Part shown: positions 1 through 64,000 of the stretch, piece after piece
Layout: every line of letters starts with the position of its first letter
Numbering within the stretch: position 1 is the first letter of the stretch
DNA from: Saccharothrix violaceirubra
GTDB taxonomy: Bacteria > Actinomycetota > Actinomycetes > Mycobacteriales > Pseudonocardiaceae
DNA length: 64,000 nucleotides
NCBI RefSeq assembly: GCF_014203755.1
Contig: NZ_JACHJS010000001.1
Span: forward strand, 3,658,001 to 3,722,000
Reading direction: 5' to 3'
Position numbers and translations under genes: made by a program
The notes under the pieces: generated by a model
What the model was told of the DNA's origin: nothing
The model's input: only the letters and a program-made list of their open reading frames with translations
The model's database searches: none

Positions 1-1
1 C

Positions 2-298
2 TCCAAGATCCAGATCGACCACGTCGTGCCGCTGGCCGAGATGTGGCGCAGCGGAGCCGCCGCGTGGCCGGCCGACCGGCGGGTGGCGGCGGCCAACGAC
101 CTGCGCAACCTCGTGGCCGTGCAGGGCAAGGCCAACCAGTCCAAGAGCGACCACACGCCGGACGAGTGGATGCCGCCCAACGCCGCGTACGCGTGCTCCT
201 ACGGGCGCATGTACGTCGGCGTGAAGGCGAACTACGCGTTGACCATCAGCGCACCCGAACGTGCCGCGTTGGAGTCCGCGTTGGCCAAGTGCGGCTGA
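2..298 (+). CDS. HNH endonuclease family protein (C-terminal part; 5' end outside window)
   Basis: The reading frame is open from the first bases of the window, so only the C-terminal ~98 residues are seen. It begins with an Ile-Asp-His-Val-Val-Pro-Leu-Ala-Glu segment, then an Asn-Asp-Leu-Arg-Asn-Leu stretch and an Asn-Gln-Ser-Lys-Ser-Asp...Glu-Trp-Met-Pro-Pro segment. This spacing is typical of the HNH nucleases of the DUF1524/GmrSD C-terminal type, often secreted in actinomycetes. The DH pair and the two later Asn residues are the expected metal/DNA-binding positions. Signal peptide and N-terminus cannot be assessed. The gene ends 8 bp from the stop of the convergent kinase gene. Confidence 0.8.
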   Translation, partial: SKIQIDHVVPLAEMWRSGAAAWPADRRVAAANDLRNLVAVQGKANQSKSDHTPDEWMPPNAAYACSYGRMYVGVKANYALTISAPERAALESALAKCG

Positions 299-305
299 CC
301 GCCCG

Positions 306-3300
306 TCACATGTCGGCGAGGATCATGCCGTCCCACCACTGGTACAGCCGCTCCAACGCCAACCCGCCGGTCGCGCTCGAGGACCGCAGCACGCCGACGG
401 TCAACGTCTTCGAGTCCGACCACCACACCTGACCACGTCCGTCCTTGACGAAGCAGGTCTTGTAGTCGCCGTCGAGCGGGCCGTCGGTCGTGCGCGAGTA
501 CGCGGCGTAGTGCGGCGTCAGCTCCTGCGGCTTGCACCCGCCCTGGGCGTCGTTGCGCGGGATGTTGTTGCCGCTCATCACGTCGAGGAAGAACTCGTCC
601 TGCTTCCCCCGGCTGGCGAACAGGTGGAAGACGGCCTCGTCGGGCGCGGGGAGCTGCGGGTGCACCCGGTTGGCCTTGGCACAGGAGATCGACGCCTCGG
701 CACCGGCCTGGGTGGTCGTCTCCTTGCAGGTCGTGTTGCCCGAGTAGACGTAAGGCAGCAACGCCCGCAACCGCTGCACCGACTCCGGATCGGCACCGCC
801 CGAGGTGGGGGGCACGTCCTCGGTCGTGGTCGACGCCGCCGTGGCGCTCGACGGCCCCGGCCCCTGCTGCCCGGAACCGCGCGACGCCAGGACGGTGGCC
901 ACGACGCCCACCATCACCACCACCGCGATCGACACGGACACGACCAACGCCCGGTTGGCCGCGAACCACCCCTGCCCACCGCCGGCACCGGCCCACGCGG
1001 GCGCCGGATGCGGACCGGTCACGGCCAAGGGCGTGGGCGGCAACGAGTTCCCGCCCAGACTCGGGTGGGAAGGCCCGCCCAACCGCGTGGGCGGCAACGA
1101 CGAACCGCCCAGGTTGCCCGGCACACCCCGCACGCCGCCGGCGGGCGTACCCGGCACGGGCACACCACGCGCGGGCGTACCCCCGACGACGGGCTGGGCG
1201 ACCGCGGGCGCACCCGACGCGGACCCGCCACCGACGACAGGCCGACCGACGACCGGAATCCCGGCAGCGGGCGTACCCGGCACCGGCACACCCACGACCG
1301 GCTGACCGGCCACCGGCGTACCACCGACCGGCTGGCCGACCACGGGAATCCCGGCAGCCGGCGTACCCGGCACCGACGCTCCACTCGCGACCGGCCGACC
1401 GGCCACCGGACTCCCGGCCACCGGCGCACCGTCGACCGGCCGGCCGACAACGGGGGTCCCCGCCACCGGCGTACCCGGCACGGGCACACCGCCGACCACG
1501 GGAATCCCGGCAGCCGGCGTACCCGGCGCCGCGACTCCGGCGACCGACCGGCCAGCCACCGGAGTTCCGGCCATCGGCGAACCGACCACGGGCGCTTCAC
1601 CGGCGGGAATGCCCACTACGGGCACCTCGGCAGCAGGAGCGTCCGCGACCGGCACGGGCGTCTCGACCGGCGTAGCACCAGCCTCCGGCGTGCCGGCAGG
1701 CGTGCCCGTCGCCGCAACCGCACCGCCCGCCGACGACCCGACCTCCGAATCGGCCGACACCCCGGTGCTACCGACGGCCGGTGTTCCGACGCCGGGAACG
1801 ATCTCCTCCGTCGGCGCACGACCGGCGACCGGTCCGCCGCCGACGGCGGAACCCTCGGCCGACCCACTCGACCGCACCTCGTCGGCCGCCACGGCACTCC
1901 CCGGCGGGTCGCCGACAGGCGTACCACCCACCGGCACGTCACTTCCCGGCGGACCACCGGCCACCGGCACACCGCTCGCGGCCGAAGACCCGTCGAGACC
2001 ACCCACGACAGCCGACCCCGACGACGATCCACTGCGGCTCTCGACCACCGGCGCCGCGTCGGGAGAGACCTCCGGCGACCCGACGGACGGCGCATCACCC
2101 GGCGCGATACCACCGGAGGACGTGTCGATCTCCCGCGGCTCGGCGACCGCCGTCGACTCCTCCGACGACCCGGGCGTGCCGCCCGAAGTCCCGCCGTCGG
2201 CCGGCGCACCGACCGTCGGAACGTCCGACGCGACCGGAGCCGCACCGGCAGCGGGCACGCCCGGAGCCGACACGCGCTCGACGGGCGTGCCACCGTCCAC
2301 CGGCACACCGGCAGCCGGGGTCCCCGGACCCGCGGCGGGCGGCACCCCGGGCCCACCCGGCCGCACCCCGGGTGCCCCGCCCGGACCGAAGCCGGGCGTG
2401 CCGAACGCGGGTGGGCCGGGCTGCTGGTAGCCCGGCGGCATCGGCGCACCGTAAGGCGGACGCATCTCCGGCGGCGCGACCAACGTCGGCCACCACCCAC
2501 GCGTCGGCGGTGCCGGCAGCACGGGCCGGGACTGCTCCAACGCCAGCGCCGCCGCCGAAGCCAGCGCACCCGCCGTCTGGTAGCGGCGGTCCGGGTCCTT
2601 GGCCATCCCCTTGACGACAACGTCGTCAAACGCGCGCGGCACCATCGGGTTCACCGACGACGGCCGAGGGGGCGGCTCCTGCATGTGCGCCCAGATCTGC
2701 GCCGCGGTGCCGTCGGCGTTGAACGGCCGCCGGCCGGTCAGGCACGCGAACAGCACGCACGCCAGGGCGTACACGTCCACCCGGCCGTCCAGCGGGCCCG
2801 GGTTGAACCGCTCCGGCGCCATGTAGTCGAGCGTGCCGACCACGTCGCCGGACGCCGTCAGGTGCGTGGCCGTCGTCGACAGGCTGCGGGCGATGCCGAA
2901 GTCGACCAGGTAGACGAAGTCGCCGGCCGACACGAGCACGTTCGACGGCTTCACGTCCCGGTGCACGAGGTTGTCGACGTGCGCCGCGTCCAGCGCGCCG
3001 GCCACCTGCTCGATGATCCGCACCGCGCGTCGCGGCTCGATCGGGCCGTGCGCGAGCACGCGCGCGAGGTCGTGCCCCTCGACGAGCCGCATGTCCAGGT
3101 AGAGCCGACCCTCGATCTCGCCGAACGCGTGGATCGGGATCACGTGCGGTTCGCGCAGCCGGGCCACGATCTGCGACTCGCGCCGGAACCGGGCGCGGAA
3201 GTCGGAGTCGTCGTTGTACGCGCCGGAGAGCCGCTTCAGCGCCACGACCCGGTCGTGCGCGGTGTCGAGGGCGCGGTGGACCTCCCCCATCCCGCCGCGA

Positions 3301-3347
3301 CCAAGCAGCTCCAGAATGCGGTACGGCCCGAACGACTCTGCTGACAT
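306..3347 (-). CDS. Transmembrane serine/threonine protein kinase with pentapeptide-repeat linker
   Basis: A 1013-residue Hanks-type kinase. The chosen ATG sits behind GGGAGAG; the frame is open further upstream but without kinase homology. The kinase domain covers residues ~8-270: glycine loop GRGGMGEV, Lys38 (VALK), HRDVKPSN at 129-136 with Asp131, DFG at 149-151, and APE. Residues ~290-780 are a Pro/Gly/Val/Ala linker built from hundreds of residues of G-x-P-V-x type pentapeptides. A transmembrane segment follows (VSVSIAVVVMVGVVATVLA, ~800-820), then an extracellular ~180-residue domain with four cysteines (probably two disulfides). It has no PASTA repeats. Role: phosphosignalling from an unknown external cue to cytoplasmic targets. 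The linker is unusually long for the family. Confidence 0.93.
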   Translation of the reverse strand: MSAESFGPYRILELLGRGGMGEVHRALDTAHDRVVALKRLSGAYNDDSDFRARFRRESQIVARLREPHVIPIHAFGEIEGRLYLDMRLVEGHDLARVLAHGPIEPRRAVRIIEQVAGALDAAHVDNLVHRDVKPSNVLVSAGDFVYLVDFGIARSLSTTATHLTASGDVVGTLDYMAPERFNPGPLDGRVDVYALACVLFACLTGRRPFNADGTAAQIWAHMQEPPPRPSSVNPMVPRAFDDVVVKGMAKDPDRRYQTAGALASAAALALEQSRPVLPAPPTRGWWPTLVAPPEMRPPYGAPMPPGYQQPGPPAFGTPGFGPGGAPGVRPGGPGVPPAAGPGTPAAGVPVDGGTPVERVSAPGVPAAGAAPVASDVPTVGAPADGGTSGGTPGSSEESTAVAEPREIDTSSGGIAPGDAPSVGSPEVSPDAAPVVESRSGSSSGSAVVGGLDGSSAASGVPVAGGPPGSDVPVGGTPVGDPPGSAVAADEVRSSGSAEGSAVGGGPVAGRAPTEEIVPGVGTPAVGSTGVSADSEVGSSAGGAVAATGTPAGTPEAGATPVETPVPVADAPAAEVPVVGIPAGEAPVVGSPMAGTPVAGRSVAGVAAPGTPAAGIPVVGGVPVPGTPVAGTPVVGRPVDGAPVAGSPVAGRPVASGASVPGTPAAGIPVVGQPVGGTPVAGQPVVGVPVPGTPAAGIPVVGRPVVGGGSASGAPAVAQPVVGGTPARGVPVPGTPAGGVRGVPGNLGGSSLPPTRLGGPSHPSLGGNSLPPTPLAVTGPHPAPAWAGAGGGQGWFAANRALVVSVSIAVVVMVGVVATVLASRGSGQQGPGPSSATAASTTTEDVPPTSGGADPESVQRLRALLPYVYSGNTTCKETTTQAGAEASISCAKANRVHPQLPAPDEAVFHLFASRGKQDEFFLDVMSGNNIPRNDAQGGCKPQELTPHYAAYSRTTDGPLDGDYKTCFVKDGRGQVWWSDSKTLTVGVLRSSSATGGLALERLYQWWDGMILADM

Positions 3348-3429
3348 CACTCTCCCGCGTGACCGATCTGCCCGTGTCGACGCAGATCGTAGTCGCAGGG
3401 TTCCGCCGCTTCCCCGGAAACGGGACCGG

Positions 3430-4125
3430 TCAGGCCACCGCCGCGTGGGGAACACGCACGGCGACGATCCGTGACCGTCGCCGCAGCCGGAAGCCCAGCG
3501 ACTCATAGAGCCGAATCGCGTTCACGTTGGACGCCAACGCGTGCATCAACGGCGTCTCGCCACGCTCCCGGATACCGGCCGCGACCGCGAGCACCAACCG
3601 GGTGGCCAATCCCCGTCCCCGGTAGGCGGGGTCCGTGCACACCGCGCTGATCTCCCGCCAGCCCGGCGGGTTCATCCGCTCCCCCGCCAACGCCACCAGC
3701 CGCCCGTTGTCCCGCACCCCGAGGTAGGTGCCGAGTTCGATCGTCCGCTTCCGGAACGGCCCCGGCCTGGTCCGCTCGACCAGGTCGATGATCTCCGGCA
3801 CGTCGGCGGGCCCGAGCCGCACGGCCTCGGGGAACGGCTCCGGCACCACGCCGTCGTCGACGAGCTGCACGCCCTCGATGTCCTCGACGATCTCCCAGTC
3901 CGCGGGCGCGCTGAACGCGGCCAGGTTCACCGACACCACGCCGCCGGGGCCGGCGAACTCCGCGACGTCGCGCCACACATCCGCGTCGGACTCGGGCGGC
4001 AGGGCGAGGAACGGCGCCACCTCGGGGTCGTACCGCACCACCTGGCCGTGCCACTGCGCGAACCGCGCGTGCCCACCGTGCAACGACTCCCAGGCCGCGT
4101 GGTCCAACGGCGAACTCGAAGCCAT
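3430..4125 (-). CDS. GNAT-family N-acetyltransferase
   Basis: A 231-residue protein whose C-terminal half carries the acetyl-CoA binding pattern: a β4-like VCTDPAYRGRGLATRLV segment (R/Q-x-x-G-x-G/A type motif) followed by ALASNVNAIRLYESLGFRLRRR, typical of motif A and motif B of GNAT enzymes (FR47-like subgroup). The N-terminal half is less conserved and probably binds the acceptor, which is unknown. The ATG at 4125 is preferred because GGGGG lies 7-11 nt upstream; an in-frame TTG at 4155 would add ten residues. It lies between the kinase and a small membrane-protein gene on the same strand, with no evidence of functional linkage. Confidence 0.88.
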   Translation of the reverse strand: MASSSPLDHAAWESLHGGHARFAQWHGQVVRYDPEVAPFLALPPESDADVWRDVAEFAGPGGVVSVNLAAFSAPADWEIVEDIEGVQLVDDGVVPEPFPEAVRLGPADVPEIIDLVERTRPGPFRKRTIELGTYLGVRDNGRLVALAGERMNPPGWREISAVCTDPAYRGRGLATRLVLAVAAGIRERGETPLMHALASNVNAIRLYESLGFRLRRRSRIVAVRVPHAAVA

Positions 4126-4167
4126 GCGCCAACCCCCAGGAGAACAGCCGTCCAATGATCGGGCGAA

Positions 4168-4635
4168 TCATCGCCGGCGCCGATCACCGCCGTCCACGCC
4201 TCCCACATCCTGAACAGGACCGGGCCGCCCGGAAGCGATCCCCGTCACGGCCCGACCGCGCGCCACGACCAGCAGCACACCGGCCACGACACCCAGGAAG
4301 TACGGCGACGGCACGAGCAGCACCCCGCCCACGAGGCACCACACCGCGAGCCCCCACCCGATGCCGACGGGCAGCGTCACGCCCCGTCCCGCCAAGTGCC
4401 AGGTCAGGCACCCCAGCAGGAGCAGCGGCACGGCGAAACTGCCCGGTCCGGCCCAGAACGTCAGCCCGTTCACCAACGCCGCCTCGGACCGGTCCGCCGG
4501 GATCAGCGGAACGGCCGCCCACCCGCCCCGCGCCACCCACCCGACGACCACCGACCACTTCAGCACGATCGAAAGTCCCAGGTGTCCCGCACCCAGCACC
4601 ACCATGATCCCGGCCGCCCACCGCTGCGGTCCCAT
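4168..4635 (-). CDS. Small four-helix membrane protein (DUF6463-like)
   Basis: A 155-residue hydrophobic protein with about four transmembrane helices (near residues 5-25, 60-80, 88-108 and 112-130) and an Arg-rich, disordered C-terminus. The segment FWAGPGSFAVPLLLLG and the overall pattern resemble the DUF6463 family of actinobacterial membrane proteins, which are often beside TetR regulators; the family name is from memory. The ATG start has GGGGGTGGCGG upstream. It is transcribed divergently from the TetR-type gene, and two palindromic operators lie between them, so it is the probable regulated target. Function is unknown; small-molecule efflux or membrane homeostasis is only a guess. Confidence 0.8.
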   Translation of the reverse strand: MGPQRWAAGIMVVLGAGHLGLSIVLKWSVVVGWVARGGWAAVPLIPADRSEAALVNGLTFWAGPGSFAVPLLLLGCLTWHLAGRGVTLPVGIGWGLAVWCLVGGVLLVPSPYFLGVVAGVLLVVARGRAVTGIASGRPGPVQDVGGVDGGDRRRR

Positions 4636-4649
4636 CCGCCACCCCCGTT

Positions 4650-4690
4650 GTGTACGCCACCGTATATTTGATCTGTACGGTAGCGTACAC
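4650..4690. promoter_or_regulatory. Double palindromic operator for the TetR regulator
   Basis: Two 16-bp palindromes, TGTACGccacCGTATA (4651-4666) and TGTACGgtagCGTACA (4674-4689), stand 23 bp centre to centre in the divergent promoter region. The two copies are also inverted relative to each other: 15 of 17 bases match between 4650-4666 and the complement of 4674-4690. Each palindrome has the size of one TetR-dimer site, so two dimers could bind about two helical turns apart and repress both genes. The right copy is a perfect dyad and the left has one mismatch. Confidence 0.75.
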
Positions 4691-4714
4691 ATCCCCGTGC
4701 CCCAGGAGGTCGAG

Positions 4715-5245
4715 TTGCCGCCCACCCCCCGCACACCGCGCGAACGCTGGCTCGACGCCGGTCTCGAAGCCCTGGTCGAAGGTGGTCCGGACGCCGTCCG
4801 CGTGGAGACCCTCGCCACCGCGCTGGGCGTCACCAAAGGCGGCTTCTACGGCTACTTCGCGGGACGCCCGGCCCTGCTCGACGAACTGCTCGACGAGTGG
4901 GAACGCCGCTGCACCGACGACGTGCTCGCCCGCGTGGAGGCCGAGGGCGGCGACGCACGCGACCGCCTGCGCCGGGCCGGCGGCCTCACGTCGTCCGAAG
5001 ACCTGCACCGCCTCGACCTCGCCGTGCGCCAGTGGGCCCGCCGCGACGAGGCCGTGGCCGCCCGCCTCCGGCGGATCGACGCCGTGCGCCTGGACTTCCT
5101 GCGCCGGATGTTCGCCACGTTCGTCGCCGACCCCGACGAGGTCGAGGCCCGCAGCACGCTGATGTTCACGCTCGCGATCGGCCGGCACTTCCTGGCCGCC
5201 GACGCCGAGGCCGTCCGCCGGGCCGGCGAGCACCTGCTCCGTTGA
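4715..5245 (+). CDS. TetR/AcrR-family transcriptional regulator
   Basis: A 176-residue regulator starting at TTG, placed 5 nt after a perfect AGGAGG; an in-frame GTG at 4697 lies upstream of that ribosome site and is unlikely. Residues ~8-55 form the TetR helix-turn-helix, with the recognition region ETLATALGVTKGGFYGYFAGR, followed by an all-helical ligand-binding and dimerisation domain with no recognisable ligand signature. It lies divergent from the four-helix membrane protein with the paired operators between, so autorepression plus control of that gene is the simplest model. It ends at a strong hairpin shared with the convergent giant gene. Confidence 0.92.
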   Translation: MPPTPRTPRERWLDAGLEALVEGGPDAVRVETLATALGVTKGGFYGYFAGRPALLDELLDEWERRCTDDVLARVEAEGGDARDRLRRAGGLTSSEDLHRLDLAVRQWARRDEAVAARLRRIDAVRLDFLRRMFATFVADPDEVEARSTLMFTLAIGRHFLAADAEAVRRAGEHLLR

Positions 5246-5248
5246 GCA

Positions 5249-5281
5249 CCGTCCCCGGCCGCTCGAAGCGACCGGGGACGG
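5249..5281. terminator. Bidirectional terminator hairpin
   Basis: A perfect 10-bp stem, CCGTCCCCGG / CCGGGGACGG (5249-5258 with 5272-5281), begins 3 bp after the TetR-gene stop and 48 bp beyond the end of the convergent giant gene. The loop can form a further short GCT/AGC stem. There is no T tract, as is common for actinobacterial terminators, so it could serve both strands. Confidence 0.75.
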
Positions 5282-5328
5282 TAACCCTTACGGGGCAATA
5301 TTCTTGGTCAACACTGAAGCGACAGCGA

Positions 5329-26782
<21,454 letters not shown>

Positions 26783-29407
26783 ATGGACGACTCTGCCGAA
26801 GGCGGTGGAAGACACCTCGACCGCCGGCTACCGGAGCGGGGGTTGCCCGGTCACCGGGAATCCGCCTGCCGGGAACTCGTGGACGGCGTGCCGGTGGTCG
26901 TCTGGGAGGCGGAGGCGCGGACCGGGGAACTGCGGTACGTCTCCGCCGCCGCCCGGCGCAGGTTCGGGCAGGTCGTGACGCGCTGGCGCGACTTCGTGCA
27001 CCCCGACGACCTCGACGAGGTCACCCGGACACGGCGGGCGCGGATCGAGGACTCCACCGAGTACGAACTGACCTACCGGGCGGTCACCGCGTCGGGGGAC
27101 GTGGTGTGGCTGCACGAACGGGCCGCGGTGACCGGTTCGCGGTTGCGCGGCGTGCTCGTCGACACCACCGGGCAGCGGGTCGTCGAGGAACGGGAGCGGT
27201 TCCTGGCCTCGCTCGACCGCGCCCTGCAGCGGCTCGACGACGCCGAGGACGTACTGGCCACGGCCACGCGCATGCTCGCCGAGCACCTCGGCGTCGACCG
27301 ATGCGTGTACGCGCGGGCCGACGAGGACGACGACCTGCCCGCCGTGGACGGGTTCGTCCTGGCCGACTTCGGTGCCGGCGCCGTGAAGGCGATGCGGGCC
27401 GGCCGGCCCTGGGTGGTCGAGGACAGCGAGAGCGACCCCGGCCTGACGCGGACCGATCTGGTCGCCTACCGGCGGACCGGCATCCGGGCGGTGATCTGCC
27501 TGCCGCTGTCGCGGGCGGGCCGCTTCGTCGGCGCGATGGCCGCGAGCCAGGCGACCGGGCGCCGGTGGACCGACGCCGAGGTGGCCCTGGTGTCACTGGT
27601 GGTCAACCGCTGCTGGGAGTCGGCGCAGCGGGCCGACGCCGACCGCGCGTCGCGCGAGGGCGAACGCCGGCTGCGGCTGCTGGTCGAGCGGGCCACCGAC
27701 GTGATCTGGGTGCTCGACCGCGAGCTGCGGCTGGTCGAGGTGAACCCGGCGGCGTGCGCGCTGCTCGGCTACGGCCGGACCGAACTGCTGGACCGGCACG
27801 TCGGCGAGCTGGTGGTGTCCGGGCCGCACGCCGACCTGCGGCAACGCGACACGACCGAGGTGTGGGAGCTGCGGCGCGCGGACGGCGGCGTGGTCGCGGT
27901 GGAGATGAGCGTCCAGGACACGCCCACCGGCTACCAGGCGATCGGCCGGGACGTGACCGAACGCCGGCGGGCCGACGCCGAGCGCGACCGGCGGCTGCAC
28001 CGCGAGCACGAGATCGCCGAGACGCTGCAGCGCAGCCTGCTCCCCCACGAACCGCCCGCCCTGGAACGGCTCGCGTCCGCCGCGCGCTACCTGCCCGCCT
28101 CGTCGCACTCGCGCATCGGCGGCGACTGGTACGACGTGCTGCCGGTGGGCGCCACGGCGGTGGCGATGTCGGTCGGCGACGTCGTGGGCAAGGGTCCGGC
28201 CGCGGCGGCGGTCATGGGCCAGTTGCGCAGCGCCCTGTCCGGCTACCTGCTCGACGGCCACTCCCCCGCCGCCGCGCTGGAGCGCCTCGACACGTTCGCG
28301 GCGCGGATCGACGGCGCGGCGGGCAGCACGTGCGCGTGCCTGGTCTTCGACTGGGACACCGGCGAACTGCGCCTGGCGATCGCGGGCCACCCGGCGCCGC
28401 TGGTGGTGGACGCGCACGGCGGCCGGTTCCGGGGCACGCCGGCGGGGCCGGTGCTGGGGTCGCGCGGTCGGGCGCCCTATCGCGACGACGTGACGACCCT
28501 GCCGCCCGGCGCGACCGTGGTGCTCTACACCGACGGTCTGGTGGAGCGGCGCGGCGAGCCGATCGACTTCGGCCTCGACCGGCTGCTGCGGGTGGCCGCG
28601 GCCGGGCACGCCCGGCCGCCGGGCGAGCTGGCCGACGCGATCACCGACGACCTGCTGGCCGGCGGGCGCGAGGACGACGTGGCGCTGGTGGTGGCCCGGC
28701 ACCTGCCGGAGCCGCTGCGCCGCCGGGTGCCGGCAGTGCCCGGCGAGCTGGCCCTGATGCGCCGCCGGGTGGGCCGATGGGCCGCGCAGGCGGGCCTCGC
28801 CGAGGACCTCGCCTACGACCTCCAGCTCGCACTGGGCGAGGCCGCGGCCAACGCCGTCGACCACGCGTACCCGGACGGACCGGGCGACTTCGACTACTCG
28901 GTGTCGGTGACGACGAGCGGTGTGCGGGTGCGCGTGAGCGACCAGGGCCGGTGGCGGCCGAGTCCGGTCGACCCCGGGCACCGGGGCCGAGGGCTGGGCA
29001 TGATCAGGATGCTGTCGGACGAGGTGCTGCTGGACCACGACGAGCACGGCACGACCGTGGTGTTCCACCTGCCGACCGTGTCGGCGGCCCCGCGCCCGGT
29101 CGCGCACACCGGCCCGTTCGAGCGGGTCGACGTGGTGGTGCGGCTGACCGGGGCGCTGGACCGCACGACGATCGAACGCACGCGGGCGGACCTGCTGGGC
29201 CGGGTCGCCGCCGGCGGGGTGGAGATCGACCTGACCGCCGTGGAACACCTGAGCAGTTCCGGTGTCGCGCTGCTGTTGGAGGCGGCGTCGGCGGCCGGGC
29301 GGCGGCCGGTGGTCACGGTGCGCGCGGGGTCGGCGCCGGCACGGGTGCTGACGTTGTCGGGCCTGACCGGTCCGGGTGGCCCGCTGGACGTCCGCCTCCG
29401 ACCCTAG
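26783..29407 (+). CDS. Multidomain PAS-GAF-PAS-PP2C phosphatase fused to HATPase and STAS domains (RsbU/RsbW/RsbV-like)
   Basis: An 874-residue cytoplasmic signalling protein. Order: PAS (residues ~20-125, fold with WEAEARTGELRYVS), GAF (~150-295), second PAS (~300-415, TDVIWVLDRELRLVEVNPAA), PP2C/SpoIIE phosphatase (~425-650; GGDWYD, GDVVGKGPAAA, YTDGLVE and GREDDVALV metal motifs), HATPase_c anti-sigma kinase (~655-770; ALGEAAANAVDHAY N-box, GRGLGMIRML G-box), and a C-terminal STAS domain (~780-870; EHLSSSGVALL around the phosphoacceptor Ser). All three parts of a partner-switching module are on one chain. The ATG at 26783 follows AGGTGAGG; a GTG at 26768 is an alternative. It probably tunes an alternative sigma factor in response to a GAF/PAS signal; the sigma is not in the window. 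Confidence 0.92.
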   Translation: MDDSAEGGGRHLDRRLPERGLPGHRESACRELVDGVPVVVWEAEARTGELRYVSAAARRRFGQVVTRWRDFVHPDDLDEVTRTRRARIEDSTEYELTYRAVTASGDVVWLHERAAVTGSRLRGVLVDTTGQRVVEERERFLASLDRALQRLDDAEDVLATATRMLAEHLGVDRCVYARADEDDDLPAVDGFVLADFGAGAVKAMRAGRPWVVEDSESDPGLTRTDLVAYRRTGIRAVICLPLSRAGRFVGAMAASQATGRRWTDAEVALVSLVVNRCWESAQRADADRASREGERRLRLLVERATDVIWVLDRELRLVEVNPAACALLGYGRTELLDRHVGELVVSGPHADLRQRDTTEVWELRRADGGVVAVEMSVQDTPTGYQAIGRDVTERRRADAERDRRLHREHEIAETLQRSLLPHEPPALERLASAARYLPASSHSRIGGDWYDVLPVGATAVAMSVGDVVGKGPAAAAVMGQLRSALSGYLLDGHSPAAALERLDTFAARIDGAAGSTCACLVFDWDTGELRLAIAGHPAPLVVDAHGGRFRGTPAGPVLGSRGRAPYRDDVTTLPPGATVVLYTDGLVERRGEPIDFGLDRLLRVAAAGHARPPGELADAITDDLLAGGREDDVALVVARHLPEPLRRRVPAVPGELALMRRRVGRWAAQAGLAEDLAYDLQLALGEAAANAVDHAYPDGPGDFDYSVSVTTSGVRVRVSDQGRWRPSPVDPGHRGRGLGMIRMLSDEVLLDHDEHGTTVVFHLPTVSAAPRPVAHTGPFERVDVVVRLTGALDRTTIERTRADLLGRVAAGGVEIDLTAVEHLSSSGVALLLEAASAAGRRPVVTVRAGSAPARVLTLSGLTGPGGPLDVRLRP

Positions 29408-30279
29408 CAGTCCACTGTGGACTTTCGCCGCCGTGCGAACACCGGTTGGCCCAGCAGCACGCCACCCAGCACCAGCACCAGTCCCACGATCTGCCGCGAC
29501 GTCAGCAGCTCGCCCGCGAGCGCCGTGCCGAGCAGCACGCCGGTGACCGGGTTGAGCAGTCCGATCAGGCCGACGGTGCCGGCTTCGAGGTGCCGCAAAG
29601 CGGTGAACCACGCGGCGTAGGCGAACGCGGTGGCCAGGATCGACACGTAGCCGATCCCCAGCAACTCCTTGCCGGTCGGCGCCGGTGGCGGACCTTCGAC
29701 GGCGAACGCGGCCACGAGCAGCACCAGCCCGCCGGCGACCAGTTGCCACGAGGTCACCGACAGCACGGAATGCCCGCTGCCCCAGCGTTTCGTCAGGATG
29801 TGCCCCAGGGCGGACATGAGCATCGCGGCCACCGACGCGGCCAGGCCGAGCGGGTCGACCGGGTCCACCCCGGTGGACACCAGCAGCACGACCCCGACCA
29901 CGCCGAACCCGCCGCCGAGCAGGGGCGGGAACCGCGGGCGCTCCCCCAGCAACGGCCAGGCCAGCAGCATCATCACCACGGGCAGCACGGCCATGACCGT
30001 CGCGGCCACGCTCGTCCGCAGCAACTGGGCCGCCACGTAGACCAGCGCGAAGAACGCGCCCATGTTCAGCGTGCCCAGCACGAACGACCGCCACCACCAG
30101 ACGCCGCGCGGGCGTTCCCGCCGGACGGCGAGCAGCAGCAACCCGGCGGGCAGCGCCCGGACCGCGGCACCCCACAACGGGAGGTCCGGCGGCATCGTCT
30201 GCCTGGTCACGTAGTAGGTGCCGCCCCAGGCGATCGGGGCGGCGGCGGCGACCAGCCCCCACCGCACGGAAGCTTCCAC
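29404..30279 (-). CDS. EamA/DMT-superfamily transporter
   Basis: A 291-residue protein with ten predicted transmembrane helices arranged as two EamA halves (residues ~8-140 and ~150-285); the second half has the typical ...LLNPVTGVLLGTALAGELLTSRQIVG... end. Members export metabolites, amino acids or drugs through the inner membrane; the substrate is not predictable. The start codon is 36 bp from the divergent methyltransferase start. The 3' end overlaps the stop of the convergent phosphatase gene by 4 bp and carries a GTCCACTGTGGAC palindrome inside its last codons. Confidence 0.9.
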   Translation of the reverse strand: MEASVRWGLVAAAAPIAWGGTYYVTRQTMPPDLPLWGAAVRALPAGLLLLAVRRERPRGVWWWRSFVLGTLNMGAFFALVYVAAQLLRTSVAATVMAVLPVVMMLLAWPLLGERPRFPPLLGGGFGVVGVVLLVSTGVDPVDPLGLAASVAAMLMSALGHILTKRWGSGHSVLSVTSWQLVAGGLVLLVAAFAVEGPPPAPTGKELLGIGYVSILATAFAYAAWFTALRHLEAGTVGLIGLLNPVTGVLLGTALAGELLTSRQIVGLVLVLGGVLLGQPVFARRRKSTVDC

Positions 30280-30314
30280 ATCCGAAACGTACCCCGCGCC
30301 TAGACTCGAACCAC

Positions 30315-31139
30315 ATGACCACGTGGCAATGGGATTCCTCGCTTTTCGCCGGAAGCGCCGCCTACTACGCGCGGGGGCGCATTGCCTACCCCACCGCCCT
30401 CGTCGACACCCTGGCCACCGCGGCGGGCCTCGACGGCACGGGGCGGCTGCTCGACGTCGGCAGTGGTCCGGGGTCGTTGACGTTGCCCCTGTCGCACCTG
30501 TTCCGGGAGGCGGTCGCCGTGGACGCCGACGCGGCCATGGTCGCCGAAGGTGCCCGTATCGCGGCGCGGGAGGGGATCACGAACATCCGCTGGGTCCACC
30601 TGCGTGCCGAGGACCTCCCGGCGGGTCTGGGCACGTTCCGGCTGGTCACCCTGGCCCAGGCGTTCCACTGGATGGATCGTGCGACCGTCGCCGCCGCGGT
30701 GCGGGCCATGCTCTCGCCGGACGGTGTGTGCGCCCACGTCCACGCCACGACCCACGAGGGCGTCGAGGACGACGGCCTGCCCCATCCCCGGCCGCCGCAC
30801 GCCGGGATCGGCGACCTGGTACGCCGGTACCTCGGTCCCGTCCGTCGCGCCGGCCAGGGCACGCTGCCCGAGGGCACGGCGGACGGGGAAGCCGGGATCT
30901 ACGAGGCGGCGGGCTTCACCCACGACCGGCACTTCGAGGTGCCCGGACGGGTCGTCACCCGGAGCGTGGACGACGTCGTGGCCGCGGTGTTCTCCCTGTC
31001 CGGTTCGGCGCCCCACCTGTTCGGCGACGACCTCCCGGCGTTCGAGGAAGAGCTTCGCGGGCTCCTGCGCACCACGGCGGCCGACGGCGTGTTCAGCGAG
31101 CGCGTGCGGGAGATCGGCGTCGACCTGTGGCGACCCTGA
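30315..31139 (+). CDS. Class I SAM-dependent methyltransferase
   Basis: A 274-residue enzyme. Motif I (LLDVGSGPGSLTLPLS, residues ~44-60) binds SAM, an acidic VDAD lies at the end of the next strand, and VTLAQAFHWMD fits motif post-I/II of small-molecule methyltransferases of the UbiE/type-11 kind. The C-terminal ~130 residues are helical and presumably close over the substrate, which is unknown. The gene stands alone, divergent from the EamA transporter, with a 35-bp gap. The start ATG is well placed. Confidence 0.88.
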   Translation: MTTWQWDSSLFAGSAAYYARGRIAYPTALVDTLATAAGLDGTGRLLDVGSGPGSLTLPLSHLFREAVAVDADAAMVAEGARIAAREGITNIRWVHLRAEDLPAGLGTFRLVTLAQAFHWMDRATVAAAVRAMLSPDGVCAHVHATTHEGVEDDGLPHPRPPHAGIGDLVRRYLGPVRRAGQGTLPEGTADGEAGIYEAAGFTHDRHFEVPGRVVTRSVDDVVAAVFSLSGSAPHLFGDDLPAFEEELRGLLRTTAADGVFSERVREIGVDLWRP

Positions 31140-31326
31140 CCCGGCCGGGGGTGCGATCCCGGTGTCGGTACCGCCGACCGCGGTCGACAAGCCGCTGCCG
31201 GCCCGGTCCGCCGAGGCCGTGCTGCTGCTCCCGATCATCAAGCGACTCCGGGCACGGGGCTGGTGGTGTCCACGCATTCCGCCGGCACCGGGACGCGGTC
31301 ACCTGGACCGGTACCTCGGGTGAGCG

Positions 31327-31860
31327 TCATGGCCCGAGCAGTCGGTCCAGGACCTCGGTCGCCGGGTCGTCCACGTCGCCCACCGCGCACCGCACGTCGA
31401 ACTCCAGGTCAGCGGCTCGCGCCAAAGCCGCGCCGCGCACGAACTCCGACCGGCCCGGCGACAGGTGCAGGGCGACCGGGGCGTCGTCCCAGTCCCCGGT
31501 GACGGTCACGAGCCCGGCGTCGTCGTCCACCATGACGTCGGCCAGCCCGCGGAAGACGGTGAACGCCCAGATCAGCGAGGGCAGCCGGAAGTCGACGCGC
31601 GCGTCGAAGTCCACGGTCAGCGAGCCGGTGGCCTCGTCGAAACCGATCCGCAGGCCGCTGTCGTCGACCAGTTCGTGCAGCAGGCCCGCGTAGTCGCCCT
31701 CCAGCCACCGGTCGCATTCCGCCACCGCAGCGTCGTCCCAGCCCTCGACACCGGACCAGTCGGTCCACGTCGACGCCGGGACGACCGCGGCACGCAGCCA
31801 CTCCCGCACGCGTGGTCGTGCGACCGTCATCACCGCCGCCACCGTCACGTACTCACCCAT
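31327..31860 (-). CDS. Hypothetical acidic protein, 177 residues
   Basis: The start is an ATG with AGGGGG 8 nt upstream; an in-frame upstream start would add ten residues with no ribosome site. The protein is acidic and soluble, with no signal peptide, membrane helix or motif I recognise. A Trp-rich N-terminal region (STWTDWSGVEGW) and alternating β-type stretches in the second half suggest a compact α/β fold. It sits upstream-to-downstream beyond the GlxA-like regulator's stop by 43 bp on the same strand. A conserved hypothetical is the fairest description. Confidence 0.75.
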   Translation of the reverse strand: MGEYVTVAAVMTVARPRVREWLRAAVVPASTWTDWSGVEGWDDAAVAECDRWLEGDYAGLLHELVDDSGLRIGFDEATGSLTVDFDARVDFRLPSLIWAFTVFRGLADVMVDDDAGLVTVTGDWDDAPVALHLSPGRSEFVRGAALARAADLEFDVRCAVGDVDDPATEVLDRLLGP

Positions 31861-31902
31861 GTCCGACCCCCTTCGGGCGGACGGTAACAAGGGGGTCAGA
31901 CA

Positions 31903-32838
31903 TCAGCGGACGCGGAACGCCCGCCGATAGGCGCCGGGGGTCGTGCCCACGCGGTCGTGGAAGCGGCGGCGCAGGTTGACCGCGGAGGTGAGACCGACCC
32001 GGACGGCGATGGCGTCCACCGGTAGATCGGTGCCCTCCAGCAACGTGCGGGCCTCGGCGATGCGGCGTGACAGCAGCCACTCGCCGGGGCTCGTGCCGAG
32101 CCGGTCGGCGAACCGGCGGGCGAGGGTGCGGGAGGAGACCTTGAGGTGTGTGGCCAGGTCCGTGACCGACAGGGGCGTGGCCAGGCGTGCGGCGGCCCAG
32201 TCGAGGAGGCCGTCGAGGTCGTCGTCCGGCGGCGGGGTGGGCGCGTACTGCGCTTGGCCGCCGTCACGGTGCGGGGGCATGACCATGTGGCGGGCGACGA
32301 GGGCGGCGTGGGCGGCGCCGTGGTCCTGGCGGACGAGGTGCAGGCAGAGGTCGATGCCCGCGCCGGCGCCCGCGCTCGTGGCCACGTCGCCGTGGTCGAC
32401 GTAGAGGACGTCGGGTTCGACTCGCACCGCCGGGAATTCCTCCTGGAGGCGGTCCGCGACCTGCCAGTGCGTGGTGGCGCTTCGGCCGTCGAGCAGTCCG
32501 GTGCGGGCCAGGGCGAACACGCCGGTGCAGATCGTGACGAGCCGTGCGCCTCGGGCGTGCCCGTCGAGAAGGGCTTGTCGGACGGCGGGCGACAGGGGCT
32601 CGTCCAGGGGTTTCCAGCCGGGAATGAGGACGGTGTCGGCGGACTCCAACGCCTCCAGGCCACTGGTCACGGTCATCGCGTACCCGGCGGAAGTCGGCAC
32701 CGGACCGGGGTTCTCGGTGCAGACCTCGAACTCGTAGTGGTGCGGCACGCCCGCCCGCCGGGTGCCGAAGACCTCGGCGGCGCAACCGAGTTCGAACGTC
32801 GACTGCACCGGCCGGACGAGGGCCACCACACGATGCAT
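31903..32838 (-). CDS. GlxA/FtrA-type AraC-family transcriptional regulator
   Basis: A 311-residue protein: residues ~3-180 form a DJ-1/PfpI (class I glutamine amidotransferase-like) sensor domain, with VLIPGW and LVTICTGVFALARTGLLDG around the nucleophile-elbow Cys; residues ~210-308 hold the two AraC helix-turn-helices (SVTDLATHLKVSSRTLARRF and AIAVRVGLTSAVNLRRRFHDRVG). The ATG start faces the cupin gene. A perfect 15-bp palindrome lies between the two starts and is the likely operator. Related regulators respond to small metabolites or oxidative and nitrogen signals; the ligand here is unknown. Confidence 0.92.
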   Translation of the reverse strand: MHRVVALVRPVQSTFELGCAAEVFGTRRAGVPHHYEFEVCTENPGPVPTSAGYAMTVTSGLEALESADTVLIPGWKPLDEPLSPAVRQALLDGHARGARLVTICTGVFALARTGLLDGRSATTHWQVADRLQEEFPAVRVEPDVLYVDHGDVATSAGAGAGIDLCLHLVRQDHGAAHAALVARHMVMPPHRDGGQAQYAPTPPPDDDLDGLLDWAAARLATPLSVTDLATHLKVSSRTLARRFADRLGTSPGEWLLSRRIAEARTLLEGTDLPVDAIAVRVGLTSAVNLRRRFHDRVGTTPGAYRRAFRVR

Positions 32839-32865
32839 GGCCTGAAAGTACCCCAGGGTGTCTTT

Positions 32866-32880
32866 CCGGACACTGTCCGG
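32866..32880. promoter_or_regulatory. Palindromic operator candidate between AraC-type regulator and cupin gene
   Basis: CCGGACAcTGTCCGG is a perfect 15-bp dyad, 28 bp upstream of the regulator's ATG and 30 bp upstream of the cupin ATG. Position and symmetry suit a site controlling both divergent genes. AraC-family sites are more often direct repeats, so another dimeric factor is possible. Confidence 0.5.
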
Positions 32881-32909
32881 CCCGGTCCGCGCCCGACAGG
32901 GTGGACGCC

Positions 32910-33245
32910 ATGAACCAGGAAATCCTTGCCCAGGAGGGCTATACCTCCGTCACCGTGGCCGACTCCCCGGTCCGCGAACTGTTCCCGGGCGTCCGCCTTC
33001 GTCCACTGTGGACCGGATCGGACGGCGCCCACGCCAACGTCCTCGAAATGGACCCGGGGACGTCCTGGCCGCACCGGGACGTCCACTCACCCGGCCCCGA
33101 AGAGGTCTACGTGGTCTCGGGGACGTTCAACGACGGCGCCCGCGACTACCCCGCCGGCACGTTCCTCCACGCACCGGCGGAGTCCTGGCACATCCCCCAG
33201 ACCACGACCGGCTGCACGCTCTTCGTCTTCTACCCCATCGGGTGA
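32910..33245 (+). CDS. Small cupin-domain protein
   Basis: A 111-residue single-domain cupin. The first cupin motif is seen as SWPHRDVHSPGPEEVYVVSGTF (metal-binding His/His/Glu pattern), with the second around ESWHIPQTTTGCTLFVFYPIG. It resembles the ChrR-like/anti-sigma cupins and small oxygen- or thiol-sensing cupins; no catalytic role can be assigned. The ATG at 32910 is chosen over a GTG nine bases earlier because of its closeness to the AGGG stretch. It is divergent from the GlxA-like regulator, which probably controls it. Confidence 0.85.
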   Translation: MNQEILAQEGYTSVTVADSPVRELFPGVRLRPLWTGSDGAHANVLEMDPGTSWPHRDVHSPGPEEVYVVSGTFNDGARDYPAGTFLHAPAESWHIPQTTTGCTLFVFYPIG

Positions 33246-33251
33246 GAACAC

Positions 33252-33286
33252 ATTCCTTGACAGGAATATTCTCCCCCGTGAATACT
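33252..33286 (+). promoter_or_regulatory. Promoter and operator of the leaderless ArsR-SRPBCC gene
   Basis: TTGACA (33257-33262), 18 bp, then AATACT (33281-33286) forms a good sigma-70-type promoter whose start would fall at or next to the ATG at 33294, so the mRNA should be leaderless; no Shine-Dalgarno sequence precedes the ATG. The -35 box sits in the middle of a dyad ATTCCTtgacAGGAAT (33252-33267), an ideal place for autorepression by the ArsR-type product. Confidence 0.65.
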
Positions 33287-33293
33287 TCACCCC

Positions 33294-34091
33294 ATGGAAA
33301 GGATCACAGCGGCACTCGGGGATGAAGCGCGGTGGCGTCTCGTCGTACTCCTCGCCGACCGACCGCGGTCGGTCGGCGAGCTGGCCGAGCTGACGGGGTC
33401 CCGCCAGCCGCAGACGACCAAGCATCTCCAGACCCTGGCGCGGGCGGGCATCGTGAGCGTGCACCCGGTGGGCCGGCGGCGGGTGTACGCGCTCGAACCC
33501 GGCCCGTTGACGGAACTGGAACGTGCGCTGGCCACCCTGATCGCGAAGACCCGGGCACACCAGGGCGAGGTCGACGTGATCACGCGCTACCACGCCGCGA
33601 TCGAGGCCGAGACCGCGATCGCCGAAAAGGGCTGGGCCGACGGGCGGACGTTCAGGTTCGAACGCCACCTGGACGCACCCGTGGACATCGTCTGGCAGTA
33701 CTGGGCCGACGCGGACCGACTGGCCTCGTGGTGGGTACCGCCATCCCTGACCGTCGTCGAGTGCGTCCTGGAACCGAAGAAGGGCGGCCGGGCAGTCCTG
33801 GAGTACCGCGACGCCGAGGGCCGATACCGCTCCGAAGGACGCGTCCACACCGCCAAGACCCCCAAGCACCTCGCGTTCGACCTCTCGGTGCTCGACGCGG
33901 CAGGAGCGGTGTCGTTCACCGGCCACTACGACCTGGCCCTCGCCCCGGAGCGGACCGGCACCAGCCTCCACCTTGACCTGCGCATCACCGACACAGACAC
34001 CAAGGCGGCTCACTTCATCGCCGGCATCACAACCGGCTGGAACCAGGTCCTCGACAACCTCACCCGCACGATCGACAGGAAAAAGGCATGA
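33294..34091 (+). CDS. ArsR-type winged-helix regulator fused to an SRPBCC (AHSA1-like) domain
   Basis: A 265-residue fusion. Residues ~1-85 are an ArsR winged helix (DEARWRLVVLLADRPRSVGELAEL, then QPQTTKHLQTLARAGIV as recognition helix) without the metal-binding Cys of arsenic sensors. Residues ~115-262 are an SRPBCC/AHSA1 ligand-binding fold (FERHLDAPVDIVWQYWADADRLASWWVPP...). Such fusions are single-chain one-component regulators of small hydrophobic ligands. The stop overlaps the next gene's ATG (ATGA), so the two are translationally coupled, and the promoter is probably self-controlled through the dyad upstream. Confidence 0.9.
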   Translation: MERITAALGDEARWRLVVLLADRPRSVGELAELTGSRQPQTTKHLQTLARAGIVSVHPVGRRRVYALEPGPLTELERALATLIAKTRAHQGEVDVITRYHAAIEAETAIAEKGWADGRTFRFERHLDAPVDIVWQYWADADRLASWWVPPSLTVVECVLEPKKGGRAVLEYRDAEGRYRSEGRVHTAKTPKHLAFDLSVLDAAGAVSFTGHYDLALAPERTGTSLHLDLRITDTDTKAAHFIAGITTGWNQVLDNLTRTIDRKKA

Positions 34092-34696
34092 GCCGCACCG
34101 TGACCGCCAACATCAACCTGACTCTCGACGGCCGCTACACCGGCCCCGACGGCGACCTCGGCCCGATCGTCCGCTACGCCACGACCGAGGTCGCCAGACG
34201 CCACCTGGCCCGCATCTGGGACGGCGCCACGACGGCAGTACTGGGCCGGGTCAACGCCCAGGGCTTCCTCGGCTTCTGGCCGTCAGTAGCCGACAACGAG
34301 GACGCCCATCCACAGGACCGCGCCTATGCCCAGTGGCTGGTCGACGTGGAGAAGGTAGTGCTGTCGTCCACGCTGACCGAGGCACCGTGGAAACACACCC
34401 GCATCGCCAACGCCCCAACCACCAAGGTCATCGAAGAACTGAAGGAATCCACCAAGGTCGGCGACATCCTGATCAACTCCAGCGCCAGCGTCATCACCCG
34501 ACTACTCGCCGCAAACCTGGTAGACCGCCTGCACCTGATGATCACCCCAGAAATCGCCGGCACCGGCCACCGCCTCTTCGACACCGACCTACCCCCGTCA
34601 AGGTGGACCCTGACCCACCACGAAACCGGCCCCTCAGGCGAAACCACCCTGACCTACACCCGCCACCACCCTCGGCCCCCGACAACCACCAAGTGA
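34088..34696 (+). CDS. Dihydrofolate reductase-like / RibD C-terminal family reductase
   Basis: A 202-residue protein of the RibD C-terminal (DHFR-like) fold: N-terminal strand TVTANINLTLDGRYTGPDGD, a TTAVLGRVNAQGFLGFWP segment, then VGDILINSSASVITRLLAANLVDRLHLMITPEIAGTGHRLF, the family's NADPH-binding and core motifs. It is presumably an NADPH-dependent reductase of an unknown, perhaps pterin-like or xenobiotic substrate; it should not be taken as true folate DHFR. It is coupled by a 4-bp overlap to the ArsR-SRPBCC regulator, which presumably senses a substrate or product. Confidence 0.87.
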   Translation: MSRTVTANINLTLDGRYTGPDGDLGPIVRYATTEVARRHLARIWDGATTAVLGRVNAQGFLGFWPSVADNEDAHPQDRAYAQWLVDVEKVVLSSTLTEAPWKHTRIANAPTTKVIEELKESTKVGDILINSSASVITRLLAANLVDRLHLMITPEIAGTGHRLFDTDLPPSRWTLTHHETGPSGETTLTYTRHHPRPPTTTK

Positions 34697-34784
34697 TCAG
34701 TTCGGCACAAGTCTCCACCGGCAATCGCTCGCACAGGCCAGGCCCGGTCTGTCTCGTAGTCGGTGTGTCCGGCGTTGCCACTCG

Positions 34785-35611
34785 TCAGGTCTCGACTCCC
34801 GGCCGACTGCCACCGAAGGTGATCGCGAAGGCGTTCACCATGGGCTTCCAGCGCATCAACCACCGAACGCGGCCCGTTCCGGCGGGGTCGAGGCCACGGA
34901 CGACAAGTACGGACACCCATCAAGTACGGACACCCCATCACGGCCGGCCCGATCAGGAAATGCCCCCGAGCGAGGACCGCCCGGCGGTAGCGGACTCATG
35001 CGACTCGATCGCGCTGGTGAAGCAGATCATCCGCCGGATCTCGACGTCGTGGTCCAGGAACGGCACGAACTCGTCCCAGGCATCGCGGCGTGGACCGGCC
35101 GGTCCACGAACCAACCGCCGCGCGTCTCGACCACGATCGCGTCGAGGAACACCGCCGCACAGACGGCATCCGGTAGGCGGGGCGGCCCAGTCGCCCATCT
35201 CCGCGACGACCTTGCCGGTGATGCGCGAGACCGGCTCCCTCGACCCCGAGGCGCCGTGGATCCTGCCGAAGGGGCCGAGATCTCCCCGGTGGTCACTCCC
35301 CTGGCATACAACGACAACACGATCCCGTCGACCTCGGCGAGGCGACGTCGCCACTTCTTCACGATCCGCGGCTCGAAGGTGCCATCCCGGTCCCGGATCA
35401 CCCCGATCCCCACCTCGCCGGCCGCGTCGGAGATCACCGTCTCGGTCCGGCTGCCGTTGCGCACGCTGGTCGACTCACGTCCGGGTTCCGCGCGGTTCTT
35501 CTCGCGGCCGAGGTGCCCGGTCGTCTCCTCGGCCAAGGCGGTCTTGGGCACGTTCTCGGTGAACAGCTTCAGCAGGCCGTCCGGGCCGGTCAACGCCGGC
35601 CTGTCGGACAA
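34785..35611 (-). pseudogene. Decayed IS256-family transposase
   Basis: Fragments of one IS256-type (mutator) transposase are scattered over two frames in the correct order. The N-terminus (LTGPDGLLKLFTENVPKTALAEE...GHLGREK, RNGSRTETV, RDRDGTFEP) lies at ~35610-35290. SREPVSRITGKVVAEMGDWA lies near 35250. DAVCAAVFLDAIVVETRGG (around a DDE Asp) is near 35150. The C-terminal FVPFLDHDVEIRRMICFTSAIES is near 35050. RGLDPAGTGRVRWLMRWKP...NAFAITF ends at the stop 34785-34787. At least two frameshifts and a deletion of ~150 residues in the middle remove much of the catalytic core. No terminal inverted repeats were found, so the element is dead. Confidence 0.85.
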
Positions 35612-35839
35612 GCGGCTCTGGCCGGTAGTCGATGGTGACGGCGGGTATCCGTCAGGACAGGGGATGCGGTGGCGGAAAGGACGGTCGACGGGTGAGCGCG
35701 GACCTGGCAGGGGTGGACTTCACCGTACGAAGCCGTTCACAGCGGGTTCGTACACGTACTCGGGCCTGGCCATCGCACTACGCTCGACGTGCGCAGCGAC
35801 CTCGCCCGCGCCTACTAGGACAGCCGTATTTCGTGATCG

Positions 35840-36307
35840 TCAGCTGACGACCCGCCTTCTGAACCACTGACGCGAAGTGCCATCCGGTCCGGGGTCGGCA
35901 GGTTCCTGGGCGGCGAAGCCGAGCCGCAGGTAGAACGTCCGGGCGCCGCTGGGGCGGGCGGCGGGGTGGTCCTCGCCGAAGGTGATCACCTCGACCATGC
36001 CCGAGCCGTCGAGTCGACGTACCACCTCGGTGACCAGTGCCCGGCCCACACCGGTACCACGATCGGGCGGCGCAACGACGAGCCACCCGATCCGGCACAC
36101 CGGTGGGCGAATGGTGAACAGGATGCCGCCACGCAGATCGCCACCATCTTGGGGGCGTACGCACATCGCGGTGCCTCGGTCGATGTTGCGCCGCAGGGCG
36201 TCGCGGAATCCGGGCTGGTCGACCATCGGCCCGAACCACTGCTCGACGTGCCCGGCCAGGCCGAGGAAGCTCGCGACGTCGGCCACCCGCGCTGCTGTCA
36301 CTTTCAC
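35840..36307 (-). CDS. GNAT-family N-acetyltransferase
   Basis: A 155-residue GNAT: IGWLVVAPPDRGTGVGRALVTEVVRRL is motif A with the acetyl-CoA loop (R-G-T-G-V-G), and FYLRLGFAAQEPADPGPDGTSRQWFRR is the C-terminal motif B. A WFGPMVDQPGFRDALRRNIDRGTAMC segment is typical of a subgroup seen in actinomycetes. A GTG start is chosen because homology begins there and AAAGG precedes it; the frame is open for another ~47 codons upstream. The acceptor is unknown. It flanks the dead transposase. Confidence 0.85.
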   Translation of the reverse strand: MKVTAARVADVASFLGLAGHVEQWFGPMVDQPGFRDALRRNIDRGTAMCVRPQDGGDLRGGILFTIRPPVCRIGWLVVAPPDRGTGVGRALVTEVVRRLDGSGMVEVITFGEDHPAARPSGARTFYLRLGFAAQEPADPGPDGTSRQWFRRRVVS

Positions 36308-36794
36308 CGGAATCAGCCTTTCGGCGGGACCTGTAAACCGGACGGGACGCAGCCACCACGCGATCATCCGATGCCGCGTGGACAACGAAGGACCGCGAGG
36401 TGGCGGCTGCGGCCATGGTAGAGGCCGGCCGGGAGAAGCCGGGTGCACGGCCCGGCCGGCGCAGGAGAGGTTCGCCGGGGGGGGTGGAACCGTTGCAGCA
36501 GGCGAACAACTACATCCGTCGCCACAGGATCGCGGAGGCGATCACAGCCGCCCACCCCTACGGCCGCCGCATCGCGGCGGTCACCGACGTCCCCTTCCTG
36601 CCGGGCGGATCATCGAGGGTCGAGTGGCCAGAGTGTCCGACCGCGATAACGGCCCGGATCGGACCGCGCGTGCCGTGAACGCCGCCGACCGCGGGACATC
36701 CTCGGCCATCCGCCAGAAGCGCGGCCCACATCCGTCGCGTACGGCACGGGTCTCCCCGAACCGGGGCCTGGTGGCGTGCGAAGGTGCGGCGCGG
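36308..36794. other. Gap of ~490 bp without a supported gene
   Basis: Short open frames exist (for example 36481-36678 on the plus strand, coding NNYIRRHRIAEAITAAHPYG-like sequence), but none has a ribosome site and recognisable family together. It may hold a decayed gene remnant next to the transposase graveyard. A run of eight G (36478-36485) is the only odd local feature. Confidence 0.4.
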
Positions 36795-38079
36795 TCAGCG
36801 TGTGGTTCCGGGTCCGTCGGACGGCGGCATGGGCAACACGCCCGTCCGACGCATGACACCGTGCCTGTACGTGCGGTAGCCGCAGAGGACGACCGCCGAT
36901 ATCAGACTGACCCACCATTCGGGTGAAAGCCCGTCGAGGCCCTCGCCCGCAGCCCACTTCCACCGAATCAGAAGGTAGGCCAGGAAGGCGAACGGGCCCG
37001 CGAGCATCACGGCATGCATTCGCCGGGCGAACACCAGGTCCTTGCGCGTGCGATACAACTCGTCGTGATGCGCTTTCAGGATCACCGCCTCCGCGTCCAA
37101 AGCCCGTTCCACCGCCGGTCTGACGGTCCGCCACAGGGTGGGGCCGACGAGCCCCATGCCCAGGGCGGGCGGGGTGACCCGCAGTGGCGTGAACACGGGT
37201 TCCCGATCCGGGGAGTAGGACACGACGCCGCCGAATGGGAACCCGTGCGGAAGCGCCATCCCGATCCGGTCGGAGTCGATCCGCGGATCGACCGGAAGCC
37301 GCGGCACGGTCCGGTCTCGCCCGGTACGGGCAGCGTCCCCGCGCGGCAGCACCGTCGCCTTGCGGCGAAACGCCTCGTACGCTTTCTCCGATGCCGGGAC
37401 GACCAACAGGAAGCGTTCGGGTGGCACGAGCCGGGTGGCCTCCGCGAACTCCCACAACGTCCCTTCGGTGTCGTCGGCCACCAGGACGACGAACCGCGCG
37501 CGGGAGATGAGGTCCCGTACCTGGTTCTTCCAGGGCCCCTGTTCCAGGTAGAGCCGGCGCGCCCCGACGGCCGGAGGGAGCCTCTCCCCCGGCTGTCCCA
37601 CCGCGATGACCGGACCCATGTCGCGAAAACACGAGGCGAGATGGTCCTCCGCGCTCTTCCCGGCGGTCAACAACGTGTGGATCACGCCCGGCGGCGTGAG
37701 ATCGAGCAGGGGCAGGGCGCGATGCGTTTCCGGCGTGCCCCGGTGCGGATCCTCCTTGAACGAGCGCAGGTACAGCACGAACGGTTCGGTCGGCCCGGGC
37801 TTCCGAGCGGGTTCGGCGAGGTACCGGAGGGCCAGTGCCTTGAACCGCAGTGCCGAGCGCAGGCACCAGGCCGCCATTATCGTCACGACCATCAGGAGAG
37901 TCGACACCCAGACCTGATCGTGGGGGGGGCGAGAACGCGTTCCGGACAAGGGCGGTCGAGCCGTAGACTCCCTCGGCCACTCCCACGAAGCCCAGCACGA
38001 CGCTTCCCCACGCCAGGCGCAGCCCGCAGCGTCGATCGGCTTGGTACGACACATCGGATTTCGATGTTTCTCCGTCCAT
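36795..38079 (-). CDS. Two-to-four-helix membrane protein with TIR-like Rossmann pattern; frameshifted at a G8 run
   Basis: The sequence reads as one protein only if a single-base shift is allowed at a run of eight G (plus strand, near 37922-37930). The ATG at 38079 (GGAG just upstream) opens MDGETSKSD... with a first helix (LAWGSVVLGFVGVAEGVYGS); the intact frame after the run continues VSTLLMVVTIMAAWCL, a soluble domain, and two C-terminal helices. The soluble domain has FVLYLRSFKED as a first strand and ARFVVLVADDTEGTLWEFAEAT as a later strand-helix, including a Trp/Glu pair reminiscent of TIR/SEFIR folds. Family unknown to me. Third gene after the cyclase-homology and SPFH genes. The shift may be slippage, a mutation or a base-call error. 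Confidence 0.6.
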
Positions 38080-38236
38080 TCTCCAGACTACCGCCGAACC
38101 CGCACCGGGGACGCGGTTCGGGCCTGGCCGCCACGGCGGACCCGCGCGTCCGACTGGCACCCCTGGACCGCGCAACCGTCCGAGGGACCGCTTGCGCGGT
38201 CCAGGCGACGCCGGCGCGGATCGTCCGCCGAAAGCG

Positions 38237-39844
38237 TCACTCGTCGAAGTCGTCCAGCCTGAGGTCGTCCGCACCGGGGCTGGTGGGATCGAGGTCGTCA
38301 GTGGAACCGTGAGCGGCCAGTTCCGGCCGGTCCGGCGTGTCGGGCAGCGGCGGTTGAGCACCGTTCGTCATCGCCAACAGCATGTCCTTGGCCTGGCTGA
38401 ACGGCATCGCCTGCAGCAGGGCCTGGGCCATGCCCGTGTCACCACCGCCGACGAACTGCGGCACGTTGGCCTTCACCCACTGCGCCAGCATCCGCTCCAG
38501 CGCCACGTTGTGCGGACCGAGCAGTTCCACCATCGTCGTGAGTTTGATCAGGTCGAGTTTCCGCCGCGCCTCGTCCACCTTGACCCGCTGAAGGTCGATC
38601 TTGGTGCGGACCTCTTCGCCGGCCAACATGGCCTTCAACTCGACCAACCGCTCCTGCTCCAGCTTCGCCAACTCCTGCTGGTGCGCGATCTTGCGGCGGA
38701 TCGCGTTGATCTCGTCGTCGTCGCAGCGCCAGTTGCCCAGCGTCGTGCTCTCGGCCCGCACACCCAGTGGGGCGAGGGCCTGTGAAACCTCGGCCGCCAG
38801 CTCGTTGCAGACCGCGTCGTACTCGGTGATGAACTGCTGGATGCGGTAGTGCGGGGAGATCCGCCGGAAGTACCCGGTCACGGTCGAGGCGAGGTCCTTG
38901 CCGACGAAGTGCTGCACCGACTCGCGACCGTCCTCGCCCTGGGCACCGTGGCGCTGGACGAGCCTGGGCGCGGCCTCGGGCAGGATCTCCACGTTCTGCT
39001 CCATGTCCAACCACACGGTGTGGCCTTGGACCTCCAAGGTCACCTGGTCCAGCGAGGCGTCGAAGTTGGACTCGGCCTTGGGCTCCGCGTTCCATTCGAG
39101 TTTCAGCACCCGCGTGGGCACTTTGACGACCTTCGCGAACCACGGGTTGATGGCGTACCGACCGCCGCCGGACAGGATCGCCCGCTGGACGCCGATCCGC
39201 CCGCCACCCGCGAGGAAATCCCACGGCCGCTGGAAGTCCGCGTGGCCGGCCACCGGCGGTCCCAGTTCGCCCGGCACGGGACTGGCACCGACATGCGTGA
39301 CGACTACGCCGGTTTCGCCGATGGCCAGGCTGACCTCGCGCAACGTGTTCGCGGTCAGTTCCTCGCGGGCGAGATCCTCTTCGGGACTGTCCACGGTGAG
39401 CACGTCGAACAGGTCCGTGTTGATCGAGTACGTGCCGCCGGTCAGCGGTTGCTGCTGCCGGCCGATCACGCCGCCCTCCCGCAGGAAACTCACGCCGTCC
39501 TGAAAAGAGTCGCATCGGACATATCCGGCGAACGCTTCGCCGAGTTCCCTGCTGCGACCCGCCTTGGCCACGACGGCGCCGATCGTTCCATTGGGGACGG
39601 TGACCATGGGGACGATGCGCACCCGGTATGCGAAGGTGGGCAACCACGTGGTGGTGTTCCCGCGTAGCACCGCTGCCTGCAAGCCTCGGGAACCGAGATG
39701 GCTGACGCGTGGATCGTCACCCGGCTTGCGGCTCAGGCCCACCGTCTTCTCGACGAGGCCGACGTGGCCGGGCGGTACCCGGCGCAGCCCTTTCCAGCCC
39801 GCGAATGCCAACGCGAGTACCAGGGCGACGAGCACGTAGATCAC
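38237..39844 (-). CDS. SPFH/Band-7 domain membrane protein (flotillin-like)
   Basis: A 535-residue protein. The N-terminal helix (IYVLVALVLALAFAGW, residues 1-17) anchors it; residues ~20-380 form an SPFH region beginning RRVPPGHVGLVEKTVG, interrupted by low-identity inserts; residues ~385-470 are a charged coiled coil (AHQQELAKLEQERLVELKAML...) typical of flotillin arms; the tail is acidic and disordered (DDLDPTSPGADDLRLDDFDE). A GTG start lies one base after the upstream gene's stop, with GGGAGGG inside that gene, so translation is coupled. SPFH proteins form large membrane-bound cages or rafts; here one may house or gate its neighbours. No protease partner (NfeD) is adjacent. Confidence 0.85.
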   Translation of the reverse strand: MIYVLVALVLALAFAGWKGLRRVPPGHVGLVEKTVGLSRKPGDDPRVSHLGSRGLQAAVLRGNTTTWLPTFAYRVRIVPMVTVPNGTIGAVVAKAGRSRELGEAFAGYVRCDSFQDGVSFLREGGVIGRQQQPLTGGTYSINTDLFDVLTVDSPEEDLAREELTANTLREVSLAIGETGVVVTHVGASPVPGELGPPVAGHADFQRPWDFLAGGGRIGVQRAILSGGGRYAINPWFAKVVKVPTRVLKLEWNAEPKAESNFDASLDQVTLEVQGHTVWLDMEQNVEILPEAAPRLVQRHGAQGEDGRESVQHFVGKDLASTVTGYFRRISPHYRIQQFITEYDAVCNELAAEVSQALAPLGVRAESTTLGNWRCDDDEINAIRRKIAHQQELAKLEQERLVELKAMLAGEEVRTKIDLQRVKVDEARRKLDLIKLTTMVELLGPHNVALERMLAQWVKANVPQFVGGGDTGMAQALLQAMPFSQAKDMLLAMTNGAQPPLPDTPDRPELAAHGSTDDLDPTSPGADDLRLDDFDE

Positions 39845-39845
39845 G

Positions 39846-41018
39846 TCATCCCTCCCAATCGCGCAGCCGGACGTGCGTGGCCAGGACCGTGGCCGTCCAC
39901 TCGCCGTGCCACAGCGAGCCGTCTTCGTGTTCCGGGTCGCGCAACGTCGGGTAGAACGGTGCGCCGCTGTCGTCGGCGTGCGTCGCGAACTCCGGGTACA
40001 GCGGGATGAAGTCGTCGCCTCGGGCCCGCCAGCCGAGCGCCAGGCAGATGTCGAGGAACGGCCGTTGCCCCGACAACACCAGGTGCGCCAGCCGCTCCCG
40101 CTGGGCGCCGAAGCCCCACCGGCCCCCGGACGTCTCCGACCAGGCGCCGTCCAGTTCCGCGAACAGGGTGTCCGTGAGTTTCGCCGCGTCCGCGCCGCGG
40201 AGGAACGACCTGCGATTCGCCTGCGCCAACAGCGCGAGCGTCGTGAGCCGGTCCGCACGGCCCACCTCGCCTGCCGCGAGCGCGTCGTGGACACCGTCGA
40301 CAAGCTCGCGCACGTGCGGCGGCAACGGCTGGAGCACCGGAGCGGGCGGGGCAGCGACCGGCTCGGATGCGGAGGCCGGTGCCGGTGGCGTCCGCACGAG
40401 CGAAAGCAGCACGGACGGCGACGCCGCGGCACGCGGTGCCGGCCGCCCGCCGCGCGGGAAGTGCAGGTAGACGTCCTGGCGGAACCGCTTGCCGGGCAGA
40501 ACGGCCTCGGTCCGGTGGAACTGCTCGGGCCGCAGGCCGCCCAACTGGGGCAACACGGCCTTCCGGTAGAGCGGCTCGGACACCGCCTGGACGACGTGCT
40601 CGTCCGGGGCGAGCTTCAGACCCCGACGCAGGGCAGGGGCATCGAGCAGCCGACTCAGCACGATCAGTCCCGGTCCGGCGTAGCCGAAAGGCCCTGGGGC
40701 CACCACGTCCGTGTGCATCGCCAGGCGCAACCGGATGCGGGCGGACGCATGGTCTTCGTTGTGGTCGGCAAGCCGCCAGTCGAGTTCGCGCGTGAACGTC
40801 CGCACAAGCGCGACGAGGTCGACGTCCGGCGGCAGAACGGCCAGCTCACCGTCACCTGCCGGCTGTCGCACCCAGTCCGCCCTCGGCAGCCCGGTACTCT
40901 CCGCGGCCTCGTCCAGCACGCGGTCGAGTTCCTTCTGCACGAGGAGCTGGTGGCGCTCCACCAACGCGGAGAACCCCTCGATGTCGACCCCGATGACGCA
41001 GCGTTCCACGAGTGGCAC
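39846..41018 (-). CDS. Class III nucleotidyl cyclase-homology protein with unknown C-terminal domain
   Basis: A 390-residue soluble protein; the GTG start follows AGGAGG. Residues ~5-190 resemble a class III cyclase domain: VIGVDIEGFSALVE holds the first metal-site Asp (Asp12), PAGDGELAVLP the second (Asp56), and RIRLRLAMHTDVV aligns with the RVGIHTG strand. The usual Asn of the N-L-A-x-R motif is absent: the segment reads IVLSRLLDAPAL, keeping only the Arg. Activity is therefore doubtful, or a variant substrate is used. Residues ~235-275 form a helical spacer and ~275-390 a Trp-rich domain of unknown type (SGGRWGFGAQRERLAHLV...SLWHGEWTATVLATHVRLRDW). It is translationally coupled to the SPFH gene, heading a three-gene cassette. 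Confidence 0.7.
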   Translation of the reverse strand: MPLVERCVIGVDIEGFSALVERHQLLVQKELDRVLDEAAESTGLPRADWVRQPAGDGELAVLPPDVDLVALVRTFTRELDWRLADHNEDHASARIRLRLAMHTDVVAPGPFGYAGPGLIVLSRLLDAPALRRGLKLAPDEHVVQAVSEPLYRKAVLPQLGGLRPEQFHRTEAVLPGKRFRQDVYLHFPRGGRPAPRAAASPSVLLSLVRTPPAPASASEPVAAPPAPVLQPLPPHVRELVDGVHDALAAGEVGRADRLTTLALLAQANRRSFLRGADAAKLTDTLFAELDGAWSETSGGRWGFGAQRERLAHLVLSGQRPFLDICLALGWRARGDDFIPLYPEFATHADDSGAPFYPTLRDPEHEDGSLWHGEWTATVLATHVRLRDWEG

Positions 41019-41183
41019 ACGGCCTCCTGTAGCAACGGATCACGTCCGACCGACCTACTGCGTGTTGCGGCCATGATGTGCACCAGTCGCTGTAGGCGTT
41101 CCCGCACTACTGCGGGCCGACTCGAATCGTTACGCAACGCCGGCATGGCAAAGCCGATCGGCGGTACCACGACGTCGCCGGCC

Positions 41184-41419
41184 TCAGCGTGGTTGTTCCA
41201 CCCGTGACATGCCGAACGGGTCGGGATCAGTCCGAATACTGTCGAGCGGCAACGGAGAGGGCCGCTCGACCTCGAAACGCGTCCACCCGGCAAGTTCAAG
41301 GTGGAGGGCGTCCAGTGCGGTGCCCGTCCGGTCGGTCGGTCGCGAGAAGGGTGCCGTCGGTGCGGACGAGGGCGGCTTCGTCGCGGTGTGAGATGCCGAT
41401 CGCGAGGTCATCGTGGACG
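41184..41419 (-). pseudogene. Frameshifted C-terminal continuation of the lasso PIMT gene
   Basis: Beyond the methyltransferase stop at 41408-41410 the coding signal goes on in other frames: VHDDLAIGISHRDEAALVR...LLATDRP continues from ~41415 to ~41335, and a second shift (in a GACCGACCGAC repeat) leads to ALDALHLELAGWTRFEVERP...DPFGMSRVEQPR with a stop at 41184-41186. Each shift is +1 relative to the frame before. With both corrected the protein would be about 338 residues instead of 264. Either the tail has decayed or the bases are miscalled. Confidence 0.6.
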
Positions 41420-42202
41420 GGCGGCGACGGTGAGGCCGTCGGGGTGGTGGGCGGCGATCCAGGACCGCCAGGACGACCAGTCGAATCCGGACGGGGCGCG
41501 GTCGGGTTGCGTGGGCGGGGTGTGGGGGTGGTCGAGGAGTCGGTCGAGCAGGCGGCGGGCGTGGGTGTGCAGGGGGTCGTCGTGGTCGCGCCAGGCGGTG
41601 GAGATCCAGCCGGTGCGGTCGGGGCGGCGGTATTCCCAGTCGACGTGGCGGGGCGGGGTGTCGGAGTCGCCCGGGGTGGCGGTGGTGGGCATGTAGCCGC
41701 CGTCGGCAATGGCTTCCGCGGTCGGGACCCCGCCGGTGACACGGATACGGGCGACGACGGTGACGTGCGGGACCGGGGCGACGGGCAGCGGGGTGACGAT
41801 CAGTCCGTCGTCGGCGAGCTGGTCGGTCCAGGCGGCGGGCAGTCGGGGTGGGGTGCACCAGGCCACGATCCGGTCGTAGGGCGCGTCGGGCGGGTGTCCG
41901 GCGACGCCGTCGGCGGTCACGCAGGACACGGTGCGCACGCCGTGTTCGTGGTGGATGAGCCTGGCCCAGTCCACGAGGAACGCGTCGACGTCGAGGCTGG
42001 TGACCGTGCCTCGTTCGCCGACGAGGGCGGCCAGCAGTGCCCCGGAGTAGCCGGAGCCGGTGCCGATCTCCAACACGCGGTGGCCGGGGCGCACGTCGAG
42101 GGTGTCCAGGTCGCGGGCGATGGCGTCGGGGTTCGACCGCATCGCGGTCTCGCCGCGTCCGGGGTGGTGGGCATAGCGGGTGTAGTCCACGGTCTGCGAC
42201 AC
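41408..42202 (-). CDS. Lasso-cluster PIMT-type (protein L-isoaspartyl) methyltransferase
   Basis: The intact frame encodes 264 residues from a GTG (42202; GGGAG upstream). VDYTRYAHHPGRGETAMRSNPDAIARDLDTLDVRPGHRVLEIGTGSGYSGAL carries the PIMT substrate loop and SAM motif I; later DRIVAWCTPPRLPAAWTDQLADDGLIVTPL is the PIMT core. Within lasso clusters such enzymes methylate a ring Asp, which then closes to an aspartimide (known for cellulonodin-2 and lihuanodin); this is family knowledge, not shown here. It follows the B2 gene on the same strand, separated by a hairpin. The C-terminal extension appears frameshifted. Confidence 0.85.
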   Translation of the reverse strand: MSQTVDYTRYAHHPGRGETAMRSNPDAIARDLDTLDVRPGHRVLEIGTGSGYSGALLAALVGERGTVTSLDVDAFLVDWARLIHHEHGVRTVSCVTADGVAGHPPDAPYDRIVAWCTPPRLPAAWTDQLADDGLIVTPLPVAPVPHVTVVARIRVTGGVPTAEAIADGGYMPTTATPGDSDTPPRHVDWEYRRPDRTGWISTAWRDHDDPLHTHARRLLDRLLDHPHTPPTQPDRAPSGFDWSSWRSWIAAHHPDGLTVAARPR

Positions 42203-42236
42203 GACGGCGCACGCTCCCAGGGGGCCGGGAATGGGG

Positions 42237-42265
42237 GCCGCCCACCCTAGGGTCGGGTGGGCGGC
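42237..42265 (-). terminator. Hairpin between lasso B2 and PIMT genes
   Basis: GCCGCCCACCC (42237-42247) pairs perfectly with GGGTGGGCGGC (42255-42265) over 11 bp, loop 7 nt. It lies 59 bp beyond the B2 stop and 35 bp before the PIMT start, so it may partly terminate the lasso transcript and lower methyltransferase output. No T tract. Confidence 0.6.
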
Positions 42266-42323
42266 GCAGGCCGGGTCCGGTGGAGCGGAACTCCGGCGGT
42301 TCACCTGATGGCGTGGCAAGGGG

Positions 42324-42749
42324 TCAGATTTCCAGGGTGGCGTGGTGGTGGCGGCCGGCGAGTAGGTACTCGCCGACCGGTGTGCCGTCGGGCAGGCAGA
42401 CCCAGGCGTGGTACTCGACCGGTTCGGGGCGGAACCGGGCGCCCAGGCACCACACCGGTCGTCGGCCGGTGACCGCCGCCGCGAGGGTGGCGGCCAGTGA
42501 GGTCTCCAGGCAGGCCACGCGGGTCGGCCACCACCGGCCGGTGTGGCGGACGGCGTCGACGAGGTCGGCGGCGTGGACGGGATCGGGAGTGCGGCGTCCG
42601 ACCCTGCGGGCCAGGCGGGCGGCGGCAACGACGACCCGGAACGGGGCCAGCCGCAGCAGGAGCATCGCCGCGACCAGGCCGACGGTGGCCGCCGCGCGGC
42701 AACCGGGACCACCGCGCGGGGAGGTGGTGAACGCTTCGGTCGTGGTCAC
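42324..42749 (-). CDS. Lasso peptide biosynthesis B2 protein (transglutaminase-like leader peptidase)
   Basis: A 141-residue protein of the Transglut_core3 family. The papain-like triad can be placed: Cys in RVACLETSLAA, His in VEYHAWVCLPDG, and the Asp right after it. It cleaves the leader from the lasso precursor once the RRE protein has delivered it. The start is GTG, overlapping the B1 stop (GTGA), with AGGAGG upstream. The split B1/B2 arrangement is the norm in Gram-positive lasso clusters, and the length matches the family. Confidence 0.92.
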   Translation of the reverse strand: MTTTEAFTTSPRGGPGCRAAATVGLVAAMLLLRLAPFRVVVAAARLARRVGRRTPDPVHAADLVDAVRHTGRWWPTRVACLETSLAATLAAAVTGRRPVWCLGARFRPEPVEYHAWVCLPDGTPVGEYLLAGRHHHATLEI

Positions 42750-43066
42750 GACGTCCTCCTACGCCGCCACCATTTCCGCAGGCGGTCGGTTGTGGTGGGT
42801 GGTCGGTCGGGGCCGGTGGTCAGCAGGCCGTCCTCGCGTAGTCGCCGGTCGACCGCGCGCAGGTCCCGGCCGGCCACGTCGGGGTCGATGCGGTGGAGGC
42901 AGGCGAACCGGGTGGCGGCGGTGTCGAGGTCGGGCGCGGCCAGCAGGGTGGTGAACGCGGAGGCCGCGGTGGGGGTCAGCAGGGTCCAGGTGCCGGTGTG
43001 TTCGTCGAGCAGCACGCCGCCTTCGTCGGTGAGCGCGGGGTGCACGCCCTCACGCAGTCGCCGCAC
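42746..43066 (-). CDS. Lasso peptide biosynthesis B1 protein (PqqD-like RRE)
   Basis: A 106-residue PqqD-like RiPP recognition element. The β-hairpin and helices are seen as ALTDEGGVLLDEHTGTWTLLTPTAASAFTTLL, followed by a helical part ending with DLRAVDRRLREDGLLTTGP, the classic PqqD pattern; the C-terminus is Arg-rich. It binds the leader peptide and presents the precursor to the B2 protease. It starts at a GTG within the last codons of the C-protein gene (16-bp overlap) behind GGAGG, so the whole C-B1-B2 operon is translationally coupled. Confidence 0.9.
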   Translation of the reverse strand: MRRLREGVHPALTDEGGVLLDEHTGTWTLLTPTAASAFTTLLAAPDLDTAATRFACLHRIDPDVAGRDLRAVDRRLREDGLLTTGPDRPPTTTDRLRKWWRRRRTS

Positions 43067-44903
43067 AAGCCACCTCCGGGGTCTGCTCCGTCCACTGTGG
43101 TCTGCCGGGGGCGTGGTCGAGGCGGCGCAGCCACAGTTCGGCGGCGATCACCTGGTGCAGGGCGCCCATCGCCGCGGCGCGGCCGGTGCACGCGCGGTCC
43201 AGCATGGCCGTCGCGGGTACGGGGTCGAGCAGTCCGAGCGCGGCCAGTCGGGAGTCGCCGCCCAGCAGGGCGAGCAGGGTCGGGCCGTGATCGCGCAGTC
43301 CCCGGTAGGCGATCGCGTCGAAGCCGCCCTTGGTGGCGCGGTGCAGGACGTGGTCGGGCACGACGCCGGTGAACGCGGCCTGCAGCAGCGGCTTGTACCG
43401 GTGCGGGTTGCCGCGCAGGCGGCCGGGCACGGCCGCACAGACCCGGACGACCTCGGAGTCCGGGTACGGGGCGGCGACCTCCACGCCGTGGCGGGTCCGG
43501 GCGGTCTCCTGCCGGCCGGTGACGTCGACGGCGAGTTGGGCCAGGCGTTGCCTCGTGGTCCAGTGTTCCAGCCGGTCTGGTACCCAGGTCGCGGAGGCGG
43601 CCTGGTCGGCGGCGGTGTCCAGCAGGTCGGCCAGGTCGTGGCGGGCCGGTGGGGGAAGCCAGTCGGCGACCGTGCCCGGCGGTGACCACGCCCACGGCCG
43701 CCGCGAGTCCGGTTCCCACCGCGTCGCCGGGCGGTGCAGGGTCCGGGCCGTGGCCCGCCACGAGTCGGCGGCCATGGTCGCGGCGGGACGTACGCGGGCC
43801 AACAACGTCCACGGCGACTCGGCGCGCAGCCGGGCGTGCCCGAGCAGCCCAGCCGCAAACGGCCCATAACGTCGGGCCCGCAGCAGGTCGGCCAGGTGGT
43901 CGGGGCCGGCTCCGAGCACGCCGTCACCGGCGGAGCCGGTGAAATGCACCCCGCCGTCGCCGTGGGCGGCGGTGACCGTGTCGAACACCGCGTCCTTGAC
44001 CGCCAGGGTCGCGGTGTAGGCGTTGGGCGCGTCGGTGAGCGGCAGGCCGGCAGGGTCGCCCAAGCCCGCGTAGTAGACCGCCGCCGGGTCACGGGCGACG
44101 CGGTGGTCCAGGGCCGCCACCACGGCGGCGGTACGGCGGGCGTGGGCGAGGTCGTCGTCGCGCAGCCGGTCGTCGGCGAAGGTCACCGCCAGCACCGGAC
44201 CGCGTTCGGCGGCCAGCACCGCCAGGGTCGTCGAGTCCACCCCGGCCAGATCCGCGCTCACCGGTCGGCCGTCCAGCCTGGACTCCACCGCTGCCCGCAA
44301 CGCCCCGCTCAGCGCCGGTGCCGCCCGGCTGCGGTCCGACGGGGCCGGGTCGATCGGTTCGTGGCGGACGGGGACCGGTCCGTGTTCGTCGATCATCAGC
44401 GCGTGCCCGGTCGGCACCCGCCGCACACCACGCAGAACCGACCGGGTCCCGGGCAGGTCGGGCTGGCCGAACGCCAACTGCGCGGCCAACACCGGCGGGT
44501 CCACCGCCTCGACCGGCGGCACGCCCCGGTCCGCGACCAACAGCAGCGCCGAGGTCGACCACCACGTCGTCGCGGCCTGTGTCGTCCAGTGGACGGGAAA
44601 CATCCCCGGCAGGTCCCCGACCACGACCGTCCGGTCCGCGTCGCGCAGCACCACCAGATACGAGCCCGGCCACCTGGTCACCGCCGCGAGGTCCCCGGCC
44701 ACCGCGGCCCGCAGCCCCCGCTCCAGGCACACGGCGCGGGCCGCGCAGTCCCCGAACACCGCCATCCGACGGTTCCCGTCGCCGACCGTGCGCACCCGTG
44801 CCGGCGGCCATTCCGCCGACCACAGCCCGCCGCACCCCTCGACCTTGTCCCCTACCGGGACCCATCCCGTTCCCGGGCCGTGCCGACCCGCGATCCACCT
44901 CAC
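43050..44903 (-). CDS. Lasso peptide cyclase (asparagine-synthetase-like C protein)
   Basis: A 617-residue asparagine synthase B homologue. The N-terminal ~210 residues are a glutaminase-like region lacking the nucleophile Cys2 (it begins Val-Arg-Trp-Ile-Ala-Gly), as in lasso cyclases. The AMP-forming domain has SADLAGVDSTTLAVLAAERG as the PP-loop, FTGSAGDGVLGAGPDH in the middle, and RYKPLLQAAFTGVVPDHVLHRATKGGFD near the end. It adenylates the ring Asp/Glu of the core and joins it to Gly1. The GTG start follows AGGAGGGGAG. It is downstream of the precursor gene behind a very stable hairpin. Confidence 0.93.
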   Translation of the reverse strand: MRWIAGRHGPGTGWVPVGDKVEGCGGLWSAEWPPARVRTVGDGNRRMAVFGDCAARAVCLERGLRAAVAGDLAAVTRWPGSYLVVLRDADRTVVVGDLPGMFPVHWTTQAATTWWSTSALLLVADRGVPPVEAVDPPVLAAQLAFGQPDLPGTRSVLRGVRRVPTGHALMIDEHGPVPVRHEPIDPAPSDRSRAAPALSGALRAAVESRLDGRPVSADLAGVDSTTLAVLAAERGPVLAVTFADDRLRDDDLAHARRTAAVVAALDHRVARDPAAVYYAGLGDPAGLPLTDAPNAYTATLAVKDAVFDTVTAAHGDGGVHFTGSAGDGVLGAGPDHLADLLRARRYGPFAAGLLGHARLRAESPWTLLARVRPAATMAADSWRATARTLHRPATRWEPDSRRPWAWSPPGTVADWLPPPARHDLADLLDTAADQAASATWVPDRLEHWTTRQRLAQLAVDVTGRQETARTRHGVEVAAPYPDSEVVRVCAAVPGRLRGNPHRYKPLLQAAFTGVVPDHVLHRATKGGFDAIAYRGLRDHGPTLLALLGGDSRLAALGLLDPVPATAMLDRACTGRAAAMGALHQVIAAELWLRRLDHAPGRPQWTEQTPEVACAATA

Positions 44904-45016
44904 CGCCCACTCCCCTCCTGTCCGTCCACGCCGGCCCGCATGCCGGAATCGTCGTGCGGCCGGTCCGGGACGCATCGCGACCGCGCATATCGCGGGCGGC
45001 CTCCGGGACCGGCGGG

Positions 45017-45055
45017 CCGGTGCGGCGCCCCGGAATGTCCGGGGCGCCGCACCGG
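45017..45055 (-). terminator. Attenuator/terminator hairpin after the lasso precursor gene
   Basis: A perfect 18-bp stem (45017-45034 with 45038-45055; CCGGTGCGGCGCCCCGGA and its complement) with a 3-nt loop starts 9 bp beyond the precursor stop. Placed between the precursor and the cyclase gene, it should stabilise or end most transcripts, giving excess precursor over enzymes, as is common in RiPP clusters. Confidence 0.8.
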
Positions 45056-45064
45056 CGAGGCGGA

Positions 45065-45187
45065 TCAGGAGTACTTGTACTGGGTGTCGTCGACCTTGTC
45101 GGCCTTCATGATCCCCAGGGTGCGGTCGACGACCGTGCCCTCGGCGTCGCCGACCTGCGCGCCCTCCTGCACACCCGAACTCACCAC
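45065..45187 (-). CDS. Lasso peptide precursor
   Basis: A 40-residue ORF starting GTG-GTG (GGGG just upstream): a 24-residue leader ending ...VVDRTL and a 16-residue core GIMKADKVDDTQYKYS. Thr at position -2 and Gly at +1 are the hallmarks of a lasso cleavage site, and Asp9 gives a standard nine-membered macrolactam with Gly1. Tyr13 and Tyr15 could act as plugs in the tail. A ring Asp6 and an Asp10-Thr11 pair are candidates for the PIMT. The leader keeps a VGDAEG turn but lacks the usual Tyr-x-x-Pro; the equivalent reads Val-Gln-Glu-Gly. The frame stays open upstream to 45286, but without a better start. Upstream of the cyclase gene on the same strand. Confidence 0.8.
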   Translation of the reverse strand: MVSSGVQEGAQVGDAEGTVVDRTLGIMKADKVDDTQYKYS

Positions 45188-45583
45188 TGACCCCAGTCGC
45201 AACGAGCAGCCCGGACCGCGACGGGACGACCGTCGACACCGACGGTGGGACCAGTACCCCTCGATGTACGAACCAGCAGTAGCCACGCCCTGTCACCAAA
45301 GTCGCTGACGACCGAGACGGCTTCCGCAGCCTGCGGGGATTCCCGACAGGATCGTCGCGCCGTCGAGCAACACACGGCCGCCTCCGGCGACGCCACGGTC
45401 GACCAGGACGCACGCGACCACCACTTCCACCACAGCGACGGCGTGTGCCACCCGTTGCACCCACACAGCGGTGCCGGGCGCGGACCGTGCACCATGGGTA
45501 TTGCGTCAAGCAGCCGGACACCGGCGCGTGGCCCTATACGGACTTCCCTGTCAAGTCGGCGTGTCGAGTCCGTGATGCGGCCA
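45188..45583. other. Upstream region of the lasso operon
   Basis: A 396-bp stretch between the precursor start and the LysR gene end. It should hold the lasso promoter. A TTGACA (minus strand, ~45547-45552) is followed by TATAGG only 10 bp later, too close for a normal promoter. No ORF or dyad is convincing. Confidence 0.4.
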
Positions 45584-46447
45584 TCAGCGTCCTTGGGGTG
45601 ATTCGACTGCGGACAGCGCGATGTCTTCTGCGAACACGGCTTTCGTGGTGGCCCGGGGGAGGGCCGCGACGGACGGGGATGTGCTGTGCGCGGGCCAGGC
45701 GAGCAGGAGGACGCTCGGCGGGATGTCCGTCACCGGGACGGTGGTCAGGTCGTCGCGGAGAGGGGTGGTCAATGACTGGGGCAACACGGCGACCGTGCGC
45801 CCCAGCGCGATCAGGTGCATCAGTTCGCTGATGCTGCCTATCGCGCCGGCATCGGCGGGATTGTGCTTGTGCAGGTTTTCGCCCGCGAGGTCGGCCACGT
45901 GCAGGCCGACCCGGTGCGCGAGTGGGTGGGATACGGGCAGCACGGCGACCGGTGCTTCGCTCAATAGCGTTTCGGTGTCCAGCCCGCGCACATCGTCGGG
46001 CGGCGTGTACAAAAGTGCGGCGTCGGCCTGCCCTTCGCGCAGCATGCGTGCGCGGTTGCCGCCGAAGACCACCTCGATCGGCAACACGTCCGGTTCGCGT
46101 TCGTAGGCCGCGAGGATTGCCGGGAGCAGGCCCGCGTCGCCGCCGGGTTTCATGGCCAGGATCAGCCGCGGGTCTCGGGTGCCGGCCCGCCGCGTTCGCT
46201 CGGTCGCGGCGGATACCGCGTCCAGCGCCGTGCGTGCCTCGCGGGCGAGTACCCGACCGGCCTCGGTCAGCGTGACCGCGCGACTGGTCCGTTCGAACAG
46301 GCCGACACCCAGGCGGCGTTCCAGTCGCCGGATCGTCTTCGACAGCGCGGGCTGCGTGATGCCCAGGTGGGTCGCGGCGCGACCGAAGTGCAGTTCATCG
46401 GCCACCGCCAGGAAATACGCCAGTTCCCGCGTCTCCAACCGGTCCAT
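45584..46447 (-). CDS. LysR-family transcriptional regulator
   Basis: A 287-residue LysR regulator: the N-terminal winged helix ELAYFLAVADELHFGRAATHLGITQPALSKTIRRLERRLGVGLFERT is textbook (residues ~6-55), followed by a periplasmic-binding-type effector domain (~90-285). It is divergent from the SDR gene 113 bp away, and its own start overlaps no other gene. By family habit it would control the SDR and itself; an imperfect ATCGATCG...CGGTCGAT dyad near 46456-46476 is a possible site. The effector is unknown. Confidence 0.92.
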   Translation of the reverse strand: MDRLETRELAYFLAVADELHFGRAATHLGITQPALSKTIRRLERRLGVGLFERTSRAVTLTEAGRVLAREARTALDAVSAATERTRRAGTRDPRLILAMKPGGDAGLLPAILAAYEREPDVLPIEVVFGGNRARMLREGQADAALLYTPPDDVRGLDTETLLSEAPVAVLPVSHPLAHRVGLHVADLAGENLHKHNPADAGAIGSISELMHLIALGRTVAVLPQSLTTPLRDDLTTVPVTDIPPSVLLLAWPAHSTSPSVAALPRATTKAVFAEDIALSAVESPQGR

Positions 46448-46560
46448 TCCTTCAGGTTATCGATCGTGGCGCGGTCGATCTTGGACGTACCGCATCCAGC
46501 GGTGGTGGGGTGAGGGTGTCCCGCTTACGGGGTTGGACACGGCTGCAAGGAGACATCACG

Positions 46561-47244
46561 ATGCCCACCATCGCTCTCGTCGCGGCCGGGACGCGCCTCG
46601 GCCTGTCGCTCGGAAGGGTTTTCGGCGGCCACGGCTTCGACGTCGCCCTGATCGCCCGTTCCCCGGAGCGCCTCGGCGAACTCACCGGGAAACTGGCGGC
46701 CGACGGCGTCGAGGCAGCCGGATTTCCCGCCGATGTCACAGATCGCTCTACGTTGGCCGCCGCCCTGGACAATGCCGCGACGCGGTTCGGCGGAATCGAT
46801 GTCCTGCAGTACTCCGCACCGCACGTGCGGGTCGGCGACGGGCGTATGACCGGGGTGCTGGACGTGACCGTCGAGAACCTGCGACCGCAGATCGAAGGCT
46901 CCTGCTACGGCGCGATCACCGCGACCCGCACGGTGCTGCCCGCGATGATGGCTGCCGGTACCGGCACGTTGCTGTACACCACCGGCGCCAGTGCGGTCGT
47001 GCCCACGCCGTGGGCCGGCAGTGCCGGTGCGTCGGGCGCGGCCCTCCGCAACTGGGCACTCAACCTCAACGGCGCACTGGCCGACAAAGGCGTCTACGTC
47101 GGCTATGTCGCCCTCGGCGCGTGGATCGTGGGGACGCCGGGCACTCCCGAGGACGCGTCACCGATGGAACCGGACGACATCGCGCACATCCATTGGGACA
47201 TGCACGCCACCCGCCACCCCGCCGAACGCCTCATCACTCCCTGA
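46561..47244 (+). CDS. Atypical short-chain dehydrogenase/reductase
   Basis: A 227-residue SDR-fold protein: residues 1-35 form the β-α-β nucleotide site (IALVAAGTRLGLSLGRVF, where the usual G-x-G-P-G-x-G is changed to A-A-G-T-R-L-G), then FPADVTDRSTL and IDVLQYSA. The catalytic Tyr-x-x-x-Lys is not visible: the region reads LYTTGASAVVPTPWAGSAGASGAALRNWA. It may bind NAD(P) without classical catalysis, as in NmrA-like or atypical SDRs. The ATG follows AAGGAG. Divergent from the LysR gene. Confidence 0.83.
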   Translation: MPTIALVAAGTRLGLSLGRVFGGHGFDVALIARSPERLGELTGKLAADGVEAAGFPADVTDRSTLAAALDNAATRFGGIDVLQYSAPHVRVGDGRMTGVLDVTVENLRPQIEGSCYGAITATRTVLPAMMAAGTGTLLYTTGASAVVPTPWAGSAGASGAALRNWALNLNGALADKGVYVGYVALGAWIVGTPGTPEDASPMEPDDIAHIHWDMHATRHPAERLITP

Positions 47245-47407
47245 CGGAGGGCGGCACATGCGGGCCGGCGTTGAGCCGGCTGCGGGACCGTGCCGTTCTC
47301 GTGACTGGCCAACCCCCTCCCGACCGCGTGAGAACCGGCTTCCGACCGGCTCCACGCCCGCAGCACCTCCGATCGAGCCGCGCAATCGGCAGTCGAGGGC
47401 GCGGCGT

Positions 47408-48265
47408 TCACCGGCTCAGCACGGTCTCCTCGGCCATGTGCGATAGCTTCTCCGGGTTGCGCACCGCATAAAGTCCCGCCACCAAGCCGTTCTCCACGTG
47501 CACCGCCACCACGCTGTCGAGCACCCCTTCCACCCGCACGACCAGCGCCGGGTGGCCGTTGACGTATGCCGGCTCAAGCACCAGGCCGACCGCGCCCTTC
47601 AGCAGCACCCGTGCGGCACGGTCCGCGCCGACAACGGGCTTGGGCAGGGCCTGTTTGATGCCACCTCCATCGCCCACCAGCACGACATCGGGGGCGAGTA
47701 CGTCGAGCAGGCCCTGGAGGTCGCCGGTCTCCACGGCCCGGCGGAACGCCTCAAGCACGTCACGGGTCTCGTCCGGCGACACGGTCTCGCGCGGTCGGCG
47801 GGCGGCCACGTGCGAACGGGCGCGGTGGGCGATCTGGCGTACGGCGGCGGGGTTACGGTCGACGGCCGCCGCGATCTCGTCGTAGTCCACGGCGAACACC
47901 TCGCGTAGGACGAACACGGCGCGTTCCGTTGGCGTCAGGGTTTCCAGGACCAGCAGCATCGCCATCGAGACGCTGTCCGCCAGTTCGACGTCCTCGGCCA
48001 CGTCGGGTGTGGTCAGCAGTGGTTCGGGCAGCCATTGGCCGACGTAGGACTCCTTGCGCCGGCCCAGCACGCGCAGGCGGGTGAGTGCCTGCCGGGTGGT
48101 GATCCGGACCAGGTACGCCCGTGCGTCGCGCACCTCGCCGTGGTCGACCCCCGCCCAGCGCAGCCACGTCTCCTGGAGCACGTCCTCCGCGTCGGCGGCC
48201 GAGCCGAGCATCTCGTAGGCGACGGTGAACAGCAGGTTGCGGTGTGCGACGAACGCCGACGTCAT
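47408..48265 (-). CDS. sigJ: ECF41-family sigma factor (SigJ-like) with fused SnoaL-like domain
   Basis: A 285-residue ECF sigma factor. Region 2 (residues ~5-70: LLFTVAYEMLGSAADAEDVLQETWLRW) and region 4 (~105-160: TLTPTERAVFVLREVFAVDYDEIAAAVDRNPAAVRQIAHRAR) are followed by a ~110-residue SnoaL-like C-terminal extension that ends with the NPEKL motif, diagnostic of ECF41. In this group the extension, not an anti-sigma factor, controls activity, and the target is usually an adjacent carboxymuconolactone decarboxylase/oxidoreductase/epimerase gene. That neighbour is present (48409) but broken by a mobile element. Its own upstream region has an ECF41-type promoter, so it should be autoregulated. 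The symbol reflects similarity only. Confidence 0.92.
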   Translation of the reverse strand: MTSAFVAHRNLLFTVAYEMLGSAADAEDVLQETWLRWAGVDHGEVRDARAYLVRITTRQALTRLRVLGRRKESYVGQWLPEPLLTTPDVAEDVELADSVSMAMLLVLETLTPTERAVFVLREVFAVDYDEIAAAVDRNPAAVRQIAHRARSHVAARRPRETVSPDETRDVLEAFRRAVETGDLQGLLDVLAPDVVLVGDGGGIKQALPKPVVGADRAARVLLKGAVGLVLEPAYVNGHPALVVRVEGVLDSVVAVHVENGLVAGLYAVRNPEKLSHMAEETVLSR

Positions 48266-48291
48266 GACTCCTCCTCAGTGGTCGCACACCG

Positions 48292-48318
48292 GACGACGTG
48301 GCCCGCCGTTCTGTGACA
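48292..48318 (-). promoter_or_regulatory. ECF41-type promoter of the sigma gene
   Basis: On the minus strand TGTCACA (48318-48312), exactly 16 bp, then CGTC (48295-48292), matching the ECF41 consensus I know (TGTCACA-N16-CGTC). It lies 27 bp upstream of the sigma-factor start and faces leftward. This supports autoregulation. Confidence 0.8.
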
Positions 48319-48342
48319 GCCGACCGCAGTGGCGCTCGTCAC

Positions 48343-48369
48343 TGTCACACGGGCCGGGGAAGCGCCGTC
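48343..48369 (+). promoter_or_regulatory. ECF41-type promoter of the AhpD-like gene
   Basis: TGTCACA (48343-48349), 16 bp, CGTC (48366-48369), 39 bp upstream of the ATG at 48409. It is the mirror partner of the sigma gene's own promoter. It now drives only the truncated 5' part of the AhpD-like gene and reads toward the mobile element's left end. Confidence 0.82.
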
Positions 48370-48408
48370 TCGTGTTCGTCCCACCACCGACGAAACGAGG
48401 ACGACGTC

Positions 48409-48693
48409 ATGAGCGCCCGATTCGACTTCCCGCACAACGAGTTCGCCGCCAAGTTCACCAAGCGGTTCGTCGGCCTGGCCCAGGTGATGCGGCAGTCGTC
48501 GTTGTCGCACACCGTCCAGGAGCTGGTCTCGTTGCGGGCGAGCCAGATCAACGGCTGCGGGTTCCACTTCGCGCAAACATGCACATCCAAAGTGGACGGC
48601 AGTCCCCGAAAGTGCCAGGTCAGAAGGGCTGGCAACGAACTGACACATAGGAGCGGCAAGGGCACCCGAGGGCAGACCGCGCGGCCGACATGA
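48409..48693 (+). pseudogene. AhpD/carboxymuconolactone decarboxylase-like gene, 5' half cut by a mobile element
   Basis: Residues 1-51 are native: MSARFDFPHNEFAAKFTKRF...QELVSLRASQINGCGF, the typical N-terminal part of AhpD-like alkylhydroperoxidases, up to the first catalytic Cys of the C-G-F-C motif. From 48561 the frame runs into element DNA and ends at 48693 after ~43 foreign residues. The other half of the gene stands 9.8 kb away at 58377-58713. Without the second Cys and the His the product cannot be active. Just upstream is the ECF41 promoter. Confidence 0.9.
48559..48585. other. attL junction
   Basis: Left junction of the element. The host side ends ...GGCTGC-GG (GG at 48559-48560), the element side begins GTTCC..., and CATGCACA at 48578-48585 lies 17 nt from the GG. 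Its complement TGTGCATG lies 17 nt from the other GG, at attR, so the two arms rebuild a symmetric attP. Confidence 0.75.
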
Positions 48694-48891
48694 TCAACAA
48701 GCTGTCCCGTGACTGCCCACACACGTAGCACGATGAACAGAGGCGCGTTCGACGCGAACTTCTCAGTGGTTCACCTAGGCACCGCTATCGAGCCAGCGTC
48801 TCCGTGTCGACATGCACCGGTCGCACAGTCGGTGCATGTAGGCTGATTGGTCCATGCGGTGATCGGGCGCTGACCGTTAGGAGACTCTCGC

Positions 48892-50316
48892 ATGAGCGTG
48901 ACCGTAGGGGGGTCCGACTGGACGTCCGATGGTCGCACTTGCGCAGAGTGTGGAACTCCGCTTGAGGCAGGCAACAGCGCCCAGATGTGCAATCGGTGCC
49001 ATCGCGCATCGCAGGACCAGTTGCGCACGCCACCGATTCTCAAAGACCAATTTTTTGATACCGCCGAATTTCGCGCAGCGAGCGACAGTCAGCACATTGG
49101 CAGGATAATCAAGGTCTATAGGCATCACCCACGCCATCTCAAGCTTTACGGTAGGGCGTTGAGTCAAGAACTTGTTGGCCGTTGGCTAGGCCTCACTCAG
49201 GCGCAGATCAGCAAAGTCGAGAACGCGCCCAGAGCCGAGCAAAACCTAGAAGTACTTCGGCGCTATGCGAAGACTTTGCACCTGCCTCAAAGCCTGCTGT
49301 GGTTCAGTCTGCCTCCGCAGGGTCGTTATACCGAACGCGGGGTTTCCACTACGGGGATCGACGCCGCGAAACTCCGTCAGGATCTATCCGAAGTCCTCGC
49401 GTCCACGCTCATCAGCGAGCGAGGCGCCAGCGACTGGGATGAAGCCGTCTTCCGATTGGGGCGTGACACTCGTTGGCGCCCGCACGCTACGCTCGCTTCA
49501 GAAATTTTGGCGAACCTGTCGGAGCTTCGTGTCTTCTATGTTCGGGCCACGTCCGGTCACGTACTGCAGCGAATGGCCAGGAATACGGCGCAACTATCCG
49601 GGCTGATGAGTCAGACGTTGCTCAAGGTCGGAGATATATCAGGATCGGCAGATTGGTCGAGGACCGCGCGTCAATTTGCCAGTGAATCCAACGATTTGAA
49701 CTTGCGAGCGTGGGTGCACGCACAGGAAGCCTATCTGCACTTCTATGCAGGAAATATGCACACCGCAATCGATGCGGCGCGATACGCTCAAGACATCGCA
49801 GGGAAGTCGGGTGGAGTCGGTTCGGCACTGGCAGCGGCATTGGAGGCCCGCGCGTATGCGAACCAAGGATTGAGAGCGGACGCACTGCGCGCAATCGGCA
49901 TTGCGGAATCATTGACTGCCGGGCTTGACGGTGCGGCGACCATTGCGTCGGCTTTCGGATACTCTGAAGCCCAGTTGCGCTTCCATGAAAGTAACGTTCT
50001 CACCAAACTGGGCGAATTCCAAAGAGCGCTTGTCGCGCAAGATCATGCACTCCGCTTGACGCCCCATGATGATTTCATGGATCGCGCTCTTGTGTATTTT
50101 GATCGCGCAGACAGCCTGATTGCCCAGGGTGATATCGTGAATGGTCTCGCAATTGCGGCAAGTACTCTCGGTGAACTTGAGACGGGCAAGGCTGCTGGAC
50201 TGATAGTCGATCGTGCTCGATTGACGTTGCGAATGCTTCCTGTAAGCGAGAGTGGTCGAGTCGAGGCCCTGGCCCTCCATGAAATTATTGCCGCATCGAA
50301 CGAGTTCGAAGGGTGA
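48892..50316 (+). CDS. XRE-family regulator with zinc-ribbon start and TPR-like C-terminus
   Basis: A 474-residue protein. Residues ~16-40 hold a CAECGTPLEAGNSAQMCNRCH zinc ribbon (two CxxC pairs), residues ~85-135 an XRE helix-turn-helix (LSQELVGRWLGLTQAQISKVENAPRAEQNLEVLRRYAKTL), and the remaining ~330 residues are helical TPR-like repeats. The plan resembles actinobacterial regulators that sense peptides or partner proteins through TPRs. Lower GC than the host genes indicates recent acquisition. It lies at the left end of the element, coupled to the GNAT gene 4 bp downstream. Confidence 0.85.
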   Translation: MSVTVGGSDWTSDGRTCAECGTPLEAGNSAQMCNRCHRASQDQLRTPPILKDQFFDTAEFRAASDSQHIGRIIKVYRHHPRHLKLYGRALSQELVGRWLGLTQAQISKVENAPRAEQNLEVLRRYAKTLHLPQSLLWFSLPPQGRYTERGVSTTGIDAAKLRQDLSEVLASTLISERGASDWDEAVFRLGRDTRWRPHATLASEILANLSELRVFYVRATSGHVLQRMARNTAQLSGLMSQTLLKVGDISGSADWSRTARQFASESNDLNLRAWVHAQEAYLHFYAGNMHTAIDAARYAQDIAGKSGGVGSALAAALEARAYANQGLRADALRAIGIAESLTAGLDGAATIASAFGYSEAQLRFHESNVLTKLGEFQRALVAQDHALRLTPHDDFMDRALVYFDRADSLIAQGDIVNGLAIAASTLGELETGKAAGLIVDRARLTLRMLPVSESGRVEALALHEIIAASNEFEG

Positions 50317-50320
50317 CCCG

Positions 50321-50788
50321 ATGTCGCAGTTTGTAACAAAGCTGGCAGTTGGTGATGACGTCCGAACGGTTGCGGAACTTCTGAATGAAATTGATGCATT
50401 TTACGGTGATGAAGTTATCGAGTCGTTTGAGGAGCGATTGGCTCGGGTAGATTCGACGCTCTTCGGCGCTCACCCTATGGTGTATGCCATTCTGGCCCGC
50501 GCAGACAATGGGGACGTTGTCGGGTTGGCGACAATCTCTTACCTGTGGCCTGCGGCCGGATCGACAAGCTCACTGTATCTGAAGGAACTCTTTGTCCGCC
50601 CGGGCCATAGAGGCAAGGGGGCAGGAAAAGCGCTCATGCAAGCCGTGTTTGACCAGGCTGACAAGAGTGGGTGCAGTCGCGTTGAATGGACGACCGACCG
50701 ATCCAACGAAGAGGCGCAGCGGTTCTATGAAAGCCTGAGCGTTGCCCCTCATGATGGAAAGATATTCTATCGTCGTACGATCAGCTAG
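50321..50788 (+). CDS. GNAT-family N-acetyltransferase (element cargo)
   Basis: A 155-residue complete GNAT: SSLYLKELFVRPGHRGKGAGKALMQAVFDQADKSG is motif A with the R-G-K-G-A-G acetyl-CoA loop, and CSRVEWTTDRSNEEAQRFYESLSV is motif B. The ATG is 4 bp after the XRE-TPR gene stop, so they form an operon. The pairing of an HTH protein with a GNAT recalls GNAT toxin/antitoxin pairs, but this GNAT looks like the ordinary small-molecule type and the partner is far larger than a TA antitoxin. Confidence 0.88.
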   Translation: MSQFVTKLAVGDDVRTVAELLNEIDAFYGDEVIESFEERLARVDSTLFGAHPMVYAILARADNGDVVGLATISYLWPAAGSTSSLYLKELFVRPGHRGKGAGKALMQAVFDQADKSGCSRVEWTTDRSNEEAQRFYESLSVAPHDGKIFYRRTIS

Positions 50789-50815
50789 CGGACAGGGTGT
50801 GTTCTGGTAAGCCCG

Positions 50816-51259
50816 CTAGTACTCGTCGTACGCTTGCCATTCGACACACTTGGGTCGTACACGCGTCTCAATCCACTCTGTGAGGGCGTGCCGTGCGTCG
50901 ACTATGGAGATGGCACAGATTGATGGAAATACTGCGCCGGTTTGACCGCTGAAGATAAGATGCAGTTCGGGTGGCGCCAGGCTGCTTGTCGAAATGGTGC
51001 TGGCAACCGGCATGGTGCCGTCCTCGTGGTCGACATAGTTGATCGCCGCGTAACCGTACGCCGGATCGACGCTGATTCTGAGCTTATGATTGGGATACGG
51101 CCCGGTCGGGGTCGTGTAGAACTCCTCGTCACCGACCGACATGACCGTTTCCCAGTGGACGTGGTCAAGGGCCAGGACGTCCTCGATCAGTCGCATGCAT
51201 TCATCCCTACCGGATGCCACGCGCGCGATTCCCGTTGTCAGGGATGCTGTGACTATCAT
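50816..51259 (-). CDS. Imm1-like immunity protein
   Basis: A 147-residue acidic protein. The C-terminal AVFPSICAISIVDARHALTEWIETRVRPKCVEWQ and the middle RISVDPAYGYAAINYVDHEDGTMP fit the Imm1 family (immunity proteins, often for deaminase toxins), as I remember its pattern. No toxin gene is adjacent within the element; orphan Imm1 genes are common in actinomycetes. It is convergent with the GNAT gene and alone on its strand. Confidence 0.65.
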   Translation of the reverse strand: MIVTASLTTGIARVASGRDECMRLIEDVLALDHVHWETVMSVGDEEFYTTPTGPYPNHKLRISVDPAYGYAAINYVDHEDGTMPVASTISTSSLAPPELHLIFSGQTGAVFPSICAISIVDARHALTEWIETRVRPKCVEWQAYDEY

Positions 51260-51344
51260 TCGCCATCCTGTGCTGACCCAATTCGTTTCGGCGTCAACGA
51301 GTGGGCGAATAACTACAGTGCGGAGGTCTCCGGACAGACTGGAT

Positions 51345-52163
51345 CTAGTCCCGGTCGTCGAGATCTTCGGCGACTATCCCGTATTCTACGATCGGAAATG
51401 TCGTGGTCACGGAAGGCATCTTCCGTCCGTCGCGCGTCGAACGAATCAAGAAGTCTATTTCTGCGCTCCGGTCGGGCGTCAGCCGGGCGGCGAGAGCGCG
51501 TGCGCTGTTCAGGCTCTGCCGTGCGCCGAATTTCCGGCCCCGGGCATGGGCTATACGTGCGTGGAGTACATGGGCTTTGACTTCGTCCAGGCAGGTGCGG
51601 CCGGTCTCGGCGGAGACTTCGTCGTGCTGCTTTTCGGCGATGATGGCGTATTGTTCCGCCGCCTCGAATCGTCCGGCGCACAGAAGTACGGCGCCCAGTT
51701 CCCGGAACGCGGTGGCGCGGTGGCCTTTCCATCCCCACCGGTCGTAGCACGCGATGGAACGGTCCAGGCAGTCGACCACCCTGTCCTGCCGTTCCCGTGC
51801 CCAGAAGGCGCCGGCGAGGTTCTCGATCGCCGCCACGTAGCCGAAACGGTTGTGGTCGGTGGGATCGGCGGCCTCGCGGCGGCCCCAGACCTCCACGCAC
51901 CGCTTCCATTCCTCTTCCGCCTGACGAAGCAGTCCGAAGCCCGCCAGCGCGGTTGCCGCATCCTCGAACAACGTCGACGCCGCTTCACCGGACGGCGAGG
52001 TCGCGGTGATCTCCTTGTGCAGTTCGCGCAGTCCGTTGACCATGTGCACCGAATACGGCCCGTAGCCGGTCCACAGCCTGTGTGCGACGAGTACCGCTTG
52101 GTCGACGTCGCCCGTCCTGACCGCGCGTCTGGCATTGGCTAGTCCATTGTGGAATGTTTCCAC
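51345..52163 (-). CDS. TPR-repeat protein
   Basis: A 272-residue all-helical protein with 5-6 TPR-like motifs (for example FGYVAAIENLAGAFWARERQDRVVDCLDRSIACYDRWG and ATAFRELGAVLLCAGRFEAAEQYAIIAEKQ), without another domain. The GTG start overlaps the preceding gene by 25 bp and has AAAGGAGAA in front. It is the last gene of a three-gene leftward operon in the element. A protein-binding or regulatory role is inferred. Confidence 0.8.
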   Translation of the reverse strand: METFHNGLANARRAVRTGDVDQAVLVAHRLWTGYGPYSVHMVNGLRELHKEITATSPSGEAASTLFEDAATALAGFGLLRQAEEEWKRCVEVWGRREAADPTDHNRFGYVAAIENLAGAFWARERQDRVVDCLDRSIACYDRWGWKGHRATAFRELGAVLLCAGRFEAAEQYAIIAEKQHDEVSAETGRTCLDEVKAHVLHARIAHARGRKFGARQSLNSARALAARLTPDRSAEIDFLIRSTRDGRKMPSVTTTFPIVEYGIVAEDLDDRD

Positions 52164-52504
52164 TTCGAACCGTTCTCCTTTCCTGTGGTGGGGGTGGCGC
52201 CGCCGGTCGGCGGGCCACCGTCGCGGGTGTGGGTGCCCGATGTCGTGTCGCGGAACCGTCTGGCCCTCTCGGCGGCGGTGAAGTAAGGACGCACGAGCGC
52301 CGGCGCCACCTCGGGCAGTACTCCGACGATCGGGACGAACAGGGTCGGTTGTTCCCGTGACGCGGGCACGGTCAGCGGGTCGCTTTCCGGCGACGTCGGC
52401 ACCGGCCCGACCGGTCCCGGAACGAGGTCGAGAACAGACACGAGAACATGAACCCGAACAGCGGCAGCAGTGCGGCGACCGCGACCGTCTGTTCCATTCC
52501 CCAT
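52139..52504 (-). CDS. Small hypothetical protein of the TPR operon
   Basis: A 121-residue protein with a hydrophobic stretch near residues 17-35 (VRVHVLVSVLDLVPG), a VGVLPEVAPALVRPYFTAAERARRFRD segment that resembles a conserved LVRPY...A..R motif of small actinobacterial proteins next to mobile-element regulators, and a disordered tail. It lies 10 bp after the stop of the upstream gene. Another frame here encodes a short hydrophobic peptide, so the start is not certain. Confidence 0.6.
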   Translation of the reverse strand: MGNGTDGRGRRTAAAVRVHVLVSVLDLVPGPVGPVPTSPESDPLTVPASREQPTLFVPIVGVLPEVAPALVRPYFTAAERARRFRDTTSGTHTRDGGPPTGGATPTTGKENGSKWKHSTMD

Positions 52505-52514
52505 CGCGCGGTGG

Positions 52515-52958
52515 TCACCGGCGGGCCGGCCTCGGCGACGGGACGGGAACGGATGCCCCGATGGCGCCGGTGATCCTCAGCCATCGCGTGGCGATGGTGT
52601 GGACGACGTCGATCACGGAACCGTAGGCCTCGGCGGTCGGTTTGGAGTCGACCAACCGGTGTGCCTCGCACCACTCGATCTCCTGGACTCGAACCGCCTC
52701 CACTATTCCCGCCGCCGGTTCCTTGCGGAACACCAGGCACGGCAATTCCGTGGCGGTACCGCCGTGGGGGTAGGCGATGTAACCGTCGGACACGAGATAG
52801 ACCAACGCGGTCATCGTGCCCGAATGGCTCGCGATGTCGGCCGGGGTTATGGAGGCCAGCGCCTCCGCGTCGACGAACGGGTTGAGCAGCCTGCCGGGCA
52901 AGGAGCATCCCGCCTTTCCTAAGGGCGTGTCGGTGACGCCGGGTTCGGTCGGCACCAC
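52515..52958 (-). CDS. Hypothetical protein, first gene of the leftward TPR operon
   Basis: A 147-residue protein with a compact, clearly coding segment (LLNPFVDAEALASITPADIASHSGTMTALVYLVSDGYIAYPHGG..., ELPCLVFRKEP). No family recognised. The start could be the GTG at 52958 or a TTG ~19 codons further in, which has an AAAGGCGGG ribosome site. A hydrophobic C-terminal third and Arg-Pro-rich end are seen. It heads the operon of three genes. Confidence 0.6.
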   Translation of the reverse strand: MVPTEPGVTDTPLGKAGCSLPGRLLNPFVDAEALASITPADIASHSGTMTALVYLVSDGYIAYPHGGTATELPCLVFRKEPAAGIVEAVRVQEIEWCEAHRLVDSKPTAEAYGSVIDVVHTIATRWLRITGAIGASVPVPSPRPARR

Positions 52959-53346
52959 CGTGGTGGCCTGACACCGGCGAGGTCTATGTCAATCTGGGAA
53001 TGGGACACTCCGGCACAGGAATAACTCCTGGTCAGCGCCTCGGCGGTACCAGTCGGATCAACCGATCGGAGTACGCCGGCCCGGTGTGGGACCCCTGCCC
53101 CGGCACCGTCGCGACCGGCCGGCCGGGAGGCCGCTGCCGCGACATTCCCGGGATGAATATCCGGCCGGTCGACATTCCTTCTCGGAATACCCCGTCCCGC
53201 CGCGCCCCCGGTGACCTGCGGTATTCCTCCACCGGCATGAGGGCATTCCCGATCCATCATGGTCGCCGGGGTGCCGGCCGGTGGTTACTCGATGGCGACG
53301 GCTCGTGGTCCCGCGAGCCGTGTTCATCGGGCAAAGGACATCGATC
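52959..53346. other. Divergent control region in the centre of the element
   Basis: The ~390 bp lie between the leftward TPR operon and the rightward transfer operon and must hold both promoters. Several GGAAT/ATTCC words recur (near 52997, 53018, 53143, 53176, 53190, 53222, 53248), which could be repressor sites or a coincidence. No ORF with a recognisable family is present. Confidence 0.4.
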
Positions 53347-53544
53347 ATGGATTTTTCGCGTTCGAATTCGCTGACGATCAGGCAAGCGGCGTGGTTGTTG
53401 GGGTGCGGGGAAGCGGGGGTGTGGCGGGCCGTCCGGACCGGGGTGCTGCCGACGGTGGCGGGCAGGGGCAGGGGCGGGGTGCGGGTGCCGGTGTGCGCGG
53501 TCGCCCGGCTCGTGGAGTCCCCGGAGCGGGGTGCACGCCGATGA
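53347..53544 (+). CDS. Small helix-turn-helix protein (excisionase-like)
   Basis: A 65-residue protein with SLTIRQAAWLLGCGEAGVWRAVRTGVLPTVAGRGRGGVRVPVCAVARLVES, a winged helix of the HTH_17/MerR-like kind used by excisionases and small regulators. The ATG at 53347 is used; an upstream in-frame start lacks homology. It opens the transfer operon: its stop overlaps the WhiB start (ATGA). A recombination directionality factor for the serine recombinase, or a simple repressor, are both possible. Confidence 0.75.
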   Translation: MDFSRSNSLTIRQAAWLLGCGEAGVWRAVRTGVLPTVAGRGRGGVRVPVCAVARLVESPERGARR

Positions 53545-53909
53545 CCGACAGCGACAGCGGGGACGTGTTCGACCGGGTGGCGGTCGACCTGGACCGGGTG
53601 GCGGGGCTGGCGGACGCCGAGCTGGTGCACGCTGTGCGCGTCGACGGGTCGTGCGGCTGGCTGGCGACCGGCGACCAGGCGCCCGGGTGGACCGGCGACG
53701 ACCGGGCGGACCGCGTGGTCGCCGCGCGGGTGTGCGCGGGCTGCCCGGTGCAACGGGAGTGCCTGGAATGGGACCTGCGGGGGATGCGGGCGCACGGCGA
53801 GCCGGCCACGGCGGGGGTGTGGGGTCCGTTGGCCCCGCAGGACCGTCGGCGGGTGTTCGTGCGGTGGTTGGACCGGCGCGGGGGCGGACACCCGGCGGGG
53901 GGCCGCTGA
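53541..53909 (+). CDS. WhiB-family iron-sulfur regulator
   Basis: A 122-residue WhiB-like protein: a first Cys in VDGSCGWLATG, then CAGCPVQRECLEWDLR giving three more, so the four Cys of the [4Fe-4S] site are present; the GVWGPLAPQDRR segment is the G[I/V]WGG-type turn before the basic DNA-binding tail. Such genes are frequent in actinobacterial integrative elements. Overlaps its neighbours on both sides (ATGA and TGATG), so it is translated as part of the operon. Confidence 0.9.
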   Translation: MTDSDSGDVFDRVAVDLDRVAGLADAELVHAVRVDGSCGWLATGDQAPGWTGDDRADRVVAARVCAGCPVQRECLEWDLRGMRAHGEPATAGVWGPLAPQDRRRVFVRWLDRRGGGHPAGGR

Positions 53910-54217
53910 TGGCCTCGGGCGGGGTGCTCACGGCGGTGGCCGGGTCGGTGGCGGTGCTGGTGCTCGTGGTGGTGTGGCGGCGGCGGTCGGTGCGGCGGTC
54001 GCGGGCCGGTGGGGTGCGGGTGTTCTCGTTGGCCGGGCGGACGGTGGTCGGGGCGTCGGTGATCGTCGCGGGTCAGTGGCTGGCGTTGACCCACCCGGAC
54101 ACCACGACGGTGGTGCGGGTCGCCGCGTTGGGCCTGCCGGCGTTGGTCGCGTCGTGGTCGTTGGTGCGCGCGTTGACCGTGACCGTCCTCGACGACCGTC
54201 GGAGGGACCGGCGATGA
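53909..54217 (+). CDS. Small membrane protein of the transfer operon
   Basis: A 102-residue protein with three hydrophobic helices (about residues 5-23, 44-60 and 72-90) and positively charged ends (WRRRSVRRSR, DDRRRDRR). No family recognised. Wedged by overlap between the WhiB and FtsK-type genes, which suggests it serves the translocase, like the Spd proteins of actinobacterial conjugative elements. Confidence 0.75.
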   Translation: MASGGVLTAVAGSVAVLVLVVVWRRRSVRRSRAGGVRVFSLAGRTVVGASVIVAGQWLALTHPDTTTVVRVAALGLPALVASWSLVRALTVTVLDDRRRDRR

Positions 54218-56571
54218 CCCCTCGACCGGAACGCGGCGAGATGGTGCCGATGGTGTTCGACGGCGCGATGGTCGACGACGAAACCGTTGCGGCACAGGGA
54301 CAAGGTGTACCGCGGCTTGCCTTTCCGCGGTGGCGAGCGGTGGTCGGCGTGGCCGGGGACCGGGTGCGCGCGGCGGTGCGGTGTCCGGCCGTGGTCCACG
54401 CCCGGTCGGTGGCTCGCTACCGGGTGCGTCAGGCTCCGCGCGACGCCGTGCGGCTGTCGTGGTTCCTGGTGCGCGGCGTGGGCCGGTGGGGTGCCAAGGG
54501 GTGGCGGTGGGCGTCGCACGCGGACCTGCGCGCCGATGCCCGCGCGGCACGGCTGGCCGGGGACGTGCAGGCCCGGCGCACCGCGCAGGAGACGATCCGG
54601 GCCGACGCACGCGTTCGCTGGGCCAGGGCCGGCGGGGTGGTGCGGCGGGTGGCGGTCGGCGCGGCCGTGGCCACGGTGGTGCTGGTGCTGCTGGCACTGG
54701 GCGAGATGGTCGCCGGGCGCGAGGTCATGCCGGGGTGGTTGCGCGCGGTGTACGCCGTGCGCGACGCGATCGGGCACGGGGTGGCCGTGGGGTGGCCGTG
54801 GGTGTGGCGGTCGACGGTGTGCGCGTTGGTGTGCGCGGCGGTGTGGGAGGGACGCGACCGCACACCGGGCGCGTCCTGGATCACCCGCCCCGACCGCGAC
54901 GACGACGGGTCCTGGGTGGACGAACGCATGATCTCCAAGGCGTTGGCGCACCTGGGGATCGCGCCGTTGAACGCGTTCCTGCGCGGCGGCGGGGAGTTGG
55001 TCTACACCGTGCCCGCGCGCCGGGACGGCGACGGCACCCACGCCCGCATCCGTCTGCCGTTGGGGGTCACGGCGGACATGGTCTGCGACCGCCGCCGGGT
55101 GTTGGCGGGCAACCTCGGGCGCGCGTCGTTGGAGACCTGGCCGACCACCGGCGAGGAGGACGGCGTGCTGGACCTGTGGGTCGCGGACAAGGGCACGCTC
55201 TCCGGCGGTGCGGGTGGCTGGCCGTTGCTGCACGAGGGAACCGTGGACGTGTTCGACGGGGTCCCGGTCGGACTGTCGCAGCGCGGGGTGGTCGTGGCCC
55301 CGCCGTTGCCCGAGTCCAACTGGTTGATCGGCGGCCGGCCGGGGCAGGGCAAGACCAACCTGCTGCGGGTGCTGCTGCTGGGCGCGGCGCTGGACCCCAC
55401 GTGCGAACTGTGGGTGTTCGTCATGGGCGAGAGCCCCGATTTCGAGCCCCTGAGGCCGCGTCTGAGCCGCTACCGCATGGGCCTGGACGACACCGTCGCG
55501 GCCGACGCCGTGCGGGCGTTGGAGGACCTGTGCGCCGAGATGGAACGACGCGGCCGGATTCTCGGGGAACAGCCCGGACGTCCGCCGAAGGTCTCTCGGC
55601 GCCTGGCCGACAAACCCGCCCTGGGACTGCACCCGTTGATCATGTCGATCGACGAGTGTCACGAACTGTTCCAGCACCCCCGGTACGGAAAGAGCGCGGA
55701 GGAGTTCGCCGTCCGGTTGATCAAACGCGGACGCAAGTACGGAATCGTCCTGCTGCTGGCCACACAGTCACCCACCAAGGACAGCATCCCCAGGGAGGTC
55801 ACCCGGAACGTCTCGTGCGGCGCCGCCTTCGCGGTCGCGGACCACATCGCCAACGACGGGCTTCTCGGGTCCGGCAGGTACCGGGCGGGAATCCGGGCGA
55901 CGGAACTACGGATGCGCACCGACCGGGGAACCTGCGTCGCCGTCGGCGTCACAGACGCGACATTCGAACTCGTCCGCACGTTCTACGTCCCGTTCGAGGA
56001 CGGGGCCGACCTGGTGACACCGGTCGTCGTCCGAGCCCTCGAACACATGGCCAGCACAAGCCGCACCATGACCGCCCGCGAACCTATACCGGAAATCATG
56101 GCCGCCCCGGTCGACCACCTCGAAGACATCCACTCAGTAATCGGAGATGAACCCCGTGTCCGCACTCAGGTCGTACTCGCACGTCTCGCAGCCCACAACC
56201 CTGGCGAATACGAACCGTGGAGCGCACGTGATCTCCGGGCCGCTCTGCTCCGGCACGGGGTCCACTCGTACAAGTCGGACGGGGCGATGGTCGTACGGGT
56301 GGCCGATGTCGTCTCCGCGTTGGCTCGCCGCCCACAGGCGATCGGCGTCGACGAGGACGCCGCAGACGTCCCAGCGGACGACAGGGAGGCCGGAGGGACC
56401 CAGGGAGTCATCCCTGCCTCCTCCGGGCGGCTGAGCCCCTCTCGCAGCCTGCGGAAAGGGCCATCCCAGGGAGGCCCCAGCCAGACTGACGACGAACCCG
56501 CCAACGGCCCGCACAGGCACCTGGACGGTCGCTCGGCGGACTCCCTCCCTCCTGATGTCGGTGCGTCGTGA
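54214..56571 (+). CDS. FtsK/SpoIIIE-type (TraB-like) DNA translocase
   Basis: A 785-residue ATPase. Two membrane helices lie near residues 145-170 and 195-215. The motor has Walker A GGRPGQGKTN (~371-380) and Walker B HPLIMSIDE (~470-478), with ATQSPTKDSIPREVTRN as the downstream FtsK-type sensor. A C-terminal ~100 residues (SARDLRAALLRHGVHSYKSDGAMVVRVADVVSAL) look like a small winged helix, as in TraB, which reads DNA sequence. Proteins of this type move double-stranded DNA between mycelial cells. The GC falls toward the 3' end. Confidence 0.9.
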   Translation: MTPRPERGEMVPMVFDGAMVDDETVAAQGQGVPRLAFPRWRAVVGVAGDRVRAAVRCPAVVHARSVARYRVRQAPRDAVRLSWFLVRGVGRWGAKGWRWASHADLRADARAARLAGDVQARRTAQETIRADARVRWARAGGVVRRVAVGAAVATVVLVLLALGEMVAGREVMPGWLRAVYAVRDAIGHGVAVGWPWVWRSTVCALVCAAVWEGRDRTPGASWITRPDRDDDGSWVDERMISKALAHLGIAPLNAFLRGGGELVYTVPARRDGDGTHARIRLPLGVTADMVCDRRRVLAGNLGRASLETWPTTGEEDGVLDLWVADKGTLSGGAGGWPLLHEGTVDVFDGVPVGLSQRGVVVAPPLPESNWLIGGRPGQGKTNLLRVLLLGAALDPTCELWVFVMGESPDFEPLRPRLSRYRMGLDDTVAADAVRALEDLCAEMERRGRILGEQPGRPPKVSRRLADKPALGLHPLIMSIDECHELFQHPRYGKSAEEFAVRLIKRGRKYGIVLLLATQSPTKDSIPREVTRNVSCGAAFAVADHIANDGLLGSGRYRAGIRATELRMRTDRGTCVAVGVTDATFELVRTFYVPFEDGADLVTPVVVRALEHMASTSRTMTAREPIPEIMAAPVDHLEDIHSVIGDEPRVRTQVVLARLAAHNPGEYEPWSARDLRAALLRHGVHSYKSDGAMVVRVADVVSALARRPQAIGVDEDAADVPADDREAGGTQGVIPASSGRLSPSRSLRKGPSQGGPSQTDDEPANGPHRHLDGRSADSLPPDVGAS

Positions 56572-56753
56572 CCACCGATGAACCGACACCTCGGTTCGAG
56601 TCCGGCGAGGACACAACTGGCCAGATGAGGGAGGAATCCGACGGTCTACCCGAGAATCAACTTCGGTGGATCGCCGAGTTCCTGGCGAAGTTGGAGAAGA
56701 CAAGATTCTTCGACGAAGCGAAAGCGCGAGACATTCGCACGATGCTTGAATAG
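56568..56753 (+). CDS. Small hypothetical protein at the end of the transfer operon
   Basis: A 61-residue acidic protein, GTG start overlapping the FtsK-type gene stop (GTGA). The C-terminal half is a charged amphipathic helix (NQLRWIAEFLAKLEKTRFFDEAKARDIRTMLE). No family is recognised. The stop is followed directly by a strong terminator. Confidence 0.65.
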   Translation: MTTDEPTPRFESGEDTTGQMREESDGLPENQLRWIAEFLAKLEKTRFFDEAKARDIRTMLE

Positions 56754-56791
56754 AAGAGACCCCCGACCGGTCAGCCGGTCGGGGGTCTCTT
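56754..56791. terminator. Strong bidirectional terminator
   Basis: A perfect 17-bp stem (56754-56770 with 56775-56791) with TCAG loop, followed on the plus strand by TCCCTTTCTTTTC. It lies between the transfer operon and the convergent recombinase gene and can act for both. Confidence 0.88.
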
Positions 56792-56801
56792 CCCTTTCTT
56801 T

Positions 56802-58277
56802 TCAAGGCATGCTCTCCGGAAATATAAGTTGATCCGGATCGAACCGCACACCCTTGCCGCCGGAGCGCACTCCGACAACTGGGAACAGTCGTCGTATTAC
56901 ATCCCTTTTGGCGAGCGTTTCGGCATTCAGGAATTCATCTGCGTCACCGAGTTGCGACCTCTGGGGCTTCGAGGCGGCAATTTTGCGCTGAGCGGCGATC
57001 TTGGCCTGTGCATCCTGTCGAATATCTGCAAGTTCGCCGATGTCGATCCGGTCGTCTTTGAACGCCTGCACTGCGTCTGCGATCTTCTTCTGTTGCCGTT
57101 CGACCTCGATTGAAGTGGTGTCGACCTCAGGTCGGACAGGCTCGACAGGCAGGCGCTTTAGAGCCTCATAGGTCAATCCAACAAAGAAAGCCTCAAGAAC
57201 CTTGGCGTTTCGTGAGACATTTCCGCAACCGCCCTTTCCCACGAGGCAAACGTAAATGTGACTCATCGTCCGAGAGCCGTCTTTTCTTCGTCCTCCATGC
57301 TTAGGCCCGTAGCCCATCTTAGTTCCACACTGGCCGCAAACCAGAATTCCAGTCAGCAGGTGTCGAACTTTACCTTCGCCTGACCACTTCTTGTTTTTGC
57401 CAATAATCCCGGCGACTTCGTAATGTTCCGATTCGGTGAATATTTTGGGCCATCCCCCCTTGGCCACCACCGAACCCTTTGGTATCGTACGCCCTTCAAT
57501 CACGATGTCGCGACTGAATACCCGGAGTCCGGCGTACACCGGATCTTTAAGGAAGCGTCCTATGTCAGCGACGGAGTACAGCTTACCGTTCGGCTTGGTG
57601 TAGCCCATTCTCTTCAGGTCTTTTACTACCCTGTACGACGACATTCCGGCAACGATTTTCCGTCGCGCGTGTCGGAGCATCTTCGCCTCTTCCCAGACGA
57701 TCGCATCGTACTGGGATGTGTAGCCGGTCCGTCGTTGCCCTCCGTTCGGCGGCAGCCCTTCGATGGCCCGGAGTTCCTTACGGATGCGTTGCCGATACCC
57801 GGTCTTCTTGGCCTCGTTTCGGCTTACTACGCCCATGATTCCGGTGACAACATCGTCGCGAATTTCGCGCCCCGAGGAGTCGTAAGTGCGAACCTTGCCC
57901 ATTTCGGTAGTAATGTGGTAGTCCTCCAGAACGGAGGACTCGCGGCGACTTAGCCTGTCCTGGTCTCGAACTATAATAGAGCGACCGGACAGCCGTCCGG
58001 TGATGATGTCCGTCATCAATGCGTTGTAGCCGGGACGTTCAATCGCTTTCGAACCAGACTTGTCGTCGTCGTAGTACACACCTTCGTTCCCCACTGCGAT
58101 GTCAAGGCGCATCTTCGCGGTGCGCGCGAACTGAAGGCATCGAAGTACTTGGGTTGCGAAGTCGTCTCCAACGGACTTGCGAAGGTAGAACACGCAAAGC
58201 TGACGTGAGTCGTTCCCTTCTATTAGATACCTTCTGTCAGCCTGCAAAGCCTTCGGGAATATTTCGTCCACTGTCAT
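56802..58277 (-). CDS. Large serine recombinase (integrase of the element)
   Basis: A 491-residue large serine recombinase. The catalytic domain has CVFYLRKS with Ser35, SGRSIIVRDQDRLSRRESSVLEDY and the usual active-site Args; a Recombinase domain (GGQRRTGYTSQYDAIVWEEAKMLRHARRKI..VVKDLKRMGYTKPNG) follows, then a zinc ribbon (CGQCGTKMGYG...CLVGKGGCG) and a coiled coil (~400-455). ATG at 58277 follows GGGAGGAG. It lies ~100 bp from the right junction, as for actinobacterial serine integrases. GC is clearly lower than the host. It should join attP to the AhpD gene through a 2-bp overlap. Confidence 0.94.
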   Translation of the reverse strand: MTVDEIFPKALQADRRYLIEGNDSRQLCVFYLRKSVGDDFATQVLRCLQFARTAKMRLDIAVGNEGVYYDDDKSGSKAIERPGYNALMTDIITGRLSGRSIIVRDQDRLSRRESSVLEDYHITTEMGKVRTYDSSGREIRDDVVTGIMGVVSRNEAKKTGYRQRIRKELRAIEGLPPNGGQRRTGYTSQYDAIVWEEAKMLRHARRKIVAGMSSYRVVKDLKRMGYTKPNGKLYSVADIGRFLKDPVYAGLRVFSRDIVIEGRTIPKGSVVAKGGWPKIFTESEHYEVAGIIGKNKKWSGEGKVRHLLTGILVCGQCGTKMGYGPKHGGRRKDGSRTMSHIYVCLVGKGGCGNVSRNAKVLEAFFVGLTYEALKRLPVEPVRPEVDTTSIEVERQQKKIADAVQAFKDDRIDIGELADIRQDAQAKIAAQRKIAASKPQRSQLGDADEFLNAETLAKRDVIRRLFPVVGVRSGGKGVRFDPDQLIFPESMP

Positions 58278-58352
58278 CGGAGAACTCCTCCCGTCATGCG
58301 CGTTGATCATTTGTTCCACCCCAGCCCGGTCCTTGACGGTACCTCCTGGCAC

Positions 58353-58383
58353 TGTGCATGACATCAGTAAACAGAACGGCTTC
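58353..58383. other. attR junction
   Basis: Right junction of the element: TGTGCATG (58353-58360), 17 nt, GG (58378-58379), then the host codons resume (CTTCTGCGTCGAC). With the left side this rebuilds an attP of TGTGCATG-N17-GG-N17-CATGCACA; next to the GG it reads GAAC-GG-GTTC. Confidence 0.75.
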
Positions 58384-58713
58384 TGCGTCGACATGCACAC
58401 CAAGGACGCCACGGCCGCCGGTGAGACCGCGGACCGGCTCCACCTCGTCGCCGCCTGGCGCGAGGCGACCGTGTTCACCGACGCGGAGCGCGCCGCGCTC
58501 GCCCTGGCCGAGGTGGGCACGCGCCTGGCCGACACCCACCAGGGCGTGTCGGACGAGACCTGGGCACAGGCGCGCGAGCACTTCGACGACGACCAGCTCG
58601 CCGCCCTGATCGGCCAGATCGCGCTGATCAACGCCGCCAACCGGATGAACGTGATCGTCCGCAACCCGGCCGGGTCGTACCGGGCCGGGATGTTCGACGC
58701 CGTCACGGACTGA
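58377..58713 (+). pseudogene. AhpD-like gene, 3' half after the mobile element
   Basis: From the Gly codon of the C-G-F-C motif on, this is the missing part of the gene begun at 48409: GFCVDMHTKDATAAGETADRLHLVAAWREATVFTDAERAALALAE...QIALINAANRMNVIVRNPAGSYRAGMF. The second Cys and the His downstream are intact. In the integrated state the frame runs on from element DNA (open from 58303), but no ribosome site is seen, so expression is doubtful. Excision would restore a gene of about 163 codons. Confidence 0.9.
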
Positions 58714-60691
58714 TCCGGGACAGCAGGCGGCCGACGCGTTGGCCGTCCTGGTCACGTCCCTGTACCCCGTGCAGGGTCAGCGCTTCCCGCCAGGCGAGGT
58801 CGGCCTGTCCGTCCTCGCCGAGGGCGGCGTGCGCGTGGCCGAGGCGTTCGAGGATGTCGGCTTCCCCGTAGACGTGGCCGAGTCCGCGCCGCAGCGCCAA
58901 CGCCCGGCGGTAGTGCTCGACGGCGGCGCGGTGCCGGCCCCGGTCGAACGCGAGGCTGCCGAGCCCGTCGAGCGCGGTCGCCTCCCCGTCCGGGTTGCCG
59001 TGCCGGCGGTGCAGTTCCGACGCCGCACGGAACCGTGCCGTCGCGTCGATGCCCAGGAGGGTTTCGTACCAGCCGACCTGGTTGAGGGTGTCGGCCCGGC
59101 GGACGGGCTGGTCGAGCCGGTCGTGCAACGCCAACGCCCGCTCGCCGTGCGCCAGGGCCTGCCGCAGGTCGCCCCGCCACTGCCCGGCCCAGGCGAGCAT
59201 CTGGTGGGTCCGGGCCTGCTGCGCCAGGTCCCCGTGCCGCTCGGCCGACGCGAGGGCCAGGCGCAGGTGGGTGTCGGCCGCCTCCGGGTCGCGGAGGACG
59301 GCGTGGGCGATGCCGACATTGCGGTGCGCGCCGATGAGCGACGCGGGATCGTCGAGGTGCGTGGCGGCGTCGAGCGCGGCTTGCCAGACCGTGAGCCGGT
59401 CGACGCGGTGGCCGCGCCGGAAGTGGAACGTGTCGAGCGCCCACGCCAGCCACCACACGACGTCGTGCCACCCGTGGCCGGCGGCGGTGCGCACGGCGGC
59501 GAGCAGGTTGGCGTGTTCGGTGTCGAACCAGGCCAACGCTTCGTCGGCGTCCGCCGGTCGCGGGACCGGGGCGTCGACGCGGTCCCGGTGCGGGTACAGC
59601 ACGTGGTCGGCGGCGCGGGCCGTGCGCAGGTAGTGGTCGAGGAGCCTGCGCGACGCGACCAGGTCGACGGGTTCGGCGTCCGCCACATGGCGTCGGACGA
59701 GGTCGTGCATGGTGTAGCGGCCGTCGGCGTGGTCCAGGAGCGAGGCTTCACGCAGCGCTGTCAACGTCCGCGTCGGACAAGAACCGATCAGCGCCGCCGC
59801 CGCTTCGTGCCCGATGTCCGGGCCGGGCGCGGTCGCGAGGAGGTGGAGTGCCCGGAACTGCTCGGCGGTCAACGCGCGACAGGACGTGGCGAACACCGTG
59901 GTCAGGTCGTCGTCCCACGCCTCGACCTCGGTGACGAGGTCCCCCAACGACAAGCCTGGGTCGACGTGGGCACGGCCGGCCAGGATCGCCAACGCCAGCG
60001 GATGGCCTCGGCACAGCCCGATCAGTCGCGCGGTGTCATCGGGTCGCGTGTCGAGCCGGGGGCGGCCCAGCCGCAGCTCCAACGCGGTCCGTGCCTCGGC
60101 GTCGGTGAGCACGCCCAAGGCGAGGTGTCGTGCGCCGTGCCGGGTCACCAGTGCGCGGAGCACGCGACGTCCGGTCACCAGCACGACGCATGCCCCGCCG
60201 CCGGGTAGCAACGGCTCGACCTGGTCGGCGGACGCGGCGTTGTCCAGCACGACGAGCAGGCGCTTGTCGGCAGTCAGGCTCCGGTACAGCGCCACTTTGC
60301 CGTCCAGGCCCGGCGGCATCCGGCCCGGTTCCACGCCCAGCGCGTCGAGGAAGCCCCGGACGGCCGCCTCCGGCGCGGTCGGCTCGGTGCCCGGCGTGAA
60401 GCCGCGCAGGTCCACGAACAACTGCCCGTCCGGGAAGCGGTCGGCCCGTCGGTGCGCCCATCGCAGGACCAGCCAGGTCTTGCCGATCCCGCCCACGCCG
60501 GCGATCGTCCGCAACGGCACCACGTCGTCGAGCGCCGCGAGCACGTCGACGCGGCCGGCGAACGACGTGGGCAGCGCGGGCAGTTGTCGCGGCGGAACCG
60601 GCCGCGGTGCGTGGAAGTGCACGCCGCCGTGGACGATTCCCGCCTGGACCAGGCGGTCGCCGCCGTGCGCCGTGTTGCGGACCTCGTCCAT
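58703..60691 (-). CDS. NB-ARC ATPase with TPR repeats (STAND-type protein)
   Basis: A 662-residue STAND protein. Residues ~45-290 are an NB-ARC domain: TIAGVGGIGKTWLVLRWAHR is Walker A, LLVVLDNA Walker B, LVTGRR sensor, then GHPLALAIL (GxP). Residues ~290-400 are a winged-helix part (MHDLVRRHVADA). The C-terminal ~260 residues are 5-6 TPRs (AHRNVGIAHAVLRDPEAADTHLRLALASAERHGD and others). Unlike SARP-type regulators it has no DNA-binding domain; the N-terminus has only a ~35-residue lead. Start ATG 3 bp after the upstream O-methyltransferase stop. It may act as a signal-switched scaffold or as part of a defence system. Confidence 0.88.
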   Translation of the reverse strand: MDEVRNTAHGGDRLVQAGIVHGGVHFHAPRPVPPRQLPALPTSFAGRVDVLAALDDVVPLRTIAGVGGIGKTWLVLRWAHRRADRFPDGQLFVDLRGFTPGTEPTAPEAAVRGFLDALGVEPGRMPPGLDGKVALYRSLTADKRLLVVLDNAASADQVEPLLPGGGACVVLVTGRRVLRALVTRHGARHLALGVLTDAEARTALELRLGRPRLDTRPDDTARLIGLCRGHPLALAILAGRAHVDPGLSLGDLVTEVEAWDDDLTTVFATSCRALTAEQFRALHLLATAPGPDIGHEAAAALIGSCPTRTLTALREASLLDHADGRYTMHDLVRRHVADAEPVDLVASRRLLDHYLRTARAADHVLYPHRDRVDAPVPRPADADEALAWFDTEHANLLAAVRTAAGHGWHDVVWWLAWALDTFHFRRGHRVDRLTVWQAALDAATHLDDPASLIGAHRNVGIAHAVLRDPEAADTHLRLALASAERHGDLAQQARTHQMLAWAGQWRGDLRQALAHGERALALHDRLDQPVRRADTLNQVGWYETLLGIDATARFRAASELHRRHGNPDGEATALDGLGSLAFDRGRHRAAVEHYRRALALRRGLGHVYGEADILERLGHAHAALGEDGQADLAWREALTLHGVQGRDQDGQRVGRLLSRISP

Positions 60692-60693
60692 GG

Positions 60694-61713
60694 TCACCCG
60701 GCGACGCTGAACTCCAGCAGGCAGCGGTTGTCGGTCAGATCCGTCACGCCTTCGAGCACCAGGCCCTGCGGTTCGGCGAGGGCGCGCAGTTCGTCGAGTC
60801 GACGTTCCCGACCGCCGAAGATCGTGAGCATGGCGAGGTCGCTCTCGGTGGTGGCCCGTCGTCCGCCGACCCCTTCGATGATCAGGATTCGTCCTTCGGA
60901 GTGCACGGCCTCGACGCAGCGTCCCAGGATGCGCCGGGCGTGCTCGTCGTCCCAGTTGTGCAGGATGTCGAACAGCAGGTAGGCGTCGGCCTCGGCGGGC
61001 AGGGGGTCGAAGAAGCTGCCGCCGATCACCCGTGTGCGTTCGTCGAGGCCCCTGGCGAGGAAGGTGCGTCGGGCTACGGCGGCGGTCGGTTCGAGGTCCA
61101 CCAGGTGTCCGTGCATCCACGGGTGCGCGTCGAGGATCGCGGCGAGCAGGCTGCCGGCACCGCCGCCCACGTCCACGACGGTGGCGAACCGCGACCAGTC
61201 GAACCCGGCCACGATCCGCGGCACGTGTGCGCGGAACCGTTGCGTCATCTGCCGGTCGAACGACTCCCGCAGCCGGGGCCGCTCGGCCAGGTCGGCCCAG
61301 AAGTCCTGGCCGTAGCGGTATTCGTAGGCGGAACGTCCGGTGCGGACGCTGTGGAACAGCTCGACGAACGCCTGGTCCGCGCGTCCGCCGGCGTTGTCCA
61401 GGTTCAGCAGGTTCGACAGCATGTTGTCCGCGTCGACCCGCAGGTGCGCGCCGAACGCGGTGGTGCGGTAGCCGTCGTCGGTCTTGTCCAGCACGCCGAC
61501 CGTCACGAGGTGGTTCAGGAGCAGTTCGAGCGCGACCGGGTCGACGTCGAGTTCACCGGCCAGCAGGGCGGCGGACGCCCCCTCGTCCAGCCGGTCCGGC
61601 AGTCCCAGGGTCACCGCGACCCGCAACGCCATCGGGGTGGCCAGTCCGGCCATGTGAAATAAGGTGCCCACGTCGTTCTGTTCCACGAAGATCCACTGTT
61701 CCACGCGTGTCAA
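60694..61713 (-). CDS. O-methyltransferase (acetylserotonin/hydroxyneurosporene type)
   Basis: A 339-residue SAM enzyme. The N-terminal winged-helix dimerisation domain (residues ~15-95) is followed by FATVVDVGGGAGSLLAAILDAHP (motif I), a LVDLEPTAAVARR acid loop, and LLFDILHNWDDEHARRILGRC with the catalytic His of the O-methyltransferase family 2. Such enzymes methylate hydroxylated polyketides or phenols. Start TTG at 61713 or GTG at 61704; neither has a strong ribosome site. It forms an operon with the downstream NB-ARC gene (3-bp gap) and with the methyltransferase upstream. Confidence 0.88.
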   Translation of the reverse strand: MTRVEQWIFVEQNDVGTLFHMAGLATPMALRVAVTLGLPDRLDEGASAALLAGELDVDPVALELLLNHLVTVGVLDKTDDGYRTTAFGAHLRVDADNMLSNLLNLDNAGGRADQAFVELFHSVRTGRSAYEYRYGQDFWADLAERPRLRESFDRQMTQRFRAHVPRIVAGFDWSRFATVVDVGGGAGSLLAAILDAHPWMHGHLVDLEPTAAVARRTFLARGLDERTRVIGGSFFDPLPAEADAYLLFDILHNWDDEHARRILGRCVEAVHSEGRILIIEGVGGRRATTESDLAMLTIFGGRERRLDELRALAEPQGLVLEGVTDLTDNRCLLEFSVAG

Positions 61714-61728
61714 CGGGAAATGTTCCGG

Positions 61729-62391
61729 TCAGGCGTAGTGCGAATTCACCGCACCCTGTCCCGTGTAATTGGGACCGGCCCGGTCGTCGGCGCCCAGGTA
61801 CCGCAACGGCAGCCGCACCTTCCCGTGACCGGTCCGACCGATCCGCCGACGTCGTCCGTCGTAGGTGAACCCGGCCGCGCGCAGAGCGCCGACGACCTTG
61901 CGGTGCCCCTGCCCGGACACGACGGAGGCGAGGTCGAGGTTGGCGATCAGCAGCCCGTCGTCTGCCAGCCACGAGGCGGCCCGCGCCAGGACGCCCAGCT
62001 TGTCGCCGACGTAGTGCAGCCCGTGGACGCAGGTGACCAGGTCGAAGGAGGTTTCCGGCGCCCACGAGCCGATGGGCGCGGTCACGAACTCCACCCGCGG
62101 GTGCGCGGGCCCGGCGAAGAAGTCCACCAGGTCGACACCGGTGATCGTCAGCCGGTCGTCGTCGACGAGCGCCGCGCACTCCAGCAACGCCCGCCCGCTG
62201 CCGCAGCACAGGTCCAGCCACCGGAACGAGTCGGCGTGGGCCAGTCGGTCGGTGATCAGCCGGGCGACGTCGATCCCCAGCTCGCGCCCGTACCCGTTGG
62301 TGCCGGACAGCCGCCGTTCCCGGTTCATGGCGCAGTTCGCCACGACGGAGGAACGCGCCAACGCGTCGTCGTCCAGCAATCGCGCGGTCAC
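61729..62391 (-). CDS. Class I SAM-dependent methyltransferase
   Basis: A 220-residue enzyme with motif I FRWLDLCCGSGRALLECA (residues ~56-72), VDLVDFFAG after it and FDLVTCVHGLHYVGDKLG as the post-motif region; the C-terminal end is short. The substrate is unknown. The GTG start lies 16 codons before MNRERRLSG, an alternative inner Met. Located 15 bp upstream of the O-methyltransferase start on the same strand. Confidence 0.85.
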   Translation of the reverse strand: MTARLLDDDALARSSVVANCAMNRERRLSGTNGYGRELGIDVARLITDRLAHADSFRWLDLCCGSGRALLECAALVDDDRLTITGVDLVDFFAGPAHPRVEFVTAPIGSWAPETSFDLVTCVHGLHYVGDKLGVLARAASWLADDGLLIANLDLASVVSGQGHRKVVGALRAAGFTYDGRRRRIGRTGHGKVRLPLRYLGADDRAGPNYTGQGAVNSHYA

Positions 62392-62527
62392 ACCTCAGCC
62401 TACCCGCGAGACCAGGTGCACGAACGCACAACTCGCGGTGTCTGAACGTATAACTCGCGCGGGTGGGGGCGTCCGCCAGGAGAGGAATCGCTGTCCCAAG
62501 GGGCACGGCGGGGCGAGGATGGCCCGC

Positions 62528-62827
62528 ATGGCGGACATCCTCCCCTTCCCCCGCAAGCGCACGCCCGGACCCGACCCGCTCTGGCGTGAGGTACTGGGCC
62601 GGACCCTGCGCGCGGCCCGGGAGGAGCAGGGTGCCCGCCTGGTCGACGTGGCCGAACGGGCGGGCATCTCGCCCCAGTACCTGTCGGAGATCGAACGGGG
62701 TCGCAAGGAGCCGTCCAGCGAGATGATCGCGGCGGTCACCGGCGCCCTGGACCTGGACCTCGCCGGTCTCCTCACCGACGTCGCGGGCAACGTCCGCAAC
62801 GAGAGCCCCGTCCTCCTGGCGGCCTAG
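62528..62827 (+). CDS. XRE-family regulator of the ClgR/PopR type
   Basis: A 99-residue regulator. The helix-turn-helix reads [55 protein letters not shown], very close to the ClgR/PopR family known to control clp protease genes in actinomycetes. The N-terminal [18 protein letters not shown] is also typical. A short C-terminal tail ends ...ESPVLLAA, which looks like a degradation signal read by ClpP (ends in Ala-Ala). It is convergent with the clpP pair and overlaps its stop by 4 bp. Start ATG 62528 rather than 62519 for ribosome-site spacing. Confidence 0.88.
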
Positions 62828-63414
62828 GAACGGTGGTCCAGCACGTGGTCCGCCAGCCCGTACGCGACCGCCCCGGCCGCGTCGAACACCCGGTCGCGGT
62901 CGGTGTCGTGACGTAGCCGCGTGACCGCGCGTCCGGTATGGACGGACAGGATCTCCTCCAACTGCGTGCGCACGCGCACGACTTCGTCCGCCTGGAGGAT
63001 GAGGTCCGGGATCGTGCCCCGACCCTGGGCGGCGGGCTGGTGCAGCACCACGCGTGAGTGCGGCAGCACGAAACGCCGTCCGACGGCACCGGCCGCCAGC
63101 AGCACCGCCCCGGTCGCGACGGCCTGGCCGACGCACGTGGTGGTCACCGGGGCCTTGATGTAGCGCATGGTGTCGTACAGGGCGAGCATGGCGGCCGGGT
63201 CGCCGCCCTCGTTGTTGATGTACAGGTTGATCTCGCGGTCCGGGTTGTCCGCCTCCAGGTACAGCAGTTGCGCGATCAGGGCGTTGGCCACGCCCGAGTC
63301 GATCGCCGTGCCCAGGTAGACGATCCGCTCGGACAGCAGGTGCGAGTAGACGTCCATGATCCGCTCGCCGCCGGCGCCGCGCGCGATCACGTTGGGAATC
63401 GTGTACGTGCTCAT
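62824..63414 (-). CDS. ClpP-family protein lacking the catalytic serine
   Basis: A 196-residue ClpP homologue of full length: [18 protein letters not shown]...[18 protein letters not shown] and [26 protein letters not shown]. At the nucleophile, however, [16 protein letters not shown] replaces the usual G-Q-A-A-S-M-G: the Ser is Ala (Ala100). His125 (VVLHQP) and the Asp of DTDRD remain, and the oxyanion turn is NNEGG instead of NSPGG. It probably assembles with the neighbouring active subunit as a non-catalytic ring, like cyanobacterial and plastid ClpR. Its ATG lies 4 bp after the neighbour's stop. Confidence 0.92.
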
Positions 63415-63418
63415 GCGC

Positions 63419-64000
63419 TCAGCCCCAGTTCGTCGCGCGGACCGGCACGACCTGGTCGAGGCTGCCCACGACGTGGTCGATGAACCCGTACTCCAGGGCC
63501 TGCGCGGTGGTGAACCACCTGTCGTGCAGGGAGTCCGTGAAGATCTGGTCCACCGGGCGGCCGGTGTCCTCGGAGATGAGCGCGAGCACCGTGTCCCGGG
63601 TGTGCCGCAGGTCGTCGGCCTGGACCTCGACCTCCACGGCCGAACCGCCGATGCCCGCCGAGCCCTGGTGCATGAGGATGCGGGCGTGCGGCAGGGCGTA
63701 GCGCTTCCCCTTGGTACCGGCGGACAACAGGAACTGGCCGGCGCTGCACGCCAGGCCCAGCGCGAGCGTCGCCACGTCGCAGGGCACGAGCCGCATCACG
63801 TCGCGGATGGCGAGCATCGCGGGCACCGAGCCGCCCGGCGAGTTGATCCACAACGCGATGTCCTTGCCGGGGCTCTCCGCGGCGAGGGAGAGCATCTGGG
63901 TGGCGAGCGCCGTCCCGTTGTCGTCGTCGAGCGGTCCGTCGAGCACGAGGACGCGCTGTCCGAGGAAGCGTTCCCGGAGCCGGTGGTCGAACAGTGGTCG
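63419..64000 (-). CDS. clpP: ATP-dependent Clp protease proteolytic subunit (5' end outside window)
   Basis: The C-terminal ~193 residues of a ClpP whose start lies beyond the window; the frame is open from the last base. [39 protein letters not shown] (nucleophile Ser present), [11 protein letters not shown] (His) and [20 protein letters not shown] (Asp region) make an active serine protease. It forms an operon with the Ser-less ClpP 4 bp downstream. The proteins should act as a mixed tetradecamer with ClpC/ClpX. Confidence 0.93.

Follow-up and report, generated by a model that had tools for sequence, protein, structure and literature searches.

The window analysed here, a stretch of 64,000 nucleotides of the Saccharothrix violaceirubra genome, contains what look like the two parts of one alkylhydroperoxidase-like gene, lying some 9.8 kb apart and with a serine recombinase gene next to the right part. 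This raises the question of whether the parts belong to one gene, and, if so, what separated them and why the break falls among the codons of a Cys-Gly-Phe-Cys motif. In our reading, an AICE-like element was very probably placed by its own large serine integrase into a coding attB of an ECF41-linked AhpD-like gene (Table 1).

Table 1. Features of the split gene, the element and the neighbouring host locus (positions in the window)
Feature	Position	Strand	Remarks
ECF41-type (SigJ-like) sigma factor gene	47408..48265	-	divergent neighbour of split gene; SigX4/SigJ type
Second ECF41 motif, exact	48292..48318	-	reads into sigma gene
ECF41 promoter motif TGTCACA-N16-CGTC	48343..48369	+	reads into split gene; exact match to published motif
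AhpD-like (CMD) gene, 5' half	48409..48560	+	stops after TGC-GG; PF02627 positions 3-40, E 1.1e-5
attL crossover dinucleotide GG	48559..48560		predicted from symmetry
Integrated element, 9,819 bp	48561..58379		63.9% G+C vs 71.1% and 71.9% in flanks
attP-type outer arm CATGCACA	48578..48585	+	in attL, 17 nt from core
HTH/TPR regulator (NsdA-like)	48892..50316	+	NF053720 71.8 bits, just below cut-off 75; in 3/7 related loci
GNAT acetyltransferase, probable cargo	50315..50788	+	PF00583 4.4e-20; no match in 7 related loci
Imm1-family protein	50816..51259	-	PF14430 2.3e-16; 46-54% in L047, L053, L054 (3/7 related loci)
TPR-like protein	51345..52163	-	weak PF13424, below cut-off; no match in 7 related loci
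Small HTH_17 protein	53281..53544	+	PF12728 1.8e-5, below cut-off; matches in 4/7 related loci
WhiB-like protein	53541..53909	+	PF02467 2.7e-8 in longer frame
FtsK/SpoIIIE-type translocase (TraB-like)	54214..56571	+	PF01580 1.6e-8
Large serine integrase, 502 aa	56802..58310	-	PF07508 and PF13408
attP-type outer arm TGTGCATG	58353..58360	+	in attR, 17 nt from core
attR crossover dinucleotide GG	58378..58379		predicted from symmetry
AhpD-like gene, 3' half	58380..58713	+	PF02627 positions 36-83, E 1.4e-11
attB-type motif CATGCACA	58392..58399	+	12 nt from core; Met-His codons plus one base each side

On comparison with relatives, the halves are one gene, which is continuous in the same setting there, because they cover complementary parts of the PF02627 (Pfam CMD) profile, join into a stop-free frame of 161 aa, and have intact syntenic orthologues. 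With the joined protein as query, an uninterrupted orthologue was found in 10 of the 24 other genomes of the genus (68-74% identity, aligned over approximately the full length), while 12 held more distant CMD genes only (best match 41-60%) and two (G156 and G166) gave no match at 1e-20; in the own genome the query matched the two halves only. The preliminary description had proposed a single AhpD-like gene split inside its Cys-Gly-Phe-Cys codons, with a joined product expected to align end to end, and both points are borne out, the alignment being nearly end to end; the orthologue search excludes both that the halves are unrelated and that relatives lack a continuous gene. The joined protein matched the AhpD core domain TIGR00778 (5.2e-21), the only one of the eight families listed for it to pass its cut-off, and reached 24.5 bits against a cut-off of 191.95 for the full-length AhpD model TIGR00777; because this cut-off was missed, the gene is AhpD-like and not AhpD proper. 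With the element in place, it cannot make the whole enzyme. Compared with one orthologue (L018), the right half differs at 16/11/31 first, second and third codon positions over 108 codons, an excess at the third, and the left half at 19/10/11 over 50 codons; since the third-position excess is absent there, the left half may possibly be in decay, as judged against this single orthologue.

Both junctions share CGG, and the cut lies in the Gly codon of TGC-GGC-TTC-TGC. When attP was assembled by joining the element ends around GG, and attB was rebuilt by joining the flanks, attP proved to carry TGTGCATG as an exact 8 bp inverted repeat, with each arm 17 nt away from the GG core. Fifteen of the 27 arm positions are symmetric around GG, the best-scoring centre among the offsets tried, and shuffling the bases of the arms 20,000 times reached this value in 10 cases; the attP inverted repeat is not due to chance. 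GG would be the actual crossover dinucleotide, and the element boundaries, placed by the shared CGG together with the attP symmetry, agree to the base with those given earlier. CG was also considered as the core and was rejected, the symmetry picking GG out of the shared CGG.

The 8-mer recurs in the 3' half of attB, at 12 nt from the core instead of the 17 nt of both attP arms; the 5' half of attB has no copy of it. According to the part of Rutherford et al. 2013 available to us (PMC3783163), the zinc-ribbon motif of attB is shifted 5 bp toward the core relative to that of attP. The present sites have the anatomy of large serine integrase att sites, namely a 2 bp core, an inverted-repeat attP and, in attB, an outer motif moved inward by 5 bp, and because the rule played no part in placing the site, the 5 bp offset serves as an independent check. 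Within the gene, TGTGCATG is read on the opposite strand, over the Met-His codons plus one base on each side, and it is kept in 9 of the 10 intact orthologues. DNA identity to these orthologues near the cut is 84-90% (30-base windows starting at -40 to +20), windows further 5' in the gene mostly fall to 58-75%, with one at 85%, and several later parts resemble the cut region; by this measure the integration site is well conserved, yet not uniquely so within the gene.

As the preliminary description had it, a serine recombinase adjoins the right half. Its frame is intact, its first ATG is 67 nt from the right core, and it has the domain set of a large serine integrase (Resolvase, Recombinase, zinc-ribbon), with PF00239 listed only among its precomputed domains and not by our own Pfam scan. 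In tblastn comparisons with seven related loci, the integrase was found in all seven, and the TraB-like translocase at 60-64% in four (L046, L053, L054 and L055) and distantly (28%) in a fifth; together with the lower G+C of the element, the integrase in seven loci and the close TraB-like gene in four speak for an insertion. The FtsK/SpoIIIE-type Tra protein looked for in an AICE is present (PF01580), and the RepAM (PF12307) and Prim-Pol (PF09250) domains were absent from the 12 element frames scanned. Because no replication domain was found in these 12 frames, we call the element AICE-like, and not a canonical or proven AICE. The element also holds frames without a family match; a search for tandem repeats within it gave nothing of weight, and defence-gene models gave weak HerA/FtsK-like and HTH matches only. 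Against the proposed model one may set that no replication protein domain was found in these frames, that PF00239 appears in the precomputed domains only, that attB is a reconstruction from the flanks, and that the left half may be in decay.

It had been suggested that the same integrase family might be found beside other AhpD genes. The family was found in 6 of 150 genomes at E <= 1e-30 and in 8 of 390 at 1e-60, the own genome included in both, and in 397 genomes of the order the own copy alone appeared at 1e-80; the searches of 390 and 397 genomes scored at most three candidates per genome among the matches listed. Genome contigs yielded one relative, in Kutzneria buriramensis, and viral contigs yielded none; 232 phage records and 14 plasmid records matched, all at less than 60% identity, and the protein database gave 16 proteins at 1e-60, own included, as sequences without genome context. 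Across the genome, contig, viral, phage, plasmid and protein searches no second AhpD-like insertion was seen, so that the suggestion found no support, and the three closest relatives with genome context occupy a radical-SAM site. The single AhpD insertion and the different gene used by these relatives both count against the insertion model.

In these relatives, Kutzneria G109 (63% identity), K. buriramensis G126 (63-64%) and G148 (fragments of 50-66% where a contig ends), the integrase end comes after the SHNC of a frame. The frame of G126, which is shortened, scored 357 bits against the cut-off of 700 for NF038136, the intein-containing Rv2578c radical SAM family, and those of G109 and G148 resemble it by eye. 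In the two Kutzneria the target gene resumes at HNCFARNTHTYLDL beyond the far element end, and the elements, of 13,848 and 22,220 bp, sit in the Cys codon of the intein +1 residue, which after splicing becomes, judging from intact sequences, the third Cys of a CxxxCxxC that we take to be the radical-SAM cysteine motif. The core of both sites is TG, and in both GGTGTG is equidistant in the two attP arms and 5 bp nearer the core in attB; the attP symmetry is 19/27 in K. buriramensis, reached by none of 20,000 shuffles, and 14/27 in G109, a value without a shuffle control. Although the genes are unrelated, the attB halves of the AhpD-like gene and of K. buriramensis have GGTGTGC in common at the same distance from the core, with 14 of 22 bases identical from GGTGTGC to the core, and in both genes the opposite strand of the His-Thr codons CAC-ACC, 16 nt past the core, reads GGTGTG. 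The distant relatives adjoin other frames (all named by eye): L055 (34%) a pirin-like and L054 (36%) an MFS-like frame, and L053 (43%) directly follows a small secreted-protein-like frame.

The occupation of the radical-SAM site by three related integrases, and its presence, intact and empty, in the own genome, could be taken to mean that the radical-SAM/intein site is the usual target and that the element landed by accident in the AhpD-like gene as a secondary, pseudo-attB site. We consider this improbable, since the attP motif TGTGCATG matches the AhpD-like half-site at 8 of 8 positions and at the predicted place, whereas TGTGCGAC stands at that place in the radical-SAM site of the own genome. 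A further reading, put forward in the preliminary description, is that of a regulated switch, in which the element leaves under some condition and the peroxidase-like gene is restored, as in developmental or phage-regulated split genes. The halves do join in frame without a stop, the integrase frame and the ECF41 motif are intact, and the best NCBIfam match of the integrase is XisF, the fdxN-element excision recombinase; however, at 40.3 bits against a cut-off of 375 this match is a weak one that lies near the 34.8 bits of CcrB, and so seems to be shared by large serine recombinases in general; no directionality factor came to light, the arrangement occurs in one genome only, and the integrase relatives target an unrelated gene. 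With no positive evidence in its favour, such a switch seems very improbable, and of the earlier account of an active-site insertion we retain the serine-integrase att sites in the Cys-Gly-Phe-Cys codons and the gene in two pieces, and not the switch. That the parts are two unrelated genes, or a misassembly, may practically be dismissed given the single contig of the genome, the exact att anatomy and the nearly end-to-end orthologues.

The preferred reading is that a small AICE-like conjugative or mobilisable element would have entered an attB in the ECF41-linked AhpD-like gene, its integrase carrying out the exchange at the GG that attP has in common with the Gly codon flanked by the two Cys codons. 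Excision would restore the AhpD-like gene, and the element would move with its FtsK/TraB-like protein. What can be read from the sequence is the exact split, the orthologues that are whole, the inverted repeat of attP and the 5 bp by which the outer, zinc-ribbon-type motif is shifted between attP and attB; the integrase is presumably active. The site was probably used since the half-site TGTGCATG over the Met-His codons stands 12 nt from GG, and not for the importance of the enzyme; because the three closest integrase relatives with context use an unrelated gene, the identity of the enzyme is probably not the reason. Most simply, the active-site position is a by-product of a short half-site that in both genes overlaps the His-Thr codons just 3' of the Cys motif, and as the codons of the half-site are conserved, the site is common among hosts. 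It can also be hypothesized, though we regard it as rather doubtful, that the integrase clade switched its target between the AhpD-like CxxC and the radical-SAM CxxxCxxC (intein +1 Cys), keeping the half-site GGTGTG.

The host locus gives the insertion a regulatory setting. The divergent sigma factor matched TIGR02957 at 361 bits (cut-off 323) and the SigJ subfamily at 300 (cut-off 271), and a gene 75-79% identical to it adjoins the intact AhpD-like gene in 8 of the 10 relatives' loci. Equating, as we do here, a SigJ-type match with the ECF41 group, we assign the sigma factor to this class from the locus context, the promoter motif and the SigJ match. Allowing up to one mismatch, four of the eight syntenic relatives have the motif facing the AhpD-like gene and seven have it facing the sigma gene. 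In the available part of the work on this group (PMC3426412), ECF41 factors are paired with CMD and similar genes, TGTCACA-N16-CGTC is the ECF41 promoter and in many divergent pairs stands before each of the two genes, and the only known and detectable ECF41 target is the partner gene. The present locus resembles these ECF41/COE loci in its adjoining, divergent sigma and CMD genes with the motif before both, and differs from them in that the COE gene is disrupted; the element probably breaks the target of the adjoining sigma factor. A simple scan of 48200-49000 found no sigma-70-type promoter and no terminator (0.4 expected by chance, which gives the terminator scan little power). Since no terminator was found there, transcription from the ECF41 promoter into the left-end regulator gene of the element is possible, and the host sigma factor could signal to the element through this promoter. 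The Kutzneria elements are in the opposite orientation relative to their target gene, and read-through from ECF41 would therefore not be a shared feature.

Among known systems, the actinomycete ICEs with serine recombinases (PMC3218068) likewise combine a PF07508 integrase with an FtsK/SpoIIIE translocase, and some of them sit in protein-encoding genes; unlike them, the present element showed neither RepAM nor Prim-Pol in the scan of 12 frames, and the AhpD-like target is not named in the available portion of that account of ICE targets. As described in part of PMC5311408, the phiJoe/SCO2603-type elements also have a GG core in an imperfect inverted repeat and an attB inside a conserved gene, but phiJoe enters a radical-SAM gene 74 bp short of its end, a position that may tolerate insertion without harm, whereas the present cut falls in active-site codons. 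The Samy prophage integrase (PMC12924846, available in part) resembles the Kutzneria relatives in targeting an Rv2578c-family radical-SAM gene; Samy is, however, a phage, and the likeness is at the level of the gene family. No earlier description of such a serine-integrase attB was found in the open-licence literature, the longer listings of which were covered in part. The earlier claim of a defined new site is accordingly fair for the exact attB, but not for the kind of target, as serine integrases using protein-coding genes were already known (PMC3218068 and PMC5311408, each as far as available). As far as searched, this is a new attB for a known kind of element.

For this integrase, the analysis provides a base-exact predicted attP/attB pair with which an independent anatomical rule agrees. 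The strain also offers a naturally disrupted gene that is probably an ECF41 target. The half-site common to unrelated genes illustrates concretely one way in which serine integrases may come to use a new target, and the comparison of targets is relevant to site prediction for integrases not yet characterised. If the target switch were true, drift of the half-site would have led elements into catalytic Cys codons more than once.

The Rv2578c-like radical-SAM gene, which contains an intein, is the target of serine-integrase elements at the loci of the closest integrase relatives with genome context, namely those of Kutzneria buriramensis (L045/L047), genome G109 (L046 and L058) and genome G148 (L057), and the insertion point at these loci is the intein/extein Cys codon. 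The intein and the serine-integrase element, which represent different kinds of selfish DNA, lie here no more than a few bases apart. In genome G164, the match to this gene consists of two overlapping pieces in different frames, which suggests a frameshift; the copy in G163 (L071) is a partial match only.

The ECF41 promoter motif of the broken AhpD-like gene is intact and directed at the NsdA-like regulator at the element's left end, and a simple scan of low power detected no terminator between the two. The immunity-like protein of the Imm1 family recurs in three of the seven related loci; no partner toxin was recognised within the element.

Coordinates of the features discussed
Feature	Sequence	Position
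ECF41 motif to left-end regulator	window	48343-48892
Imm1-family protein	window	50816-51259
Radical-SAM/intein gene match (L070)	G164:C1	2380500-2383000

More distant integrases, each with a close TraB-like gene, adjoin frames that we read by eye as pirin-like (L055, G078:C92) and MFS-like (L054, G030:C8), and several coding genes may thus serve as targets for this family of elements.
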